Shown here piece after piece: positions 1-64,000 of a DNA stretch of 64,000 nt. The position numbers and the translations under genes are program-made. The notes under the pieces were generated by a model. The model searched no databases and was not told where the DNA came from. It saw only the letters and a program-made list of their open reading frames with translations. Every line of letters begins with the position of its first letter. The stretch's first letter is position 1. Source of the DNA: Bacteroidetes bacterium GWF2_33_38 (GTDB lineage: Bacteria > Bacteroidota > Bacteroidia > Bacteroidales > GWF2-33-38); assembly GCA_001769505.1 (NCBI GenBank), contig MEOF01000006.1, positions 1-64,000 of the forward strand. The letters run 5' to 3'.

Positions 1-98
1 TGGTGGTCAACTTCGACTGCTTGAAGTGGTCAATTTAAATTGGAATAGGTGGTCTGTTTAAACTGTTTTGTGGTGGTCTATTTCATTGGATTTTCCAG
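1..98. mobile_element. Terminal repeat array of an IS21-type insertion sequence (end only)
   Basis: Four imperfect copies of a unit that starts TGGTGGTC or GTGGTCAATTT and runs on for about 22-25 bases lie head to tail at about 1, 26, 48 and 71, the last ending in TTTTCCA. Ends made of several short TGGTC-containing repeats are typical of IS21-family elements in Bacteroidota, where they act as transposase binding sites. No transposase coding sequence is inside the window; it would lie to the left. The family call rests on motif resemblance alone. Confidence 0.55.
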
Positions 99-380
99 AT
101 GAAACAGGTTGACTTAAATGAATATTGTCCTTGTTGTGGTTTTTACACATTTGATAAAAATAATAGAGGAAACTACTCGATTTGTCCGATTTGTTTTTGG
201 GAGGATGACCCAATACAACTTAACGACCATAACTACGAAGGTGGAGCAAACCGAGTATCGCTGAAACAAGGACAAAAAAATTATGAGGAATTTGGTGCTT
301 GCGAAAGAGAAATGATTAAAAACGTTAGACAACCAACAAAGGACGAGCAGCGAGACGAAAATTGGAAACCATTAGAATGA
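99..380 (+). CDS. CPCC family cysteine-rich protein
   Basis: A 93-residue protein with CPCCGFYTF near the N-terminus (residues 10-18) followed by CPICFWEDD (about 29-37). This pair of CPxC motifs is the signature of the Cys-rich CPCC family (Pfam Cys_rich_CPCC), small cytosolic proteins thought to bind zinc through the four cysteines; no biochemical role is established. Length is normal for the family. The ATG follows directly on the end of the IS repeat array, so the natural upstream promoter has probably been lost or replaced. The C-terminal part is charged and looks intact. It may be a standalone accessory gene carried in a mobile region. Confidence 0.8.
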   Translation: MKQVDLNEYCPCCGFYTFDKNNRGNYSICPICFWEDDPIQLNDHNYEGGANRVSLKQGQKNYEEFGACEREMIKNVRQPTKDEQRDENWKPLE

Positions 381-510
381 AAATAAAAAACACCGCATAA
401 TCAAGTAGTCAGACCCCCCACAATCAAAAACTGACGAGGTGAACACTTCTGCCCCACTAATATCATAAACTGAAAGAAACAAATCACAAGCTCTTTTTTG
501 CATAAGCGAT

Positions 511-555
511 CCAAAGTGCAGAAAAAGTGCACTCCGAAACTGCACTTGCATAAAA
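511..555. repeat. Dispersed palindromic repeat, copy 1
   Basis: 45 bases that recur at 48877-48921 in inverse orientation with one mismatch. The unit can fold: AAGTGCAG (514-521) pairs with CTGCACTT (540-547), and the loop holds the palindrome GTGCAC. Looser similarity (GCTTTT on one side, GCTTA on the other) extends the unit to about 55 bases. It lies in the convergent gap between the CPCC gene and tRNA-Val, just past the tRNA 3' end. It could be a REP-like or MITE-like element, or a repeated terminator. Confidence 0.75.
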
Positions 556-586
556 AAAGCCACTCGAAAAAGGGGCTAACTATCTG

Positions 587-661
587 TGTGCCTTACTGGA
601 GTCGAACCAGTGACCCCTACCCTGTCAAGGTAATGCTCTAAACCAACTGAGCTAAAGGCAC
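587..661 (-). tRNA. tRNA-Val (anticodon GAC)
   Basis: On the minus strand 75 bases fold as a complete cloverleaf. The acceptor arm GTGCCTT pairs with AAGGCAC, the D arm is GCTC/GAGC with a GG-containing loop, the anticodon stem TTACC/GGTAG encloses loop TTGACAG, and the T arm ACTGG/CCAGT encloses TTCGACT. The anticodon GAC reads valine codons GUC and GUU. The discriminator base is A; the 3' CCA is not encoded and must be added enzymatically. Confidence 0.95.
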
Positions 662-686
662 GTTATGAGTACAAAAGTAATTAAAA

Positions 687-2474
687 TTAATCTAATTTTA
701 AAACAGCTAAAAATGCCGATTGTGGAACTTCTACATTCCCAACTTGTCGCATACGTTTCTTGCCTTTTTTCTGTTTTTCCAACAATTTTCGTTTTCGAGT
801 AATATCACCTCCATAACATTTAGCTGTAACATCTTTCCGTACAGCTTTTACTGTTTCGCGTGCAATAATCTTAGCTCCAATCGCAGCCTGAATAGCGATG
901 TCGAATTGCTGGCGAGGAATAAGTTCCTTGAGTTTTTCGCACATTCTGCGACCAAAATCGTAAGCATTATCGTGATGAATAAGAGTTGATAAGGCATCAA
1001 CCATTTCGCCATTCAACAAAATATCAAGTCGAACAAGTTTTGCCAACTTATAACCAGTTTGATGATAATCGAACGAAGCATAACCTCTTGAAATGCTTTT
1101 TAGTTTATCGTAAAAATCAAATACGATTTCACCCAAAGGGAGTTCAACCGTAAGTTCTACTCGGTCACTGGTTAGATAAACCTGATTTTTCAATGTACCT
1201 CTTTTCCCTATACAAAGCCCCATTACAGCTCCTTGATATTCGGACTTTGAAATAATTTGAGCATGAATATAAGGTTCTTCAATATGGTCGATATAATTCA
1301 GTTCAGGCAAACCCGAAGGATTGTGTACATCAATTTCTTCACCTTTAGTGGAATAAACTTTATACGAAACGTTTGGAACAGTTGTAATAACATCCATATC
1401 AAACTCTCGGTCAAGGCGTTCTTGAACAATTTCCATGTGTAACAGTCCAAGAAATCCACATCTAAATCCAAATCCTAAAGCAGCCGAGGACTCAGGTTCA
1501 AAAGATAACGATGCATCGTTAAGTTGAAGTTTTTCCATTGCATTTCGCAATTCTTCATAATCGTCGGCATCAACCGGATAGATTCCGGCAAAAACCATTG
1601 GCTTTACATTTTCAAAACCTTCGATAGCCGTTTTGCAAGGCCTTTCGGTGTGAGTAATTGTGTCTCCGACTTTTACTTCTTTGGCACTCTTTATTCCCGA
1701 AATAATGTAACCTACATCTCCTGCCCGAAGTTCTTTTTTGGGTAATTGAGTCATTTTTAAAACCCCAATTTCTTCAGCATTGTATTCCTTTTCAGTAGCA
1801 AAAAATTTAACGGCTTCTCCTGTTTTAATGGTTCCATTAATAATTCTAAAATATGCAACAATTCCGCGAAATTGATTAAACTTCGAATCAAAAATCAACG
1901 CTTGTAATGGGGCGTCGGCATCTCCTTTTGGAGCAGAAATTCTATGAATAATTGCATCTAATATTTTATCAACACCATCGCCTGTTTTTCCGCTTGCACG
2001 AATAATGTCATCAAAATCACATCCAAGAAGGTCGATAATTTGGTCTGAAACTTCCTCTGGCATAGCACTTGGCATATCCATTTTATTTAAAACAGGGATA
2101 ATTTCTAAATTATGTTCAAGTGCCAAATATAAATTTGAAATTGTTTGAGCCTGAATACCTTGCGAAGCATCAATAATAAGTAAGGCTCCTTCACATGAAG
2201 CTATCGACCGAGAAACTTCGTATGAAAAATCGACATGACCAGGAGTGTCAATCAAATTCAATATGTATTTTTCGCCTTCATGCTCATAATCCATCTGTAT
2301 TGCATGACTCTTGATAGTAATTCCTCGTTCTCTTTCCAAATCCATATCATCAAGCACTTGATTTTGAAAATCGCGGTCTGAAATAGTATTCGTAGCCTGT
2401 AATAAACGATCGGCTAAGGTGCTTTTTCCATGGTCGATATGGGCAATAATGCAAAAATTTCTAATGTTCTTCAT
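687..2474 (-). CDS. lepA: Elongation factor 4 (LepA), translational GTPase
   Basis: 595 residues, full length for EF4. The GTPase domain shows G1 AHIDHGKS (11-18), RGITI (50-54), DTPGH (76-80) and NKMD (130-133), followed by the EF-G-like domains and the LepA-specific C-terminal domain (for example [20 protein letters not shown] near the end). EF4 is a membrane-associated ribosomal GTPase proposed to back-translocate or remobilise stalled ribosomes under ionic or cold stress. It stands alone here, divergent from the membrane protein at 2648. A TAnnTTTG element at 2507-2514 gives a short leader. Confidence 0.98.
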
Positions 2475-2506
2475 TTAATTTGGATAATCTATCTTTTTTA
2501 GAAGTG

Positions 2507-2514
2507 CAAATATA
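2507..2514 (-). promoter_or_regulatory. Candidate -7 element of lepA
   Basis: The minus strand reads TATATTTG, a match to the Bacteroidota -7 consensus TAnnTTTG, 33 bases before the lepA start. No convincing -33 TTG is seen at the expected distance. Confidence 0.4.
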
Positions 2515-2647
2515 TTGATTTTAATGTATGAATAATATATCTTGAATAAAGAATTGTAATTTTATACCATAATCGGGTCGTATTTTTTGTTCGGTTATTC
2601 GGAAACTAATATATTTACATTACTTTTAAGTTATCATTTCAGCCTTT

Positions 2648-3451
2648 ATGGAACTTATTATTTTTAAAATAATTGTATCGGTTTTAATTGTTATTAGCTT
2701 AGTTTTCATTTCAGAGCGAAATTCGAAACTAGGCGGATTGATTATTGGAATGCCTTTAGGAACCGGCATTATGGTTTTCTTTTACGGAGTTGAGCAAGGT
2801 GCAGATTTTGTAATTAAAGCCATTCCATATGGAATCTCAGGAATGGTGAGCACAATCATATTTGGGATGGGATTTTTTCTTGGAGGACGCATGTTCAAAG
2901 ATAATCGAATGCTTGCGGTTTTATCGTCTTATTTTACAGGACTCATAGCATATTTATTATCTAGTTTTGTGTTATCACTATTAAATATTAATCTTGCTTT
3001 AAGTCTCATTATTTTTATTTTTGGATTATTGACCTCATTAATTTTTTACAGAAGTGTCCCTGAAGGAAATAAAATAAAAATAAAAGAATTCAAATTTGGA
3101 GTTCTTATTTTTAGAATTTTATTTGTAGTAGCCATTGTTCTTACAATTACCGAGTTAGCACATATAATTGGTTCGAAATGGGCCGGAATAATTGCATCAT
3201 ACCCCACAACCTTAAGTCCGTTGTTAATTATTTTGGCTTACAGTTATAAACATGAAATTTATCCCGTTCTGTTAAAACATTTATCGTATAGCTTTTCAAC
3301 CATTACACTTTTCTATTTATTAGTTCTTTGGTTGTTTCCTATTTTTGATGTTTATATCGGATTCATTATTTCATATATCATCTGCTTTGCGTATTTATTT
3401 TTATTGAGTAAACTGAATTTTTATAAATTTATAACGCATTTTACGCATTGA
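2648..3451 (+). CDS. Polytopic membrane protein with two similar halves, unknown function
   Basis: 267 residues, almost entirely hydrophobic, with an estimated 8-9 membrane segments. A motif in the first half (SKLGGLIIGMPLGT, about 26-39) is echoed in the second half (SKWAGIIASYPTT, about 177-189), which suggests an internal duplication, as in some small transporters and GlpM/DUF3147-like membrane proteins. I do not recognise the family with certainty. The gene is monocistronic, divergent from lepA, and converges on the barrel protein gene at 3501. An integral cytoplasmic-membrane location is clear; a transport role is inference. Confidence 0.7.
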   Translation: MELIIFKIIVSVLIVISLVFISERNSKLGGLIIGMPLGTGIMVFFYGVEQGADFVIKAIPYGISGMVSTIIFGMGFFLGGRMFKDNRMLAVLSSYFTGLIAYLLSSFVLSLLNINLALSLIIFIFGLLTSLIFYRSVPEGNKIKIKEFKFGVLIFRILFVVAIVLTITELAHIIGSKWAGIIASYPTTLSPLLIILAYSYKHEIYPVLLKHLSYSFSTITLFYLLVLWLFPIFDVYIGFIISYIICFAYLFLLSKLNFYKFITHFTH

Positions 3452-3460
3452 TATAAAAAA

Positions 3461-3478
3461 AGCCCGAAAAATCGGGCT
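3461..3478 (-). terminator. Intrinsic terminator of the lipoprotein-barrel operon
   Basis: AGCCCGA and TCGGGCT form a 7-bp stem around a 4-base loop. Read on the minus strand the stem is followed by a run of T, which fits termination of the minus-strand gene ending at 3501. It may also stop the plus-strand gene ending at 3451. Confidence 0.75.
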
Positions 3479-3500
3479 CCTTAGTAATTTCTGAATTCGA

Positions 3501-4220
3501 TTAAAATTTAACACCAACCATCAATTCAAGAGTATTGCTCGAAAATGGAGCGTATCCTTGAACGTTGTTTATGTTGCAAAGTCCAAATTTATAGTCTAAA
3601 TCAACAGTGATTTCAAATGTATCCATATTAATATCAGCACCACAACCCAATATAAAAGCATCGTCAATTGCTTTAAATCGTTCGGTTACATTATATTTAG
3701 ATACAGTTGCTATATTATCCATAACATACGTTCTTTCAGTTATAGCATTTGCCTTAAATATATAACCCAACGAATTTCCAATAAAAATTCTTGGTTTAAA
3801 ATTCTTATCTCCAGTTGGTAAATATCCATTAATTTTAATCGCAGTCTCAATGTTGTGTAAAACAATATTTGTCTTCGATTCGCTGATATATTCTGCCGAA
3901 AACAAAGGACTTTCAGTATTAAAAATAATTCCTTGATTGATGTTTACAGCTTTTCTATTTATGTAAGATAGCTCCGCTGAAACAAAAAACATATCGTTTA
4001 TTTGATACGTACCAAAAGCACTAATTGAAACTCCCGCTCCAAATTCTGAAAACACAGTATCTTCATAATTTGTAAATGCCGATGAAGTTAAGCCTATTCT
4101 AGCACCATAACCAATTTTACTTGTGCCTTCGGTGCTGACATCACTTTGTGCAAGGCTTTTGTTAAAAAAGCCCTGCATAAGTAATGTAATAAGTATTAAG
4201 TTTATGAATGTAATCTTCAT
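3501..4220 (-). CDS. Outer membrane beta-barrel protein
   Basis: 239 residues: a signal peptide (about 1-24, ending SLAQ), then alternating polar and apolar strands with many Gly and aromatic residues and a C-terminal strand ending in phenylalanine (LMVGVKF), as in small OmpX/PorP-like barrels of Bacteroidota. It follows the giant lipoprotein gene by only 10 bases, so the two are almost certainly co-transcribed. The barrel may anchor or export the lipoprotein, but this is inferred from gene order only. Exact barrel family not determined. Confidence 0.75.
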   Translation of the reverse strand: MKITFINLILITLLMQGFFNKSLAQSDVSTEGTSKIGYGARIGLTSSAFTNYEDTVFSEFGAGVSISAFGTYQINDMFFVSAELSYINRKAVNINQGIIFNTESPLFSAEYISESKTNIVLHNIETAIKINGYLPTGDKNFKPRIFIGNSLGYIFKANAITERTYVMDNIATVSKYNVTERFKAIDDAFILGCGADINMDTFEITVDLDYKFGLCNINNVQGYAPFSSNTLELMVGVKF

Positions 4221-4230
4221 AACTCAAATA

Positions 4231-7200
4231 TTAATTTTCAACTGTTCTCAAGCCTGTACCAAGGTCGATGTCAATGATATAAGTTTTGCTTGCTTCAACT
4301 TGGAAACCGGCTCCTGTACCAACATTTCCCGATGGAGAATACAAGGTAAATGATTTTCCTGCAACATCTCCGCCTGGACCAAATGCTGTGTAAGCGTTCT
4401 TACCTAAATATCCCGAACCTTGATTTGTCATGATTACGCTTGTTACGCTACCGTTTGAAACTTGTGCAATACCTGTTGCTCCTGTTCCTTTTCCATTTAC
4501 TGAAGCGTGGAAAGTTACAGTTGGAACATCAATATATCCTTCTCCACCATTGTCGATTGTAACACTTGTAATGTGTCCATCTGCAGAAACATTTGCAGTT
4601 CCTTGAGCAGTTAAGTTATAATTAGGAACAACAAAAGTTACGGTTGGAGCAGTATAATAACCGCTACCAGGATTTGTGATTGTAACCGAAGTTACTCTAC
4701 CTGAAGCATCTAATGCAGCTGTTGCTTCTGCACCTGTTCCTGAACCATCTCCATTTACAATTTGAAATTCAACAAAAGGAGCAACCACATATCCTTCTCC
4801 AGGATTGAGTATATTCACACCAACTATTTGACCAGCTGTTGGATAAGCTGTTGCCGTTGCAGTTGCCATTGTTTCGTATGTTAAAATCGAAACGGTTGGA
4901 GTTGCTAAATAACCTGAACCTGCATTTACAATGTTGAATCCTGTAACAGAACCTCCACTTACTGTTGATGTAATAACAGCCTCAGAAGTGTATCCAGCAC
5001 CACTTAAAATAACATTTGGAGCAGCAGTATAGCCAGTCCCTCCGTTTAATAAGTTTATTGCTTTCACTTTTCCATTTCCTTGAGTAGCTGTTGCAACTGC
5101 TTGTGTTCCGCCTGATGGAGGAGCAGAAACTGTAACAACAACAGGGTGTTCAGGAGAAAACTCATAATTACTACCTTCGGCAATTACTAGAACATCTTCA
5201 ACTGAATATTCAACTGAAGCAGTAGCAGCAGCTCCTGTACCTTGTCCATTTGCTGTTACGAATGAAATTGTTGGAACGCCTGTAAAATCTTGACCAACAT
5301 TTGTTAATGTTAACGATTGAACCGACATATTGTAAAAAATAGTAACATCGTTAAAGTTAATACCATCAAGTTGAACTGCGGTAGTTCCATTAATGTAGCC
5401 ATTTCCTGCATTTGTAAGAGTAATACTTGCAACCGTTACTTCAATATTGGCAGTTGCTGTTGCTTGAGTACCTCCAGCCGGTGGAGCAGCAATTGTAATA
5501 GTTGCGGTTGAATAGTTTTGTCCTTGTGTTAAAATATTAACGGTAATATCTCCTCCTATATTAACAGTAGCATCAGCTGTAGCACCAAAACCATTTCCAG
5601 TAATAGTTACTGTAGGTGGATACAATGGGTCGTAACCTGCACCTATGTTTGTCATGTTTACAGTATTTGAAATTCTACCAGTATTCGACATGGTAAATGT
5701 AGCAGCAGCACCCGAACCTGTACCTGAAATAGTAAGATCAACCGGAGGATTTGCTCTGTCAAAATAAGTAGCCGTATTTGGATTAACTAAGATTTCTTTA
5801 ATCGGATTTTGAGATGTCATAGTAGCAGTTGCAGCAGCAGTATTTCCTCCATTGTTATCACTAAAAATAACAGTTGGAGCTGCGGTATATCCTGAACCTG
5901 TAGCTGTTAATGTTAAATCTGAAACATAACCGTTCATGATAGCTTGTGCAGTTGCACCTGAACCAGCTCCAGAAGAAACGGTAACCGTCGGAGTAGTTGT
6001 ATAACCTGCACCTCCATTTGTAACTGTATAGTCGATTACTGAGTAGCCCATTGTAAGGTCAGCAGTTGCTTCGATACCTGCACCAGGATCTCCATGATAT
6101 AGAAGAGCTACGGTTGGGTTACTTGTGTATCCCGAACCTGCATTGTTGATTGTAAAACCATTAATAAATCCATTACTGATTGTTGGAGTAACTTGAGCAC
6201 TTTGCCCATTACCACCTGTTACAACAGCAATTGGAGCTTGTGTATAACCACTACCCGGATTGTTAATTACAACTGTTTCGATTCCTGATTGAGAAATCAC
6301 AGCTGTTGCAGTAGCAGTAACTGTAGGTTGGAGATTTGCAATTCCTGTAGGAGCACCAAATGTTACGTAAGCAGCAGAAACTCTAGGTAAATTCGAAGGA
6401 TTAGTTGTAAATCCATCAATATCAGAACCAAAAATAGTTCTTACCGTTTGTTCTCCAAAAACATCTTCACCCCATCTTGAATTTAATAATAATGTTTGAT
6501 TTTCGGCAAGTTCCGAAACCAAAACTTTTATTGGTAATCCATCAGCAGCTGAAGGAACTTGTAACGTATATTCGCCATCTGCATTAGTTGTGGTTTTTGA
6601 AACTACCGAACTATATGCAATTTTAACAATCATTCCTGCATATCCGCCAGGAGTAGTAACTAAAAAATTTGCTGCAAAAGCGGGGTCATCAATGTCTATC
6701 ACGCCTATAACCTCGACATTTTCAGCAACCTCAGGTTCGCTATTTAATAAATCAGTTTCGTAAGTTACAATTCCTTTAATTGTAGACAAAGTAGCTCCGG
6801 TAAGAGGGAAAATAGGTATTTGAGTCGATGCTTGACGAATTTGATTAAACCAAGTTCCTTGTATTGAATCTTGCTCATAAGTTGTTGGAGCAGGAAATAC
6901 AGGATCCGGCGTTAAATCAACTATTAAATCTACATTGGTGTAAGCATCGCTACTTACGGTTACAACTGCTGTTCCAATTCGTAAATCAGCAAAAACAGCT
7001 TGTCCGTTTTCGGTTGTTTTGGTTACAGTTTTGCCATATTGTGAAACGGTAACTTTAATGCTATCAAGACCTGTATTGACTGATTTATTAAAACTTGCAT
7101 TACCAGCAGAAACTACGTTTACAGTGTAGTTAATTATACCGGCATAATGGTTTAACGAGTCTCTAACTTTTTGTAAAGAATCGGTATAATCGATTAAATC

Positions 7201-7311
7201 GATTTGTTGTTGTAATGCATCTTCTTCAGTAAATTCATCTTTTTTACATCCCCAAATAGAGAGTATAAGAATTAATGAAGTGATGATAATTGGAAAAATA
7301 ATTTTCTTCAT
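4231..7311 (-). CDS. Giant surface lipoprotein with about 16 Gly-Ser-Gly-Tyr beta repeats
   Basis: 1026 residues. The N-terminus is a lipoprotein signal ending SIWGC (Cys22), followed by a charged stretch with a coiled-coil look. Two carboxypeptidase-regulatory-like (CarboxypepD_reg) segments follow (about 60-130 and 170-260). From about residue 340 to 990 roughly 16 copies of a 35-45 residue unit occur, each centred on a motif such as NPGSGYTxAPTV or NAGSGYTSNPTV and preceded by a short beta strand. Repeats of this style occur in phage structural proteins and bacterial adhesin-like proteins. No T9SS tail is present. Probably exposed on the cell surface and partnered with the barrel encoded downstream. 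Function unknown. Confidence 0.8.
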   Translation of the reverse strand: MKKIIFPIIITSLILILSIWGCKKDEFTEEDALQQQIDLIDYTDSLQKVRDSLNHYAGIINYTVNVVSAGNASFNKSVNTGLDSIKVTVSQYGKTVTKTTENGQAVFADLRIGTAVVTVSSDAYTNVDLIVDLTPDPVFPAPTTYEQDSIQGTWFNQIRQASTQIPIFPLTGATLSTIKGIVTYETDLLNSEPEVAENVEVIGVIDIDDPAFAANFLVTTPGGYAGMIVKIAYSSVVSKTTTNADGEYTLQVPSAADGLPIKVLVSELAENQTLLLNSRWGEDVFGEQTVRTIFGSDIDGFTTNPSNLPRVSAAYVTFGAPTGIANLQPTVTATATAVISQSGIETVVINNPGSGYTQAPIAVVTGGNGQSAQVTPTISNGFINGFTINNAGSGYTSNPTVALLYHGDPGAGIEATADLTMGYSVIDYTVTNGGAGYTTTPTVTVSSGAGSGATAQAIMNGYVSDLTLTATGSGYTAAPTVIFSDNNGGNTAAATATMTSQNPIKEILVNPNTATYFDRANPPVDLTISGTGSGAAATFTMSNTGRISNTVNMTNIGAGYDPLYPPTVTITGNGFGATADATVNIGGDITVNILTQGQNYSTATITIAAPPAGGTQATATANIEVTVASITLTNAGNGYINGTTAVQLDGINFNDVTIFYNMSVQSLTLTNVGQDFTGVPTISFVTANGQGTGAAATASVEYSVEDVLVIAEGSNYEFSPEHPVVVTVSAPPSGGTQAVATATQGNGKVKAINLLNGGTGYTAAPNVILSGAGYTSEAVITSTVSGGSVTGFNIVNAGSGYLATPTVSILTYETMATATATAYPTAGQIVGVNILNPGEGYVVAPFVEFQIVNGDGSGTGAEATAALDASGRVTSVTITNPGSGYYTAPTVTFVVPNYNLTAQGTANVSADGHITSVTIDNGGEGYIDVPTVTFHASVNGKGTGATGIAQVSNGSVTSVIMTNQGSGYLGKNAYTAFGPGGDVAGKSFTLYSPSGNVGTGAGFQVEASKTYIIDIDLGTGLRTVEN

Positions 7312-7342
7312 ATTAATAAAATTTAGTTAAAATAATAAGTTT

Positions 7343-7350
7343 CAAAGATA
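7343..7350 (-). promoter_or_regulatory. Candidate -7 element of the giant lipoprotein operon
   Basis: The minus strand reads TATCTTTG (TAnnTTTG) 32 bases before the start codon at 7311. A -33 TTG is not evident. Confidence 0.4.
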
Positions 7351-7504
7351 CCAAACACAATAGTTTATTTGAAAGAAACATGTTGCAATTTTTATTGATT
7401 TCCTGTCTTTTATCTGTAAAAAAGTAAGGTTTATCTAATTTAAACAGCAATAAGTCGTGAAAAATATTGAATTAATCAAAAGAAAAAAAAATTAGATTTT
7501 GAAA

Positions 7505-9328
7505 CTATTTCTTTCCAAACAAAACGGTAATTAAATGTGTTTGGCGAGTTCGTTTAAGCTCGTCTTTTATTTTGTTCCAATTTTCTTTTTCGTACCAAAA
7601 GAAAAATATACGTTGAGCTTCTTTGGCTTCTTTGGTTTTTGCTACAAAAACTTTTTCATTCGTGTATGGATTAATTCCGGAATAATACATTACCGTAGCA
7701 AGAGTCATTGGAGTTGGTGTAAAATCCTGAACTTGCTCAAGTCTGAATTTTAATTGTTTTGTCTCAATAGCTAGCTTAGCCATTTCTTCGATTGTGCTTT
7801 CGGGATGACTCGAAATAAAATATGGTATCAACTGCTGGTTCAACGCATGTTTTTTGCAAATTTCGATAAATCGTTGGTTTAAATCTCTGAAAAGCTGAAA
7901 CGAAGGCTTTCGCATAACGTTCAAGGTTTTGTCGCTTACGTGTTCGGGAGCAACTTTTAACCGCCCCGAAACGTGGTGAACCACAAGTTCTTCGAGATAT
8001 TCTACATTGGCTTTATGTGTAGTATCTTTCATAAAAATATCGTAACGAATACCGCTTCCGATAAATGCTTTTTTAATTTTTTTATGATTGCGTACAGTTC
8101 TGTACAAATCGATTAAACTAGCGTGGTTTGTATTCAAATTTTTACAAATATTCGGAAAAATGCAAGAGGCTTTTGTACAAGTTTTACATATTTCTAGATT
8201 CACTCCTCGCATTTGATACATGTTAGCCGAAGGTCCGCCCAAATCGCTTAAATATCCTTTAAAATCGGGCAAAACAGAAATTTTATCTATCTCGTTTACG
8301 ATAGATTTTTTGCTTCTGTTTACAATAAATTTTCCTTGATGTGCCGAAATAGTACAAAAACTACACCCACCAAAACAACCTCGATGAATATTAATCGAAA
8401 ATTTAATCATTTCGTAAGCCGGAATATCTCCTTTTTTATCATATTTCGGGTGTGGAAGCCTTGTGTATGGCAATTCAAATATTTTGTCGAACTCAGTTTC
8501 GTTCATTGGCGGATAAGGCGGATTCACAACAAGCATTTTGTTATTCACTTCCTGAACGATTGTTCTAGCTTCTAGTTTGTTCGATTCTATTTCGATGTGT
8601 TTAAAATTCTCGGCATATTTCGTTTTGCTTGCTAAACAATCTTCATGTCGATGCAATACAATTGCGTTTTCATGCTTATTACCCAGCCTTTCGATAAACG
8701 CCGTTTGTGGAATATTTTTTAATTCTGATATTTTTTCCCCAGTTTTCAAATTCTGTACAACTTCAACTATAGCTTGTTCGCTCATTCCGTATAACAACAA
8801 ATCGGCTTTACTATCGATTAAAATACTCGGATTGAGTTTGTCTGACCAATAATCGTAATGCGTAAATCGTCGCAACGACGCTTCTATTCCTCCAATGATA
8901 ACAGGAATTTCGGGGAAAATATTTTTTAAAATATTCGAGTATACTTTGGTAGCATAATCGGGTCTAAAACCTGCCTTTCCTCCAACTGTATAAGCATCGT
9001 TTGAACGCAATCGTTTGTTTGCTGTATAATGATTTACCATCGAATCCATATTCCCCGAAGTAACACCAAAAAAGAGTTTAGGTTTGCCAAGTTTTTTGAA
9101 ATCACGTAAATCGTCTTGCCAATTTGGTTGTGGAACAATGGCTACTTTTAAACCTTCGTTTTCGAGTATTCTACCAATTACCGCAGCCCCAAACGAAGGA
9201 TGATCAACGTACGCATCTCCTGTAAAAAGAATCACATCTAACTCGCCTTCGCTCCAACCCCGAAGTTTAACTTCTTTCAAGGTTGTGGGTAACCATTTTG
9301 TAAGCGATATGTTGCGTTCTTGTTGCAT
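7505..9328 (-). CDS. ygiQ: YgiQ family radical SAM protein
   Basis: 607 residues. The radical SAM motif sits in RGCFGGCSFC with cysteines 318, 322 and 325 (C-x3-C-x2-C), which bind a [4Fe-4S] cluster used to cleave S-adenosylmethionine. The N-terminal 300 residues form the YgiQ-specific domain (for example GGIEASLRRFTHYDYW). A further cysteine set (CKTCTKASCIFPNIC, about 387-401) may bind a second cluster, as in many auxiliary-cluster radical SAM enzymes. The family is conserved across bacteria, but the reaction is unknown. The gene is monocistronic, with short gaps to unrelated neighbours. Confidence 0.93.
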   Translation of the reverse strand: MQQERNISLTKWLPTTLKEVKLRGWSEGELDVILFTGDAYVDHPSFGAAVIGRILENEGLKVAIVPQPNWQDDLRDFKKLGKPKLFFGVTSGNMDSMVNHYTANKRLRSNDAYTVGGKAGFRPDYATKVYSNILKNIFPEIPVIIGGIEASLRRFTHYDYWSDKLNPSILIDSKADLLLYGMSEQAIVEVVQNLKTGEKISELKNIPQTAFIERLGNKHENAIVLHRHEDCLASKTKYAENFKHIEIESNKLEARTIVQEVNNKMLVVNPPYPPMNETEFDKIFELPYTRLPHPKYDKKGDIPAYEMIKFSINIHRGCFGGCSFCTISAHQGKFIVNRSKKSIVNEIDKISVLPDFKGYLSDLGGPSANMYQMRGVNLEICKTCTKASCIFPNICKNLNTNHASLIDLYRTVRNHKKIKKAFIGSGIRYDIFMKDTTHKANVEYLEELVVHHVSGRLKVAPEHVSDKTLNVMRKPSFQLFRDLNQRFIEICKKHALNQQLIPYFISSHPESTIEEMAKLAIETKQLKFRLEQVQDFTPTPMTLATVMYYSGINPYTNEKVFVAKTKEAKEAQRIFFFWYEKENWNKIKDELKRTRQTHLITVLFGKK

Positions 9329-9402
9329 TTTTAAAAATTACAATCTTCGTTAAAACTCTTTTATAGCACACAAAGCACCAATTTAAGACATTCATCGCTA
9401 TT

Positions 9403-9436
9403 GCACCAAACGACTATATTATGAGGCGTTTGGTGC
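9403..9436. repeat. Inverted repeat with 10-bp perfect arms
   Basis: GCACCAAACG (9403-9412) pairs exactly with CGTTTGGTGC (9427-9436) around a 14-base loop. It lies between the ygiQ start and the end of the next gene upstream. No T-run follows on either strand, so it is a weak terminator candidate; an operator or leader hairpin is possible. Confidence 0.5.
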
Positions 9437-9487
9437 TAACACATACATTAAATTCAAATTTTTAAAAAATAGTAGTTTAATTTACAC

Positions 9488-11593
9488 TTATTGTAAAATA
9501 ATCTTTTTTACATCAACAATATTTGAGTAATTGTCGATTAAATAAACAAAATATAACCCTTTTTTACCTCCTATTAGATTCAAATCAATGGTCGTTTCTT
9601 GATTGGTAATTACTTCCGAATATACCTCCTGTGCAAATAAATCAGTAATTTTTAATACATATCCTTTTGAAAGACTACCATAATTTACAATTATGCTTTT
9701 TTCTGTGGGATTGGGATAAACATTTAAAATGTTATCTACAGAACTACTTTCATTTATGTATTGTAAATTCTCAAAGCTCGCATTATTTGTTTTACATAAC
9801 TGATGATTATCCAAGGATATAAAAAATGCTGTATTTTCAGATGAAAAAGCAATTTTATACGGATTAATTTTCATTGGGTATCCCCCAGTATTAGGAATGT
9901 TATCATTTATAAACCATGTTTCAAAATCTTTTGTTAAAAGAAAATAGCTATTATCGCTATAATAGCATGAAAATATAAAATAATCAGAATGATATGTTCC
10001 GAAAGTAATTAAATAATCTCCATCATTATCATATACTTCAAGCCAAGTATCTCCGCCATCTGTCGATTTATAAATATTATACCTTGTTACTAGAATGCCA
10101 TTTGATAAATCTTTAAAGAAAAAGTCCGTTATGTAATTAGAAATAGGTGAAATAGTAAAATCTAACACTTCCCAACTATTGCCAGAATCTTCTGTCTTGT
10201 ATATTTTTTTTTCAGTTATCAAAAAACCAATTTCGTTGCTACAAAATTCTATTTTTAAAATATTAACATCCAAACCGAAGCTAACCGGCAACCAAGTACT
10301 CCCATAATCAGTCGTTTTAAAAGCTCGTCCATTATTACCCACTATAAAGCCAATACTATCATTTAAAAATGAAATAGAATTTAAATCATCTGTAGCACCA
10401 AAATTATCACAAAAAGCCCATGTATCGCCAACGTCCTTAGTATTGAGAATTGTTGAATTCGCACCAACACATACCCCTATACTATCGTTTATAAAGTGTA
10501 TATCATTTAAATTATAATTTATTTGATAATTATTATAACCGGTCCAACATTGACCAGAGTTAATCGTTTTAGAAATATAGCCTTTATCTGCACATATAAA
10601 ACCAATATTCTCATTTATAAACTCGATTGAATTAAAATTACAAGTATAAACCAAATCAGATAGAGCAGAATATACGTTTACATAATTCAATCCTTGATCG
10701 TTACTTAAATACATACCAGACATAAAATTTGTTGTATCAATCATGTATGTCGCACTTGTTTTTAACCAAGGTATCCATGTTAAACCTTTATCATAGGATA
10801 GTTTAATAGTATCAATCGTTGAAACATATAAAACAGAATCCAAACTTCCTAAAAACTTAGCATAAGAATAATTTAATGTAGTTGACCATGAATCTCCTCC
10901 GTCATTAGTATATTTTACTGAATTTCCCAAAAAAACACATCCTGTATCACTATCTGAGAAATAAAAATCGTACATAGAATTTGAAGTAAATTCATTGATT
11001 TGATTCCAGACTAAACCGCTTGTTTCTGTTTTAAAAATAAAGGTCGTCGGGTTATTACCACACATAAAATAACCAACATTACTGTTAGGAAAAAAAATCT
11101 TGTAAATATCTAAGGTTGTATTCGTACTTAAAGAATACCATGTATTTCCTGCATTTTCTGTTTTTAGTATAGTTCCTCCTTTACCAGCACAATATCCTAC
11201 AGAGCTACTCGTAAAATAAATGCTATATAAATCAGGTTCTGTAATAATACTAAAATAATCCCAACTCTGACCGCCATCAGTTGTTTTTATAATTACCCCG
11301 CCTCTGCAACATACAAAAAAGGTATCCTCATTAAATAAAAATACATCACTCATCTCTACCCCATTGCCAATACCAAAATTCTTTACACAAAACCATCTTT
11401 TGCCACCATCAGTTGTTTTGTATATTTGTGCATCAGTATATTGACTTCCATTCATAAAAGCGTACCCCACCTCACTATCGACAAAAACAACTTCTACTAA
11501 ATCGCCTGATGGTGTAATATTCTCCCATTGCGAATACAATAAGTTATAACTACTAAAAATCAATAGCACACATAAAGTCAAAAAATATTTCAT
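9488..11593 (-). CDS. T9SS-exported Ycf48/BNR-type beta-propeller protein
   Basis: 701 residues. A signal peptide (1-21, ending LYSQ) leads into repeated blades carrying motifs such as YKTTDGGKRW, IKTTDGGQSW and LKTENAGNTW, the pattern of Ycf48/BNR (sialidase-type) propellers. About ten such blades are visible between 40 and 590. The last 75 residues (from VYPNPTEKS) form a type A T9SS sorting domain, which directs passage across the outer membrane and attachment to the surface or release. The gene starts 10 bases after the FRG-domain gene, so they are probably in one transcript. Ligand unknown. Confidence 0.85.
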   Translation of the reverse strand: MKYFLTLCVLLIFSSYNLLYSQWENITPSGDLVEVVFVDSEVGYAFMNGSQYTDAQIYKTTDGGKRWFCVKNFGIGNGVEMSDVFLFNEDTFFVCCRGGVIIKTTDGGQSWDYFSIITEPDLYSIYFTSSSVGYCAGKGGTILKTENAGNTWYSLSTNTTLDIYKIFFPNSNVGYFMCGNNPTTFIFKTETSGLVWNQINEFTSNSMYDFYFSDSDTGCVFLGNSVKYTNDGGDSWSTTLNYSYAKFLGSLDSVLYVSTIDTIKLSYDKGLTWIPWLKTSATYMIDTTNFMSGMYLSNDQGLNYVNVYSALSDLVYTCNFNSIEFINENIGFICADKGYISKTINSGQCWTGYNNYQINYNLNDIHFINDSIGVCVGANSTILNTKDVGDTWAFCDNFGATDDLNSISFLNDSIGFIVGNNGRAFKTTDYGSTWLPVSFGLDVNILKIEFCSNEIGFLITEKKIYKTEDSGNSWEVLDFTISPISNYITDFFFKDLSNGILVTRYNIYKSTDGGDTWLEVYDNDGDYLITFGTYHSDYFIFSCYYSDNSYFLLTKDFETWFINDNIPNTGGYPMKINPYKIAFSSENTAFFISLDNHQLCKTNNASFENLQYINESSSVDNILNVYPNPTEKSIIVNYGSLSKGYVLKITDLFAQEVYSEVITNQETTIDLNLIGGKKGLYFVYLIDNYSNIVDVKKIILQ

Positions 11594-11603
11594 AGTAATA
11601 TAA

Positions 11604-12386
11604 TTAAGTGGTTAAATCTAAGTCGTATAATAAATTTTTAACAATTCCCTCAAAACCAGGAAATATAGAAGTATACCTTATCCCTAAATGGTAAACATCA
11701 TCTTTTATTCTCTTTATGTCCTTATTTTCTAATTTTATTTTTCCCATTTTAATTTCTTTGGACTCTGCAATTTTATCAAGGCTATTCATATTTCTCCCAA
11801 ATAAAACAAAACAGGACTGTTGTGATATAATTTTTTCGTTTACATTTGATGGATAGAATGCAATAGGCTCATCAGGTATTTTGTAATTTTTATCTGTTCT
11901 ATCTTGATTCAAAATCCTTTTTTTTACAAAATTTTCATTTATGTGAAAGATATAATTTTTACTGGTCATCCCATTATTAAAATGTAACGGATCAATTATC
12001 CAAACGCAAGGATTATCACATTTATCAATCTCATAAATTGCAAAAAATAATGCAATTAAAGCACTTTCTGTCCAATCCAACAATCGAGTTGGTGCTCCAT
12101 AATGTCTCATTATTTGATAAATACCCATATCTTCAATCCCATTATCTAAATAAGGGAACGATTTACTTTTAAAATCAAGAAAAACTGTTCGTTCTATTTC
12201 TAAAACATCTTCAGCCCCTTCTTTTCTTTTATTCAGAATGTTTTGGCGGTATAATGTTGGGAGCAATTCATATTTGTCTTTACTAACTCCTCTATACCAA
12301 AAATAATGCGTGCCGAATTCCTTCTTAATTTCATCAATCGCAATTAAATATTCAGCTAAATTATTAACTGTTTTATTTATAATCAT
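11604..12386 (-). CDS. FRG domain-containing protein
   Basis: 260 residues. The N-terminal part holds the FRG signature, a WYRG motif (about 30-33, in HYFWYRGVSK) followed by RHYGAPTRLLDWT (about 91-103) and a helix SALIALFFAI. FRG proteins (Pfam PF08867) are named for a conserved Phe-Arg-Gly motif; here the equivalent is Tyr-Arg-Gly. They are patchily distributed, and some occur near defence or mobile genes; activity is unproven. There is no signal peptide, so it is cytosolic. The gene is unusually AT-rich and lies between unrelated genes, consistent with acquisition by transfer (inference). Confidence 0.85.
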   Translation of the reverse strand: MIINKTVNNLAEYLIAIDEIKKEFGTHYFWYRGVSKDKYELLPTLYRQNILNKRKEGAEDVLEIERTVFLDFKSKSFPYLDNGIEDMGIYQIMRHYGAPTRLLDWTESALIALFFAIYEIDKCDNPCVWIIDPLHFNNGMTSKNYIFHINENFVKKRILNQDRTDKNYKIPDEPIAFYPSNVNEKIISQQSCFVLFGRNMNSLDKIAESKEIKMGKIKLENKDIKRIKDDVYHLGIRYTSIFPGFEGIVKNLLYDLDLTT

Positions 12387-12460
12387 TATTAATTTATTTC
12401 TTTTTACCTACTTCTATTGGTTAATCTAAAATATGGGTTTTTATACTTTATTCCTATTAA

Positions 12461-12468
12461 CAAAAATA
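12461..12468 (-). promoter_or_regulatory. Candidate -7 element for the FRG gene
   Basis: The minus strand reads TATTTTTG, a TAnnTTTG match about 75 bases before the FRG start at 12386. No clear -33 element. Confidence 0.35.
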
Positions 12469-12569
12469 TTTTTCAGTTCTTATTCTTTGTTTTTCCCGAC
12501 TTATTTCTGTAAATGTAAAAAAAAATGCAATTGTTTTACCTTATATGAGTTTTTAAACATAACATCCTC

Positions 12570-13787
12570 TCAATCCAAATAAAGTATAGAACTGTCGCCA
12601 TAACTCAAAAAACGAAAATTATTTTTAATCGCATAATTATAAATTTCTTTCCACTTTTCGCCCACAACTGCCGAAATTAACAATAGTAATGTACTTTTAG
12701 GCTGATGAAAATTCGTGATAATTCCCTTTATCATTTTAAATCGATACATTGGAGTAATCATAATCTGAGTTGAACATTTAATTGAATTCAGTTGTTGATT
12801 TTCCATATACGTTAAAATCGCATTCAACGATTCGTTTACCGAAATATGAGAACTTAATTCATAAACTTCCCACTGACGAATGTTAAAAGTGTTTTTATCA
12901 ACAAGATTGCTTTTTGTCAATTTTACACCAATCCAATATATACTCTCAAGTGTGCGAGTTGTTGTAGTTCCGACAGCAAAAATATGGTTCGACTTTTCGA
13001 TTATTTTCTTTAATTCTTCTTTCTCGATATAAAAATGTTCTGCGTGCATTTCGTGTTGCGTGGCATTTTCTTCTTTTACTGGTTGAAATGTTCCGGCTCC
13101 AACGTGAAGTGTAATTTCAGCCAACGAAATATTTTTACTTTTCACATCTTCCATAATTTCGTTTGTAAAATGCAAGCCTGCGGTTGGAGCAGCTACCGAA
13201 CCTTTTAATTTTGAATAAACAGTTTGATATCGTTCATTATCACTTTCCTGAGAATCGCGATTTAAATAAGGAGGAATCGGAATTATACCATTTTGTTCTA
13301 AAATATCGCCAAAGCTTATGTGTTTGTTGTTCCACGAAAATTTTACAAAAACATCTTTTCCTTGCCTATCGATAATTTCAGCCGATAAATCCACATTAAA
13401 ATCATCGAAATTTAGTATCTTATTTAGCCTTCCTTGTTTCCACTTTTTAAGATTCCCTACCATACACTTCCAAACACATTCATCTTTTTGTTGGAACATT
13501 AAATTATATTCACTTGGCAAATAAGGTTCTAAACAAAATATTTCGATATGCGAACCAGTATCTTTTTTAAATTCTAAACGAGCTTTTATCACTTTGGTAT
13601 TATTAAAAACCAATAATGCATTTTCTGGTATGTAATCTTTAATACATGAAAATGTTGATTCAGAAATTTCACTATTACGATATATCAACAACTTTGATGA
13701 AGCACGATTCGCTAAGGGAAATTTTGCAATTTTATCTTCGTCAAGAATGTAATTATAGTTGTTAATATTTATACTTTTGTCAAGCAT
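12570..13787 (-). CDS. queA: S-adenosylmethionine:tRNA ribosyltransferase-isomerase
   Basis: 405 residues. QueA transfers and isomerises the ribosyl group of S-adenosylmethionine onto 7-aminomethyl-7-deazaguanine in tRNA, making epoxyqueuosine. Family landmarks are visible: RASSKLLIY near residue 29, LLVFNNTKVIKARL (about 58-71), VAAPTAGLHFT (about 192-202) followed by the HVGAGTFQPV segment (about 222-231), and a C-terminal TNFHQPKSTLLLL. It is longer than the roughly 350 residues of E. coli QueA. Monocistronic; convergent with nothing and divergent from the DUF2027-Smr gene. Cytosolic. Confidence 0.95.
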   Translation of the reverse strand: MLDKSININNYNYILDEDKIAKFPLANRASSKLLIYRNSEISESTFSCIKDYIPENALLVFNNTKVIKARLEFKKDTGSHIEIFCLEPYLPSEYNLMFQQKDECVWKCMVGNLKKWKQGRLNKILNFDDFNVDLSAEIIDRQGKDVFVKFSWNNKHISFGDILEQNGIIPIPPYLNRDSQESDNERYQTVYSKLKGSVAAPTAGLHFTNEIMEDVKSKNISLAEITLHVGAGTFQPVKEENATQHEMHAEHFYIEKEELKKIIEKSNHIFAVGTTTTRTLESIYWIGVKLTKSNLVDKNTFNIRQWEVYELSSHISVNESLNAILTYMENQQLNSIKCSTQIMITPMYRFKMIKGIITNFHQPKSTLLLLISAVVGEKWKEIYNYAIKNNFRFLSYGDSSILYLD

Positions 13788-13849
13788 TAAAAAATTAGGT
13801 TTTTAATAAATAAACATAAAATAAAGCATCACTACGTCATTTCAACTTC

Positions 13850-13881
13850 TTGAGCAATTCGAAATGATGAAACTATTTTTG
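13850..13881 (+). promoter_or_regulatory. Bacteroidota-type promoter of the DUF2027-Smr gene
   Basis: TTG at 13850-13852 and TATTTTTG at 13874-13881 are separated by 21 bases, a match to the -33/-7 consensus TTG-N19-23-TAnnTTTG. The start codon is 24 bases further on. Confidence 0.6.
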
Positions 13882-13905
13882 CAAAGTTAACATAAAATTG
13901 AGATT

Positions 13906-14961
13906 ATGGAGGTTAGAAAAGGCGATAGAGTTAGATTTTTGAACGAAACAGGTGGCGGTATTGTTGCTTCTGTTGACAAAAAAATTGTACATGTTAAGAT
14001 TGAAGATGGTTTTATTTTACCAATAAGTATCGATGAAATTATCGTTTTAAAAGACGACGAGTCAAAAAAAACAGAAAATAATAATAGGCAAGCCGTCGCA
14101 AAACCCCTTATAAATGAGCCTATTGAAATTCATTCACATTTTAGCGAGACGAGCGAAATCAATATTCAGCATAGCGACGACGAAATAAATATTTGTGCAG
14201 GATTTGTTCCCGATAAAAGCTCTGACGAAAAAATAAATCTTTTTTTAATCAACGATAGTGGTTTTGAACTATTATTCAACGCATTAGCTCTTTGGGATAA
14301 GCAATGGGGAAACCTAGAAACCGGCATATTGGAATCGAACACAAAAGTGCATATCAGCTCTTTTATGCGAAGCGAATTAAATACGATTTCGGCTATAATG
14401 CTTCAGGGAATATTATTCAAAAAAGGAATTTATACACCTTACGAACCCATCGATGAAACGATAAAATTGAAAGCAAGTCGTTTTTTCAAAAAGAATAGTT
14501 ATGTAGAAAACGATTACTTCGACGAAAATGGGATTATAATAAATTTCATGGACGAAATTTTAGAAAATGAAAATGATGAAGAATTGACCCGTGAGGAAAT
14601 AAAAAAAATCCTCGACGAAAAGATGGAAATAAACTTAACCGAAACGAAAAATGTCAAAAAAACAATTTCCGATGTAATCGACCTTATGGAAGTCGATTTG
14701 CACATCGAAAAACTTATCGAAAAATACGTAGGAATGTCGAATTCGGAAATTCTTATTCACCAAATTAGCCATTTTAGAACAAAACTAGAATATGCAATGT
14801 TGAACAATGTGCGAAAAATCGTTTTTATTCACGGAGTCGGAAACGGAACACTGAAACACGAACTACGAAAAACCTTAACTGAATTTTATCCCGATTTAAA
14901 ATTTCAAGATGCTTCGTTCATGGAATATGGATACGGAGCAACCTTGGTGTTTTTGAAATAG
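13906..14961 (+). CDS. DUF2027 and Smr domain protein
   Basis: 351 residues. The N-terminus (about 1-50) is a small beta domain starting with KGDRVRFLNETGGG, like the KOW/SH3-type segment of DUF2027 proteins. The middle carries the DUF2027 region with a run of acidic residues near 205-220. The C-terminal 90 residues are an Smr domain: VDLHIEKL (about 263-270) and FIHGVGNGTLKHELRKTL (about 309-326), the DLH and HGxGxG motifs found in MutS2-type nucleases. Smr domains of this type nick or bind nucleic acid, and in other bacteria act on collided ribosomes. This architecture is common in Bacteroidota. Cytosolic. Confidence 0.9.
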   Translation: MEVRKGDRVRFLNETGGGIVASVDKKIVHVKIEDGFILPISIDEIIVLKDDESKKTENNNRQAVAKPLINEPIEIHSHFSETSEINIQHSDDEINICAGFVPDKSSDEKINLFLINDSGFELLFNALALWDKQWGNLETGILESNTKVHISSFMRSELNTISAIMLQGILFKKGIYTPYEPIDETIKLKASRFFKKNSYVENDYFDENGIIINFMDEILENENDEELTREEIKKILDEKMEINLTETKNVKKTISDVIDLMEVDLHIEKLIEKYVGMSNSEILIHQISHFRTKLEYAMLNNVRKIVFIHGVGNGTLKHELRKTLTEFYPDLKFQDASFMEYGYGATLVFLK

Positions 14962-14971
14962 ATTTGGAGAA

Positions 14972-14995
14972 GTTATGAGTTATGAGTTACGAGTT
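14972..14995. repeat. Short tandem GTTATGA repeat
   Basis: About three and a half copies of GTTATGA (third copy GTTACGA) directly after the Smr gene. Similar GAGTTATGAGTT strings are scattered in intergenic DNA of many Bacteroidota. No function assigned. Confidence 0.5.
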
Positions 14996-15095
14996 TAATA
15001 TATTTGTTGCCCCTGATACACCCAGCCTCAGCCTTGTGGTAAAAAAAAGATTAAATTTGGGTAATGTGCAGAAATTATACGTTTTATAATTCCAA

Positions 15096-15129
15096 ACCTT
15101 TCCGAAAGTTTTAAAACTTTCGGAAAGGT
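15096..15129. repeat. 34-bp perfect palindrome (ACCTTTCCGAAAGTTTT arms)
   Basis: The 17-base arm ACCTTTCCGAAAGTTTT is followed at once by its exact reverse complement, so the 34 bases form a gapless palindrome. Elements built on CTTTCGGAAAGG are a recurring intergenic repeat type in Bacteroidota. It lies between the Smr gene and the small membrane protein gene, with no T-run beyond the palindrome. Only one copy is in the window. Confidence 0.85.
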
Positions 15130-15217
15130 CAATAACAATTATTTTTAGTATTTTTGACTTCGAGTTACACATTTGTTTGTGTTTTCACTAACAAACAAAC
15201 GGATAGTTGAAATTTAT

Positions 15218-15628
15218 ATGAAAGAAGCTATATTGAAACCGCAAAAAAAGATGTTAAAATCAATAGAAAACCAGAATAATAATAGGATGAAAACACTTAA
15301 CCAAAAAATAAGAAAAGTGGCAATTATTATTGGGATAATAATGTTTTTAACATACTGTATTATGCTGATTTATGGTTTAAATGAAGATAATAACGCTTTT
15401 ATAAATAAGGAATATTATGGTGTAATTTCTAATATTAAATATATTGAAGGCAATAGAGGCGTTCCATCCATTGATTTAAATCATGAAAGAATATATTTAG
15501 GTGTTAGAGCTGCGAGTGTAGGTAAATATATCCAAATAGGAGATTCAATCGTCAAAAAGAGGGGGCATGTAGAAATTATTGTTTATAGAAAAAAAAATGA
15601 AAAATGGTATGGAAAAATATTTAAATAG
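15218..15628 (+). CDS. Small membrane-anchored protein of unknown function
   Basis: 136 residues from the start chosen here; an upstream ATG at 15173 (151 residues) and an internal one at 15287 (113 residues, closest to the membrane segment) are also possible. A basic N-terminus is followed by one membrane helix (AIIIGIIMFLTYCIMLIYGL, about 36-55) and then a mixed domain of about 80 residues ending in basic sequence (KKNEKWYGKIFK). I do not recognise the family. The gene is AT-rich, has no operon partners and lies next to a palindromic repeat, so it is probably accessory. The extracytoplasmic side of the C-terminal domain is inferred. Confidence 0.55.
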   Translation: MKEAILKPQKKMLKSIENQNNNRMKTLNQKIRKVAIIIGIIMFLTYCIMLIYGLNEDNNAFINKEYYGVISNIKYIEGNRGVPSIDLNHERIYLGVRAASVGKYIQIGDSIVKKRGHVEIIVYRKKNEKWYGKIFK

Positions 15629-15681
15629 ACACTAAACCTAATTCATCAAGTACATAGGAAAACAAATTTCTTTCGGATTTG

Positions 15682-16419
15682 CTATTTGAAAATATATTTC
15701 CCATCCACATTTACGCTCACAGTTGGTAGCTTGTGCTCTTTTTCAAAATAGTCGTAGCCGATTTTTAAGTTATTCCAAAAAGCGATTAATTGTTCGTTTG
15801 AACTATTGTTTTTCAATAAGGTTTCGAAATCTTTAGTCGGGAAAATATATACAGGAATTTTCGATTGTCCTGCGTTTTTTGCTTCGACGGCAAAAATATA
15901 CAATTCTTTAATTTTATCGTCGGTAATGGGTATGCAACCAATGGTTACGCAAGAGCCGTGAATAAATATATCGCCACCCAAATTATTCTTTTCACCCAAA
16001 ATTCTATCCGATTGATTTGGATAATTTACTCCCAACGACAAATAAAAATTACTAAACGGATTAAACCTATCGATATAGTAAAAACCTTCAGGCGTTTGCA
16101 TGTCGCCTTGTTTTCGTTTTGGTCCCAATTCACCTGACGAAGAACAATGCTGGTAGTTTGTTATAAAAGTATATGATAAGTCGGATTTCTTTTTTGCCCA
16201 CACTTCAATAATTTTTTCTTGCTTAAACACTCTCAAAAAAACATCAATATTCATATTGTCAATTTTTTTATCGGCGAGCATTTTTTTTACAATTGCTTCC
16301 TTTTCTGAATATGCTTCGCGAACTCTTGTATAGCCTTGCTGTTCACGCTTAAATGTTTGACCCATCATTGAAATTGAAAATAAGACCATAAATGTAATCA
16401 TAAAATTTGCTCGCAACAT
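15682..16419 (-). CDS. L,D-transpeptidase family protein (YafK-like)
   Basis: 245 residues from ATG 16419, chosen because it begins a clean signal peptide (MLRANFMITFMVLFSISMMG); an ATG at 16455 would add 12 residues. The catalytic motif is IFIHGSCVTIGCIPIT, matching the HGxCxxxGCxxx form of YkuD/YafK L,D-transpeptidases, in which the second cysteine is the nucleophile. An upstream GDMQTPEGFYYI segment is the usual substrate-cleft motif. Such enzymes cross-link peptidoglycan or detach lipoproteins from it (YafK/DpaA type) in the periplasm. Divergent from porQ with a very short shared intergenic region. Confidence 0.85.
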   Translation of the reverse strand: MLRANFMITFMVLFSISMMGQTFKREQQGYTRVREAYSEKEAIVKKMLADKKIDNMNIDVFLRVFKQEKIIEVWAKKKSDLSYTFITNYQHCSSSGELGPKRKQGDMQTPEGFYYIDRFNPFSNFYLSLGVNYPNQSDRILGEKNNLGGDIFIHGSCVTIGCIPITDDKIKELYIFAVEAKNAGQSKIPVYIFPTKDFETLLKNNSSNEQLIAFWNNLKIGYDYFEKEHKLPTVSVNVDGKYIFK

Positions 16420-16458
16420 AGTATTTTTTTTGATGATGAGCGTTAAATAGAGCAAAAA

Positions 16459-17619
16459 ATGTACCTAAAATCAATTCTAATGACTCCGAAAAATATTCTC
16501 ATTAGTTTTATATCATTCACATACTATTTTTATACCTTTAGCGTTTTGAAAACATTGTTAAAGAGAAAATATTTGTTTGTGAAATATATAATCCTTTTTG
16601 TATTCGTTTTTATTGCTATTTCGACTAATGCTCAAATTGGAGGAAAACACACCTATTCGTTTTTAAACGTGAATTCTTCGGCAAGAATCGCATCTTTGGG
16701 CGGAAACAATATTTCGATTTACGATAACGACTTGAATTTTGCCGCACAAAATCCATCTCTATTGAGCGATTCAATGCACAATCACTTTGCTATAAACTAT
16801 CTCGATTATTTTACCGATATAAATTTGGGTTCGATAGCTTATGCTAGAAAAATCAAGAATTGTGGAAGTTTTTCGCTTGGATTAACTTACATGAATTACG
16901 GCGAATTTATCGAGGCAGATGAAACTGGAAAAATACTTGGTGATTTTACAGCAAAAGATTACGTATTTAATATTATTTGGGCAAAAAAAATCGATTCGCT
17001 TTTTAGTGTTGGAGCTGAGCTTAAACCTATTTTATCAAACTACGAAAGCTACTCCTCATTCGGAATGGCAGTGGATTTGGGAGCAACCTACTTCAATCCG
17101 AAAAACAATTTATCTGTTGGCTTAGTATTAAACAATATAGGAGTTCAACTAAAACCATATACATCAGGAAACAAAGAATCGTTGCCGTTTGAGATTCAAG
17201 CAGGAATTTCAAAAAAATTAAAGCATGCACCATTCCGTGTTTCATTAACCTTTCACAATCTCGAAACATATGATTTAACATATGTGAATACCAATGAAGA
17301 AGATGAATACACAACCCTTTCGGGAGATACAATCAGTGAAAATAAATTTTCAAATTTTGCCGATGATTTAATGCGACATGCAATCGTAGGGATAGAATTT
17401 CTACCAACAAAAAATTTCTACATTCAACTTGCATACAACTATCAACACCGGCAAGAGATGAAACTATCGTCGCGTTCGTTCATTGTAGGAATGACATGGG
17501 GATTTGGCATAAAAGTTTCAAAATTTCGATTCAGCTACTCTAAGGTTTATCATCACCTAGCCGGAGCTCCTAATTATTTTTCAATCACCACCAATTTGAG
17601 CGATTTTTATAACAAATAG
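16459..17619 (+). CDS. porQ: Type IX secretion system protein PorQ
   Basis: 386 residues as written. The body begins with a signal peptide ending FIAISTNAQ and then IGGKHTYSFLNV, SARIASLGGNNISIYDNDLNFA and NPSLLSDSMHNH, which match PorQ. PorQ is an outer-membrane FadL-like barrel of the PorU-PorV-PorQ-PorZ attachment complex that removes T9SS sorting tails and anchors cargo to the surface. The first 40 residues carry an extra hydrophobic run, so the true start may be a TTG at 16555 or GTG at 16579, giving a normal signal peptide. The gene is followed 106 bases later by cmk and ispH, a linkage I recall from other Bacteroidales. Confidence 0.9.
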   Translation: MYLKSILMTPKNILISFISFTYYFYTFSVLKTLLKRKYLFVKYIILFVFVFIAISTNAQIGGKHTYSFLNVNSSARIASLGGNNISIYDNDLNFAAQNPSLLSDSMHNHFAINYLDYFTDINLGSIAYARKIKNCGSFSLGLTYMNYGEFIEADETGKILGDFTAKDYVFNIIWAKKIDSLFSVGAELKPILSNYESYSSFGMAVDLGATYFNPKNNLSVGLVLNNIGVQLKPYTSGNKESLPFEIQAGISKKLKHAPFRVSLTFHNLETYDLTYVNTNEEDEYTTLSGDTISENKFSNFADDLMRHAIVGIEFLPTKNFYIQLAYNYQHRQEMKLSSRSFIVGMTWGFGIKVSKFRFSYSKVYHHLAGAPNYFSITTNLSDFYNK

Positions 17620-17725
17620 CTTTATTTTTTCAACATCACAATTTGTATCTCAAAAAAATCAGTATTTTTACGATACTACTTAAAATAGTAAACGCTTGTA
17701 TAATTCGCATTTACAATGATATAAA

Positions 17726-18433
17726 ATGAAAAAAATTGTCATAGCAGTCGATGGATATTCGTCGTGCGGTAAAAGCACTCTGGCAAAAGAAATCGCAAAA
17801 GAATTAAAATATGCTTACATCGATAGTGGAGCTATGTACCGAGCGGTAACCTATTTTTGTATCAAAAATCAAATTATAATTGATTCGAATATAAATTTTG
17901 ACAAGTTACAAAGCGAATTAAAAAACATAAAAATTACGTTTAACTACAATCCTCAATCGAAGAAAAACGAAACTTATTTAAATGGCGAAAATATCGAAGA
18001 ACAAATCAGAAACATCGAAGTAGCAAATAATGTAAGCTTAATTAGCACTATCAAATTTGTTCGAGAGCATCTAGTTAATCTTCAACAAGAAATGGGGGCT
18101 AAAAAGGGTATTGTTATGGATGGTAGAGATATTGGAACCGTTGTATTTCCAAATGCAGAAGTTAAATTATTTATGACCGCAGAACCTTCGGTTAGGGCAA
18201 AACGACGATACGAAGAGCTTATAGCCAAAGGTCAGCAAGTATCGCTTGAAGAAATAATTGCAAATGTAGAATCTCGCGACTATATGGACACACATCGCGA
18301 TGAAAGTCCGTTACGAAAAGCCGATGACGCTATTACTATTAACAACAGTAATTTGAGTAAAAACGAACAATACGTCCTTGCACTTAAAATTATTAATGAA
18401 AAAATTCAAAAACTTAATGAAAGTCGAAATTGA
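17726..18433 (+). CDS. cmk: (d)CMP kinase
   Basis: 235 residues. The P-loop DGYSSCGKST lies at 9-18, followed by the CMP-binding segment IDSGAMYRAVTYF (about 34-46) and the conserved DGRDIGTVVFPNA (about 132-144). The lid with RAKRRYEEL follows. The enzyme phosphorylates CMP and dCMP with ATP in pyrimidine nucleotide recycling. Length is normal. Its last 17 bases overlap the ispH start, so the two genes are translationally coupled. Confidence 0.97.
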   Translation: MKKIVIAVDGYSSCGKSTLAKEIAKELKYAYIDSGAMYRAVTYFCIKNQIIIDSNINFDKLQSELKNIKITFNYNPQSKKNETYLNGENIEEQIRNIEVANNVSLISTIKFVREHLVNLQQEMGAKKGIVMDGRDIGTVVFPNAEVKLFMTAEPSVRAKRRYEELIAKGQQVSLEEIIANVESRDYMDTHRDESPLRKADDAITINNSNLSKNEQYVLALKIINEKIQKLNESRN

Positions 18434-19304
18434 TATAAATTCAGGTTTTTGTTTTGGTGTCGTTTATGCTATTCAAATGGCAGAAAGTGTATTAAGTACA
18501 AACGAGCAACTTTATTGTTTAGGCGATATTGTTCACAATAGCGTAGAAGTGCAACGATTAAAAGATAAAGGATTAGTTACCATTGACCATGCACAATTTA
18601 AAACGCTAAAAAATTGCAAGGTTTTGATTCGAGCTCATGGCGAACCACCGGAAACTTACCGAATTGCGATGGAGAACAACATCGAGCTTATTGACGCATC
18701 TTGTCCAGTTGTTTTAAAACTTCAACAAAACATAAAAAAAGGTTTTGATAAAATATCCATATTCGATGGACAACTTGTAATTTATGGAAAAGAAGGACAC
18801 GCCGAAGTTAATGGATTGGTAGGTCAAACAAGTGGAAAAGCCATCGTAATAAATAGTTTTGCAGATTTAAATAAAATTGATTTTACAAAGTCGGTGAATT
18901 TGTTTTCACAAACAACTCAAAGTCGCGACGGATTTAGAAAAATAAAAGAAGAAATTCAAAAACGATTGCAAGAAGCTCAGCCCAATCATAAAATAATATT
19001 TGAAGCAAACGACACTATTTGTCGACAAGTTTCGGGCAGAGAGCCAAAGTTGAGAGATTTTGCAAAAAATCATGATGTTGTAATATTTGTAAGTGGCAAA
19101 AAAAGCTCAAACGGAAAAATTTTATACAACGTATGTAAAGAAGAAAATTCCAAAACATATTTTGTATCCGAACCCAAAGAACTTGTCATCGAATGGTTTA
19201 AAGGGGTTGAAAGTGTTGGAATATGCGGAGCAACATCAACACCCATGTGGTTAATGAAAGAAATAGCAAAAGAAATTGAAAATATAAATTTGAATATAAC
19301 ATAG
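18417..19304 (+). CDS. ispH: 4-hydroxy-3-methylbut-2-enyl diphosphate reductase
   Basis: 295 residues from ATG 18417, chosen because MKVEIDINSGFCFGV is the standard N-terminus of IspH; an ATG at 18378 would add 13 unrelated residues inside cmk. The three cluster cysteines are in SGFCFGV, DASCPVV and NDTICRQ, and the substrate-binding VHN (VHNSVEVQRL), AHGE and TQS-like motifs are present. IspH is the last enzyme of the methylerythritol phosphate pathway, making IPP and DMAPP with a [4Fe-4S] cluster. It overlaps cmk by 17 bases and is followed by pfkA after 13 bases. Confidence 0.97.
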   Translation: MKVEIDINSGFCFGVVYAIQMAESVLSTNEQLYCLGDIVHNSVEVQRLKDKGLVTIDHAQFKTLKNCKVLIRAHGEPPETYRIAMENNIELIDASCPVVLKLQQNIKKGFDKISIFDGQLVIYGKEGHAEVNGLVGQTSGKAIVINSFADLNKIDFTKSVNLFSQTTQSRDGFRKIKEEIQKRLQEAQPNHKIIFEANDTICRQVSGREPKLRDFAKNHDVVIFVSGKKSSNGKILYNVCKEENSKTYFVSEPKELVIEWFKGVESVGICGATSTPMWLMKEIAKEIENINLNIT

Positions 19305-19317
19305 TAAAATTTTTAGT

Positions 19318-20298
19318 ATGACTAAGATAAAAAGAATAGGTGTTTTTACATCAGGCGGAGATGCTCCAGGAATGAATGCGGCAATCAGAGCCGTTGTTAG
19401 AGCAGGAATGTACCATAATCTTGAAGTTTATGGAATTATGCAAGGTTATGAAGGAATGATTGGTGGAAAAATTAAAGAACTAAAATCAAGCCATGTAAGC
19501 GGAATAATCCAGCACGGCGGAACTATATTAAAATCGGCTCGTAGCCAAGAATTCAGAACCTATGAAGGACGAAAACTTGCTTACGAACAACTTAAGGCAC
19601 ACGGTATTGACGCAGTAGTTGCTATTGGTGGTGATGGAACATTTACGGGAGCAAAAACCTTTTCAGAAGAATTTGACATTCCGTTTGTTGGTATTCCTGG
19701 CACTATTGACAATGACTTGTATGGCACAGATTTCACCATTGGTTACGACACATGCTTGAACACAGTTATGGAAGCTGTTGATAAAATTCGCGATACGGCA
19801 AGTGCCCACGACAGAATGTTTTTCATTGAAGTAATGGGGCGTGATGCCGGATTTATTGCCTTGAATGGAGGATTAGCTTGTGGAGCCGAAGCAGTTTTTA
19901 TTCCCGAAATAGAAAGTCATACCGAAAATTTAAAATCGTATCTTGAAGATGGCTTTAAAAGAAAAAAAAGTAGCAATATTATTTTAGTTGCTGAAGGTGA
20001 CGAAGCAGGAGGAGCCATAGAGATTGCCAAAAAAGTACAAGAAGATATGAGTGATTACGATGTTCGAGTTTCTATTCTTGGTCATATTCAACGCGGAGGC
20101 TCTCCATCAGCATCTGATAGAATTCTAGCAACTCGCTTAGGAGTTGCAGCTGTTGAAGCCTTGTTGGACGATCAAAAAAGCATCATGGTTGGTCTTGTAA
20201 ACAATAAAGTTGTACACGTTCCATTCAGTCGAACCATAAAACATCACAATGCTATTGACTTAGATTTAGTTCGATTGATTGATATTTTAAACGTGTAA
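19318..20298 (+). CDS. pfkA: ATP-dependent 6-phosphofructokinase
   Basis: 326 residues. TSGGDAPGMNAAIRA (11-25) begins the nucleotide site; GGDGT (104-108) and PGTIDND (127-133) have glycine at the positions that are Asp and Lys in pyrophosphate-dependent enzymes, so ATP is the predicted phosphoryl donor. MGRDAGFIA (about 173-181) and HIQRGGSPSASDR (about 256-268) contact the sugar phosphate. It commits glucose to the Embden-Meyerhof pathway in the cytosol. It lies 13 bases after ispH and 9 before priA, in the same plus-strand run. Confidence 0.97.
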   Translation: MTKIKRIGVFTSGGDAPGMNAAIRAVVRAGMYHNLEVYGIMQGYEGMIGGKIKELKSSHVSGIIQHGGTILKSARSQEFRTYEGRKLAYEQLKAHGIDAVVAIGGDGTFTGAKTFSEEFDIPFVGIPGTIDNDLYGTDFTIGYDTCLNTVMEAVDKIRDTASAHDRMFFIEVMGRDAGFIALNGGLACGAEAVFIPEIESHTENLKSYLEDGFKRKKSSNIILVAEGDEAGGAIEIAKKVQEDMSDYDVRVSILGHIQRGGSPSASDRILATRLGVAAVEALLDDQKSIMVGLVNNKVVHVPFSRTIKHHNAIDLDLVRLIDILNV

Positions 20299-20307
20299 AC
20301 GCATACA

Positions 20308-22779
20308 ATGGCAACTCAATTATTTGTAGATTTAATATTGCCGTTGCCTCTTCCAAAATTGTTTACGTACGAAATTCCCGAGTATTTGCACGAAAGTGCA
20401 AAAAAAGGGAAACGTGTAGTAGTTCAGTTTGGAAAAAAGAAACTATATACAGCCGTCATTTTTTGCATTCATAATCATAAACCCGTTGATTACGAAACAA
20501 AAAATATTATTGATATTATTGACCAAGAACCGATTATTTCGGAAAGACAACTCGATTTTTGGCAATGGATTGCAACGTATTACATGTGTTCGTTGGGCGA
20601 TGTTTATAAAGCAGCATTGCCTTCCGGACTTAAACTCGAAAGCGAAACCTTGGTTTATGCAAATCAAAATTTCGATAAGTTTGATTCGTTAAACAGCAAA
20701 GAAGAATTAGTATTCAGAGCATTGGAAGAAAATGTTTCACTAAAAGTAAGTGACCTTAATGCATTATTCGAGAATGCGAGTTCGCTTTCAACGTTAAAAA
20801 GTCTTCAAGATAAAAAAGCTATTTTTTTAGAGGAACAATTAAGAGATAACTACAAACCCAAATTCGAAACTTATATAAGTCTTCATGCCGAAATAAATAA
20901 CGAAGAAACCATTAAAAACGCATTCGATAAACTAAATCGAGCTCCCAAACAGCAAGATATTTTAATGGCATATTTACATTTATCGAAATTTTATAGTTCC
21001 AAGGATATTGTAACCGTTCGTAAAAATGATTTATTGCAAAGCTCGCTATCTGACTCGCAAACCTTAAAATCGTTAATTAAAAAAAATATTTTAACCGAAT
21101 ACGATGTTGAAATAGGGCGAATTGATACTCGAAAAATTCACACACAAGACATAAAGCCCTTAACGGCTCCTCAGCAAGATGCATTTTACAACATCAAAGC
21201 TGCATTTGATATAAAAAACGTCGTTCTACTTCACGGTGTTACCTCAAGTGGAAAAACCGAAATTTACATTCATTTAATTCAAGAAATAATAAGTCAAAAA
21301 AAACAGGTTTTATATTTGTTGCCGGAAATTGCTTTAACAACTCAAATCATTAATCGATTAAAGAATGTTTTTGGAAATAAAGTTGGAGTATATCATTCGA
21401 AATTTAACGATTCGGAGCGAGTGGAAATCTGGAACAACGTGTTGAAAAACGATGAATCATCTTACGATATTATTTTAGGAGTTCGTTCTTCTATATTTTT
21501 ACCATTCAGCAAATTAGGTTTGATAATCGTTGATGAAGAGCACGAGAATACATACAAACAATTCGATCCTTCGCCTCGTTATAATGCCAAAGATTCGGCC
21601 ATTGTATTAGCCTCGTTACACCATGCAAAAGTACTTTTTGGAACAGCAACACCTTCGTTTGAAACATATTTTAATGCAAAATCCGACAAGTTTGCATACG
21701 TAGAATTAGCACAGCGATATCAGAACATAAAAATGCCTGAAATTATAATTTCGGACATAAAAGATGCTCGCAAACGAAAAAAAATGAAATCGCATTTTTC
21801 AGAATTATTGTTGGAGCAAATTGGCGAAACGCTTCAAAATAAAGAACAAGTAATCCTATTTCAAAATCGAAGAGGCTTTTCTCCTTATATTGAATGTGAA
21901 GTTTGCAATTGGATTCCAAAATGTGTGCATTGCGACGTAAATCTAACTTATCACAAATCGACAAACCAAATGGTATGTCATTATTGCGGATATACACATC
22001 AACCATTTAATACGTGCAAAGCATGCGGAAGCACATCCTTATCGACTCGTGGCTTTGGGACCGAAAAAATTGAAGATGAAATAGCAATATTTTTCCCAGA
22101 GGCAAAGGTCGCCCGCATGGATTTAGATTCTACTCGTTCACGAAAATCGTACGAAAAAATTATATCAGAATTTGAAACAAAGCAAGTCGATATTTTAATT
22201 GGGACTCAAATGGTAACCAAAGGTTTAGACTTCGATAATGTTAGCTTAGTCGGAGTTTTAAATGCTGATAATATGCTCAATTTTCCCGATTTCAGAGCTT
22301 TTGAACGCAGTTTTCAGCTTATGGTTCAAGTTAGTGGACGAGCAGGTAGAAAAAATAAAGAAGGAAAAGTTATTATTCAAACTTCAGATCCCTCACATTT
22401 GGTTATCAAAGATATTATCTCCAATGACTATAACCATCTTTTTATCAATCAATTAAAAGAAAGAAAGCAGTTTAATTATCCGCCTTATTTTAAATTAATA
22501 AATTTAACTATTAAGCATAAAGATATAAAAATATTGAATCTAGCATCAAAAAGTTTAGCCAGCGAATTAAAATCTAAGCTTAAAAAAAATGTGTTGGGTC
22601 CTTTTGAGCCAATAATTAACCGAATTCAAAATTACTACTTGAAAAATATTTTAATAAAGCTCCCGAAAGACGTTTACTTACAAAATAATAAGGATTTAAT
22701 ATTTGAGCAAATCATAAAAATAAAGTCACACAACAACTTTAAAAATATTGATGTAAATATTGATGTCGATCCGATGTAA
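20308..22779 (+). CDS. priA: Primosomal protein N' (replication restart helicase PriA)
   Basis: 823 residues. The N-terminal DNA-binding domain is followed by a superfamily 2 helicase with Walker A GVTSSGKT (310-317) and DEEH (409-412). Eight cysteines in two CxxC pairs each (CEVC, CVHC, CHYC, CKAC; about 533-575) form the zinc-binding insert. The helicase C domain includes GTQMVTKGLDFDNV and QVSGRAGRKNKEG. PriA recognises stalled forks and reloads the replisome. Last gene of the cmk-ispH-pfkA-priA run; two hairpins lie downstream. Confidence 0.97.
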   Translation: MATQLFVDLILPLPLPKLFTYEIPEYLHESAKKGKRVVVQFGKKKLYTAVIFCIHNHKPVDYETKNIIDIIDQEPIISERQLDFWQWIATYYMCSLGDVYKAALPSGLKLESETLVYANQNFDKFDSLNSKEELVFRALEENVSLKVSDLNALFENASSLSTLKSLQDKKAIFLEEQLRDNYKPKFETYISLHAEINNEETIKNAFDKLNRAPKQQDILMAYLHLSKFYSSKDIVTVRKNDLLQSSLSDSQTLKSLIKKNILTEYDVEIGRIDTRKIHTQDIKPLTAPQQDAFYNIKAAFDIKNVVLLHGVTSSGKTEIYIHLIQEIISQKKQVLYLLPEIALTTQIINRLKNVFGNKVGVYHSKFNDSERVEIWNNVLKNDESSYDIILGVRSSIFLPFSKLGLIIVDEEHENTYKQFDPSPRYNAKDSAIVLASLHHAKVLFGTATPSFETYFNAKSDKFAYVELAQRYQNIKMPEIIISDIKDARKRKKMKSHFSELLLEQIGETLQNKEQVILFQNRRGFSPYIECEVCNWIPKCVHCDVNLTYHKSTNQMVCHYCGYTHQPFNTCKACGSTSLSTRGFGTEKIEDEIAIFFPEAKVARMDLDSTRSRKSYEKIISEFETKQVDILIGTQMVTKGLDFDNVSLVGVLNADNMLNFPDFRAFERSFQLMVQVSGRAGRKNKEGKVIIQTSDPSHLVIKDIISNDYNHLFINQLKERKQFNYPPYFKLINLTIKHKDIKILNLASKSLASELKSKLKKNVLGPFEPIINRIQNYYLKNILIKLPKDVYLQNNKDLIFEQIIKIKSHNNFKNIDVNIDVDPM

Positions 22780-22826
22780 GTAATATCAATTACGATTCAA
22801 TGTGACCGAAACAATTTAAAAATAAG

Positions 22827-22846
22827 ATACCCGCTTTTGCGGGTAT
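22827..22846. terminator. Hairpin in the convergent gap after priA
   Basis: ATACCCGC and GCGGGTAT form an 8-bp stem with a TTTT loop. On the minus strand it is followed by a T-rich tract, on the plus strand by TTTTTT about 10 bases later, so it may stop transcription from both sides. Confidence 0.6.
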
Positions 22847-22866
22847 GTGGTAATTTTTTGAGGTAC

Positions 22867-22886
22867 ATTCCCTTGAAAAAGGGAAT
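22867..22886. terminator. Second hairpin in the convergent gap after priA
   Basis: ATTCCCTT and AAGGGAAT form an 8-bp stem with a GAAA loop, 20 bases beyond the first hairpin. T-runs are weak, so the terminator role is tentative. Confidence 0.4.
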
Positions 22887-23060
22887 CTAAAAAATCACAT
22901 ATGTGTCATATGAAAATAGAATTGGTATAATTTACAGGCAAATAATCAACATATACTCAACTCAACAAAAAATCCAAAAATTCCAGTATTCGTTAATTTG
23001 TTAATGATTAAATATTACCAAAATATTAACCGAAATTTATTTTTTAGGGGATTTAAAAAA

Positions 23061-24785
23061 CTACAGTTTTTTTGTAAAGTTTATAAACTTCAATATTTCA
23101 GAAACGGCGGTATGTAAATCATATTTATTGATATCAATTATTAGAGGACTTACCATTGACCAATGTGTGATAACTTTCTCAATTAAATTTTCACGAACAA
23201 TGATAATAATGGGTTTATTTGTATTGAGCAAAATATCAGTCAGACTTGATGCCCAACCCTGATTATTTAGTTCAAAAAAACCGATTTCATCAATCACAAT
23301 TACCTCTGAATCAGAAATATTTTCTGTTGCCAAGATTTTTTTTCCAAATTCGAGACCTTCGTTGCGAAAGTAGTACTTCCCTACATTTATCATGCTTTCA
23401 TCGCCTGATGTCCTTGACAAAACGATGTTTTCGTTCGTTTTTAAATCAACTAAATTATAGCCAATACGAATGCTATTTTCATGAATTGCAGGACAAAGAA
23501 TACCTCCAACTTTAATTTTACGCTGATTTAAATCGCTGATAATTTGAGTTAAAAAACTGGTTTTTCCTTGCCCAATTCCTCCGGTAATAATGATTGCTTT
23601 CTGATTAGAAGCGTTTTTCATTTTTATCTCATCTAAGCGAAATTCAGCCTGCGAAATAACTTGATGAATTATCGAGACCGGATTTTTAACAATTGTTTTA
23701 AAATCGGGAATATTTGCTATCATTGATGGTAAACTTTCAAAAGAAAGTTCAAGAGCCAAAGGTAATTGCTTAAAATATGTTTTAAGAAAAAACTGTTGAA
23801 TCTTTGGATTGTATAGTTCGGTACCCAGAATTGAAAATCCAACGATAATGATTACAGCTCTAAAATTCATCTGAATACCAATCATTAATCCGTATTCGAG
23901 AGTATTGGATTGAATTTTAGCAAAAACAAAAGCGGTAATCATAGTTAATAAAACAAAAAATATCCAAAACTTAGGTTTTGAAAGTTTTCGTAATGCTCGT
24001 TTGTATCGAAATGCCCAAAGACCAACAATCCCAATGATTGATAAACTCCATACGAGAACTGACGTAAAATTTAAAAGTACTAATGCAATTATAATTAGCC
24101 CGATATTAACAAAAAGCCAAGTGATGGAATAATTAAAATCAATCTTCGATTTTTGTTGATGTTGAGATACGTTGCTGCTAAAATTTTGTGGCTGGTATGC
24201 TTTGGGTTCTTTTAAAATCTTTCGACCAACTCTAATACCTATAATTGCCGAAATAATTCCTAATATTGCATATGCGACTAATAAAACAATAATAGGAAAC
24301 CAAACGATATCGAACTGAATATTGATTTGCTTTTGTGCAAGTTTTAGTAAACTCGTATAAATTTCTACGATGTTCGAACCGTAAAAAATAATTAGATTTA
24401 TAATCTTTTGAGCTAAATTCCACGACATTGCCAGCATAGCTCCTATTATAAAACCAAACCATGTTTTTCCGAACAATCTAAGCGAAAGTTCCAATAAAAC
24501 GGCTTCGCTAAAAATGGCAATCATGGGTCCAAAAATTACTGCACTTGGCGACATGGTTTTCATTATGGCACAAATCAATCCGGCTCTCCAAATCAAGCCT
24601 TTCTCTGTCCAAATATAACTAATTGAAATTAAGATAATGATTCCGATTCCGGTTAAAATATTTCCGCTGAATGGGATTTTTAAATTATGTAAAAAGCTAC
24701 CTAGTACAATTTCTGATGCAGCCCAAATTGTTCCCATAATGGATGCTTTTATCCATTTTTCGCTTAATTGCTTGTGGTTATTCAC
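23061..24785 (-). CDS. Membrane protein fused to a THEP1-like NTPase (ECF-transporter-like)
   Basis: 574 residues. About 1-190 is a hydrophobic domain of five to six helices resembling an ECF transporter substrate-binding (S) component. After a polar linker (about 190-215) a second membrane domain follows (about 215-385), with a loop ending LALELSFESLPSMIANIP that recalls the coupling helices of EcfT/CbiQ. About 395-574 is a nucleotide-binding domain with Walker A GGIGQGKT, Walker B IVIDEIGFFEL and overall features of the THEP1 nucleoside-triphosphatase family (NTPase_1). The fusion suggests an importer energised by THEP1 rather than an ABC ATPase. Substrate unknown. The S- and T-like assignments are inference; THEP1 is well supported. 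Confidence 0.75.
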   Translation of the reverse strand: MNNHKQLSEKWIKASIMGTIWAASEIVLGSFLHNLKIPFSGNILTGIGIIILISISYIWTEKGLIWRAGLICAIMKTMSPSAVIFGPMIAIFSEAVLLELSLRLFGKTWFGFIIGAMLAMSWNLAQKIINLIIFYGSNIVEIYTSLLKLAQKQINIQFDIVWFPIIVLLVAYAILGIISAIIGIRVGRKILKEPKAYQPQNFSSNVSQHQQKSKIDFNYSITWLFVNIGLIIIALVLLNFTSVLVWSLSIIGIVGLWAFRYKRALRKLSKPKFWIFFVLLTMITAFVFAKIQSNTLEYGLMIGIQMNFRAVIIIVGFSILGTELYNPKIQQFFLKTYFKQLPLALELSFESLPSMIANIPDFKTIVKNPVSIIHQVISQAEFRLDEIKMKNASNQKAIIITGGIGQGKTSFLTQIISDLNQRKIKVGGILCPAIHENSIRIGYNLVDLKTNENIVLSRTSGDESMINVGKYYFRNEGLEFGKKILATENISDSEVIVIDEIGFFELNNQGWASSLTDILLNTNKPIIIIVRENLIEKVITHWSMVSPLIIDINKYDLHTAVSEILKFINFTKKL

Positions 24786-24838
24786 TTAAACTTTATTCCT
24801 CGTGTGTTAGTGATATTGCTTATATTCGTAAACGAAGT

Positions 24839-24871
24839 CAAAAATACCAAAAATAATTGACTGTTTTGCAA
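24839..24871 (-). promoter_or_regulatory. Candidate promoter of the THEP1-fusion gene
   Basis: On the minus strand TTGC (24868-24871) and TATTTTTG (24839-24846) are separated by 21 bases, matching the Bacteroidota promoter form. A perfect 12-bp palindrome TACATATATGTA (24874-24885) lies just upstream of the -33 and could be an operator. No riboswitch motif that I know was recognised in this 235-base gap. Confidence 0.5.
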
Positions 24872-25020
24872 CCTACATATATGTACAATAAATTTATATC
24901 ATTATGTGTAGCCGATGCTATAATACGAAGCAAATGTTTCGTCAAACTACTTTAAGTGTTGAGTTAAGCTACGGTCAACGAGGAATTCCCAATAAATTAC
25001 AAACGAACAAATAACCTCAA

Positions 25021-27798
25021 TTAGAATTTTATCATTTTAAATGAATATTTAGCTTCTTTTTCATTAAGCAAATGGATGAAATAAGTCCCACTTACAAGAG
25101 ATTTTACATTTACCATCTTTTGATTAGAAGTTAACTTTTGATTAATAATCAATGTTCCTTTTATATCGTAAACTCTAATTTGATTAAATTCATCATTCGC
25201 TCCTTCAATAATAATGAAGTCGTTAGTAGGATTTGGGAAAACACGAATATCTAGCAATTCATTATCGGGAATTCCACTTATATAGGTTTCTGTTACGGTA
25301 ATTATTTGATCACTAACAATTATAGTATCAAGTGCTGTAATTGTTGCTGTATCTGTTCGGACAGCACTATTAAAATCGAAATAAATATCTGCGAAATTGT
25401 CTATTGAAGTATTAGGAATTATTCCATCAATTGGAGAAATTCGAAATGATACAAATCCATGACTTTCAGGTTCGTTTAATGTGCTGTCTGGTAAATTTAT
25501 ATTGTTAAATGTAAACGAAAGCACTTTTAGATTTGTGCCATTAACATTATACTCGTAACTATGTGATGCTCCTATAATGTGTAACGTAGATATATCATGT
25601 TGTTCTGATAATGTATCAACGACTATAATATTATAAGCGACATCGCTTCCCGTATTTTGAAAGCGGATTGTATAATTTAATGCTCCATCTTCTGAAACAT
25701 AGTTATTTTCCGTAATCCCAACTGGAGTAACTTTTTTGTCGTTTGGGTCATATGAATCTCTGATTTCAAGGCAAACTTCCGAAACATCAAAATCTAAATC
25801 GTCGTTAGCAACCTGAGTCCAATAACCTAAAGCTGCTTCAGCAGAAGTTTCAGAGCCGCAACCTTCGATTGTTGCTCTAGGGTGGCTATTTCCGGGGTGT
25901 AATGGATGCTGGTCAGCTTCGAGACGAATTGTACTACCATCGGCAGGAACATCAATTTGCAAACTTTCACCAGATTCTAACTGAAAGCTACCGGTGTAAA
26001 CCAATTCGTTGTTGTAATATATACGATATTCGTGAGTTGTTTCCATGTCTCCATCACCTGCATTGGTAATGGTAAAACGAGCGATGGTATCACCCATACA
26101 TTCAACATCATCAGAAACTACAATACTACTTCTATCCCAATTAGTAGTATCGACGGTTTCAGCACAATATGATTTTGGAGTAATCCTTGCTTTTATACAT
26201 TGTGTATAACCCCTAATCTCTTCATTTCCACAAATTACCGAATCAATAATATGAATCGAGCCTTGGCTAAAAGCATCAACAGTATCAAGATTGAACAAAT
26301 AAATATTTTCGGCAGCATCGAAAACCGAGTATTCTTTACTTGCATAAACTAATTGAACGTAATCAGGATAATCAACATATATTTTTGCATTTACGGCTTC
26401 CATTGTGCCTTCGTTTCGATACGAAATATCGGTAGTATTTCTAAAACAGCGACGCATACGAGCCTTTGAAATATCAACCGAAAGCAAAGCACATTGTTTT
26501 ACATCCAACCCAAAATTGATGCTGTCGTGAACAAAACCATCAACTCCTGAATTTAAACTATAACCATTTTCAGGGCAAGAACTGTTTAATGTATTCAAAT
26601 GTGTAAAAGCAACAGCATTTACCTGATACGAAGAATTTGAATCAACATACATTTTGTAGTTTCCATCATCATCAGTTGAAGTATAATAATCTTTATCGCC
26701 ATCTGCTCGAACAATTATATTACGCATTCCTATTTCTTCAGTTTCTTTTGTGCAATTTATATTTTCATCGACAAAAGCAGTTCCCGAAATAATATTATTA
26801 CCACATGGTTCATTTACATATTGAACCCATTCATCTTTTTTAAAATTAATTGTTGTCCAATTCGTATAAGAATACCAAGGGTCATCAACTATAACACAGT
26901 TTAAATTTGGATTCCCATAGGATTGAAGAATATCCATATTTAGATTATTTCCATTTCTAACATTTAAAAAATTCAATTGATTATTAGCACAATATAACCT
27001 AAATAGGGAAGTTTGATTACTTAAATCAAGGTAAGTTAAATTGTTACTTGGACAATATAAGATTGACAATAAATTGTTTGAAAGATCTAATGTTGTTAAC
27101 TGATTGCTCTCACAAAAAAGAACAAGTAAGTTTAAATTATGAGAAACATCTATATTTGATAAATTATTGTAACCGCATCCAATAGATTCAAGTAAAACAT
27201 TTTGAGAAATATCTATCTGGCTTATATTATTTAAAGAAAAATTGAGGTATTCAAGCAAAGTATTATTTGTTAAATCTAATGATGTTAAGTCATTTTCATG
27301 ACACCAAAAATTAATAAGTAAAGTATTATTTGAGACGTTAATTTCAGTAAGATTATTATTCCTACAATTTACTGTTTCCAAATTTACATTATTAGAAATA
27401 TCAATGCTATTTAATAAATTATAACCACAACTTAAGTTAGTAAGACCAGTATTACTTGACACATTAACGCTATCAAGCAAATTATTTTCACAGTCTAAAT
27501 ATTCTAAAAACAAATTATTTGAAACATCAAGACTGGTTAGAGAATTTTTAGAACAAATTAAATTTTTTAAAGAAATAAAATCCTCAATTCCTGATAAATT
27601 ACTAATGTTTTTATTTGAAACATCTAAGTAAGTTGTTGTATTAATATTGTTAGTACTTACAACTCCATCGGGCGTTCCTGTATCATAACCTAAATCAATC
27701 AATGCTTGTTCAAAATTAGCATCTAGTATGGCTGTGGTTTGTGCAAATACAATGCTTGAAAATAAAAATAAAGCAATTAGAGTTAGTGTCGTTTTCAT
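25021..27798 (-). CDS. T9SS-exported leucine-rich repeat protein with DUF7619-like domain
   Basis: 925 residues. Signal peptide 1-19 (ending VFAQ). From about 60 to 310 lie about 11 repeats of 21 residues of the form LxxLxCxxNxLxxLDVSNN, the cysteine-containing LRR type of internalin J/BspA-like proteins. A SdrD-B-like fold follows (about 330-400, ISGTAFVDENINC). A conserved domain of DUF7619 type comes next (about 690-820, starting DPNDKKVTP). The last 75 residues from VFPNPTNDF are a type A T9SS sorting domain. Likely a surface adhesin or matrix-binding protein; ligand unknown. Monocistronic. Confidence 0.87.
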   Translation of the reverse strand: MKTTLTLIALFLFSSIVFAQTTAILDANFEQALIDLGYDTGTPDGVVSTNNINTTTYLDVSNKNISNLSGIEDFISLKNLICSKNSLTSLDVSNNLFLEYLDCENNLLDSVNVSSNTGLTNLSCGYNLLNSIDISNNVNLETVNCRNNNLTEINVSNNTLLINFWCHENDLTSLDLTNNTLLEYLNFSLNNISQIDISQNVLLESIGCGYNNLSNIDVSHNLNLLVLFCESNQLTTLDLSNNLLSILYCPSNNLTYLDLSNQTSLFRLYCANNQLNFLNVRNGNNLNMDILQSYGNPNLNCVIVDDPWYSYTNWTTINFKKDEWVQYVNEPCGNNIISGTAFVDENINCTKETEEIGMRNIIVRADGDKDYYTSTDDDGNYKMYVDSNSSYQVNAVAFTHLNTLNSSCPENGYSLNSGVDGFVHDSINFGLDVKQCALLSVDISKARMRRCFRNTTDISYRNEGTMEAVNAKIYVDYPDYVQLVYASKEYSVFDAAENIYLFNLDTVDAFSQGSIHIIDSVICGNEEIRGYTQCIKARITPKSYCAETVDTTNWDRSSIVVSDDVECMGDTIARFTITNAGDGDMETTHEYRIYYNNELVYTGSFQLESGESLQIDVPADGSTIRLEADQHPLHPGNSHPRATIEGCGSETSAEAALGYWTQVANDDLDFDVSEVCLEIRDSYDPNDKKVTPVGITENNYVSEDGALNYTIRFQNTGSDVAYNIIVVDTLSEQHDISTLHIIGASHSYEYNVNGTNLKVLSFTFNNINLPDSTLNEPESHGFVSFRISPIDGIIPNTSIDNFADIYFDFNSAVRTDTATITALDTIIVSDQIITVTETYISGIPDNELLDIRVFPNPTNDFIIIEGANDEFNQIRVYDIKGTLIINQKLTSNQKMVNVKSLVSGTYFIHLLNEKEAKYSFKMIKF

Positions 27799-27950
27799 GG
27801 TTGTTAGATTTTATTATAGCAAGTTACAATTGTTTTTTAATAAATCAAAATAAGCTATACAAATATTTCAAATACTCAAAAAAAACGATTCAAAATGGTT
27901 GGTGTTTTTTTAAAGTTCATATTTGATTGTTGGTGATAATATTTCACCCC

Positions 27951-27986
27951 GTCCTGCGGACACCGCTCAAGATGGGAATTTTGAGC
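27951..27986. repeat. Pair of small inverted repeats
   Basis: GTCC-TGC-GGAC (27951-27961) and GCTCAA/TTGAGC (27965-27986) are two adjacent hairpins in the 278-base gap between the LRR gene and the cyclase gene. The sequence around CACCCCGTCCTGCGGACACC resembles an intergenic repeat fragment seen in Bacteroidota, but that is from memory only. Confidence 0.4.
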
Positions 27987-28042
27987 AGAAATATTTTCAT
28001 AATTTTCCGACCTAGTTGGAGTTCTTTCCATTGAGTAAAATA

Positions 28043-28068
28043 TTTTGTTGGAAAGGATTCCAACAAAA
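28043..28068 (-). terminator. Terminator hairpin of the kinase-cyclase operon
   Basis: TTTTGTTGGAA (28043-28053) pairs exactly with TTCCAACAAAA (28058-28068), an 11-bp stem and 4-base loop, 8 bases past the cyclase stop codon. A U-rich tract (TATTTTAC) follows on the minus strand. A competing longer pairing exists (28015-28029 with 28050-28064). Confidence 0.65.
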
Positions 28069-28076
28069 CCAAAAAA

Positions 28077-29618
28077 CTACATTTCAGAAAGCATTTTGAT
28101 AAACTTTTCGTTTGGGATTAGACCTTTTCCATCAATTGATAGCTCTGGAATTATAGATTCAACAAAATACATATCGATTTTCCCTTTGTTTTTGGCTTCG
28201 ATTTTCCCACGATGTTTACACACAAAAAAATCTTTAACTTCGTTATAAGTTGTTTCTGAGATATTTACTTTGCCAACTTCTCCGGCTGATTCCATTCTAC
28301 TGGCAATATTTACCGAATCGCCCCAAATGTCATACGCAAACTTCTTTTTACCAACTACTCCGGCAACAACTTCGCCAGTATGAATACCTAAACGAAGTTC
28401 CCATACAATCATTTTTTTTGCTCTTTTTTCTTCATTCAAGGTATTCATGAAATTTTGAATTTTCAAGGCTGCCAAAACGCTATCGATTGGATTGGTTTTA
28501 TTACGAATTGGCAAACCTCCGGCACACATATATGCATCGCCTATTGTTTTTATTTTTTCAATAAAATGGTCTTGAATAATATCATCGAATTTTACAAAAT
28601 ACGAATGCAATTCCGAAACGAGTTCATTCGGAGCTAAGCCTTCGCACGATTTTGTAAATCCTTTAAAATCGGTAAACAAAATAGTTACTTTTTTATATAA
28701 ACGAGGTGTTGCGTAGCCTTTTGTTTTAAGTTCTTCTGCTGTTTCAGTTGGTAAAATATTAAGCAGCAAGGAATCTGATTTTTTCTTTTCTTTTAATATT
28801 TGTTCTTCTTGTTCTTTTATCGTTGTAATATCTGATTGAACAGCGATTAATTTTTCTAATTGAAGTTCCTCATTAAATATAGGTGTGAGGGTTGTTTGTA
28901 TCCATTTTTTTCGCTGATTATCAATTTCAAAAGGAATGGTATATGAAACTGTTTTGCTTTGCTTCATGCAAATGTCCAACTCTTTCGAAAAGCCTAATTT
29001 GGCAGCAACTTCGTGCAAGTTTTTTCCAAATTTTTCGACAAATTCATCAAGAGTCATTTCCAAAAGTTTAGAAAATCCATCATTTGCCCATTCAATATAC
29101 CCGTTGGATTGAATAATCATTACCGAATTATCTGTTTTGCTGGCAACAATCGAAAGTTTTTTTAGTTCGCTATTCTTAATTAACAACTCATCAGCTTGAG
29201 TTTGAATTTTAGCTTTTTGCTTTAAAATTTCTTTGTACGAATCGTGTAAATTTAGAGCTGATTTTACTCGGGCAATTAGTTCTATTCGGTCGATTGGTTT
29301 TTTAATGTAATCCATTGCTCCTTCTGCCATCGCTTCCTTCAAATTTTCAGAAGAAGTTAATGCCGTAGCCATTATGATGGGTATTTCTTTGGTCGATTCG
29401 GTGGACTTTAAAAATTTTACAGCATCGATCCCTGTCATTACAGGCATTTCCCAATCCAATATAATTAAATCGGGTAATAATTCTTGTGCTAAGTCAAAAG
29501 CAACCTTTCCGTTGGGAGTCGCAACTATTTCGAGAGTACTATCGTAATGACGTAATATGCTGTATATTGCAATAATATTTTCTTTTTGATCGTCTGCTAT
29601 AAGTATTTTGTGAGCCAT
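28077..29618 (-). CDS. Response regulator with PAS and class III adenylate cyclase output
   Basis: 513 residues in three domains. A receiver domain (about 1-125) has the acidic pair at 9-10 and the phosphoacceptor Asp55 in LILDWEMPV. A PAS domain (about 150-275) is linked by a short coiled coil to a class III nucleotide cyclase (about 300-490). The cyclase has metal-binding FTDFKGFT and GDAYMCAGG aspartates, a lysine in KIKTIGDAYM and the Asp in YDIWGDSVN that select adenine, and the transition-state Arg in NIASRMES, so ATP is the predicted substrate. It starts 5 bases after the propeller histidine kinase and is its likely partner. Confidence 0.9.
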   Translation of the reverse strand: MAHKILIADDQKENIIAIYSILRHYDSTLEIVATPNGKVAFDLAQELLPDLIILDWEMPVMTGIDAVKFLKSTESTKEIPIIMATALTSSENLKEAMAEGAMDYIKKPIDRIELIARVKSALNLHDSYKEILKQKAKIQTQADELLIKNSELKKLSIVASKTDNSVMIIQSNGYIEWANDGFSKLLEMTLDEFVEKFGKNLHEVAAKLGFSKELDICMKQSKTVSYTIPFEIDNQRKKWIQTTLTPIFNEELQLEKLIAVQSDITTIKEQEEQILKEKKKSDSLLLNILPTETAEELKTKGYATPRLYKKVTILFTDFKGFTKSCEGLAPNELVSELHSYFVKFDDIIQDHFIEKIKTIGDAYMCAGGLPIRNKTNPIDSVLAALKIQNFMNTLNEEKRAKKMIVWELRLGIHTGEVVAGVVGKKKFAYDIWGDSVNIASRMESAGEVGKVNISETTYNEVKDFFVCKHRGKIEAKNKGKIDMYFVESIIPELSIDGKGLIPNEKFIKMLSEM

Positions 29619-29623
29619 CGTAA

Positions 29624-32600
29624 TTAGTTTTTATTTGCATCCGACTTTCTAACCATATCTAAGAGTTTATTCAAGGCATCGTTGTTGAAATTGAAAATTG
29701 CCGACTCAACTCTATCTGCCCATTTTTCAATATTTTCGGTATTATTGAGCAACTTAATTTTATTAAGAATATCAAGATTTTTACTAATCTCATAAATCTT
29801 ATTATCTTCAAAACGTAAAATATATGGTCCTATTTTCATAACCTCTTCAGGAGTCAACTCAACAGTGTTAATGCGTTGTTCTTCTTCTTGTAGTTTTTTA
29901 ACGTCTTCTTTATTTGAATCAACTACCCTAGGAATTGTAAAAAAGAAGTTGCTTCCTTTTCCTAATTCTGATTCAACCCAAATTCTACCTCCATGAGCTT
30001 CTACTACAAGTTTGCAGAAAGTTAGACCAATCCCCGTTGAACTTGCACCTCCTGATTTTTTAGCAGCAACTTGAGTAAATGGATTGAAAATACTATCAAT
30101 CATATTTGGAGGAATCCCTGAGCCTGTATCCGAAATTGAAATTTTTATGAACTCTTTTTCATTTTCAATTTCAGGAACTGTGTTTAATGTTATTTTTCCA
30201 CCCGATTCGGTGTATTTTATGGCATTGGTCATTAAATTCACAATTACTCGTTGAATTATATCGTAGTCATAGTCTGACTGATATTGTGGTTTTACTCCGT
30301 TTACAAGAGTCAATCCTTTTTCGTTCAATAAAATAGAAACATCACTGATTGCACTCTTTGTAACAGTCAATATATTATGAATATTTTTATTAAGCTGAAC
30401 TTGAGTATCTTCAAATTTTTGAACATCTAACATATTCAATACCATGTTCAGCATTTGTTTTCCTGCTTGATTAATGTTTTTCAAATTTTTCTCAGTGAAA
30501 AGCTGACCTGAAAAAGTGATGATTGAATTTAAATGATTTTTCATATCATGCACAATCATACTAGTGAAAGAATCTTTAAATATTTCTAATTCTTTCATTT
30601 TATTATACGCTTCGTTTAGCTGGTCTCGCTGTGCTTTAATTTCTTCATTTTGTTGCTTAATTTCCTCTTCGGCAAGTTTAATTGAAGATATATCAGAATC
30701 AATCGCAACGTATTTTCTTATTTCTCCCTCGTCATTCAAAATAGGGGTTAGGGTGGTTTGAACCCAAATACTTTTCCCATTTTTGGTTTTTGCAGGAGCG
30801 TTGTAAACAATCGATTTCTTTTTCTCGGTACACTTTTTAAACTCTTCTTCTATTTCAGGATTTGAACTTGAATGTAGAATATTTTCTCCAACTAATATTC
30901 GAAACTCATCAAGAGTATAGCCATAAAGTTTCCTAAATCCTTCGTTTACCCATTCAATCGTTCCCTCATTGTCAGCAATCATTACTGAATTTTCGGTTTC
31001 GCTGGCAACAATCGATAATTTCTCAAGCTCTTTGTTAACATTTGCCATATTCTCTGCTTGAGCTCTAATTTCTTCGGCTTGTTGCTCTACAACGGCTTTT
31101 TCCTTTTGAAGTTCCATTGTTCGCTGATTAACTTTTTCTTCAAGAATTTCTTTCTCAAGTTCAAGTTTTTTTAGTCTCCAACGAACAAATAATGTTATAA
31201 GAGCAAGAGATACAATACTTGTAACAGTATAAAACCACCAAGTTCTCCAAAATGGAGGACTAATTGTAAAACTAAATGATTTTGGTTCAAGATTACAAAC
31301 TCCATCATTATTACAAGCTTTTACTTTAAATGTATAATCTCCTGGAGGAATATAGGAATAAATAATTTCGTTGTTATACGAAGGAGGAGCCCACTTTTTG
31401 TCAAATCCTTCGAGAATCCACTCATATTTAACTTTTTCGGGAGCATGAAAATCAATCCCTGTAAAACTAAATGTAAGGTGATTTTGATCATATGGAAGAA
31501 CTAATTTTTTTGGTAATGTTCCCCATTCTTCAAGACTATCAACATATTGAGACCAATCGGTATCTTGAAAAAATAATTTAATCGACGATATCGAAGTAAG
31601 TGGTTCCATTATGTTTGGATAGTCAAAATTTGGAATATACATTGTTGCTCCTTGTATATTTCCAAACCAAATAAATCCTCGATGGTCTTCCATTACGGCA
31701 TTCAAGTTTGCCTCAATTGCTCTAAATCCTTCCGATTTTCCGTATGTTTTAATAACTGGTGTTTCACTACCATCGTAAAAAGCGATTCGATTTAAACCTT
31801 TTTCAGTTCCTGCCCACAGATATCCTTGCGAATCGGAAAAAAGTAAGAATACATTGTTTGAATTTAATCCGTCTCGCATCGAAAATGTTTTGAGGTCAGC
31901 TCCATTGAAACGACAAATTCCACCTCCAAAACTACCAAACCAAACATTGCCCGACATGTCTTCTGCTATTGAATATATTTGGTCTTTGGTTAATCCAAAT
32001 CGTCTTGATAAATTAAGAATATTATTTGTTCCTATTTTCTTATTTTTTATAATTTCATTTGAATTATAATCGGCAAAAATTAAATCAACTCCAGCATCAT
32101 CGGTTCCAAGCCAGATATTTCCTTTACTATCTTGAAATACGTTATAAATTAAATCGGAACTTATTCCGTCTTTCTCTCTAATTGCTGTAAATTCTTTACC
32201 ATCATATATCATTAATCCGCCACCAACCGAACCAATTAAAATATTTCCAAGTTTGTCTTCAATGATTGAATAAATATAATCGTGCGAAAGTCCATTTGAA
32301 GAATTAAAATTTTTGAATCGTTTTCCATCATAAATACTTAATCCACCACCTTTTGAACCAAACCACAAGTTACCTTTACTATCTTCAAAAATCCGATAAA
32401 TGAGATTTGAACACAATCCATCTTCGGTTGTAAAATATTCAAATTCGGTTCCGTTGTATTTGCACAATCCGCCACCGTAAGTTCCAAACCAAATATTGTT
32501 CTGCGTATCTTCGTATAGTGACATTACAACATTACTCGACAAACCGTCTTTCTCGGTAAAATGTTGAAAACGCTCTCCATCAAATTTACATATACCTGCC

Positions 32601-33520
32601 CCATCGGTACTAAACCACATATTTCCACTTCTATCTTGAAGAATAGAATTTATATAATCGTATGATAATCCATTGCTTCTACTAAAATGAATATATTCTC
32701 TACCATTAAACCGTGAAACTCCCTGTCCTAAATACGAAAACCAAATATTTCCAGATCGGTCGCTGAAAACGGAACTCACATTATTTCCACTTAATCCATT
32801 TTCTTGAAAAAGATTGTAAAACTTGTACCCATCGTATTCACTGACTCCATATCGAGTTCCAAACCAAATATGTCCTTTAATGTCTTCTGAAATTGAATTA
32901 ATTGAATTATTACAAAGTCCATTTCTAGTTGTTAATTGCTTAAACTTTAAATTATCGTTAACATACGCACCATGATGCTGAGTTCCAATCCAAAGTTTAC
33001 CGTATTTATCCAATAAAAAAGTTTGTACATTTACATCAGCAGAATCGGTTGTTAAAGCAACTTTTTGTATTTTATCGTCACGCATTACAAACAAGCCCGA
33101 CTGAGTTCCAATCCATAAATTCCCAGCGACATCTTGAGTAATTGCTTGAACTGTAGGAGAAGTTAAGCCCTTCTTCTCGCCATATGGAGTAAATTTAACT
33201 CCATTAAACTTACACAGATAACCATCTTTAAGTCCAACCCATATATTTCCATCGCGGTCTTCATACAATGCTCGAATTTGATTATTCGATAATCCGTCTT
33301 CTTGTGAATATGTTTTAAATTTAATTCCATCGAATACGCTTATTCCGCCACCATCGGTTCCAATCCATAAATAGCCCCGACTATCCTCAATAAATGCTTT
33401 AATTTGCGATTGGGCAATCCCATGCTCAATACTATAATTTGTAAAATTATATTGCTGACCTAATAATGTCGCATAAATGAAAACAAACAGTATAAGAGTC
33501 AAATACTTTTTTAAAGCCAT
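29624..33520 (-). CDS. Two-component histidine kinase with 14-blade propeller sensor
   Basis: 1298 residues. A signal sequence (1-20) leads to about 14 Reg_prop repeats (blades with patterns like DSKGNIWFGTxGGG and GLSxxxVxSxxED, about 25-640), enough for two seven-bladed propellers. A Y_Y_Y domain (about 660-750), one membrane helix (FYTVTSIVSLALITLFVRW, about 765) and a PAS domain (about 830-950) follow. The kinase has His991 in HDMKNHL, N-box NLMTNAIKY (about 1095-1103) and G boxes DTGSGIPPN and GIGLTFCK. A further 100 residues without receiver domain end the protein. It resembles hybrid two-component sensors but lacks the fused AraC/REC output, which is supplied by the next gene. Confidence 0.92.
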   Translation of the reverse strand: MALKKYLTLILFVFIYATLLGQQYNFTNYSIEHGIAQSQIKAFIEDSRGYLWIGTDGGGISVFDGIKFKTYSQEDGLSNNQIRALYEDRDGNIWVGLKDGYLCKFNGVKFTPYGEKKGLTSPTVQAITQDVAGNLWIGTQSGLFVMRDDKIQKVALTTDSADVNVQTFLLDKYGKLWIGTQHHGAYVNDNLKFKQLTTRNGLCNNSINSISEDIKGHIWFGTRYGVSEYDGYKFYNLFQENGLSGNNVSSVFSDRSGNIWFSYLGQGVSRFNGREYIHFSRSNGLSYDYINSILQDRSGNMWFSTDGAGICKFDGERFQHFTEKDGLSSNVVMSLYEDTQNNIWFGTYGGGLCKYNGTEFEYFTTEDGLCSNLIYRIFEDSKGNLWFGSKGGGLSIYDGKRFKNFNSSNGLSHDYIYSIIEDKLGNILIGSVGGGLMIYDGKEFTAIREKDGISSDLIYNVFQDSKGNIWLGTDDAGVDLIFADYNSNEIIKNKKIGTNNILNLSRRFGLTKDQIYSIAEDMSGNVWFGSFGGGICRFNGADLKTFSMRDGLNSNNVFLLFSDSQGYLWAGTEKGLNRIAFYDGSETPVIKTYGKSEGFRAIEANLNAVMEDHRGFIWFGNIQGATMYIPNFDYPNIMEPLTSISSIKLFFQDTDWSQYVDSLEEWGTLPKKLVLPYDQNHLTFSFTGIDFHAPEKVKYEWILEGFDKKWAPPSYNNEIIYSYIPPGDYTFKVKACNNDGVCNLEPKSFSFTISPPFWRTWWFYTVTSIVSLALITLFVRWRLKKLELEKEILEEKVNQRTMELQKEKAVVEQQAEEIRAQAENMANVNKELEKLSIVASETENSVMIADNEGTIEWVNEGFRKLYGYTLDEFRILVGENILHSSSNPEIEEEFKKCTEKKKSIVYNAPAKTKNGKSIWVQTTLTPILNDEGEIRKYVAIDSDISSIKLAEEEIKQQNEEIKAQRDQLNEAYNKMKELEIFKDSFTSMIVHDMKNHLNSIITFSGQLFTEKNLKNINQAGKQMLNMVLNMLDVQKFEDTQVQLNKNIHNILTVTKSAISDVSILLNEKGLTLVNGVKPQYQSDYDYDIIQRVIVNLMTNAIKYTESGGKITLNTVPEIENEKEFIKISISDTGSGIPPNMIDSIFNPFTQVAAKKSGGASSTGIGLTFCKLVVEAHGGRIWVESELGKGSNFFFTIPRVVDSNKEDVKKLQEEEQRINTVELTPEEVMKIGPYILRFEDNKIYEISKNLDILNKIKLLNNTENIEKWADRVESAIFNFNNDALNKLLDMVRKSDANKN

Positions 33521-33607
33521 TCCTTTAATAATAAAAAATCAATTTATTTGGGATTTAAAAGTAAGAAAATTTTATTAAAAAACATTTACTAAATTTTAAA
33601 TAAAAAA

Positions 33608-33635
33608 AAAAGAGATGCAATTTTGCATCTCTTTT
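33608..33635 (-). terminator. Intrinsic terminator of the PKD/GEVED protein gene
   Basis: AAAAGAGATGCAA and TTGCATCTCTTTT form a 13-bp stem with a 2-base loop, followed on the minus strand by a T-run, 23 bases past the stop codon at 33658. Confidence 0.85.
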
Positions 33636-33657
33636 AATTCAAAATTAACCAAAAAAA

Positions 33658-36600
33658 CTATCTTTCAACTGTAATAACGAAAGCTTTTGTTTGTTTATCA
33701 GTAACTACTTTAACAACATAATTTCCTTCCAAAAATTTATTCATGCTAATCTTTGTAATATCAGATGAAATTTTGGCATTTATAAGTTCTTGCCCAAGTA
33801 CATTATATACAAACACTTTTCCTTTTTCAGAAGTTTCAATATTAATTATATTCTTCGTTGGATTAGGATAAACACTTATTCCCTCAATATCAACATTAAT
33901 ATTTTCAGTTAAACCTGTTGCTGTTGTATTTACACTAATATCATCAACAAAGAAAATAAATTTATCCGTTGATATTGAATGAATAGCAACGTAAATATCT
34001 TGATTATCGTAAGCCGATAAATCATACGTTACTTCAGTCCAAGTGCTTGGGGCCTGCTGTGCTGCCGCATCAGGTAAAACACTGAAACTTGTTGTTGAAT
34101 TATCAGTTGTTGAAACCAACACTTCGTAATCTTCTAATCCCCAAGTGCTAGGCTTTACAGTTAATACCCAAAAAGTAATTGAAGAAGATGTTCCAAGTGA
34201 TAACAGGTCTGATATTAACCAATCATCAGCTTGACTTGCATCGCTAGGATTGATAGCCATACCACATCTGTCTCCGCCGTGTGTTGTTGCAATTGGTGTT
34301 GCCAATGCTGCTAATGCTGGGTTGAATGCCATAAATCCCATTGCGGTACTCTCTCCGGTAAAGTCAAAATCATTACTTCCATATGAAGCAACTCCATCAC
34401 CATCAACAGTAGACCAAGGAGTAAAGTCTGTTGAATAATCGGTACAAGCCTCAAAATCCAACGAAAATGCGTTTACAACTGGAGCGTCAGTAACTATAAT
34501 ATATCCAAGCTTGGTTTCAGGAGCAGAACTTCCAACTCCATTCGTTGCAACTAAAGTAACATCGTAAGTTCCTGCAACATTGTAAACAACTGCTTGGTTT
34601 TGAGTAGTTGAACTAGCTGGTGTGCCTCCTGCAAAAGTCCATGCCCAAGAAGTTGGTCCATTTGTCGATAAATCGGTAAAAGTAACAGTTTCTCCTGTAT
34701 AAATTGTTGTAACATCGGCTGAAAAATCAGCAACTGGAGGAGTTGAAAGAGGATTAACAGTGATATAATTTGTAACCGTTTTTGTATCATTTCCTGCAGC
34801 ATTTTCTACATACAACGTAACGTCATATGTTCCTTGTGTCGCATATGTAATCACTGGATTTTCTAATGTAGATGTAGCAGGAGTACCTCCTTCAAATGTC
34901 CAACTAAATGTTGTTGGATTTTCAGTTGATAAGTTAGTATATGTAACTGAATTACCTTCCTCTAAAGTTGTTGGAGTTCCAGAAAAATCAGCAACAGGAG
35001 GATTTGAAACTGGAGCAATCACGTTCACAATATAATCTTCAACATCGCCATAATCTGAATCGCCACAAGGAGTAGTATTTCCATTGTAAGTAGCAGAATT
35101 GTAATGCAAACGAATTCTCATTCGAGTAGCTCCCGTCGATGCAGTAGCAGGAACAGTAATGCTTCCAGATGAAACATATGGATTACTTGTTGTTGTTCCG
35201 CCTCCATTATCCGAGAATACAGCTTCATCAGTATCAACAAAATCTCCATCTTGATTCCAGTCAATCCAAACCAATACTTGGTCTAATGAATAATAAATTG
35301 CATTTGTAATTGAAATTGCGTATGATTGTCCTAAATCAACATCAGTAGAATAAGCAGTATAGTCGCCATATCCATCAAAACCTGATGTATTGTTAATGCT
35401 TCCAAAAGTAACATTGCTGATGTATTCGTCTTCAGTAGTTGCACTAGCAGCACATGAAACTGGAGGTAATACAGAGATATAAGCAATTTTAGTTTCTGGA
35501 GCAGAACCTCCAATAGCATTCGTCGCGACAAGAGTTACATCATAAGTTCCTGCAACACTATAAGTTACCGTTGGATTTTGATTAGTTGAAGAAGTTGGAG
35601 TTCCTCCTGCAAATGTCCATGCCCAAGACGTTGGTGCATTAGTAGATAAATCGGTAAATGTAACCGTTTGTCCAACTGTAATATCTGTTGCACTAGCACT
35701 AAAATCAGCTACAGGAGGGTTCGATAATGCATTAACAGTTATATAATTAGTTACTATTTTTGTATCGTTACCGGCAGCATTTTCTACGTAAAGCGTTACG
35801 TCATATGTACCAGGAGTACTATACGTTACTACAGGATTTTCCGATGTTGATGAAGCTGGCGTTCCTCCTTCGAATGTCCAGTTCCATGTATTTGGATTTT
35901 CAGTTGATAAATCAGTGAAGGCAACAGAATTTCCAGCTTCTAAGTTTGTTGGTGTTCCAGAAAAATCGGCTACAGGAGGATTTGATGGAGCAGGAATTTG
36001 AAATGAAAATACTCTTGTTAAAGCAGAGCCACCTGAACCCATATATTCACCAGTGTGCCAAAATGTTTGTCCATCAGGATCTAAAGAAGTATGAGAATAA
36101 TCTCCAACTCTGTTTCCACTAGTTTGAGATGATACGCCAGCCGCAACAACAGTTTCAGCAAAAGACATCGTGCCAAGAGCATCTCCAGCAAGTCTTCCTG
36201 TATAGCATAAAGAAGGATATACAGAAGAAGAAGATTTGCAATATGCAAGAGCAATACTTCCATTATCGTCCATAGCAATACTACCTAACCAACGTGTATG
36301 TGCATCAGGAGTATAGGTTCCTTCTTGGTATAATGTCCATGTTCCTGTCGATTGACTTTGACGTAATTCAACCCATCTGATACTTCTTTGAGTAGAACTT
36401 ATTACCACTCCCCAATTCAATAACAATGAATTATATCCACTCCATGGTCTCCACTGTGCTCTAAAAGTTGGGATTCCTCCGATTCCATCTAATTTTTGTG
36501 TAGTTCCTGGTTGAACAACATCGTCCCAACCTGAATCGTATGATGCATCAAAAGCCGATGTATTAACTTGCGTACTTGCACTGATTGAAGCAGCTGCTGT

Positions 36601-37575
36601 AGTCCCCCAAGTTACTGTCATATTCCAAATTTTCACACCATCAGTTCCTCCGCCCCAAGCATTATCATAATAAGCGAAAAATGGTAGTGGAGTTCCTGCT
36701 GCAGGTAATTCGTCATCAGCAGCGTCAGCTGGAAGCGGAACAAAAAATGCATCAACAGAACCTGTTGTAAATGTAGCACTTATCGATCTTGCTGAAGGAT
36801 TTCCTGCAAGCATTTCGTCTCTTTCGAAACAGAACACTTTATCGGTTGATTGATTCGATGTCATATAATAACCATTTTCCCAAATTGAAAACTTCAAATA
36901 ATCAGGAAATTGTGGAGAGGTATAAGTATATGCATAATATTCACCTGTTGGGTCATTTGTTTTTGAAATAGCGATATAAATACTATTTCCAGTTTGTCCA
37001 AATTGACTTACAAACCAACGGTCTGCATATTTATCATACATAATTATTGGGTCTCCATCGTCATCAGTCGCAGGATCCCACAAAGTACTAATATTTGCTG
37101 TCAACATATTTGCTCCTGTACTTTTGTTAAATACTTTATAAGGAGTTCCGTTGATAGCTTGTACGTAATGGTTTGGACCAGCCGCTCCAGTTGGGTCATA
37201 AGGTCTAAATCCACTAGCTACTTGACCTGCCCAATCTTTTATTACGGCTCTTGACGAATTAATTTTTCTTTTACCCATCTCAGTTTGTCTAACTGCAGGA
37301 TCTTCACCATATTCAGGTCCGTCTTCTACTGAATAAAGAAAAGTTTGTGGAATTCGATGCTTTCGATCTAAGGATTCTCGAATCAACTCCATTTCACTTC
37401 TTTGTCTTTTTTTCTGAACATAAGGATGTTCCTTTACTATTTCACGCAATGGAAGTGTTTCGTGAAATTCAGTAGGATAATATACTTCATAGCTAGTACT
37501 TTGTCCTAGAGAATTCAATGAAATAACACTACAAATTGCGAAAACGCCTAAAATAATTTGTAATTTTCTTTTCAT
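33658..37575 (-). CDS. Large T9SS-exported protein with PKD, GEVED and anchor-J domains
   Basis: 1305 residues from ATG 37575. An in-frame ATG at 37617 is unlikely because the promoter -7 element overlaps it. Signal peptide 1-26 ends NSLGQS. The first 500 residues are not a family I recognise. Then: PKD domains (about 515-600 and 610-690; PVADFSGT and ADFSAS starts), a GEVED domain (about 700-830, with DWNQDGDF and CGDSDYGDVEDY), two more PKD domains (about 840-1010), a cleaved-adhesin/anchor-J domain (about 1030-1210) and a T9SS tail from SVYPNPTKN. A surface-exposed or secreted protein; the N-terminal domain may be the functional part. Shares modules with the protease encoded next to it. 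Confidence 0.87.
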   Translation of the reverse strand: MKRKLQIILGVFAICSVISLNSLGQSTSYEVYYPTEFHETLPLREIVKEHPYVQKKRQRSEMELIRESLDRKHRIPQTFLYSVEDGPEYGEDPAVRQTEMGKRKINSSRAVIKDWAGQVASGFRPYDPTGAAGPNHYVQAINGTPYKVFNKSTGANMLTANISTLWDPATDDDGDPIIMYDKYADRWFVSQFGQTGNSIYIAISKTNDPTGEYYAYTYTSPQFPDYLKFSIWENGYYMTSNQSTDKVFCFERDEMLAGNPSARSISATFTTGSVDAFFVPLPADAADDELPAAGTPLPFFAYYDNAWGGGTDGVKIWNMTVTWGTTAAASISASTQVNTSAFDASYDSGWDDVVQPGTTQKLDGIGGIPTFRAQWRPWSGYNSLLLNWGVVISSTQRSIRWVELRQSQSTGTWTLYQEGTYTPDAHTRWLGSIAMDDNGSIALAYCKSSSSVYPSLCYTGRLAGDALGTMSFAETVVAAGVSSQTSGNRVGDYSHTSLDPDGQTFWHTGEYMGSGGSALTRVFSFQIPAPSNPPVADFSGTPTNLEAGNSVAFTDLSTENPNTWNWTFEGGTPASSTSENPVVTYSTPGTYDVTLYVENAAGNDTKIVTNYITVNALSNPPVADFSASATDITVGQTVTFTDLSTNAPTSWAWTFAGGTPTSSTNQNPTVTYSVAGTYDVTLVATNAIGGSAPETKIAYISVLPPVSCAASATTEDEYISNVTFGSINNTSGFDGYGDYTAYSTDVDLGQSYAISITNAIYYSLDQVLVWIDWNQDGDFVDTDEAVFSDNGGGTTTSNPYVSSGSITVPATASTGATRMRIRLHYNSATYNGNTTPCGDSDYGDVEDYIVNVIAPVSNPPVADFSGTPTTLEEGNSVTYTNLSTENPTTFSWTFEGGTPATSTLENPVITYATQGTYDVTLYVENAAGNDTKTVTNYITVNPLSTPPVADFSADVTTIYTGETVTFTDLSTNGPTSWAWTFAGGTPASSTTQNQAVVYNVAGTYDVTLVATNGVGSSAPETKLGYIIVTDAPVVNAFSLDFEACTDYSTDFTPWSTVDGDGVASYGSNDFDFTGESTAMGFMAFNPALAALATPIATTHGGDRCGMAINPSDASQADDWLISDLLSLGTSSSITFWVLTVKPSTWGLEDYEVLVSTTDNSTTSFSVLPDAAAQQAPSTWTEVTYDLSAYDNQDIYVAIHSISTDKFIFFVDDISVNTTATGLTENINVDIEGISVYPNPTKNIINIETSEKGKVFVYNVLGQELINAKISSDITKISMNKFLEGNYVVKVVTDKQTKAFVITVER

Positions 37576-37614
37576 GTTTTTTTGTTTTAATATAGACTTT
37601 GGTTTAATTGTAAT

Positions 37615-37645
37615 CAAAAATAAGATTTTTTTTTATGTTAGTCAA
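37615..37645 (-). promoter_or_regulatory. Promoter of the PKD/GEVED protein gene
   Basis: Minus-strand TTG (37643-37645), 20 bases, TATTTTTG (37615-37622). The core is nearly the same as that before the C25 protease (41473-41503): ATCAAAAATAAG, ten variable bases, ATGTTA, one base, TCAAG on the plus strand at identical spacing. It decides the start at 37575. Confidence 0.7.
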
Positions 37646-37699
37646 GTTAATTTGGTTGTTTATCAAAATTTGATTTTTTTTTTGACTAATGACAAAAAA

Positions 37700-37724
37700 A
37701 AGAGCTGCGAAAAACACAGCTCTT
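37700..37724 (-). terminator. Intrinsic terminator of the C25 protease gene
   Basis: AAGAGCTG and CAGCTCTT form an 8-bp stem around a 9-base loop, followed by a run of T on the minus strand, 23 bases past the stop codon at 37748. Confidence 0.8.
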
Positions 37725-37747
37725 AAATATATAGGATTACTTAATCT

Positions 37748-40700
37748 TTATTTTATAGTAAGCTTTTGAGAATAAACATTATTTCCAGATGTATAAACTT
37801 TGATAATATACAATCCTTTGTGTAGTTTGCCAACATCAAGTTTTACCGATTTATCAGATACTTTTTTATTTATAATTTCCTGTCCTAATAAATTATACAA
37901 GCATACTTTTTCGATATTTTTGGCAGAAATATTTACAAAATCATTTGCAGGATTCGGGTAAATTGAAATCCCATTAACAATTAATTTTTCAACTACCAAT
38001 GGAGGTTGGTTAACTGTTGCAGAGTTTGATGCAATACATCCATTATTATCAACAACCTCAACATCATAAGCTCCAGCAATCAAGCCTGAAATATCTTCAG
38101 TTGATTCTGCATTTGACCAAAGTATAGAAAATGGTAAAGTCCCTCCAATAATTGTCATATCAATTGATCCATCAGACGCACCATAAACAGAGGCGTCGTT
38201 AGTAACAAAAGTTAGTGATGGAGGAGTTGTAACAGTAATATAATCAGTTTTTATTTCACTATCCGAAGAACTAGAATTAGTTGCTATAAGCGTTACATTA
38301 AAAGTTCCGTTAGCCGAATATGTAACAATAGGATTTTCTTCGGTACTTGTTGCAGGTGTTCCTCCTTCAAATGTCCATTCGTAAGAAGTTGCATCACTGC
38401 TTGAATTCGTGTATTGAACTTGACCATTGGTACAAACTGCTGTAACATCTGCAGAAAAGGCAGACGTTGGTACCAAAATAACATTTAACGAATAATCTTC
38501 CACTTCGCCATAATCAGAATCACCGCAAGGTTCAGCCATTGGACCATAACTTGTATCATGTAACCGCACTCTCATTCTTGTTGTTCCTAAACTCGCTCCA
38601 ACTGGAGGAGTTATTGATGTATTATAGGTATAGTTTCCAGACGCCCCTGTAACAGCCGACGTATAAACTGTTTCTCCTAGGTCAGCAAAATCTCCATCTT
38701 TATTCCAATCAACCCAAATAAGAATCTGATCAGAAGAATAAGCTCCTGTTAACGTTACACTTATAACACTTGCTTGATTAACATAAACATCAGCCTCTTG
38801 TGTTGCCGTATAGTCAGTATAGCTTGTTGCTGCTGTGGTATTGTTTATGTCGCTAATCGTAACATTCGAGATATATTCATAAGATGTACTTGCCGAAGAC
38901 GCATCGCAATAATCAGGAAGCATAACTGTTATGTACAATGGTTTTTCTTCGATTCCTGTACCAAATTCATTTGTAGCATACAATGTAACAGCGTAAACAC
39001 CTGGGGTTGTATAAATTATTCCTGATGGATTTTGTTGTGTTGAAGAAGAAGGAGTCCCCCCTTCGAATATCCATGCCCATGAAGTTGGCTGGTTGTTTGA
39101 CAAATCGGTAAAATCGACAGTGCCTCCCATAACAATATTTGTTACACTTGCTGTAAAATCTGCAACTGGAGCTTCTGTTACTGGGTTCACAGTAATGTAT
39201 TCAACTTTTGTGAGAGAATCTTCTCCTGCCATATTTGTAACCGTCAAAGTAACAGTATAAGTACCTTCTGAATTGTAAGTTATTGTAGGATGTGATGCGG
39301 TTGATGTTGCTGGAATACCACCTTCAAATTCCCATAACCAAGATGATGGATAATTTTCTGATAAATCAGTAAATGTAACCGTCTCTCCTTCAATTACAGT
39401 TGTAGGAGTTCCTGAAAAATCGCAAATAGGAGCAACCGAAACAGCTACCGTATGTTCAGCCGAATATGTAGCCAAATTAAATCCTGTTACAGTAAGCGTT
39501 ACTGTTCCTGTATATGGGTGTGAAATAGAAACATTTCCAGAAGCATCGGTCATTGCTGAAGAAGGCTGTTCTTCTGAATCGTTATACAACGATACTAAGG
39601 CTCCTTCGAATGGTAAGCCATCAACCAAAATTTGGGTTGAATAAACACCTGGAGTTACGTTAAGATTTGATACGGTAATTGCATCTGGAGTTTTTGTTCT
39701 AACTTGCACCGAAGCATCTCCAAAAACAGTCCATGTATAATAGGTATCCCAGTCTTCACTTGCATCAGATTCTGTAACCATCATTGCTGTTGCATTAAAA
39801 GTGATTGCCCCAAAAGTTGTCTTTCCGTACGTAGTTGATGTTCCATCACCAGGATTAGCCGCATAGTCATATCCTTGGGTTAAAATATCATTCATATAAT
39901 CTTGACCTCTCATAGGTGGTGTCCAAGGTTGATTCATCGTTGACATCAGCGACGCTAATGCTCCTCCTCCTTCTCTGCGAAGAAGTGCTTCAGCAAGACA
40001 ATCGCCCGAAGTATTGAATTCTCCAACAACACAAGCAACCGAAAAAACAATCGGTAATTCACTTCCATTTGAAGCACTTGCAGCATTAGTTGTAGAATAA
40101 TTACTTGTTACCCAATATGTTTTTGCTCCGTGACCACAATAGTTAATAACCCCCAAACCAGCATTTAATGGAGTAGAAACCTGCGAGGAAGTAACGCTTG
40201 CACCGTAAGCTTCAGAAACTGATCCCGAATATGTGAATGGAACTAATTTATTTTCTTTAATTATATCAATATGAGCATAATCAATTTCTGAATCATCTCC
40301 GATACCAGAGCCTTCGGCTGAACCGATTCCCAAGCCGTCTGAATACCAAGTTCCTGCTAAATCGGGATTTTTTTCATAATTTATGGCTTTATTCCCTTGA
40401 GTTGTAACGTGAGCTGTTGTACTAGCAGAAAAACGTCCGATAATAATATCGTGATAATCATCGGTACCTTCTACGCAACCAAGCATTGGATCCATTGGAG
40501 TATTTTCGCTACCACCAAGGTCAGAAACTATATCAGCCCAGTCACCAACTAATTGAACATACAAAATGTTTTTATTTGCGTTGTATGCATTTTGAATAGT
40601 TGTTTTAACATTTGTTCCTGTTGCAACTTGTGTTTCGTGAACATTATATCCCATTTGCTTTTTCCACGTAATCCATGGTTGTATTACAGAAGCATCTCGA

Positions 40701-41446
40701 GACGTATATATAACTAGTATGTCTCCAAATTGAGCTAACTCATCGCTCCATCGAACTGCGTTTTGGTTATAATTTACGAACAACGATTCGTAAATCGGAG
40801 CAATACCTTTATTTACAAGATTATTATTTGTCAAAGGATTAATTACTCGAGTGTTATTTTCGACAACTTTAATGGTAACTTTTTTATAAACTCTTAACGT
40901 ATTTTCAGCAGCATTATATCTGAATGGAAATACTTTAATATTTGCTCCTCTAACGTTTCTGATGATATATGGTGAAGACATCTCTGTTAAAGACGAAGGA
41001 TATAATTCGCTCGTTATTGAAGCAGGGTCAATTTCAAATGGAATTTCTGACGGATTTTGATTTCTATATATTACACCTCGAGATGGTAATAATGGTTTTT
41101 CTAATAAATACTCAACGTAATCTTCGCTAACGACCTCAATTGATACATTCTTGTTATTGGGTAACTGAACTGAAGCAGACATGTATGGCAACTCCGCCCA
41201 ACCTTTTTTCTTTAGGACGATATTTTTACCAAATTCAATAGTAGTATATGCTACTCCATTTTTTTCAACTGTTTCTAACCTATATTTATCTAAATCAAAA
41301 TCCAGCGTAAATTCTGAACTTCTGTTCTGATTAAACGTAACGTCATAGCCTCCATTCTTTTTAACAATAGACTGTGAGTTAGCTTCAATAGTGAAAGAAA
41401 TCATCATAATCGTAGCTACTAAAGCGAAAGTGTTTTTGAAATTCAT
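37748..41446 (-). CDS. Gingipain-like C25 family cysteine peptidase with T9SS tail
   Basis: 1232 residues from ATG 41446; the in-frame ATG at 41503 overlaps the -33 element and is rejected. Signal peptide about 1-25 ends EANSQS. A gingipain-type propeptide (about 30-200) precedes a C25 domain (about 215-560) with catalytic His439 in NYCGHGAK and Cys472 in VACVVGEF. It is followed by an Ig-like segment, two PKD domains (about 660-830), a GEVED domain (about 840-970), another PKD and a SprB-like repeat (about 1070-1150), and a T9SS tail from SIYPNPAND. A secreted or surface protease for protein degradation, by homology with Porphyromonas gingipains. Substrate preference cannot be read. Confidence 0.93.
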   Translation of the reverse strand: MNFKNTFALVATIMMISFTIEANSQSIVKKNGGYDVTFNQNRSSEFTLDFDLDKYRLETVEKNGVAYTTIEFGKNIVLKKKGWAELPYMSASVQLPNNKNVSIEVVSEDYVEYLLEKPLLPSRGVIYRNQNPSEIPFEIDPASITSELYPSSLTEMSSPYIIRNVRGANIKVFPFRYNAAENTLRVYKKVTIKVVENNTRVINPLTNNNLVNKGIAPIYESLFVNYNQNAVRWSDELAQFGDILVIYTSRDASVIQPWITWKKQMGYNVHETQVATGTNVKTTIQNAYNANKNILYVQLVGDWADIVSDLGGSENTPMDPMLGCVEGTDDYHDIIIGRFSASTTAHVTTQGNKAINYEKNPDLAGTWYSDGLGIGSAEGSGIGDDSEIDYAHIDIIKENKLVPFTYSGSVSEAYGASVTSSQVSTPLNAGLGVINYCGHGAKTYWVTSNYSTTNAASASNGSELPIVFSVACVVGEFNTSGDCLAEALLRREGGGALASLMSTMNQPWTPPMRGQDYMNDILTQGYDYAANPGDGTSTTYGKTTFGAITFNATAMMVTESDASEDWDTYYTWTVFGDASVQVRTKTPDAITVSNLNVTPGVYSTQILVDGLPFEGALVSLYNDSEEQPSSAMTDASGNVSISHPYTGTVTLTVTGFNLATYSAEHTVAVSVAPICDFSGTPTTVIEGETVTFTDLSENYPSSWLWEFEGGIPATSTASHPTITYNSEGTYTVTLTVTNMAGEDSLTKVEYITVNPVTEAPVADFTASVTNIVMGGTVDFTDLSNNQPTSWAWIFEGGTPSSSTQQNPSGIIYTTPGVYAVTLYATNEFGTGIEEKPLYITVMLPDYCDASSASTSYEYISNVTISDINNTTAATSYTDYTATQEADVYVNQASVISVTLTGAYSSDQILIWVDWNKDGDFADLGETVYTSAVTGASGNYTYNTSITPPVGASLGTTRMRVRLHDTSYGPMAEPCGDSDYGEVEDYSLNVILVPTSAFSADVTAVCTNGQVQYTNSSSDATSYEWTFEGGTPATSTEENPIVTYSANGTFNVTLIATNSSSSDSEIKTDYITVTTPPSLTFVTNDASVYGASDGSIDMTIIGGTLPFSILWSNAESTEDISGLIAGAYDVEVVDNNGCIASNSATVNQPPLVVEKLIVNGISIYPNPANDFVNISAKNIEKVCLYNLLGQEIINKKVSDKSVKLDVGKLHKGLYIIKVYTSGNNVYSQKLTIK

Positions 41447-41472
41447 AGTTCCGTTTTTAAAGTTTATTTTAT

Positions 41473-41503
41473 CAAAAATAAGCATAAAAAAAATGTTAAT
41501 CAA
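41473..41503 (-). promoter_or_regulatory. Promoter of the C25 protease gene
   Basis: Minus-strand TTG (41501-41503), 20 bases, TATTTTTG (41473-41480). Nearly the same layout and sequence as the promoter at 37615-37645, suggesting shared control of the two secreted proteins. Confidence 0.7.
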
Positions 41504-41577
41504 GTAAAAATGTTGTTTAATACACTATTTTACGATATACATCAATTTTTTAGGGTTAGACAATAATTTTTAATAGA

Positions 41578-43176
41578 CTAAAATCCGTTTAGGTTCATTG
41601 TTACAGTCGGGATTAAGAGCAAAAATCCTAGAAATAACAAAATAATTAACAAAGGAGTCATCCATTTAAACCATTTATCGTATGGAATTCGAGCAATTCC
41701 TAAAACGGCAATTAAAACTCCAGATGCTGGAGTAATCATATTTGTAAATCCATCGCCAAACTGAAAAGCCAATACTGTTGCTTGACGCGAGACATCGATC
41801 ATATCAGAAAAAGGAGCCATAATTGGCATTGTTAAAGCCGCTTTTGCCGACGCCGATGTAATTATCAGATTCATCAATGTTTGTATTCCATACATTATTT
41901 CTACAGATGCGATTTTTCCCATTCCGCTCATCGATTGCGAAAGAGTATACATTATGGTATCAATAATCTTTCCATCGGTTAAAATTATAATTATCCCTCC
42001 TGCTAATCCAACCACTAAAGCTGCCGATAAAAAATCTTTTACTCCTTCGATAAACAATTTTGTAATTTCGCTAGCCGATTTGTTAATAGCAATTCCAGAA
42101 ACTAATCCAAGCACCAAAAATAAAGTAGATATTTCCATTACATACCACTCGTATCCTAGCACGCCAATCATTAAAAAAGCAATCGTGAAAATTAATAAGC
42201 TTAGTATGAAAAAATGAACAGATTTTCGATTTGCCAAAAAACCGAATATTCCATAAATTATAGTTACAATAGGTAATACAATTAAACTGAATTCCGTATT
42301 CCCAAAGTGAAATGTTGTTCGAGGAAATAAATATGAAAAAATAGAAAGAACAAGCAAAACCAAACCATATGAAACCCATGAGGAAATTGGAGTGTAGTAA
42401 TTTATTTGTTCAACATCGGTATTTTTTTTATCTCTCCAATATTGATCGGCTTCGTACATAATTGATTTATGAGGTGCTTTTTTTATCTTTCTAGCATACA
42501 GCAAAATAAAAGTAAAACCAACAGCATTTATAATAAGCCAACAGAATAAACGATATTCGATTCCAGAAAATATAGGCAAATCGGAAATTCCTTGAGCAAT
42601 GCCTATTGTAAAAGGATTAAGTACTGCCGAAGCAAACCCGATATGTGCGGCGACATATACTAAGCAAACTCCAACTATCGAATCATAACCCATAGATATA
42701 GATAAAGGAATAAATATTACTACAAAGGCAATTGTTTCTTCACTCATTCCAAAAACAGCCCCAAAAACACTAAATAAAGTCATTATGAGAATTATTACAA
42801 TATTATCAACTCCAACTTTATTTAAAAATTTGAAGCGTTCAAGTTTTTTAGTAAATCGGAGGAAAGAAAATATTCCAACATCAATACTTTTACTAACATT
42901 GATAATCCAAAAAGCACCTCCAATCAATAGGATAAAAATTACTATTTCAGACTGCTTAACAAAGCCTCGAAATAAAGCCGAAAAAAGTTGCCATGTTTGA
43001 GGTAAACTTTCAACATAATGATAAGTTCCCTCTTCGATAATCGTTTTTGTAGTTCCATCAGCAAGAACTTTATCTACTCGATTAAACTCCCCTGCCGGAA
43101 TAATCCAAGTCAACAGAGCAGCAAAAACAATCATATAAAAAATGATAACGTAGGTATGTGGAAATTTCTTAAACAT
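41578..43176 (-). CDS. YfcC/DcuC family membrane carrier
   Basis: 532 residues with about 12-14 predicted membrane helices. The N-terminus (HTYVIIFYMIVFAALLTWIIPAGEF) and the segments FGMSEETIAFVVIFIPL (about 140-156) and ASAKAALTMPIMAPFSD with TPASGVLIAVLG near the C-terminus match the YfcC branch of the DcuC/IT superfamily. Members move C4-dicarboxylates, basic amino acids or peptides across the inner membrane; the substrate of this branch is not settled. The gene is 13 bases after ung and could be in one transcript with it, though they are not functionally related. Confidence 0.9.
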   Translation of the reverse strand: MFKKFPHTYVIIFYMIVFAALLTWIIPAGEFNRVDKVLADGTTKTIIEEGTYHYVESLPQTWQLFSALFRGFVKQSEIVIFILLIGGAFWIINVSKSIDVGIFSFLRFTKKLERFKFLNKVGVDNIVIILIMTLFSVFGAVFGMSEETIAFVVIFIPLSISMGYDSIVGVCLVYVAAHIGFASAVLNPFTIGIAQGISDLPIFSGIEYRLFCWLIINAVGFTFILLYARKIKKAPHKSIMYEADQYWRDKKNTDVEQINYYTPISSWVSYGLVLLVLSIFSYLFPRTTFHFGNTEFSLIVLPIVTIIYGIFGFLANRKSVHFFILSLLIFTIAFLMIGVLGYEWYVMEISTLFLVLGLVSGIAINKSASEITKLFIEGVKDFLSAALVVGLAGGIIIILTDGKIIDTIMYTLSQSMSGMGKIASVEIMYGIQTLMNLIITSASAKAALTMPIMAPFSDMIDVSRQATVLAFQFGDGFTNMITPASGVLIAVLGIARIPYDKWFKWMTPLLIILLFLGFLLLIPTVTMNLNGF

Positions 43177-43189
43177 AATTTATCGTTAT

Positions 43190-43864
43190 TTACAGCGACC
43201 AATCAATCGCTGTTTTGTTCATTTGTTTTAAATATTCATTTGTTTTTGAAAAGTGTTTGCATCCAAAAAAGCCACCTCTAGCCAAAGGTGATGGGTGAGC
43301 CGCCTTCAATAATATGTGTTTTTCTTCATCTATTAAAGATTCCTTATTTTGAGCATATCTACCCCAAAGCAAAAAAACGACGCCTTCCTTCTCTTTCGAT
43401 ATTTTTTTTATCACTGCATCAGTAAATTGCTCCCAACCTTTCTGCTGATGTGAACCCGCCTGATTTGCTCTAACAGTCAATGTCGCATTTAGAAGCAAAA
43501 CACCTTGATTTGCCCATTTTTCCAAATTTCCATGATTTGGAATTGGGATTCCTAAATCATCTTTTATTTCTTTGAATATATTTACTAGGGATGGCGGTGG
43601 TTTAATTCCTTTTTGAACCGAAAAACTTAATCCGTGTGCCTGTCTATCTCCATGATATGGATCTTGACCCAAAATAACAACTTTAACTTCATCGAATGGA
43701 GTTCGGTCAAATGCTGCAAAAATATATTTCCCTGGAGGGTATATCACGTACTTAGACTTTTCTTCGTGTAAAAACTGTTTCAAACGAACAAAATAGGCAC
43801 TATTAAATTCATTAATTAACAATGTCTTCCAACTTTCGTGAATTTGAGGATTAATTTCCGACAT
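43190..43864 (-). CDS. ung: Uracil-DNA glycosylase
   Basis: 224 residues, normal for family 1. The water-activating motif GQDPYHG (66-72, Asp68) and the minor-groove loop AAHPSPLA (about 188-195, His190) are intact. The enzyme removes uracil from DNA to start base-excision repair in the cytosol. A very good promoter (43887-43917) lies just upstream. It is followed by the carrier gene after 13 bases. Confidence 0.97.
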   Translation of the reverse strand: MSEINPQIHESWKTLLINEFNSAYFVRLKQFLHEEKSKYVIYPPGKYIFAAFDRTPFDEVKVVILGQDPYHGDRQAHGLSFSVQKGIKPPPSLVNIFKEIKDDLGIPIPNHGNLEKWANQGVLLLNATLTVRANQAGSHQQKGWEQFTDAVIKKISKEKEGVVFLLWGRYAQNKESLIDEEKHILLKAAHPSPLARGGFFGCKHFSKTNEYLKQMNKTAIDWSL

Positions 43865-43886
43865 ATTTATTTATTATTTCACAATT

Positions 43887-43917
43887 CAAACATAAGTATA
43901 TTTATGCGAAATTCAAA
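43887..43917 (-). promoter_or_regulatory. Promoter of ung
   Basis: Minus-strand TTTG (43914-43917), exactly 19 bases, TATGTTTG (43887-43894). This is the Bacteroidota consensus at ideal spacing and the clearest promoter in the window. The start codon is 23 bases further on. Confidence 0.7.
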
Positions 43918-43974
43918 GATTAAAGCATTTGTGTACTTTTTTAGGTTTTACTTTTATTTGTAAAACAATACTCA

Positions 43975-43982
43975 TATATTTG
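43975..43982 (+). promoter_or_regulatory. Candidate -7 element of the DUF3078 gene
   Basis: TATATTTG matches TAnnTTTG, 27 bases before the start at 44010. The nearest TTTG (43957-43960) is only 14 bases upstream, closer than usual. Confidence 0.45.
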
Positions 43983-44009
43983 CACCCATAAACAAAATAA
44001 ATCTTTTTT

Positions 44010-44939
44010 ATGAAATCGTTTTCGTTAATTTTCTCGATAATTTTACTTTGTGCTACAATTGTTAAATCTCAAACAACCGAAGCCGAAAAAGTTTTAAAAA
44101 GTAATAATCTTGATACGCTTCTAGGTTGGAAAAAAGGAGGCTTGATTACCATTGCATTTACTCAAGTTTCATTATCAAAATGGGCTGCCGGAGGCGAAAA
44201 TTCCATTGCAGGAAATGGATTTGTAAACTTATTTGCAAACCTTAAACAACGAAAATTTGCATGGGATAATAATTTAGATTTGGGTTATGGAATTATTCGT
44301 CAAGGAGATAGTGAAGCCCCATGGATAAAAAGCGACGATAAAATTGATTTTACTTCGAAATATGGACAAAAAGCAAACGAGCATTTATTTTATGCGGGGC
44401 TGTTAAATTTTAAATCACAATTTAATGCAGGTTATGCAAAGCCAGGAGACAGTATTGCTATTTCAAATTTTTTATCACCAGGATACATCTTGCTAGCAAT
44501 TGGAATGGATTACAAACCTAACGATAATGTTTCAATTTTCGTTTCTCCTATTACTGATAAAACAACTATTGTGTTAGACGAATTATTGTCGAACGCAGGA
44601 GCTTTTGGTGTAGAGGAAGGGAAAAAAATGCGTACTGAACTTGGAGGATATATGAAACTATTGTACAAAAAAGACATAAAAGAAAATATCACTTTTGGTT
44701 CTCGCCTTGAATTATTTGCCAACTATTTAAAGTTTAAAACAGTAAAAGACGTTGACGTTTTATGGGAAAATGTGATAGCCATAAAAATTAGCAAATATAT
44801 TTCTGCAAATATTACAACTACGTTGATTTGGGATAACGATGTAGATATTGCGTGGACTGACGTGAACGACAATGCCCATTTTGGACCAACAACACAATTT
44901 AAAGAAGTTTTAGGAATCGGATTCTCGTATAAATTTTAA
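44010..44939 (+). CDS. DUF3078 outer membrane protein
   Basis: 309 residues. A signal peptide (1-20, ending VKSQ) is followed by the family hallmark VSLSKWAAGGENS (about 53-65), an aromatic-rich set of beta strands (WDNNLDLGYGI) and a C-terminal strand ending in Phe (GIGFSYKF), typical of an outer-membrane barrel of about 14 strands. DUF3078 proteins are found almost only in Bacteroidota; function unknown. The gene stands alone, divergent from ung. Confidence 0.9.
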   Translation: MKSFSLIFSIILLCATIVKSQTTEAEKVLKSNNLDTLLGWKKGGLITIAFTQVSLSKWAAGGENSIAGNGFVNLFANLKQRKFAWDNNLDLGYGIIRQGDSEAPWIKSDDKIDFTSKYGQKANEHLFYAGLLNFKSQFNAGYAKPGDSIAISNFLSPGYILLAIGMDYKPNDNVSIFVSPITDKTTIVLDELLSNAGAFGVEEGKKMRTELGGYMKLLYKKDIKENITFGSRLELFANYLKFKTVKDVDVLWENVIAIKISKYISANITTTLIWDNDVDIAWTDVNDNAHFGPTTQFKEVLGIGFSYKF

Positions 44940-45065
44940 TTTAGCAACTCCTTATTCGTAAATGCATGAATATGAGCATATTTATTAAATTTTGAAACAA
45001 AATTTCTATTCTATCGTACAACTCTATGTTTTTCTTATTGGCGTAATATTTGTAATTTTACACGT

Positions 45066-45476
45066 ATGAATAAAAATTTACAAAATATATTTCTGATTTT
45101 CTTGTTCTCAGCAAGTTCATATTTTACGAATGCTCAATCAATGCAAATTTTACCTCAATTAGAAAAAGATACCGCTGAGAACAAACAACTAGCACCCTAC
45201 GTTAACGAAAAAAACGCAAATAACTCTTTCGATTTTTCGGTATTCCCAAATCCTGCAAAAGAAATTGTTAATATCCAATTTGATTTTGCGAACAATAAAA
45301 AAGTCGATTTTCAAATCTTCGATTACTTAGGAAATATTATTTACACTGGACAAATCGAAAAAGAAGGAACTTCAAACATAAAAACGCTTCGGATTGAAAC
45401 TTTACGGCAAGGAATTTATTTTATCCAACTTAAACTCGACGAAAAAGTTATCACAAAACAGTTTAAAAAAATCTAG
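45066..45476 (+). CDS. Minimal T9SS sorting-domain protein
   Basis: 136 residues: a signal peptide (about 1-22, ending TNAQS), a 30-residue linker, and from residue 56 (FSVFPNPAKE) a complete type A T9SS C-terminal domain ending KQFKKI. Almost nothing is left as passenger, unlike normal T9SS cargo, which carries a functional domain ahead of the tail. It could be a surface peptide, a decoy for the sortase, or the remnant of a larger protein. Its 3' end overlaps the convergent Gre-like gene by 4 bases. Confidence 0.75.
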   Translation: MNKNLQNIFLIFLFSASSYFTNAQSMQILPQLEKDTAENKQLAPYVNEKNANNSFDFSVFPNPAKEIVNIQFDFANNKKVDFQIFDYLGNIIYTGQIEKEGTSNIKTLRIETLRQGIYFIQLKLDEKVITKQFKKI

Positions 45477-45934
45477 AACAGTTCTGTTATCGTGAAATTC
45501 TGCCCATTAAAACTAAAAAGACTTCCAACCTTAAGACCTTTCATTTTTTCAAAAATAGGAACCGCTGCCGAGATTGCATAAAAGTCTCGATTTTCTATTG
45601 TTATTTTCCCTAAACTAGTTGCTACAAAAAGTTTTTGTTTGTCGGTAATCACAACACATCCAAAACTAACATTCGTATGAATTTTTTCGGCATCTATTTT
45701 TTCATATAGAGCTAATTCGTCAAGTGCTTTTTGATACTGAATTGCGAACATATCTCGCTTACGCAACATCTGTGTTCGAAACGAATCGTATCTATCTTTT
45801 GGCTGACCATAATCGTTTGCTAGCTGTTGGTGTTCTTGCATGGCTGCCCGAGCAATTTCTGAGTTTTTAGTAATCAGCAATTTACATTTCTGTATTAAAT
45901 CCTTTTTGAATTGTATTTTATCAACATGCTCCAT
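45473..45934 (-). CDS. GreA/GreB-like two-domain protein
   Basis: 153 residues. The first 75 form two long helices with a coiled-coil pattern (SEIARAAMQEHQQLANDYG and FAIQYQKALDELALYEKI). The last 70 are beta-rich (FGCVVITDKQKLFVATSLG, ISAAVPIFEKMKGLKVGSLF), where the ending resembles the GreA/GreB C-terminal domain (sPIGxALlGkkxGD). It lacks the acidic tip pair of true Gre factors as far as I can see. Bacteroidota homologues are often labelled 3-oxoacyl-ACP synthase, which has no support in this sequence. Cytosolic; likely binds RNA polymerase or another partner through its helices (inference). Confidence 0.6.
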   Translation of the reverse strand: MEHVDKIQFKKDLIQKCKLLITKNSEIARAAMQEHQQLANDYGQPKDRYDSFRTQMLRKRDMFAIQYQKALDELALYEKIDAEKIHTNVSFGCVVITDKQKLFVATSLGKITIENRDFYAISAAVPIFEKMKGLKVGSLFSFNGQNFTITELF

Positions 45935-46031
45935 AAATCCAGATTTAAAAATAAAGCCAAATTTATCTAAATTATGAACTCAACAAAATTATAAAATAAA
46001 AACTTGCGAAGTATTTTGCTAAAGAAATGAT

Positions 46032-46039
46032 TAACTTTG
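46032..46039 (+). promoter_or_regulatory. Candidate -7 element of gpmI
   Basis: TAACTTTG matches TAnnTTTG, 20 bases before the start at 46060. TTG elements upstream lie at 13 and 25 bases rather than the ideal 19-21. Confidence 0.45.
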
Positions 46040-46059
46040 TACTCTCTAAAAATTAAAAT

Positions 46060-47580
46060 ATGAGCAATAAAAAATTTATGTTAATGATTCTCGACGGTTG
46101 GGGGATTGGAAATAAATCGAAATCAGATGTTATTTTCAATGCCAATACTCCGTCTATGGACGCATTAATGAAGAAATATCCAACTGCACAACTATTAACT
46201 AGTGGCGAAAATGTAGGCTTGCCCGACGGTCAAATGGGAAATTCAGAAGTCGGACATTTGAATATTGGTGCAGGACGTGTAGTATATCAAGATTTGGTTA
46301 AAATAAATTTAGCTATTCGCGACAATAGCATCGCAAAAAACCCGGTTTTAGTCGAAGCGTTTAAATATGCAAAAGCGAATAACAAAGCCGTACATTTCAT
46401 TGGATTAGTTTCTGATGGCGGAGTACACTCCATGGATTTTCACCTGTATAAATTATGCGATTTAACGAAAGATTATGGATTAGACAAAGTATTTATTCAC
46501 GCTTTAACCGATGGAAGAGACACAGATCCACAAAGCGGATTAATGTATATGACAAATTTAGTAAATCACCTTAAAACCTCGAATGGTAAAATTGCAAGTT
46601 TATCGGGACGTTATTACACCATGGACAGGGACAAGCGTTGGGAACGAGTAAAAAGAGGATACGATTTATTGGTTCATGGAGTTGGTATAAAAACTACCAA
46701 TGTTTTAGATGCCATTTCAGACTCGTATAAAAATGGAAAAACCGATGAATTTATTGAACCAACCGTTTGTGTTGACGAAGCAGGAAATCCAATTGCAACG
46801 GTAAAAGAAGGAGATGTTTTTATTTGCTTTAATTACCGTACCGACCGACTTCGCGAAATTACCGTTGTGCTTACACAAAAAGACATGCCCGAGTTTGAAA
46901 TGAAAACCATGCCTTTGCATTACGTTACCATGACACGATACGACGATTCGTTTAAAAATGTACATATAGCCTACGACAAAGACAATGTTACCAATACGCT
47001 CGGCGAGTTGATGGAAAAAGCTGGCAAAAAGCAGATTAGAATTGCCGAAACCGAAAAATATGCTCATGTTACGTTCTTTTTCTCAGGCGGTCGTGAAAAT
47101 GAATTTAAAAACGAAAAACGAATTTTAATATCATCACCAAAAGTTGCAACCTACGATTTACAACCCGAAATGAGTGCCTTGCTCGTAAAAGACGCAATTA
47201 TTCCCGAACTCAAAAAGCAAGAAGCCGATTTTATATGTTTAAACTTCGCCAATGGCGATATGGTTGGACATACAGGTATTTATCCGGCAATATTGAAAGC
47301 CGTTGAAACGGTTGATAAATGCGTAGGCGAAATAGTCGAAGTTGCTACAGCAAACGGTTACGATTTAATGATAATTGCCGACCACGGAAATGCCGATTAT
47401 GCGGTTAACGACGACGGAAGTCCAAACACAGCTCATTCGTTAAATCCGGTTCCTTGCATTTTGGTTTCGAAAGATTATTCAAAAATAAGCAATGGTATTT
47501 TAGCTGATGTTGCCCCAACAATTTTAAAAATTATGAATATTGATATTCCGTCAGAAATGACTGGAAAAGTTTTAGTTTAG
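46060..47580 (+). CDS. gpmI: 2,3-bisphosphoglycerate-independent phosphoglycerate mutase
   Basis: 506 residues. The alkaline-phosphatase fold shows metal-binding Asp12 in LDGWGIGN, the phosphorylated Ser62 in MGNSEVGH, and further metal ligands in [16 protein letters not shown] and IADHGNAD. It interconverts 3- and 2-phosphoglycerate in glycolysis using manganese. It is the first gene of a plus-strand run with the DUF3109 gene (8 bases later) and a barrel gene (4 bases after that). Confidence 0.97.
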
Positions 47581-47588
47581 CTTGACAG

Positions 47589-48167
47589 ATGTTACAAATT
47601 GATGACAAAATAATAAGTTTCGACGTACTCGATAAAAAATTTGTTTGCGATATTACAAAATGTAAAGGTGCTTGTTGCATTGAAGGAGACGCAGGTGCTC
47701 CTCTCGAAAAAAAAGAGTTAAAAATATTAGAAAAAGTTTATCCTAGCGTAAAGCCATATTTGCGAAAAATAAGTATTGAAACGATAGAAAAACAAGGTGT
47801 TTATGTAATTGATTCTGATGGAGATTATGTTACACCTCTCATCGAAAATCGCGAATGTGCTTATCTGATTTTTGAAAATGATATTGCATTGTGTGGAATC
47901 GAAAAAGCATATCTTGATAAAAAAATTAAGTTTAGGAAACCGGTTTCGTGCCACCTTTATCCGATTAGAATTACAAAATACAAGCAATTTGACGCTGTAA
48001 ATTACGAAGAAAATAAAATTTGCAAACATGCTTTAATCAATGGAGAACAAAAAAAGGAAAAACTATACTTGTTTCTTGAAGAGCCTTTGACCAGAACATA
48101 TGGCAAAAAATGGGTCGAAAAACTCAAAATTGCAGCAAGCGAACTTTTAAAAAATAGTTCAACATAA
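47589..48167 (+). CDS. DUF3109 family cysteine-rich protein
   Basis: 192 residues. Cysteines appear in CDITKCKGACCIEG (about 20-33), ECAYL, LCGIEK, SCHLYPIR and KICKHA: eight in all, a pattern reminiscent of the YkgJ-like iron or zinc chelating families. This DUF is largely restricted to Bacteroidota and its function is unknown; metal binding is inferred from the cysteines. Cytosolic. Operon with gpmI and the following barrel. Confidence 0.9.
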   Translation: MLQIDDKIISFDVLDKKFVCDITKCKGACCIEGDAGAPLEKKELKILEKVYPSVKPYLRKISIETIEKQGVYVIDSDGDYVTPLIENRECAYLIFENDIALCGIEKAYLDKKIKFRKPVSCHLYPIRITKYKQFDAVNYEENKICKHALINGEQKKEKLYLFLEEPLTRTYGKKWVEKLKIAASELLKNSST

Positions 48168-48171
48168 AAAA

Positions 48172-48870
48172 ATGAATCGATACCTGTTTCTCATATTTTT
48201 TTTAATCGGCAATTTTGCTGCATCTTCTCAAACAAAAGAAGAAGAAAAAAAAGTAAGTAAAACCTATTTTGGAGTTCATTTTAGCCCGACAAGTCCGTTG
48301 AATTTGATTCAAAAAACAAATGTGCTTTCTGAAGTTGATGGAGTGTTATACGAGATAAACAGCAAAATGGGACATTCGTTCGGAATGGAAGTTAGACACG
48401 ATTTTAATAAAATTTTCTCGTTGCAAACCGGGCTCAGTTATGTTCGACGTAATTACGATTTCAAAGCCAATCTCGATACGCTTTTCGAAAACCGAATGCA
48501 ATTTGTTGGTTACGAAATTCCGGTAATGATGTTGGCATACCTTCGGTTAACAAAACATATTTACATGGACAACTCAATCGGGTTTAGTGCAAACTTTTAT
48601 CCGACCGATATCGCTACCGAACATGTTTATGGTTTTGCAAACCGTTGGTATCAATTTGCTATGAATGTAAATGTTGGCTGGGATTTCAGAACCGAGAACA
48701 GTGGTTATTTTTTCCTAGGTGCATCGTATCATCTTCAACTCAATAATGCTCTTTACCTCGCTTTTTACGAAGACGAAAACTTTGTTGCCGAAAAGGTCCG
48801 ATTGGGTGTTAAAGGAAGCTATTTTGCGATAAACTTTAAATATTTTTTTCCTCAACGAGAAAAAGAATAA
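48172..48870 (+). CDS. Outer membrane beta-barrel protein
   Basis: 232 residues. Signal peptide 1-19 (ending AASSQ), a short charged stretch, then about ten amphipathic strands (for example FSLQTGLSYVRRNYDF, WYQFAMNVNVGWDF) ending in IALNFKYFF-type strand IN FKYFF near the C-terminus. Resembles the PF13568-type outer-membrane barrel of Bacteroidota. It begins 4 bases after the DUF3109 gene and is probably co-transcribed with gpmI. No specific function can be read. Confidence 0.8.
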   Translation: MNRYLFLIFFLIGNFAASSQTKEEEKKVSKTYFGVHFSPTSPLNLIQKTNVLSEVDGVLYEINSKMGHSFGMEVRHDFNKIFSLQTGLSYVRRNYDFKANLDTLFENRMQFVGYEIPVMMLAYLRLTKHIYMDNSIGFSANFYPTDIATEHVYGFANRWYQFAMNVNVGWDFRTENSGYFFLGASYHLQLNNALYLAFYEDENFVAEKVRLGVKGSYFAINFKYFFPQREKE

Positions 48871-48876
48871 AGATGC

Positions 48877-48921
48877 TTTTATGCAAGTGCAGTTTTGGAG
48901 TGCACTTTTTCTGCACTTTGG
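48877..48921. repeat. Dispersed palindromic repeat, copy 2
   Basis: 45 bases matching 511-555 in reverse complement with a single mismatch. It again lies in a gap between convergent genes, 6 bases past the stop codon of the barrel gene and 9 before the stop of the thioredoxin gene. The same AAGTGCAG/CTGCACTT stem can form and may serve as a terminator for either side. Confidence 0.75.
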
Positions 48922-48930
48922 AATGCTTAA

Positions 48931-50421
48931 CTAGTGCGATTCTTCCTCCTCCTCTTTTACATCTTCAGGTTTTTCCAATATTCTTCCCTCATCGCCTTTT
49001 ATTCCCATTTTGCTCCTAAGCATTTCTTCGAGCTGTTCGGGGGATAATCGTTTTGCTAAAATATTTTTGTCTTTATCTAAGAGATAAATAACGGGAGTGC
49101 TGTATATATCGAAGTAATCTCTAAATTTACTTCGGTAATAAGGGTCAGAAACATTAATAAACTCTTGAATTTTGTATTCCTTAATGAAGGTTTTCCATTC
49201 CTCAATATCGGTTTTGATGTTAATGCCATAAACTTTAAATCCCTTTGATTTATAAGCTTCAGCAAGTTTTTTCATTTTTGGCGTTGCTTTTTTGCAATGT
49301 CCGCAATCGGGTTCATAGAAAAATATTGAAGTATAGTCAGCTTTAATTGCATGTAACGGAACAGGACGTAATAGCGTATCGTACATAATAATATTATGAG
49401 CTTGTCCTCCGAGTAATGTTGGTTTTAAATCATCAACACGCTCTTGCATCTTTACGGTTAATGTAGAGTCTGCCCACCATGCTTGTCCGCTTAAATAATA
49501 TTTCTCGGCTAAATGCACAAAAACTGCGTCCATGCCCATGTATTTTGATGTTTCGTAATAATTGGTAAGGGTAGGAAGTGCATATCGAAAAACATTTGAA
49601 TCGGCTTTTGATTTTTCAATAATAAAATCACAAGCTCTAATAATAGAATCTGGGTGAGGAACAACTAATCGTTTAAGATAATCCATTATTTTTTGATGGA
49701 GAATTGGAGTTCGAACTAATCTTCCATCGCCAAAGTTTATATTATCGAAATAATGCTTTTGCATATAATGTAAAGCGAACAATGAGTCAATTTCGTTTCC
49801 TTTTTCATCTTTGGGCGAATCGGGAATATCGATTTGTACATTCGATTTCATTATGCTCGAATATAAGGTATTTGGATATTTGCTCTCGGCTTCGTTCATA
49901 AAGGCAAGAACAGCTTTATCAATTTTGTCAATTTCGCTATTCAAAAAATCGGTAGAGTCTTTATTCGATTTGTTTTTATCTAATCTAGCTTTAAGTGCTT
50001 GAACTTTATTATAATTATTCATTCTGAAAATATGAAAATCGGTAAAGAGTTTGTTCTCAATAGAACCAGTAACTTTCATATTTCCAACTAAATCTTTTGT
50101 GTCGGTTTCAACCGAAAAACGTTGCTCTCCAATTAAAATTTGTACTAAGGTTTTTTCAGGCGAATAAATAAAATAAATGCCACCTTCTAGCGGTTCTTTA
50201 CCTTCAAATACACAATATCCATTAGCATCTACCTTGTTGGTATCCAAAATGTATTGTTTATCGGCATAGTAATATCCCAAATAGCAAACGGTATCCTTGA
50301 TTCCTGTAATTTTGACTTTAATTTGGTAGCCTTTATCTTTGTCTTTTCCTCCTGCGAACGATAATTGTGAAGCCAAAAACAAAAATACAATGATAAACGA
50401 AATTTTATTTATGTAATTCAT
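48931..50421 (-). CDS. Thioredoxin-fold protein with DUF4369 and DUF5106 regions
   Basis: 496 residues from ATG 50421; in-frame ATGs at 50442 and 50469 exist, but the -7 element at 50471-50478 places the transcript start about at 50464, which excludes the longest form. The signal sequence MNYINKISFIIVFLFLA is well placed after 50421. The N-terminal 110 residues look like DUF4369, the middle like DUF5106, and the C-terminal 130 are a thioredoxin domain with CGHC (about 373-376) and cis-Pro in STPV. The predicted role is a periplasmic thiol-disulfide reductase. Acidic tail (KEEEEES). Confidence 0.85.
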   Translation of the reverse strand: MNYINKISFIIVFLFLASQLSFAGGKDKDKGYQIKVKITGIKDTVCYLGYYYADKQYILDTNKVDANGYCVFEGKEPLEGGIYFIYSPEKTLVQILIGEQRFSVETDTKDLVGNMKVTGSIENKLFTDFHIFRMNNYNKVQALKARLDKNKSNKDSTDFLNSEIDKIDKAVLAFMNEAESKYPNTLYSSIMKSNVQIDIPDSPKDEKGNEIDSLFALHYMQKHYFDNINFGDGRLVRTPILHQKIMDYLKRLVVPHPDSIIRACDFIIEKSKADSNVFRYALPTLTNYYETSKYMGMDAVFVHLAEKYYLSGQAWWADSTLTVKMQERVDDLKPTLLGGQAHNIIMYDTLLRPVPLHAIKADYTSIFFYEPDCGHCKKATPKMKKLAEAYKSKGFKVYGINIKTDIEEWKTFIKEYKIQEFINVSDPYYRSKFRDYFDIYSTPVIYLLDKDKNILAKRLSPEQLEEMLRSKMGIKGDEGRILEKPEDVKEEEEESH

Positions 50422-50470
50422 ATGTGAAAAGTTTAATTTCATTTGATTTTCTTCATTATTTAAAAACATA

Positions 50471-50478
50471 CAAATATA
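50471..50478 (-). promoter_or_regulatory. Candidate -7 element of the thioredoxin-fold gene
   Basis: The minus strand reads TATATTTG. Its position lies directly on the most upstream possible ATG (50469), which argues for a downstream start. No clear -33 TTG. Confidence 0.45.
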
Positions 50479-50606
50479 AAATCTTATTATAAATCTTAGA
50501 TGTTAAAAATTGTAAAAATTATAAAATCAATCATATTTGGTAAATTTGAATTTATTTTCATAAAAATTGTTGTACTTTTATAATTGCATAAAACTTATCG
50601 TGTAGT

Positions 50607-51311
50607 ATGAACAAGGTGTATAAAAATAGCTTGTGTGTTTTGATATTTCTATTGTTTACAATAATGGGTTGTAAAGAAAGCGATATTACTTCAACTTCTA
50701 ATGACTACAATTATACTCCATTACAAGTTGGAAATTGGATAACTTACGAAATAGAAGAAATTGCAATTGATAAACTTTCAGCGTTGTATGACACGACCAA
50801 CTATTTTATAAAAGAAATAATAACAGAAAAATACATCGATTTAGTTGGAGAAGAAGCTTGTCGTATCGAAAGATTTTACAAAAAAGATTCGCTTTCGAAT
50901 TGGATAATTAAGGACGTTTGGACATCACAAATTATCAATAATCGATATCAAAAAACCGAAGAAAATGTAAAATACGTTCGACTAATATTTCCTGCCGAAC
51001 TTAATAAAATTTGGAATGGAAATGCCTACAATACGAATGAAGAGCAAGAATATGAAATTACGAATATTGATGAGTTTGAAACAGTAAATGAACTAGATTT
51101 TGATTCGGTTTTAACCGTAACACATGAAAATTTCTTAACCCAAATCGAGAAAAAATATAGTATTGAGAAATTTGCAAAGAATGTAGGATTGGTTTATAAA
51201 GAAATTATCGATATTTACGCAGATGCAACTCCGTACACGGATTCAATCGAAAAAAGAATAAAAACAGCAAGTATTTACAAGCAGAAAGTTATAGATTATG
51301 GTACAAATTAA
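50607..51311 (+). CDS. Putative lipoprotein, unknown function
   Basis: 234 residues. A lipoprotein signal ends FTIMGCKES (Cys22), with acidic sequence after the cysteine. The remainder is a mixed alpha-beta domain (for example YTPLQVGNWITYEIEEI, about 35-51) with no motif I recognise. Its last 14 bases overlap the start of the subtilase gene in another frame, so the two are translated together. Cell-envelope location is inferred from the lipobox. Confidence 0.75.
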   Translation: MNKVYKNSLCVLIFLLFTIMGCKESDITSTSNDYNYTPLQVGNWITYEIEEIAIDKLSALYDTTNYFIKEIITEKYIDLVGEEACRIERFYKKDSLSNWIIKDVWTSQIINNRYQKTEENVKYVRLIFPAELNKIWNGNAYNTNEEQEYEITNIDEFETVNELDFDSVLTVTHENFLTQIEKKYSIEKFAKNVGLVYKEIIDIYADATPYTDSIEKRIKTASIYKQKVIDYGTN

Positions 51312-52974
51312 ACATTATATCCTTTTTTTATTGTTCGTTATAAATAGCACCCTTGCATTAACACAAATTGCTCCCGATAAATATTGTATTTATTTTACTG
51401 ACAAAGCAAATAGTGGTTTTTCAACAGATACTCCTGAAGATTTTTTATCGGATCGAGCAATTTTACGAAGACAAAAACAAAATATTCTCATCTCTACAAA
51501 TGACTTGCCTTTAGCTCAGACTTATGTTGATAGCGTTGAAAGTTTTGGTATTACGGTGTTAAACAAATCGAAATGGTTAAATTGTGTAACTGTTGAAGTT
51601 TCTGATTTATCGATGCTTGATTCTTTAATCGGAGTTTCGTTTATTAAACAAATCAAAAATATTTCTGTCGAAAATAGCTCAACGATTGGTAGCAATAAAT
51701 TTCCAATCCTCACAAGTATGAAATCTATTGTAAAAACAAAAGCCGAAAGCGAACTTGATTATGGACAGGCTGATGGACAAATTACAATGCTAAACGGACA
51801 TATTCTTCATAATTTGGGCTTTCAGGGCGAAGGAATGCTAATTGCAATTACCGATGGAGGTTTTTATAAAGCTGATGTGAACACAGCTTTTGATAGCTTG
51901 CGAATTAATAATCAGATAAAAATCACAAAAAACTTTGTGCATGGTGGAGAATATGTTTATGGTTATCACGAACATGGAGCCCAAGTTTTAAGCATTATTG
52001 CAGCGAATAAACCCGGACAAATTATAGGAACAGCTCCGAAAGCAGATTACTTATTACTCTTAACCGAAGATGTTAGTTCAGAATATAGAATCGAAGAATA
52101 TAACTGGATTTCGGCTGCTGAATATGCCGATAGTTGTGGAGCCGACGTAATTAATGTTTCATTAGGATACAATACATTTACCGATACTGACCAAAATTAT
52201 ACATACTCTGACATGGACGGAGAAACATCTATTATTTCAACTGGAGCCGATATTGCTGCAAGCAAAGGGATGTTAGTTGTATGCAGTGCAGGAAACGAAG
52301 GTTACACTTCATGGCATTTTATTGCAACTCCAGCTGATGCCGATAGTGTTTTAACGGTTGGTGCAGTTGATGGTTCTGGAATTTACGCTTCACTAAGTTC
52401 CACGGGACCAACATACGATGGTCGAATTAAACCCAATATTGTGGCACAAGGTTCAGGAACTACGTATTATTCAAGTTCTGAATATGTTTCAACCGGAAAT
52501 GGAACTTCATTTTCGGCTCCAATTATAAGTGGCTTAGTTGCTTGTTTTTGGCAGGCAAATCCAAGCTTGACAAATATGGAAATTATTGATTATATCGAAA
52601 GAAGTGCAAGTCAGTATCTTTTCCCCGATTCATTACTCGGACATGGCATTCCGGACTTTGCTTTGGCAAATTTGCTAACAAATAATATTTCGTATAATGA
52701 TTTTTCAAACGATAATCTAGTTTCTATTTTTCCAAATCCGTTTAATAACGATTTTGTAATTGATTTTTATTCAGCAGACAGCCAAACGGTTTTTGTGCAA
52801 ATTTTTGATATGCTTGGAAAACTTAAATTTCAAAAAGAAATTGACCTGAACATTACATCATATAATCGAATTAAATTTGATGATGCAGACTCGCTAGAGT
52901 CTGGAATTTACTACATCAAATTTACAAGCTCAACAAATAGTTTTATCAAAAAAATTATTAAAAAAAATAGCTAA
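51298..52974 (+). CDS. S8 family (subtilisin-like) serine peptidase with T9SS tail
   Basis: 558 residues. Signal peptide 1-21 (ending TLALT). A propeptide (about 25-150, YCIYFTDKAN) precedes a subtilase domain with catalytic Asp186 (AITDGG), His226 (HEHGAQV), oxyanion Asn333 (SAGNEG) and Ser404 (GTSFSAP). The last 80 residues from SIFPNPFNN are a type A T9SS sorting domain. Likely exported to the surface and active outside the cell. It overlaps the lipoprotein gene by 14 bases, and its stop codon shares one base with the xseA start. Confidence 0.95.
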   Translation: MVQIKHYILFLLFVINSTLALTQIAPDKYCIYFTDKANSGFSTDTPEDFLSDRAILRRQKQNILISTNDLPLAQTYVDSVESFGITVLNKSKWLNCVTVEVSDLSMLDSLIGVSFIKQIKNISVENSSTIGSNKFPILTSMKSIVKTKAESELDYGQADGQITMLNGHILHNLGFQGEGMLIAITDGGFYKADVNTAFDSLRINNQIKITKNFVHGGEYVYGYHEHGAQVLSIIAANKPGQIIGTAPKADYLLLLTEDVSSEYRIEEYNWISAAEYADSCGADVINVSLGYNTFTDTDQNYTYSDMDGETSIISTGADIAASKGMLVVCSAGNEGYTSWHFIATPADADSVLTVGAVDGSGIYASLSSTGPTYDGRIKPNIVAQGSGTTYYSSSEYVSTGNGTSFSAPIISGLVACFWQANPSLTNMEIIDYIERSASQYLFPDSLLGHGIPDFALANLLTNNISYNDFSNDNLVSIFPNPFNNDFVIDFYSADSQTVFVQIFDMLGKLKFQKEIDLNITSYNRIKFDDADSLESGIYYIKFTSSTNSFIKKIIKKNS

Positions 52975-54353
52975 TGGCTGAGAATGCTATTACACTTTCA
53001 GTTTTACACGAAAAAATACAGTCAATTCTTAAATCCGAATTTGATGATTCTACATGGATAGTTGCCGAAATTAGCGAATTAAAAGTTAATCAAAGTGGAC
53101 ACTGTTATTTAGAATTAATTGAAAAAGACCCACATTCGGAAAAGATATTAGCTAAAGCTAAGGCAACTATTTGGGCTTATACATTCAGAATGCTCAAGCC
53201 GTATTTTGAAACCACGAGTGGGTATGAGTTCTTGTCAGGGATTAAAATTCTAGTTAAGATAAATATCGAATTTCATGCAATTTACGGATACAGTTTAAAT
53301 GTTAGCGATATAGATCCGACTTACACGCTTGGAGATATCGAAAAACGCCGAATAGAAATTATAACTCGTTTAAAAAACGAGGGTGTAATTGAAATGAACA
53401 AAGAACTTTTATTTCCAACTGTTCCTAAAAATATAGCGATTATTTCGACCGAAACGGCTGCTGGGTATGGCGACTTTGTGAATCAACTTAACAATAATGA
53501 ATTTGGCTATGCTTTTCATCACAAATTATTTCCTGCTTTTATGCAAGGTGAGCAGGTTGAAACGTCGATATTAAAAGCTTTTGATAAAATTTTTCAGCAT
53601 GATTCGATTTTTGATGTAGTTGTTATTATTAGAGGCGGAGGTTCAAAATCTGATTTAAGCTGGTTCGATAATTATTGGATTGCATATACTGTAACGCAGT
53701 TTCCCATTCCTGTGCTAACCGGAATAGGACATGAGCAGGATGATACAATAACAGACTTAGTTGCACACAAAAAATTGAAAACACCCACAGCTGCCGCTGA
53801 TTTTCTTATTTCTAAATATTACGAGTTTGAAGAAAATCTTGGCGAACTAGAAACTTTTGCTTACAATCATATTTCTGAAAAAATAAATTACGAAAAAGCA
53901 AGTTTGAACAATGTTATAAATAAAGTTGTGATTGGAACAAAAGATAATATTTTTAATACAAAACAAATTTTTAATTCTGTTCAACATAATATTATGGGAT
54001 TGTCACATAAATTTCTTTCTAATAATGAAATGAAACTTGATAAACTTCCGCAAAAAATTACATATAAGACAACAAAGGCTATTGATTTTTCTAGATATAG
54101 AATTGATGAATTATTAAGGATATTTTCATTTTCGTTGAAACAAAAAATTGAGAACCAAAAACACAAACTTGAAACCGCCGAAAATACAACTGAATTATTG
54201 AATTCCGATAATTTGTTGAAAAAAGGCTATTCAATTACATCGCAAAACGGAAAGATTATCAGGGACATAAATGAAATAGAACTCAATGCTGAAATAGAAA
54301 CTGTTTTGTACAAAGGAAGAATCAAAAGTAAGATTATGCAAACTAAAAAGTGA
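52974..54353 (+). CDS. xseA: Exodeoxyribonuclease VII large subunit
   Basis: 459 residues. The OB-fold domain (about 1-100, WIVAEISELKVNQSGHCYLEL) is followed by the catalytic core with RGGGSKSDLSWFDN (about 222-235), GIGHEQDDTITDLVAHKKLKTPTAAA (about 258-283) and a long coiled-coil arm. The subunit degrades single-stranded DNA when joined by several XseB subunits. The xseB gene that often follows is absent here. The start overlaps the subtilase stop by one base (TAATG), an unexpected partnership for a DNA repair enzyme. Confidence 0.95.
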   Translation: MAENAITLSVLHEKIQSILKSEFDDSTWIVAEISELKVNQSGHCYLELIEKDPHSEKILAKAKATIWAYTFRMLKPYFETTSGYEFLSGIKILVKINIEFHAIYGYSLNVSDIDPTYTLGDIEKRRIEIITRLKNEGVIEMNKELLFPTVPKNIAIISTETAAGYGDFVNQLNNNEFGYAFHHKLFPAFMQGEQVETSILKAFDKIFQHDSIFDVVVIIRGGGSKSDLSWFDNYWIAYTVTQFPIPVLTGIGHEQDDTITDLVAHKKLKTPTAAADFLISKYYEFEENLGELETFAYNHISEKINYEKASLNNVINKVVIGTKDNIFNTKQIFNSVQHNIMGLSHKFLSNNEMKLDKLPQKITYKTTKAIDFSRYRIDELLRIFSFSLKQKIENQKHKLETAENTTELLNSDNLLKKGYSITSQNGKIIRDINEIELNAEIETVLYKGRIKSKIMQTKK

Positions 54354-54378
54354 AACTCATAAGTTGAACACTTTCATT

Positions 54379-55971
54379 CTAAAAAGTTTCAAAATCATTG
54401 TCCGTTTTATCTGCCAATTGCAAACTAATTCCTTTCGATTTTTGAAGAGGAGAATCCGATTTTCTTTGTTTTATCTGACTTTTAGTATTCTTTTTTTGAA
54501 AGATATTTTTTTTGTTTTGCTTTTTTTCTCCAATATCAAAAAACGAAATAATTTCAGTTAAATTTTGTGCTTGACTTGACAGTTCTTCCGAAGTTGTCGC
54601 CATTTCTTCAGCGGCAGCCGCATTTTGTTGAGTTACTTGATTAAGTTGTTGAATAGCATTATTTACTTGACTTGCTCCTGAATTCATTTCCATGCTTGCA
54701 GCTGTAATTTCTTGAACAAGTTTAGATGTATTTTGAATATTTGGAACGATACGTTGAAGCTGATTTTCAGATGTTTCAGCAATATCTACGCTGCTTTTTG
54801 TAATTTCGATTATTTCGTTTGATGCAACTTGACTTCGTTCAGCTAATTTACGAACTTCGGCAGCTACTACGGCAAATCCTTTTCCATGTTCTCCTGCACG
54901 TGCTGCTTCAACAGCTGCATTTAAAGCTAGAATATTTGTTTGAAAAGCGATATCGGTAATGATTGAAATTTTATCTGAAATTATTTTCATTGAACGAACC
55001 GTTAAGTTCATATTGCTACTATTCTCCTGAATTTCTTCTGATGCTTGTTGCGATATTTTTTCTGCTTGCTGAGCATTATCGGTATTTTGTTGAATGTTAG
55101 ATGCCATTTGTTCCATTGATGAAGAAACCTCTTCGGCTGAGGCAGCCTGCTCGTTTGCTCCTTCCGAAACTATTTGTGAGTTTGAATTCATCTGTTCGCT
55201 GGCTGATGCAATGTTTTCAGCACCAGACTTAATTTGCTCTATAACATTTCGTAAATTACTGCTCATATTTTGCAAATTATTTGCTAGAATTCCGACTTCG
55301 TCTTTTTGATTAATATCAAGATTTACAGTTAAATTTCCATTTGCAACTTTTTCCGAAAATTCAATTGCTATATTTAACGAACGAGTAATTGGTTTTGTAA
55401 AAAGGTATGAGATTAGCCAAAAAACGATAATCCCAAATATTACAGAAACAAGAATTAAATTTCGCAATTGATTCAAAATAGACAATATATCTTCTTCGTA
55501 AACGCTTGCCGAAACATACATTTCTAATTCATCGATATACTTAAAATATTGATATTTCATTTTACCGGTTTCGTCTTCAGGCCATAAATAATAGGTTTTT
55601 CCCTCTGAACCTGATGATTTAAGCTGGTTGAAAAATGTTTTCCCAGCACCACTTTTTCCTTCTTGGTTTGGATGAATAATGAATAAGCCATCTTTATCAA
55701 TCAAAAAAGGATAACCAGTTTCGTAATACGATTTATTTTGGAATAATTGTTTAAGTTCTGGACTAATTTCGCTATTATGCAATTTCGCATCTCGTACAAC
55801 AATTTCGGCAAGATTTTTAACTTCCGCAAACATTCTTGCATCACTATCAGCAATCATACGCCCTCTGTTGTTAAAATATGTATAAGCTCCGAGTGAAGCA
55901 ATAATAATTGTTACCGACAGGCTCATTACTATATTAAGTCTTGTCCCGATTTTAATATCTTTTATTCGCAT
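54379..55971 (-). CDS. Methyl-accepting chemotaxis protein with Cache sensor
   Basis: 530 residues. Membrane helix 1 (about 10-30), a periplasmic single Cache-type domain (about 35-160, with [16 protein letters not shown]), membrane helix 2 (about 170-195), a HAMP domain (about 195-245) and a signalling coiled coil (about 250-495) with the hairpin tip [33 protein letters not shown] region. It should feed a CheA/CheW pathway, with ligands bound in the periplasm. No C-terminal methyltransferase-binding pentapeptide. A good promoter is at 56028-56059. Confidence 0.95.
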
Positions 55972-56027
55972 AATTTTATAATTTTAACATTAATATATTG
56001 TCATATATGAATGAGCTAGATATTTTA

Positions 56028-56059
56028 CAAATGTAAATAAAAAAAATATACGATTCCAA
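56028..56059 (-). promoter_or_regulatory. Promoter of the chemoreceptor gene
   Basis: Minus-strand TTG (56057-56059), 21 bases, TACATTTG (56028-56035). The start codon is 57 bases downstream. Confidence 0.6.
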
Positions 56060-56105
56060 TTTTTTATGATTGGCAAAAATTCGAGTTTGAGATTTAAAAA
56101 CAAAA

Positions 56106-56131
56106 AAGCCGTTCAAAATTTTGAACGGCTT
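56106..56131 (-). terminator. Intrinsic terminator of the ferredoxin gene
   Basis: A 26-base palindrome with arms AAGCCGTTCAAAA and TTTTGAACGGCTT; the minus strand continues with a T-run. It lies 23 bases past the ferredoxin stop codon. Confidence 0.85.
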
Positions 56132-56153
56132 AATAATTTTAAGTCCTTAAAAA

Positions 56154-56321
56154 TTAAGCTGGATGAATAGCTTCAACAGGACAAACGTCAGCACATGCTC
56201 CACAATCAGTACATGTGTTAGGGTCAATTTTATAAATATCACCTTCAGAGATTGCTTCAACTGGACATTCGTCTATGCAAGTTCCACAAGCTGTGCAGTC
56301 GTCATTAATTTTGTAAGCCAT
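56154..56321 (-). CDS. 2[4Fe-4S] ferredoxin
   Basis: A 55-residue protein, starting MAYKINDDCTACGTC, with two Cx2Cx2Cx3CP motifs: cysteines in CTACGTCIDECP and CTDCGACADVCP. This is the clostridial-type ferredoxin fold that carries two low-potential [4Fe-4S] clusters and donates electrons to hydrogenases, pyruvate:ferredoxin oxidoreductase and similar enzymes. It has a good terminator and its own -7 element. A single gene; fits an anaerobic metabolism, as does hypB at the right edge. Confidence 0.97.
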   Translation of the reverse strand: MAYKINDDCTACGTCIDECPVEAISEGDIYKIDPNTCTDCGACADVCPVEAIHPA

Positions 56322-56698
56322 TTTTCAATAGATTAAGTTAATATTGTAGTGCAAATATATTTTTCATATTTCAAATAGAAAAGGAAAAAATGAATTTATT
56401 TTAATTTTTTATTGACATTGTGGATTAAAAGCTAATTTAAACAACCCAAACTATACAGATTTCATACTGTTGGCAATGATAATTGTGTAACTTAATATGT
56501 AAAAACTCAGCTTGCTATAAATGTTGGATTATATGGGTTTAATAATATCGAAAGGATTATTCTATTGAAAATGAATATAATAGGATGCAAAAACAGAATT
56601 GTTTCTTATAAAACTCTTTGATAAATTTACGAAGTTCCCTATCCAAAATAACGATATTATTACTATATTTGTATATAATACTATTAAATTGTTAAATT
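56322..56698. other. Gene-free 377-base stretch between ferredoxin and bacteriohemerythrin
   Basis: AT-rich divergent intergenic region. It holds TATATTTG on the minus strand (56352-56359, before the ferredoxin) and TATATTTG on the plus strand (56664-56671, before the hemerythrin), both fits to the -7 consensus. No open frame of protein type, no hairpin worth reporting and no riboswitch pattern seen in the remaining 300 bases. Confidence 0.5.
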
Positions 56699-57106
56699 AT
56701 GGCATATATAAATTGGTCAGATTCATTGAGCGTAAAGATTGGTTCTATTGACAATCAACACAAAAAACTAATTGATTTACTGAATAATTTTTACGAAAAT
56801 GTAAATCAAGGTTCGAGCAACGAAAAACTTACTGGCTTAATTCAAGGACTAAAGAACTATACCAACGAGCACTTTACATCAGAAGAAAGGGTTATGAAAG
56901 TTAACGGATATCCTGAATTTGATGCTCATAAAAAACAACACGACGAGTTTATTGCGAAGGTAAGTGAAATACAAACAAAATTTTTATCAGGGAAAATGGT
57001 TTTAAGTATTGAAGTAACCAATTTTATCAAAACTTGGATTTCGGGTCATATTCAAGGTACTGACAAAAGATACACAAACTTTTTATTAGAAAAAGGGGTA
57101 AAATAA
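56699..57106 (+). CDS. Bacteriohemerythrin
   Basis: 135 residues, typical length. A diiron site is predicted from His21 (DNQHKKL), His58 and Glu62 (NEHFTSEE), His77 and His81 (DAHKKQH), His117 and Asp122 (SGHIQGTD). Such proteins bind O2 reversibly and either deliver or sense it in microaerobes and anaerobes. There is no fused sensor domain. The gene is 0.7 kb from a chemoreceptor transcribed the other way and next to the ferredoxin, which suits an oxygen-response function (inference). Confidence 0.95.
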   Translation: MAYINWSDSLSVKIGSIDNQHKKLIDLLNNFYENVNQGSSNEKLTGLIQGLKNYTNEHFTSEERVMKVNGYPEFDAHKKQHDEFIAKVSEIQTKFLSGKMVLSIEVTNFIKTWISGHIQGTDKRYTNFLLEKGVK

Positions 57107-57124
57107 AAGAATTTCTCTCTTAAT

Positions 57125-59536
57125 CTATTGTTTCAAATCTGATTTTTTGAATATATACTGATAATCAATGTAGTATATTATTTTAAACGACAAACTGTTG
57201 GTTTGTGGCATTTCAAACGTTTTTTGTAAATTATCATAATAGTTCGTAACAATATTTTCCGATTCAGACGAAAAAATTGCATTTTTCCAGACCAATGAAA
57301 GTTCGCTACCAGCAGCAAAGTACCAAGTGTACGACAAATCAAAAGTTAAAGCATTAAAACTGATGTCGTGATTTCCTTCGTAGTCAGAATCGGTCAAATA
57401 TCCTGAGTTTTCGAGTCGCAAAAAGCGTGAATTTTCTACCGCAGTAAAATAATGTCGGAATCGATAACTTAATGATGATTTATTGTTAAAAATATAATTC
57501 ATTGAAATTGTATTTGTAAAGGTAGGAATATCACGTTCGCCAAAATAAATGGTATCGTTAATATTTGTTGCAAAACCTCGATTGTTTTTAGCAAAGCTGT
57601 ACGATGAAGAAAAAATAAGCATCATTTTGTTGCTCAATCTAATTCTAGGGCTTGCAGAACCCCATGAATAGGTAGCGTTTTGATTTGAATTAAAAGCAAA
57701 GCCCGCATCAATATCAATAACAAATTTTTTACGATAATCGGGAGACAACCATAAATTTGCATAAAAACCTTTCGGAGATTTATAAATTCGCCCATCAGTT
57801 CTTGCTTCGTAAAAATCATTTGATTCAACGGGATTTGCATTCATGTTTATTCCCATCGATAAATAATTTTTAAATGTAGTGTGAGTATTATAATTAATCT
57901 CCATTGACTCAAATTGCTGGCTATTATAAATTAAATTATAACTCACTGATAATGAATTGTGTAAATTTATTATTTTCCAAAAAGGGTCAAAAATATGGTA
58001 ACTGATTTCAACATCGTTTTCGATGCTGTTATTCACATCCAAATAGCCCATATCATTTGGGTCAAACTTGTCGTCGAATATTGTTGTTTCAAAGCCATAT
58101 TGCAGATTTCCACTCATTTTTCCTGCCTCTATTTTATAATGATATCCAGATTCTTTCATTTCTCCTTTTTGAAAACGCTGACTAGTTAAAAAACTTCCTG
58201 AGATTCCATAATCATTACTCTTATCTACTAGCTCAAAAACGCTTCCAAAAACATCAGCCATATAATCTTGTCGTTTTACATTCGTATTTACAAAACTTAT
58301 GTATGAATTTCCCCACAGCGATTGGTCAAAGACAATCATATTGTAATTTGTAAATGCTTGTGTAAGTTCTTTTCGTTCGATATTTAAAATTGTATCTTCA
58401 ATGTCGGCAAAAGTATTTGATGTCATTCCATTAAAAAATCCAACGCCTAACCCTTTGTTTGTTCGACCCGATATTTTTGTTGCATTTATTAAATGCGTTT
58501 TTGATGGATTATGTATAACTATTTCGTTCGAATCAAGAGAGTTATATGCAGAATAATAATTTATGGGTTCATCGGCAATTCTTCGCGTATAAAAGATATC
58601 TCCTTTTTCAAAAAGCTCAGTTCCTTCAGTAAAAAATGAACGTTTTTCTTCATAATAAATTTCGAAAGGCGTAAGATTTAGCACAATGTCATCAGATTCA
58701 ACTTGTCCGAAATCTGGAATTAGAGTCATATCAAGGGTGAAACTTTCGTTCAGCCCACATTTTACGTCCATTCCTCCATTAAAAGAATACCCCCACTTTT
58801 GTTGATTGCTTGTTTTTTCGATATAACTTGAAATATACGGCATAAACGATAAACGTAAAGGAGGTGTGATATTTTGAATATTAATCAAATTGCCACTCTG
58901 AGTGAATACGTTCTCCTTTTTATTGTCAACATAATTCCATGTTGAAAATTCTCTTTTTCGTCGAATGTTTCTCCAGAAGTTGATTCCCCAAACATGAATA
59001 TCTTTTTTTGGAAATCGTATGGCAGAATATGGAATTTTCATTTCGACAAACCACCCGTTTTCATCAATCGTAACATTACTTTGCCACACGGCATTCCAAT
59101 TTTCATCGCTTCCGTTAGCCGAAAATTTTTCGTCAATTTGAACTCCAGCTGCTGTAATTTTAAATGAAAATGCGTTTATTCCATCATCAAAAGGTGTAAT
59201 ATCAATACTGAAATTATCAGTATTTGCGTCAGAATCATCACGTTTACAAAGTTCTTTCAAAATGCTGTCTGGAGAAGTATCGTATAGGTATGCTCCCACA
59301 TAAATAGCATTATTATCGTATAAAATTTTTACTTCGGTATGTTGCGAAGCTGGTTTTCCATTAAATGGAGCATATTGGATAAAATCTTGAGCCGATTTTG
59401 CATTATCCCATTCCGATTCATCAAGTATACCATCTATTTTAATATGAGTATTTATCCGAAACGCTTCAAGCTGCTTCTGTTGAGAGAAAGCATTGAAAAC
59501 ACATAAAGCAAATATAATAAATCCGAGTAATCTCAT
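57125..59536 (-). CDS. DUF5916 outer membrane protein with CBM9-like N-terminal domain
   Basis: 803 residues from ATG 59536, which begins a normal signal peptide (MRLLGFIIFALCVFNAFSQ); an ATG at 59560 would add 8 residues. A CBM9-like beta sandwich (about 25-190; IDGILDESEWDNA) is followed by the DUF5916 region (about 210-800) with the hallmark FFTEGTELFEKGDIFYTRRI start and a large set of barrel-type strands ending in a terminal beta strand. DUF5916 proteins are outer-membrane; the ligand is unknown but sugars or glycans are plausible from CBM9. Monocistronic. Confidence 0.87.
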   Translation of the reverse strand: MRLLGFIIFALCVFNAFSQQKQLEAFRINTHIKIDGILDESEWDNAKSAQDFIQYAPFNGKPASQHTEVKILYDNNAIYVGAYLYDTSPDSILKELCKRDDSDANTDNFSIDITPFDDGINAFSFKITAAGVQIDEKFSANGSDENWNAVWQSNVTIDENGWFVEMKIPYSAIRFPKKDIHVWGINFWRNIRRKREFSTWNYVDNKKENVFTQSGNLINIQNITPPLRLSFMPYISSYIEKTSNQQKWGYSFNGGMDVKCGLNESFTLDMTLIPDFGQVESDDIVLNLTPFEIYYEEKRSFFTEGTELFEKGDIFYTRRIADEPINYYSAYNSLDSNEIVIHNPSKTHLINATKISGRTNKGLGVGFFNGMTSNTFADIEDTILNIERKELTQAFTNYNMIVFDQSLWGNSYISFVNTNVKRQDYMADVFGSVFELVDKSNDYGISGSFLTSQRFQKGEMKESGYHYKIEAGKMSGNLQYGFETTIFDDKFDPNDMGYLDVNNSIENDVEISYHIFDPFWKIINLHNSLSVSYNLIYNSQQFESMEINYNTHTTFKNYLSMGINMNANPVESNDFYEARTDGRIYKSPKGFYANLWLSPDYRKKFVIDIDAGFAFNSNQNATYSWGSASPRIRLSNKMMLIFSSSYSFAKNNRGFATNINDTIYFGERDIPTFTNTISMNYIFNNKSSLSYRFRHYFTAVENSRFLRLENSGYLTDSDYEGNHDISFNALTFDLSYTWYFAAGSELSLVWKNAIFSSESENIVTNYYDNLQKTFEMPQTNSLSFKIIYYIDYQYIFKKSDLKQ

Positions 59537-59547
59537 AGAAATACATA

Positions 59548-59572
59548 AAAAAAGGGGCATAGCCCCTTTTTT
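59548..59572 (-). terminator. Intrinsic terminator of the lamin-tail protein gene
   Basis: AAAAAAGGGGC and GCCCCTTTTTT form an 11-bp stem with an ATA loop; read on the minus strand the T-run follows. It lies 15 bases past the stop codon at 59587 and directly before the DUF5916 start. Confidence 0.85.
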
Positions 59573-59586
59573 AAAACTTGGTTATC

Positions 59587-61527
59587 TTATTTTTTTACAA
59601 TTCTATATGTTGAAACAATCTCTTTTCCGTTGATTAAGGATACAAAATAAAGTCCTTTTGCAAACGAAGCTAAATTTAATTGAACTTTGTCTGTATTAAC
59701 TTCAATATTTAACAAACTTTGTCCCAAAGTATTTGAAATCGTAATTTTTGTTATTGACTCAAGTCCGTCAACGTATAATTTATCGAAGGTTGGATTTGGG
59801 TATAAATTTGCTATTTTTTTAACTACAACTTCGCTAGTTAAAGGATCTCCAGGAGCCAAGCCAAAGCCAAATAATGAATTACTTGTTGATACAGTATCAA
59901 AACGTAAACTAGGATCTGTCCATGTAGTTGAAGAACCTGATTCAATACCATCTTTTAATCTAATATTTTGATTATAAGTTTGAACCCCATTTCCAGCCCA
60001 ACCCGTTCCTGCTGGGTCAACGCCAGTTGTATCTCCAAAAATATCTTGAACAACACCGCCTAAAAGAATTACCAAAGGATCGTCGCCATTAAAGGTAAAG
60101 CCTTTTGTATAAAAATCAGCACCGTTACCGATAACATAATCTTTAAAACCTGTTCCCGTTCCTGATGTGTCAGCGTCAGTTCCTATAACCATAACATCAC
60201 CGTCAGCTAAAGTTCCTGCTGACAACGTAAAATCAGTTGTTGTAGCAGCACCACCAGCAGAGCCTTTCATAACTTTAAGAGGCGTAGCTTCAAAATTAAT
60301 TTCATTTCCTGAATTATTCCAAAGTTCAATACCTTTTGGAGTTGTTCCAATACTTGTTTCAATATATTGACTAATAATCAATGAATATGGAACGGGTGCA
60401 AAATAAAAATTAATGACGTATGTCATTTGTTCTGAGCCGTTTTCAGCTGTAACTTCAATAGTTGTTGTTCCTGGTAATCCGGCTGCATTAACTTGAGCAG
60501 CAGTTGCATTTACATCATTCAATACATAAGTAACAGTAGGAACAACCGTTACTCCCGATGATAATTCTACATTGTAAATCAATGTAAGAGAATCAAATCC
60601 AGTAACTGTTAGTCCATCAACAAGTAAATCGTTCAAGGTTGCATCGGTATTTCCTGCTGGAGCCAAGGTAAAGTTAACTTCGTAGGATAAAGTAGTCGTT
60701 CCATCTTCGGCTGTTACATCAAGAGTTGTTGTACCAGGTAAACTCAAAGCATCGGTTTGTACAACTGTTGCAGCTGAATTCATCAAAGTATATGTAACAG
60801 TTGGCACAATAACAGTTCCGTTAGGAAGTTCTACTGTATACGAATATGTTGCTGCATCAAAATCAGTAATTGATATTCCATCAATGCTAATATCGCTTAA
60901 ACGAGCATCATCTGATGGTGGAACGATAGCTCCAGGAGCTATTCCAAAACCAGTTAATGCATTATCTGTTGTTGTTGTTTCGAAACGTAAACTTGGGTCT
61001 GTCCAAGTTGTTGTTGCTCCAGTAGTAATACCTGAAATCAACGAAATGTTTTGATTGTAAGTTTGAACTCCGTTTCCAGCCCAACCCGTTCCTGCTGGGT
61101 CAACACCAGTAGTATCGCCCAAAATATCTTGAATTACTCCACCTAAAAGAATTACCAAAGGATCATCGCCATTAAAGGTAAATCCTTTTGTATAAAAATC
61201 AGCCCCATTGCCGATAACATAATCTTTAAAACCTGTTCCAGTTCCTAATACATCAGCATCGGTTCCTATAACGATAACAGCACCGTCGGCAAGAGTTCCT
61301 GTGCTAAGAGTATAATCAGATGTAGTTGCCGGACCGCCTGCAGAACCTTTCATAACCTTAAGGTTAGTAACTGAAAAGTCGATTGTTGCTCCTGAATTGT
61401 TCCAAAGTTCAATTCCTTTTGGAGTTGTTCCTGTGTTTGTTTCGATATACTGACTAATAATCAATTGAGAATAACTCATTGATGTTGTTAGTATTACGCT
61501 TGCGATAAAAAGTAAAAATTTCTTCAT
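59587..61527 (-). CDS. T9SS-exported protein with duplicated lamin-tail domains
   Basis: 646 residues. Signal peptide 1-20 (ending MSYSQ). Two near-identical LTD-type domains (about 21-200 and 380-560; both begin LIISQYIET and contain ELWNNSG, GNGADFYTKGFTFNGDDP and DPAGTGWAGNGVQTYNQN) enclose two cadherin-like or DUF4988-like beta sandwiches (about 205-290 and 290-375; starts DARLSDISIDG and DATLNDLLVDG). The C-terminus (from NLYPNPTFD) is a T9SS tail. At DNA level the duplicated segments are similar too (offset 1083 bases). Likely a surface protein; binding partner unknown. Confidence 0.87.
   Translation of the reverse strand: MKKFLLFIASVILTTSMSYSQLIISQYIETNTGTTPKGIELWNNSGATIDFSVTNLKVMKGSAGGPATTSDYTLSTGTLADGAVIVIGTDADVLGTGTGFKDYVIGNGADFYTKGFTFNGDDPLVILLGGVIQDILGDTTGVDPAGTGWAGNGVQTYNQNISLISGITTGATTTWTDPSLRFETTTTDNALTGFGIAPGAIVPPSDDARLSDISIDGISITDFDAATYSYTVELPNGTVIVPTVTYTLMNSAATVVQTDALSLPGTTTLDVTAEDGTTTLSYEVNFTLAPAGNTDATLNDLLVDGLTVTGFDSLTLIYNVELSSGVTVVPTVTYVLNDVNATAAQVNAAGLPGTTTIEVTAENGSEQMTYVINFYFAPVPYSLIISQYIETSIGTTPKGIELWNNSGNEINFEATPLKVMKGSAGGAATTTDFTLSAGTLADGDVMVIGTDADTSGTGTGFKDYVIGNGADFYTKGFTFNGDDPLVILLGGVVQDIFGDTTGVDPAGTGWAGNGVQTYNQNIRLKDGIESGSSTTWTDPSLRFDTVSTSNSLFGFGLAPGDPLTSEVVVKKIANLYPNPTFDKLYVDGLESITKITISNTLGQSLLNIEVNTDKVQLNLASFAKGLYFVSLINGKEIVSTYRIVKK
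59920..61460. repeat. Internal 1083-base-spaced direct repeat within the lamin-tail gene
   Basis: Segments near 59920-60380 and 61000-61460 are similar at DNA level over about 450 bases (for example GTTCCTGCTGGGTCAAC at 60005 and 61088). They encode the two LTD domains and point to an in-gene duplication. Confidence 0.75.
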
Positions 61528-61636
61528 ATTGATTCGTTTTTGTTAATTAATGTAAAAGGACATAAAAATAGTGAAAAATATGTATTTATGTTCTGCTTTT
61601 TATTAATAAATTTGATAAATTTTAAAAACAAGAAAA

Positions 61637-62227
61637 ATGAAAAAAAGTTGGATTATAATTATTGTGATTGTTTTGATGTTATTGTGGTTGGGTTTTTCTG
61701 CTCAAAGTTCGTACAACTCAATGGTTGAAAAAAACGAGTCGGTTAGCAATCAGTGGGCTCAGGTTGAAAATGTTTATCAGCGAAGAGCTGATCTTATTCC
61801 GAATTTAGTAAATACGGTTAAAGGTTACGCAGAACACGAAAAATCGACATTTACTGCCGTAATTGAAGCTCGTTCAAAAGCAACGGCTGTAAATATTGAT
61901 GCAAATAATCTTGATGCAGCATCATTTCAAAAGTTTCAAGAGGCTCAAGACGGCTTATCATCGGCTTTGTCTAAGTTAATGGTTGTTATGGAACGTTACC
62001 CTGATTTAAAAGCAAATCAAAACTTTTTAGAACTTCAAGCACAACTCGAAGGAACAGAAAACAGAATCACCGTTGAACGTATGAAATTTAATGATGTGTC
62101 GAAAGATTACAACACGTATATCAAGAAATTCCCAAAAAACTTATGGGCAAGCATGTTTAATTTCGAAGCTAAAGAATATTTCAAAGCACAAGAAGGTGCA
62201 GAAAAAGCTCCAGAAGTTAAATTTTAA
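61637..62227 (+). CDS. LemA family protein
   Basis: 196 residues. One N-terminal membrane helix (about 4-24) is followed by a helical LemA domain with the signature NQWAQVENVYQRRADLIPNL (about 40-59) and VKGYAEHEKSTF. Members are membrane-anchored with helices on the outside or inside depending on the species; function unsettled. It starts a plus-strand cluster with two TPM-domain genes (gaps 17 and 93 bases), a common Bacteroidota arrangement. Confidence 0.95.
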   Translation: MKKSWIIIIVIVLMLLWLGFSAQSSYNSMVEKNESVSNQWAQVENVYQRRADLIPNLVNTVKGYAEHEKSTFTAVIEARSKATAVNIDANNLDAASFQKFQEAQDGLSSALSKLMVVMERYPDLKANQNFLELQAQLEGTENRITVERMKFNDVSKDYNTYIKKFPKNLWASMFNFEAKEYFKAQEGAEKAPEVKF

Positions 62228-62244
62228 CTCTAGAATTATACCTA

Positions 62245-62685
62245 ATGAAAGCTAAAGAATTCTTTACTCAAGAACAAATAGGAGAACTTAAAAATGCTAT
62301 TCGCGATGCCGAATTAAATACATCAGGCGAAATACGATTGCATATTGAAGACCACTCTAAAAAGGACGTTTTAGATCGTGCAACGGATATTTTTGCAAAA
62401 CTCAACATGCACAAAACAGAACTTCGAAACGGAGTTCTGTTTTATATTGCTGTTACCGACCGCCAATTCGCAATTTTGGGTGATGTTGGAATCAATAAAG
62501 TTGTTCCCGAAAATTTTTGGGATAATATAAAAGAAACAATGCTTGCAAAATTTAAAGAAGACAAATTTGCCGAAGGTTTAACAATCGGTATTAATATGGC
62601 TGGCGAACAACTTAAAAAATTCTTTCCTTATCAAAAAAATGATGTAAACGAACTTTCTAATGAGATTTCTTTCGGAAAACAGTAG
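62245..62685 (+). CDS. TPM domain-containing protein (soluble)
   Basis: 146 residues. A TPM domain (about 5-130), with TSGEIRLHIED, NGVLFYIAVTDRQFAILGDVGIN and a C-terminal amphipathic helix. There is no signal or clear membrane helix. TPM domains are found in YgcG-like and photosystem-assembly proteins; some have weak acid phosphatase activity. It lies 17 bases after lemA, and a second TPM gene follows 93 bases later. The paired TPM genes differ, this one having no tail. Confidence 0.88.
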   Translation: MKAKEFFTQEQIGELKNAIRDAELNTSGEIRLHIEDHSKKDVLDRATDIFAKLNMHKTELRNGVLFYIAVTDRQFAILGDVGINKVVPENFWDNIKETMLAKFKEDKFAEGLTIGINMAGEQLKKFFPYQKNDVNELSNEISFGKQ

Positions 62686-62778
62686 CAAAAATTAGTATTT
62701 GAAATTTGTCAATTTTTAATAAAATTTTAAGACGAACGTATCAAAACTTGAGCATATAAACACCTTAAAAACAATCGG

Positions 62779-63525
62779 ATGAAAAAATATACAGTATTAT
62801 TTATTTCTCTTTTTATATCTTTTATTGCTCTATCGCAGAATATTCCTGAAAAACAAAATCCCCCCAGATTGGTTAACGATTTCGCAGATATTTTGACCGA
62901 TTCAGAAGAGCAACAACTCGAAGCCAAACTGGTTGCTTTTGATAATGAAACATCAGTACAAATCGTAATTGTAACAGTAAATTCGCTTGACGGACAAGAC
63001 AAGGCGATGTATGCTTATACACTTGGAGAGGAATGGAAAGTTGGACAAGAAAAATTTGATAATGGAATTGTTGTTCTAGTAAAACCGAAAACTTCAGATT
63101 CAAAAGGGGAAGCTTTTATTGCAACCGGATATGGAGTAGAACCATTAATCCCCGATGCTACTGCAAAAGAGATTGTCGAAAATGAAATGATTCCTAATTT
63201 CAAAAACAACGATATTTATTTAGGAATTGAATCGGCAACAAATACGTTAATTTCTTTGACTAAGAAAGAATTCTCGTCTGACGAGTACAAAATGAAAAGT
63301 TCGTCAAATACCAAAACGACAGCCATCATAATTTTTATCATTATAGTTATTATCGCAAGTATGTTGTTTAAAAATCGTGGCGGAGGACGCATGGGGGGAA
63401 TAGGAACTGGAGCAGTATTTTTTGGAGGAACAGGCGGTTTTAGTAGTTTTTCAAGTGGTGGCGGAAGTTTTGGAGGTTTCGGAGGAGGAAGCTTTGGTGG
63501 AGGTGGTGCAGGAGGAAGTTGGTAA
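62779..63525 (+). CDS. TPM domain protein with glycine-rich tail (YgcG-like)
   Basis: 248 residues. Signal peptide 1-19 (ending IALSQ), a TPM domain (about 25-165; VNDFADILTDSEEQQLEAKL, YGVEPLIPDATAK), a membrane helix (about 183-199, TAIIIFIIIVIIASMLF) and a Gly-Ser-rich tail (FSSGGGSFGGFGGG, about 212-248). This is the standard architecture of the YgcG family. The TPM domain is predicted to be periplasmic and the tail cytoplasmic. Third gene of the lemA-TPM-TPM cluster; probably acts with LemA. Confidence 0.92.
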   Translation: MKKYTVLFISLFISFIALSQNIPEKQNPPRLVNDFADILTDSEEQQLEAKLVAFDNETSVQIVIVTVNSLDGQDKAMYAYTLGEEWKVGQEKFDNGIVVLVKPKTSDSKGEAFIATGYGVEPLIPDATAKEIVENEMIPNFKNNDIYLGIESATNTLISLTKKEFSSDEYKMKSSSNTKTTAIIIFIIIVIIASMLFKNRGGGRMGGIGTGAVFFGGTGGFSSFSSGGGSFGGFGGGSFGGGGAGGSW

Positions 63526-63588
63526 ATAAATTTTCTACATTTTTAGATTTTGTGTAATTTTGTATAATTATTAAAAAAATAAACAATT

Positions 63589-64000
63589 ATGTGCGGAACA
63601 TGCGGATGCGGCGACGATTCAGTAAAAATTACTAAGCCGGGAGAAAAACACACTCACGAACATACTCACAGTCATAAACATGCCGATGGTCATGCACACG
63701 ACCATGAACACATACACTCGCATCATCATGATGAGCATCATACACATGACCATGAACATCCACATAGTCACGACCACAACCATGATCATTCACATAGTCA
63801 TGAAATTAATCTAGAGATAGATATTTTAAAGAAGAATAATCTTTTAGCCGAACGAAATAGAGGTTATTTTGAAGCAAAAAACATATTTGCATTAAACTTA
63901 GTAAGTTCGCCTGGGTCTGGAAAAACAAGCCTTCTAGAACGAACAATTAAAGATTTAGGTAAAGAAATAAAATTATTCGTAATCGAAGGCGATCAACAAA
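63589..64000 (+). CDS. hypB: Hydrogenase nickel incorporation protein HypB (3' part beyond window)
   Basis: The first 137 residues are present; the rest lies past the window edge. It starts [10 protein letters not shown], the N-terminal metal site of HypB, followed by a region (about 20-72) with 26 histidines in HxH runs that stores nickel. The GTPase begins with [12 protein letters not shown] (about 105-116). HypB delivers Ni to [NiFe] hydrogenase with HypA. The gene is downstream of the TPM cluster. A hydrogenase is implied but not seen. Confidence 0.93.

Follow-up and report, generated by a model that had tools for sequence, protein, structure and literature searches.

The question raised by the gene studied here is what a single polypeptide that joins two membrane domains to a THEP1-type NTPase would do for the cell; to our knowledge, no cellular role has been established for THEP1, a conserved NTPase. 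The gene occupies positions 23061-24785 of the window (the whole stretch of DNA analysed, 64,000 nucleotides) on the minus strand, a strand left unstated in the initial annotation. The frame was open over 574 codons from a GTG start with no frameshift, and the plus strand there was rich in stops. From the frame and the fused homologues, the 574-aa product was divided into an S-like membrane domain, an EcfT-like membrane domain and the THEP1 NTPase. The copy in the window was flanked by a gene for a 925-aa protein upstream and by a convergent PriA gene downstream. Elsewhere in the window, three successive very large ORFs (1298, 1319 and 1251 aa) were present on the minus strand at 29624-41503.

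The reading of the initial annotation that all three parts belong to one polypeptide was borne out. Full-length fused homologues with 30-63% identity were found in many independent genomes, so the fusion is genuine and not a misassembly. The fused protein was found in dozens of further Bacteroidota genomes, both of other Bacteroidales and of, e.g., Lutibacter, and the GTG start was aligned with the ATG starts of the homologues. A fusion artefact, a pseudogene or a chance membrane ORF, in favour of which nothing was found, is refuted by these conserved full-length homologues with every catalytic residue kept, and its probability is negligible. No relatives were found among viral contigs and plasmids, and the search of a defence-system library gave nothing beyond a weak AAA match. 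Family copies that are degenerate or shortened were also seen, one with stops or frameshifts (L073, genome G050) and another reduced to a remnant of THEP1 that lies behind a TonB receptor (L074:6052-6522, genome G021).

Residues 397-569 (23079-23597, minus strand) are, as judged from sequence and modelled fold, a THEP1-type NTPase domain for which hydrolysis is predicted, as the initial annotation had proposed for the C-terminal part. Residues 398-538 were matched by Pfam PF03266 (THEP1/NTPase_1) with E=2e-26 and 93.3 bits against a curated cut-off of 23.9, and the domain was also matched by NF010248 (E=2e-28, under the equivalog cut-off). The best Foldseek matches of the full model were 2i3b (E=3e-6) and 1ye8 (E=3e-5), both of the THEP1 fold; the structure models were of moderate quality, with pLDDT of 75-76 and pTM of 0.57 and 0.71 for the full model and the membrane half, respectively. 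Walker A (GGIGQGKT, residues 402-409, 23559-23582, minus strand) and Walker B (IVIDEIGFFEL, residues 496-506, 23268-23300, minus strand) were both present, and GK[ST] of the former and DExG of the latter were retained in 37/37 aligned fused members. The ABC signature motif was absent from all 37 of these proteins. The protein was the sole PF03266 protein of its genome. By Pfam score, fold and both Walker motifs, the domain is thus like THEP1 of known structure; the proteins in those structures are soluble, about 180 residues long and stand on their own, whereas here THEP1 makes up the last third of a membrane protein or, in unfused relatives, is the product of a partner gene.

The proposal of the initial annotation that THEP1 acts as a motor in cis is strengthened by these unfused relatives, because the THEP1 gene stands beside the membrane gene in them: at L016 and L020, the membrane protein and THEP1 were encoded by adjoining, overlapping genes, and elsewhere by separate genes. 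THEP1 would power the membrane part. No paper linking THEP1 with an energy-coupling factor or with transport was found by literature search. The one paper found in which nucleoside-triphosphatase THEP1 is named was a proteome list, and the only paper found to name both THEP1 and molybdenum was likewise that list.

For the membrane part, a direct search of residues 1-385 against Pfam and NCBIfam gave nothing significant, ModB included, and nothing useful was obtained by searching PDB sequences with profiles of each membrane half. The EcfT/CbiQ half of the initial annotation was recovered by profile-profile comparison only. When residues 214-392 (23610-24146, minus strand; 41 sequences) were compared with 12 annotated EcfT proteins by hhalign, a score of 39.1 was obtained (probability 72%, pairwise E of 3.3e-5), against a maximum of 21.4 in a null set of 60 column shuffles, 60 block shuffles, reversed alignments and three unrelated membrane families. 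The path was collinear through EcfT residues 26-173 and ended ahead of the coupling helices. The A-R-G coupling motifs of EcfT (A[RK]G) were absent in the 37 fused members, in which a helix leading into THEP1 stands in their place. By these profiles, residues 214-392 are homologous to the EcfT core, and the homology is real but remote.

In comparison with ECF transporters (including CbiMNQO and BioMNY), the protein shares a remotely homologous EcfT core and a separate membrane domain of about 190 residues in the place of the S component, and its NTPase would probably lie on the cytoplasmic side as well; it differs from them in being a single chain with no ABC ATPase, no LSGGQ and no A-R-G motifs, and with an S component that is putative. 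PF02361 was rare in the class (2/149 genomes), and no EcfA-type ABC gene recurred among family neighbours. A plain cobalt-type ECF protein was considered and rejected, as no corrinoid genes recurred nearby and the resemblance to EcfT is remote.

In a different protein of 361-363 aa, seen at L050:3291-6012 and L051:3200-6123 (genomes G195 and G082, respectively), another membrane domain comes after an EcfT(CbiQ)-like one; its gene lies directly beside two amino-acid-kinase-family genes, and no ABC ATPase gene was seen within the stretch. The two kinase-family genes resemble, as we presume, those of molybdenum storage protein subunits, and the arrangement is possibly a parallel molybdenum system.

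The S-like membrane domain (residues 5-198; 24192-24773, minus strand) was delimited from alignments and was the most conserved part of the protein. Homology was found between this domain and the N-terminal stretch of distant relatives (98.5%), as well as L071:4295-4984, a membrane protein that stands alone (89.9%), and W21, E25, G29, H33, P38, G41, K76 and G136 were invariant across all versions of it. The length of about 190 residues and the six helices predicted in the model agree with the S component proposed in the initial annotation. Profiles of BioY and of riboflavin-type S components gave no match to residues 5-198, a comparison that says little for or against an S component because those two failed to match each other too. 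When the moderate model of the membrane half was compared with PDB by Foldseek, neither an S component nor EcfT was among the top 50 matches and none was below E=0.03. The domain may be an S component, and its invariant H, K and E could serve, as a candidate role, for the binding of an acidic pterin phosphate.

Upstream of the gene, the initial annotation had recognised no vitamin riboswitch, in agreement with Rfam, by which no riboswitch or other RNA was found at the gene; in a search for Moco or other riboswitches at the gene and 11 related loci, nothing was found except one tRNA. The clean Bacteroidota promoter claimed there was not recovered, as the strict pattern TTTG-N(15-25)-TANNTTTG was matched nowhere in the region upstream of the gene, and in the window it occurred at chance frequency, and sigma-70-like sites upstream of the gene were not above chance. 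At one related locus, L120:15450-15776 was a spurious ORF of 108 codons overlapping a tRNA gene (L120:15576-15649).

The substrate had been left open by the initial annotation, which proposed that gene neighbourhoods in related genomes be searched for a linked pathway. Such a pathway was found and is that of the molybdenum cofactor (Moco), within which the exact cargo can be proposed conditionally. A core Moco gene was present within six genes at 23 of the 54 family loci (24 were flagged initially, and L040, with a generic radical-SAM match only, was left out), against a rough expectation of about 7% at about 20 such genes per genome (binomial p of about 3e-13, with related loci counted as independent). 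Family neighbours were DUF364, ModE, TonB receptors, MobA/MocA, MoeA-MogA, FdhD, XdhC, xanthine dehydrogenase and polysulphide-reductase-like molybdopterin enzymes. The clearest operon (L120) was ordered as TonB receptor, DUF364, family gene, MoeA and MogA/MoaB, in a genome without MoaA and MoaC. Other orders were MobA, membrane gene and molybdopterin oxidoreductase (L065 and L066) and THEP1, MobA and membrane gene (L069). At L071:34-5634 (genome G016), genes for xanthine dehydrogenase parts, an XdhC-MobA fusion, the stand-alone S-like membrane protein and THEP1 were in an operon-like arrangement, and a split family copy was present at L066 in the same genome. Around the window copy, neither Moco genes nor DUF364 were found as neighbours.

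In distant relatives from other orders, the membrane gene was followed by THEP1 or a THEP1-MobA fusion, FdhD and a formate-dehydrogenase-like molybdoenzyme. At L093-L099, THEP1-MobA fusion proteins adjoined the membrane gene and are a second kind of THEP1 fusion in the Moco pathway. A THEP1-MobA fusion would fit a cytoplasmic processing role, and the family could accordingly be no importer at all, acting instead as a membrane-anchored NTPase by which the cofactor is finished, inserted, stored or exported, or as a sensor. The weak resemblance of THEP1 to MobB-like P-loop proteins and the structure search, which turned up no transporter of the same fold, are in keeping with this. Uptake is suggested instead by the TonB receptors in the operon and by the pair of conserved polytopic membrane domains, of which one is an EcfT-core homologue, and we consider a role other than import improbable.

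DUF364/DUF4213 was the commonest neighbour (21/54 loci); in nearly all cases its gene stood immediately upstream, as it did in most close relatives, and the two genes often overlapped. The known contexts of this protein (Dhaf4260, PDB 3l5o) include molybdate and tungstate transport, as its genes elsewhere adjoin transporters of these anions, and a flavin- or pterin-like ligand has been predicted for it (PMC2954201). It differs from the family in being a separate cytoplasmic protein outside the fusion, and it was missing from many Moco-linked loci (L061, L065, L066 and L093-L099) and from the surroundings of the window copy. If the family imported another ligand of the pathway, such as a metal-chelating metallophore or a pterin-derived chelator that DUF364 synthesises or cleaves, the frequency of DUF364, the action on flavin- or pterin-like chelators proposed for it (PMC2954201) and the TonB receptors in the same operons would be explained, and genomes without MoaC would use an unrecognised molybdopterin route. 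The many Moco-linked loci without DUF364 speak against such an importer, which is quite unlikely. We know of no alternative cPMP synthase, which counts against it too.

The distribution of the family was compared with those of the Moco genes. Among 60 relatives, molybdopterin-dinucleotide enzymes were present in 21/22 family-bearing genomes and in 17/38 others (p of 5e-5, kinship ignored), and by neighbourhood together with this co-occurrence the family is tied to the Moco pathway. The simple idea that the family goes with Moco synthesis was rejected, as about half of the owners were without MoaA and MoaC: 12 of the 22 had neither, and 9 of those 12 were also without MoeA. About half of the close-relative owners hold MoaA, MoaC and MoeA, and G001 was an exception with MoaC found and MoaA and MoeA not (genome 91% complete). 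Within the same 60 relatives, a ModB-like permease (>100 bits) was present in none of the 12 MoaC-less owners and in 17 of 22 MoaC-positive genomes, among them 7 of the 10 MoaC-positive owners.

In a sample of 395 genomes of the class, molybdopterin enzymes were present in 12/12 owners and MoaC was missing in 10 of these, five of which belong to one family. Among the enzyme-bearing genomes of this sample, the protein family was found in 10 of the 55 that lack MoaC and in 2 of the 162 that have it (Fisher p of 2e-5, phylogeny uncorrected). Among the enzyme-bearing genomes of the 60 relatives, the corresponding enrichment was not significant when incomplete genomes were included (p of 0.23) and was marginal for complete genomes (p of 0.04). 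On a tree of the membrane domain, MoaC-positive and MoaC-less owners were interspersed (7 changes, at least 5 of them forced), so the owners came to lack MoaC on more than one occasion; too few pairs were available on this tree for ModB and MoaC to be compared by a strict sign test. Molybdopterin enzymes were strongly matched in two high-quality genomes (G093 and G406) in which neither MoaC nor a family member was detected. MoaC-less enzyme-bearing genomes of this kind count against cofactor import by the family; they may have another Moco route or a missed distant member, as the distant-profile search was weak and may miss the family in the lineages of several of them.

One explanation of these data is an importer of molybdate or tungstate oxyanions in the place of ModABC, WtpABC or TupABC, with THEP1 as its motor. 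The neighbourhoods with ModE, Mob and Moe genes and molybdoenzymes are shared with those importers, from which the family differs in having no binding protein, no ModB permease and no ABC ATPase. ModE-type regulators, which classically respond to molybdate, adjoined DUF364 or the TonB receptor (ModE domain, E=1e-22), and the transporter-linked DUF364 genes elsewhere (PMC2954201) fit as well. The genome of the window has MoaA, MoaC and MoeA yet no ModB-type permease match at all and needs some route for the metal, and the MoaC-less owners are also without ModB-like permeases. In owners without MoaA and MoaC, and mostly without MoeA too, however, the imported metal would meet no pterin made by known routes although the molybdoenzyme genes are intact, and 7 of the 10 MoaC-positive owners already have a ModB-like permease. 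Oxyanion import therefore appears unlikely, although it is the main rival to the import of cofactor.

Use of an imported cofactor is the simplest reading of the genomes in which Moco enzymes and MobA/FdhD are kept while MoaA and MoaC, and usually MoeA and ModB as well, are absent. Import of Moco or molybdopterin is favoured because the family accompanies the MoaC-less state, and TonB receptors fit a cargo too large for porins. From these patterns, we infer transport, its direction, the substrate and the coupling to THEP1, and the best explanation, favoured tentatively and at slightly less than an even chance, is that the protein is a THEP1-powered ECF-like importer of Moco or a precursor at the molybdopterin level. 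Such an importer would be a single NTP-powered chain in the inner membrane: the N-terminal S-like domain would bind the substrate, the EcfT-like domain would serve as scaffold and THEP1 would replace the ABC ATPases. The most likely cargo would be Moco itself, its metal-free form or a precursor pterin. For several relatives, the proposed route starts with passage of the outer membrane through a TonB receptor. The S-like domain would then pick up the cargo on the periplasmic side, and THEP1 would hydrolyse NTP to move or release it. Finishing of the cargo and its delivery to the co-encoded enzymes would fall to MoeA/MogA, MobA/MocA, XdhC or FdhD. Because free Moco is unstable in air, its uptake would need anoxia or carrier proteins.

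In the organism of the window, the Moco gene cluster (contig C53) and molybdoenzymes (contigs C40 and C50) are present, so the protein would act there as a supplement to Moco synthesis, or it would supply the metal. Import of finished cofactor would not be essential in owners of MoaA, MoaC and MoeA, the window genome among them; this and the lack of Moco genes around the window copy speak against cofactor import.

The general belief is that Moco-dependent cells synthesise the cofactor themselves, and a literature search for Moco uptake or transporters found no bacterial importer. There is a precedent for uptake of preformed Moco in Caenorhabditis elegans, which acquires mature Moco from its bacterial diet, but this is an animal, no transporter is known for it and the route across the membrane was stated to be an open question (PMC9793310). 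In a metabolic-model study, the computed Moco uptake reactions were set aside as unrealistic (PMC3423039).

The family may thus be a long-missing kind of protein by which the molybdenum cofactor is brought into the cell. That it forms a new class of primary importers, in which a non-ABC THEP1 powers an ECF-like scaffold dedicated to the uptake of preformed Moco or molybdopterin, is possible and is put forward with reserve; THEP1-driven transport of Moco, if proven, would be a new class. If the reading is true, the family would be the first bacterial transporter for Moco salvage and would explain molybdoenzyme-using genomes without MoaA or MoaC, and it would give THEP1 a job and ECF-like transport a second kind of motor. 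The family offers a concrete gene for the question of how Moco crosses membranes, in bacteria that seem to be Moco auxotrophs by nature.
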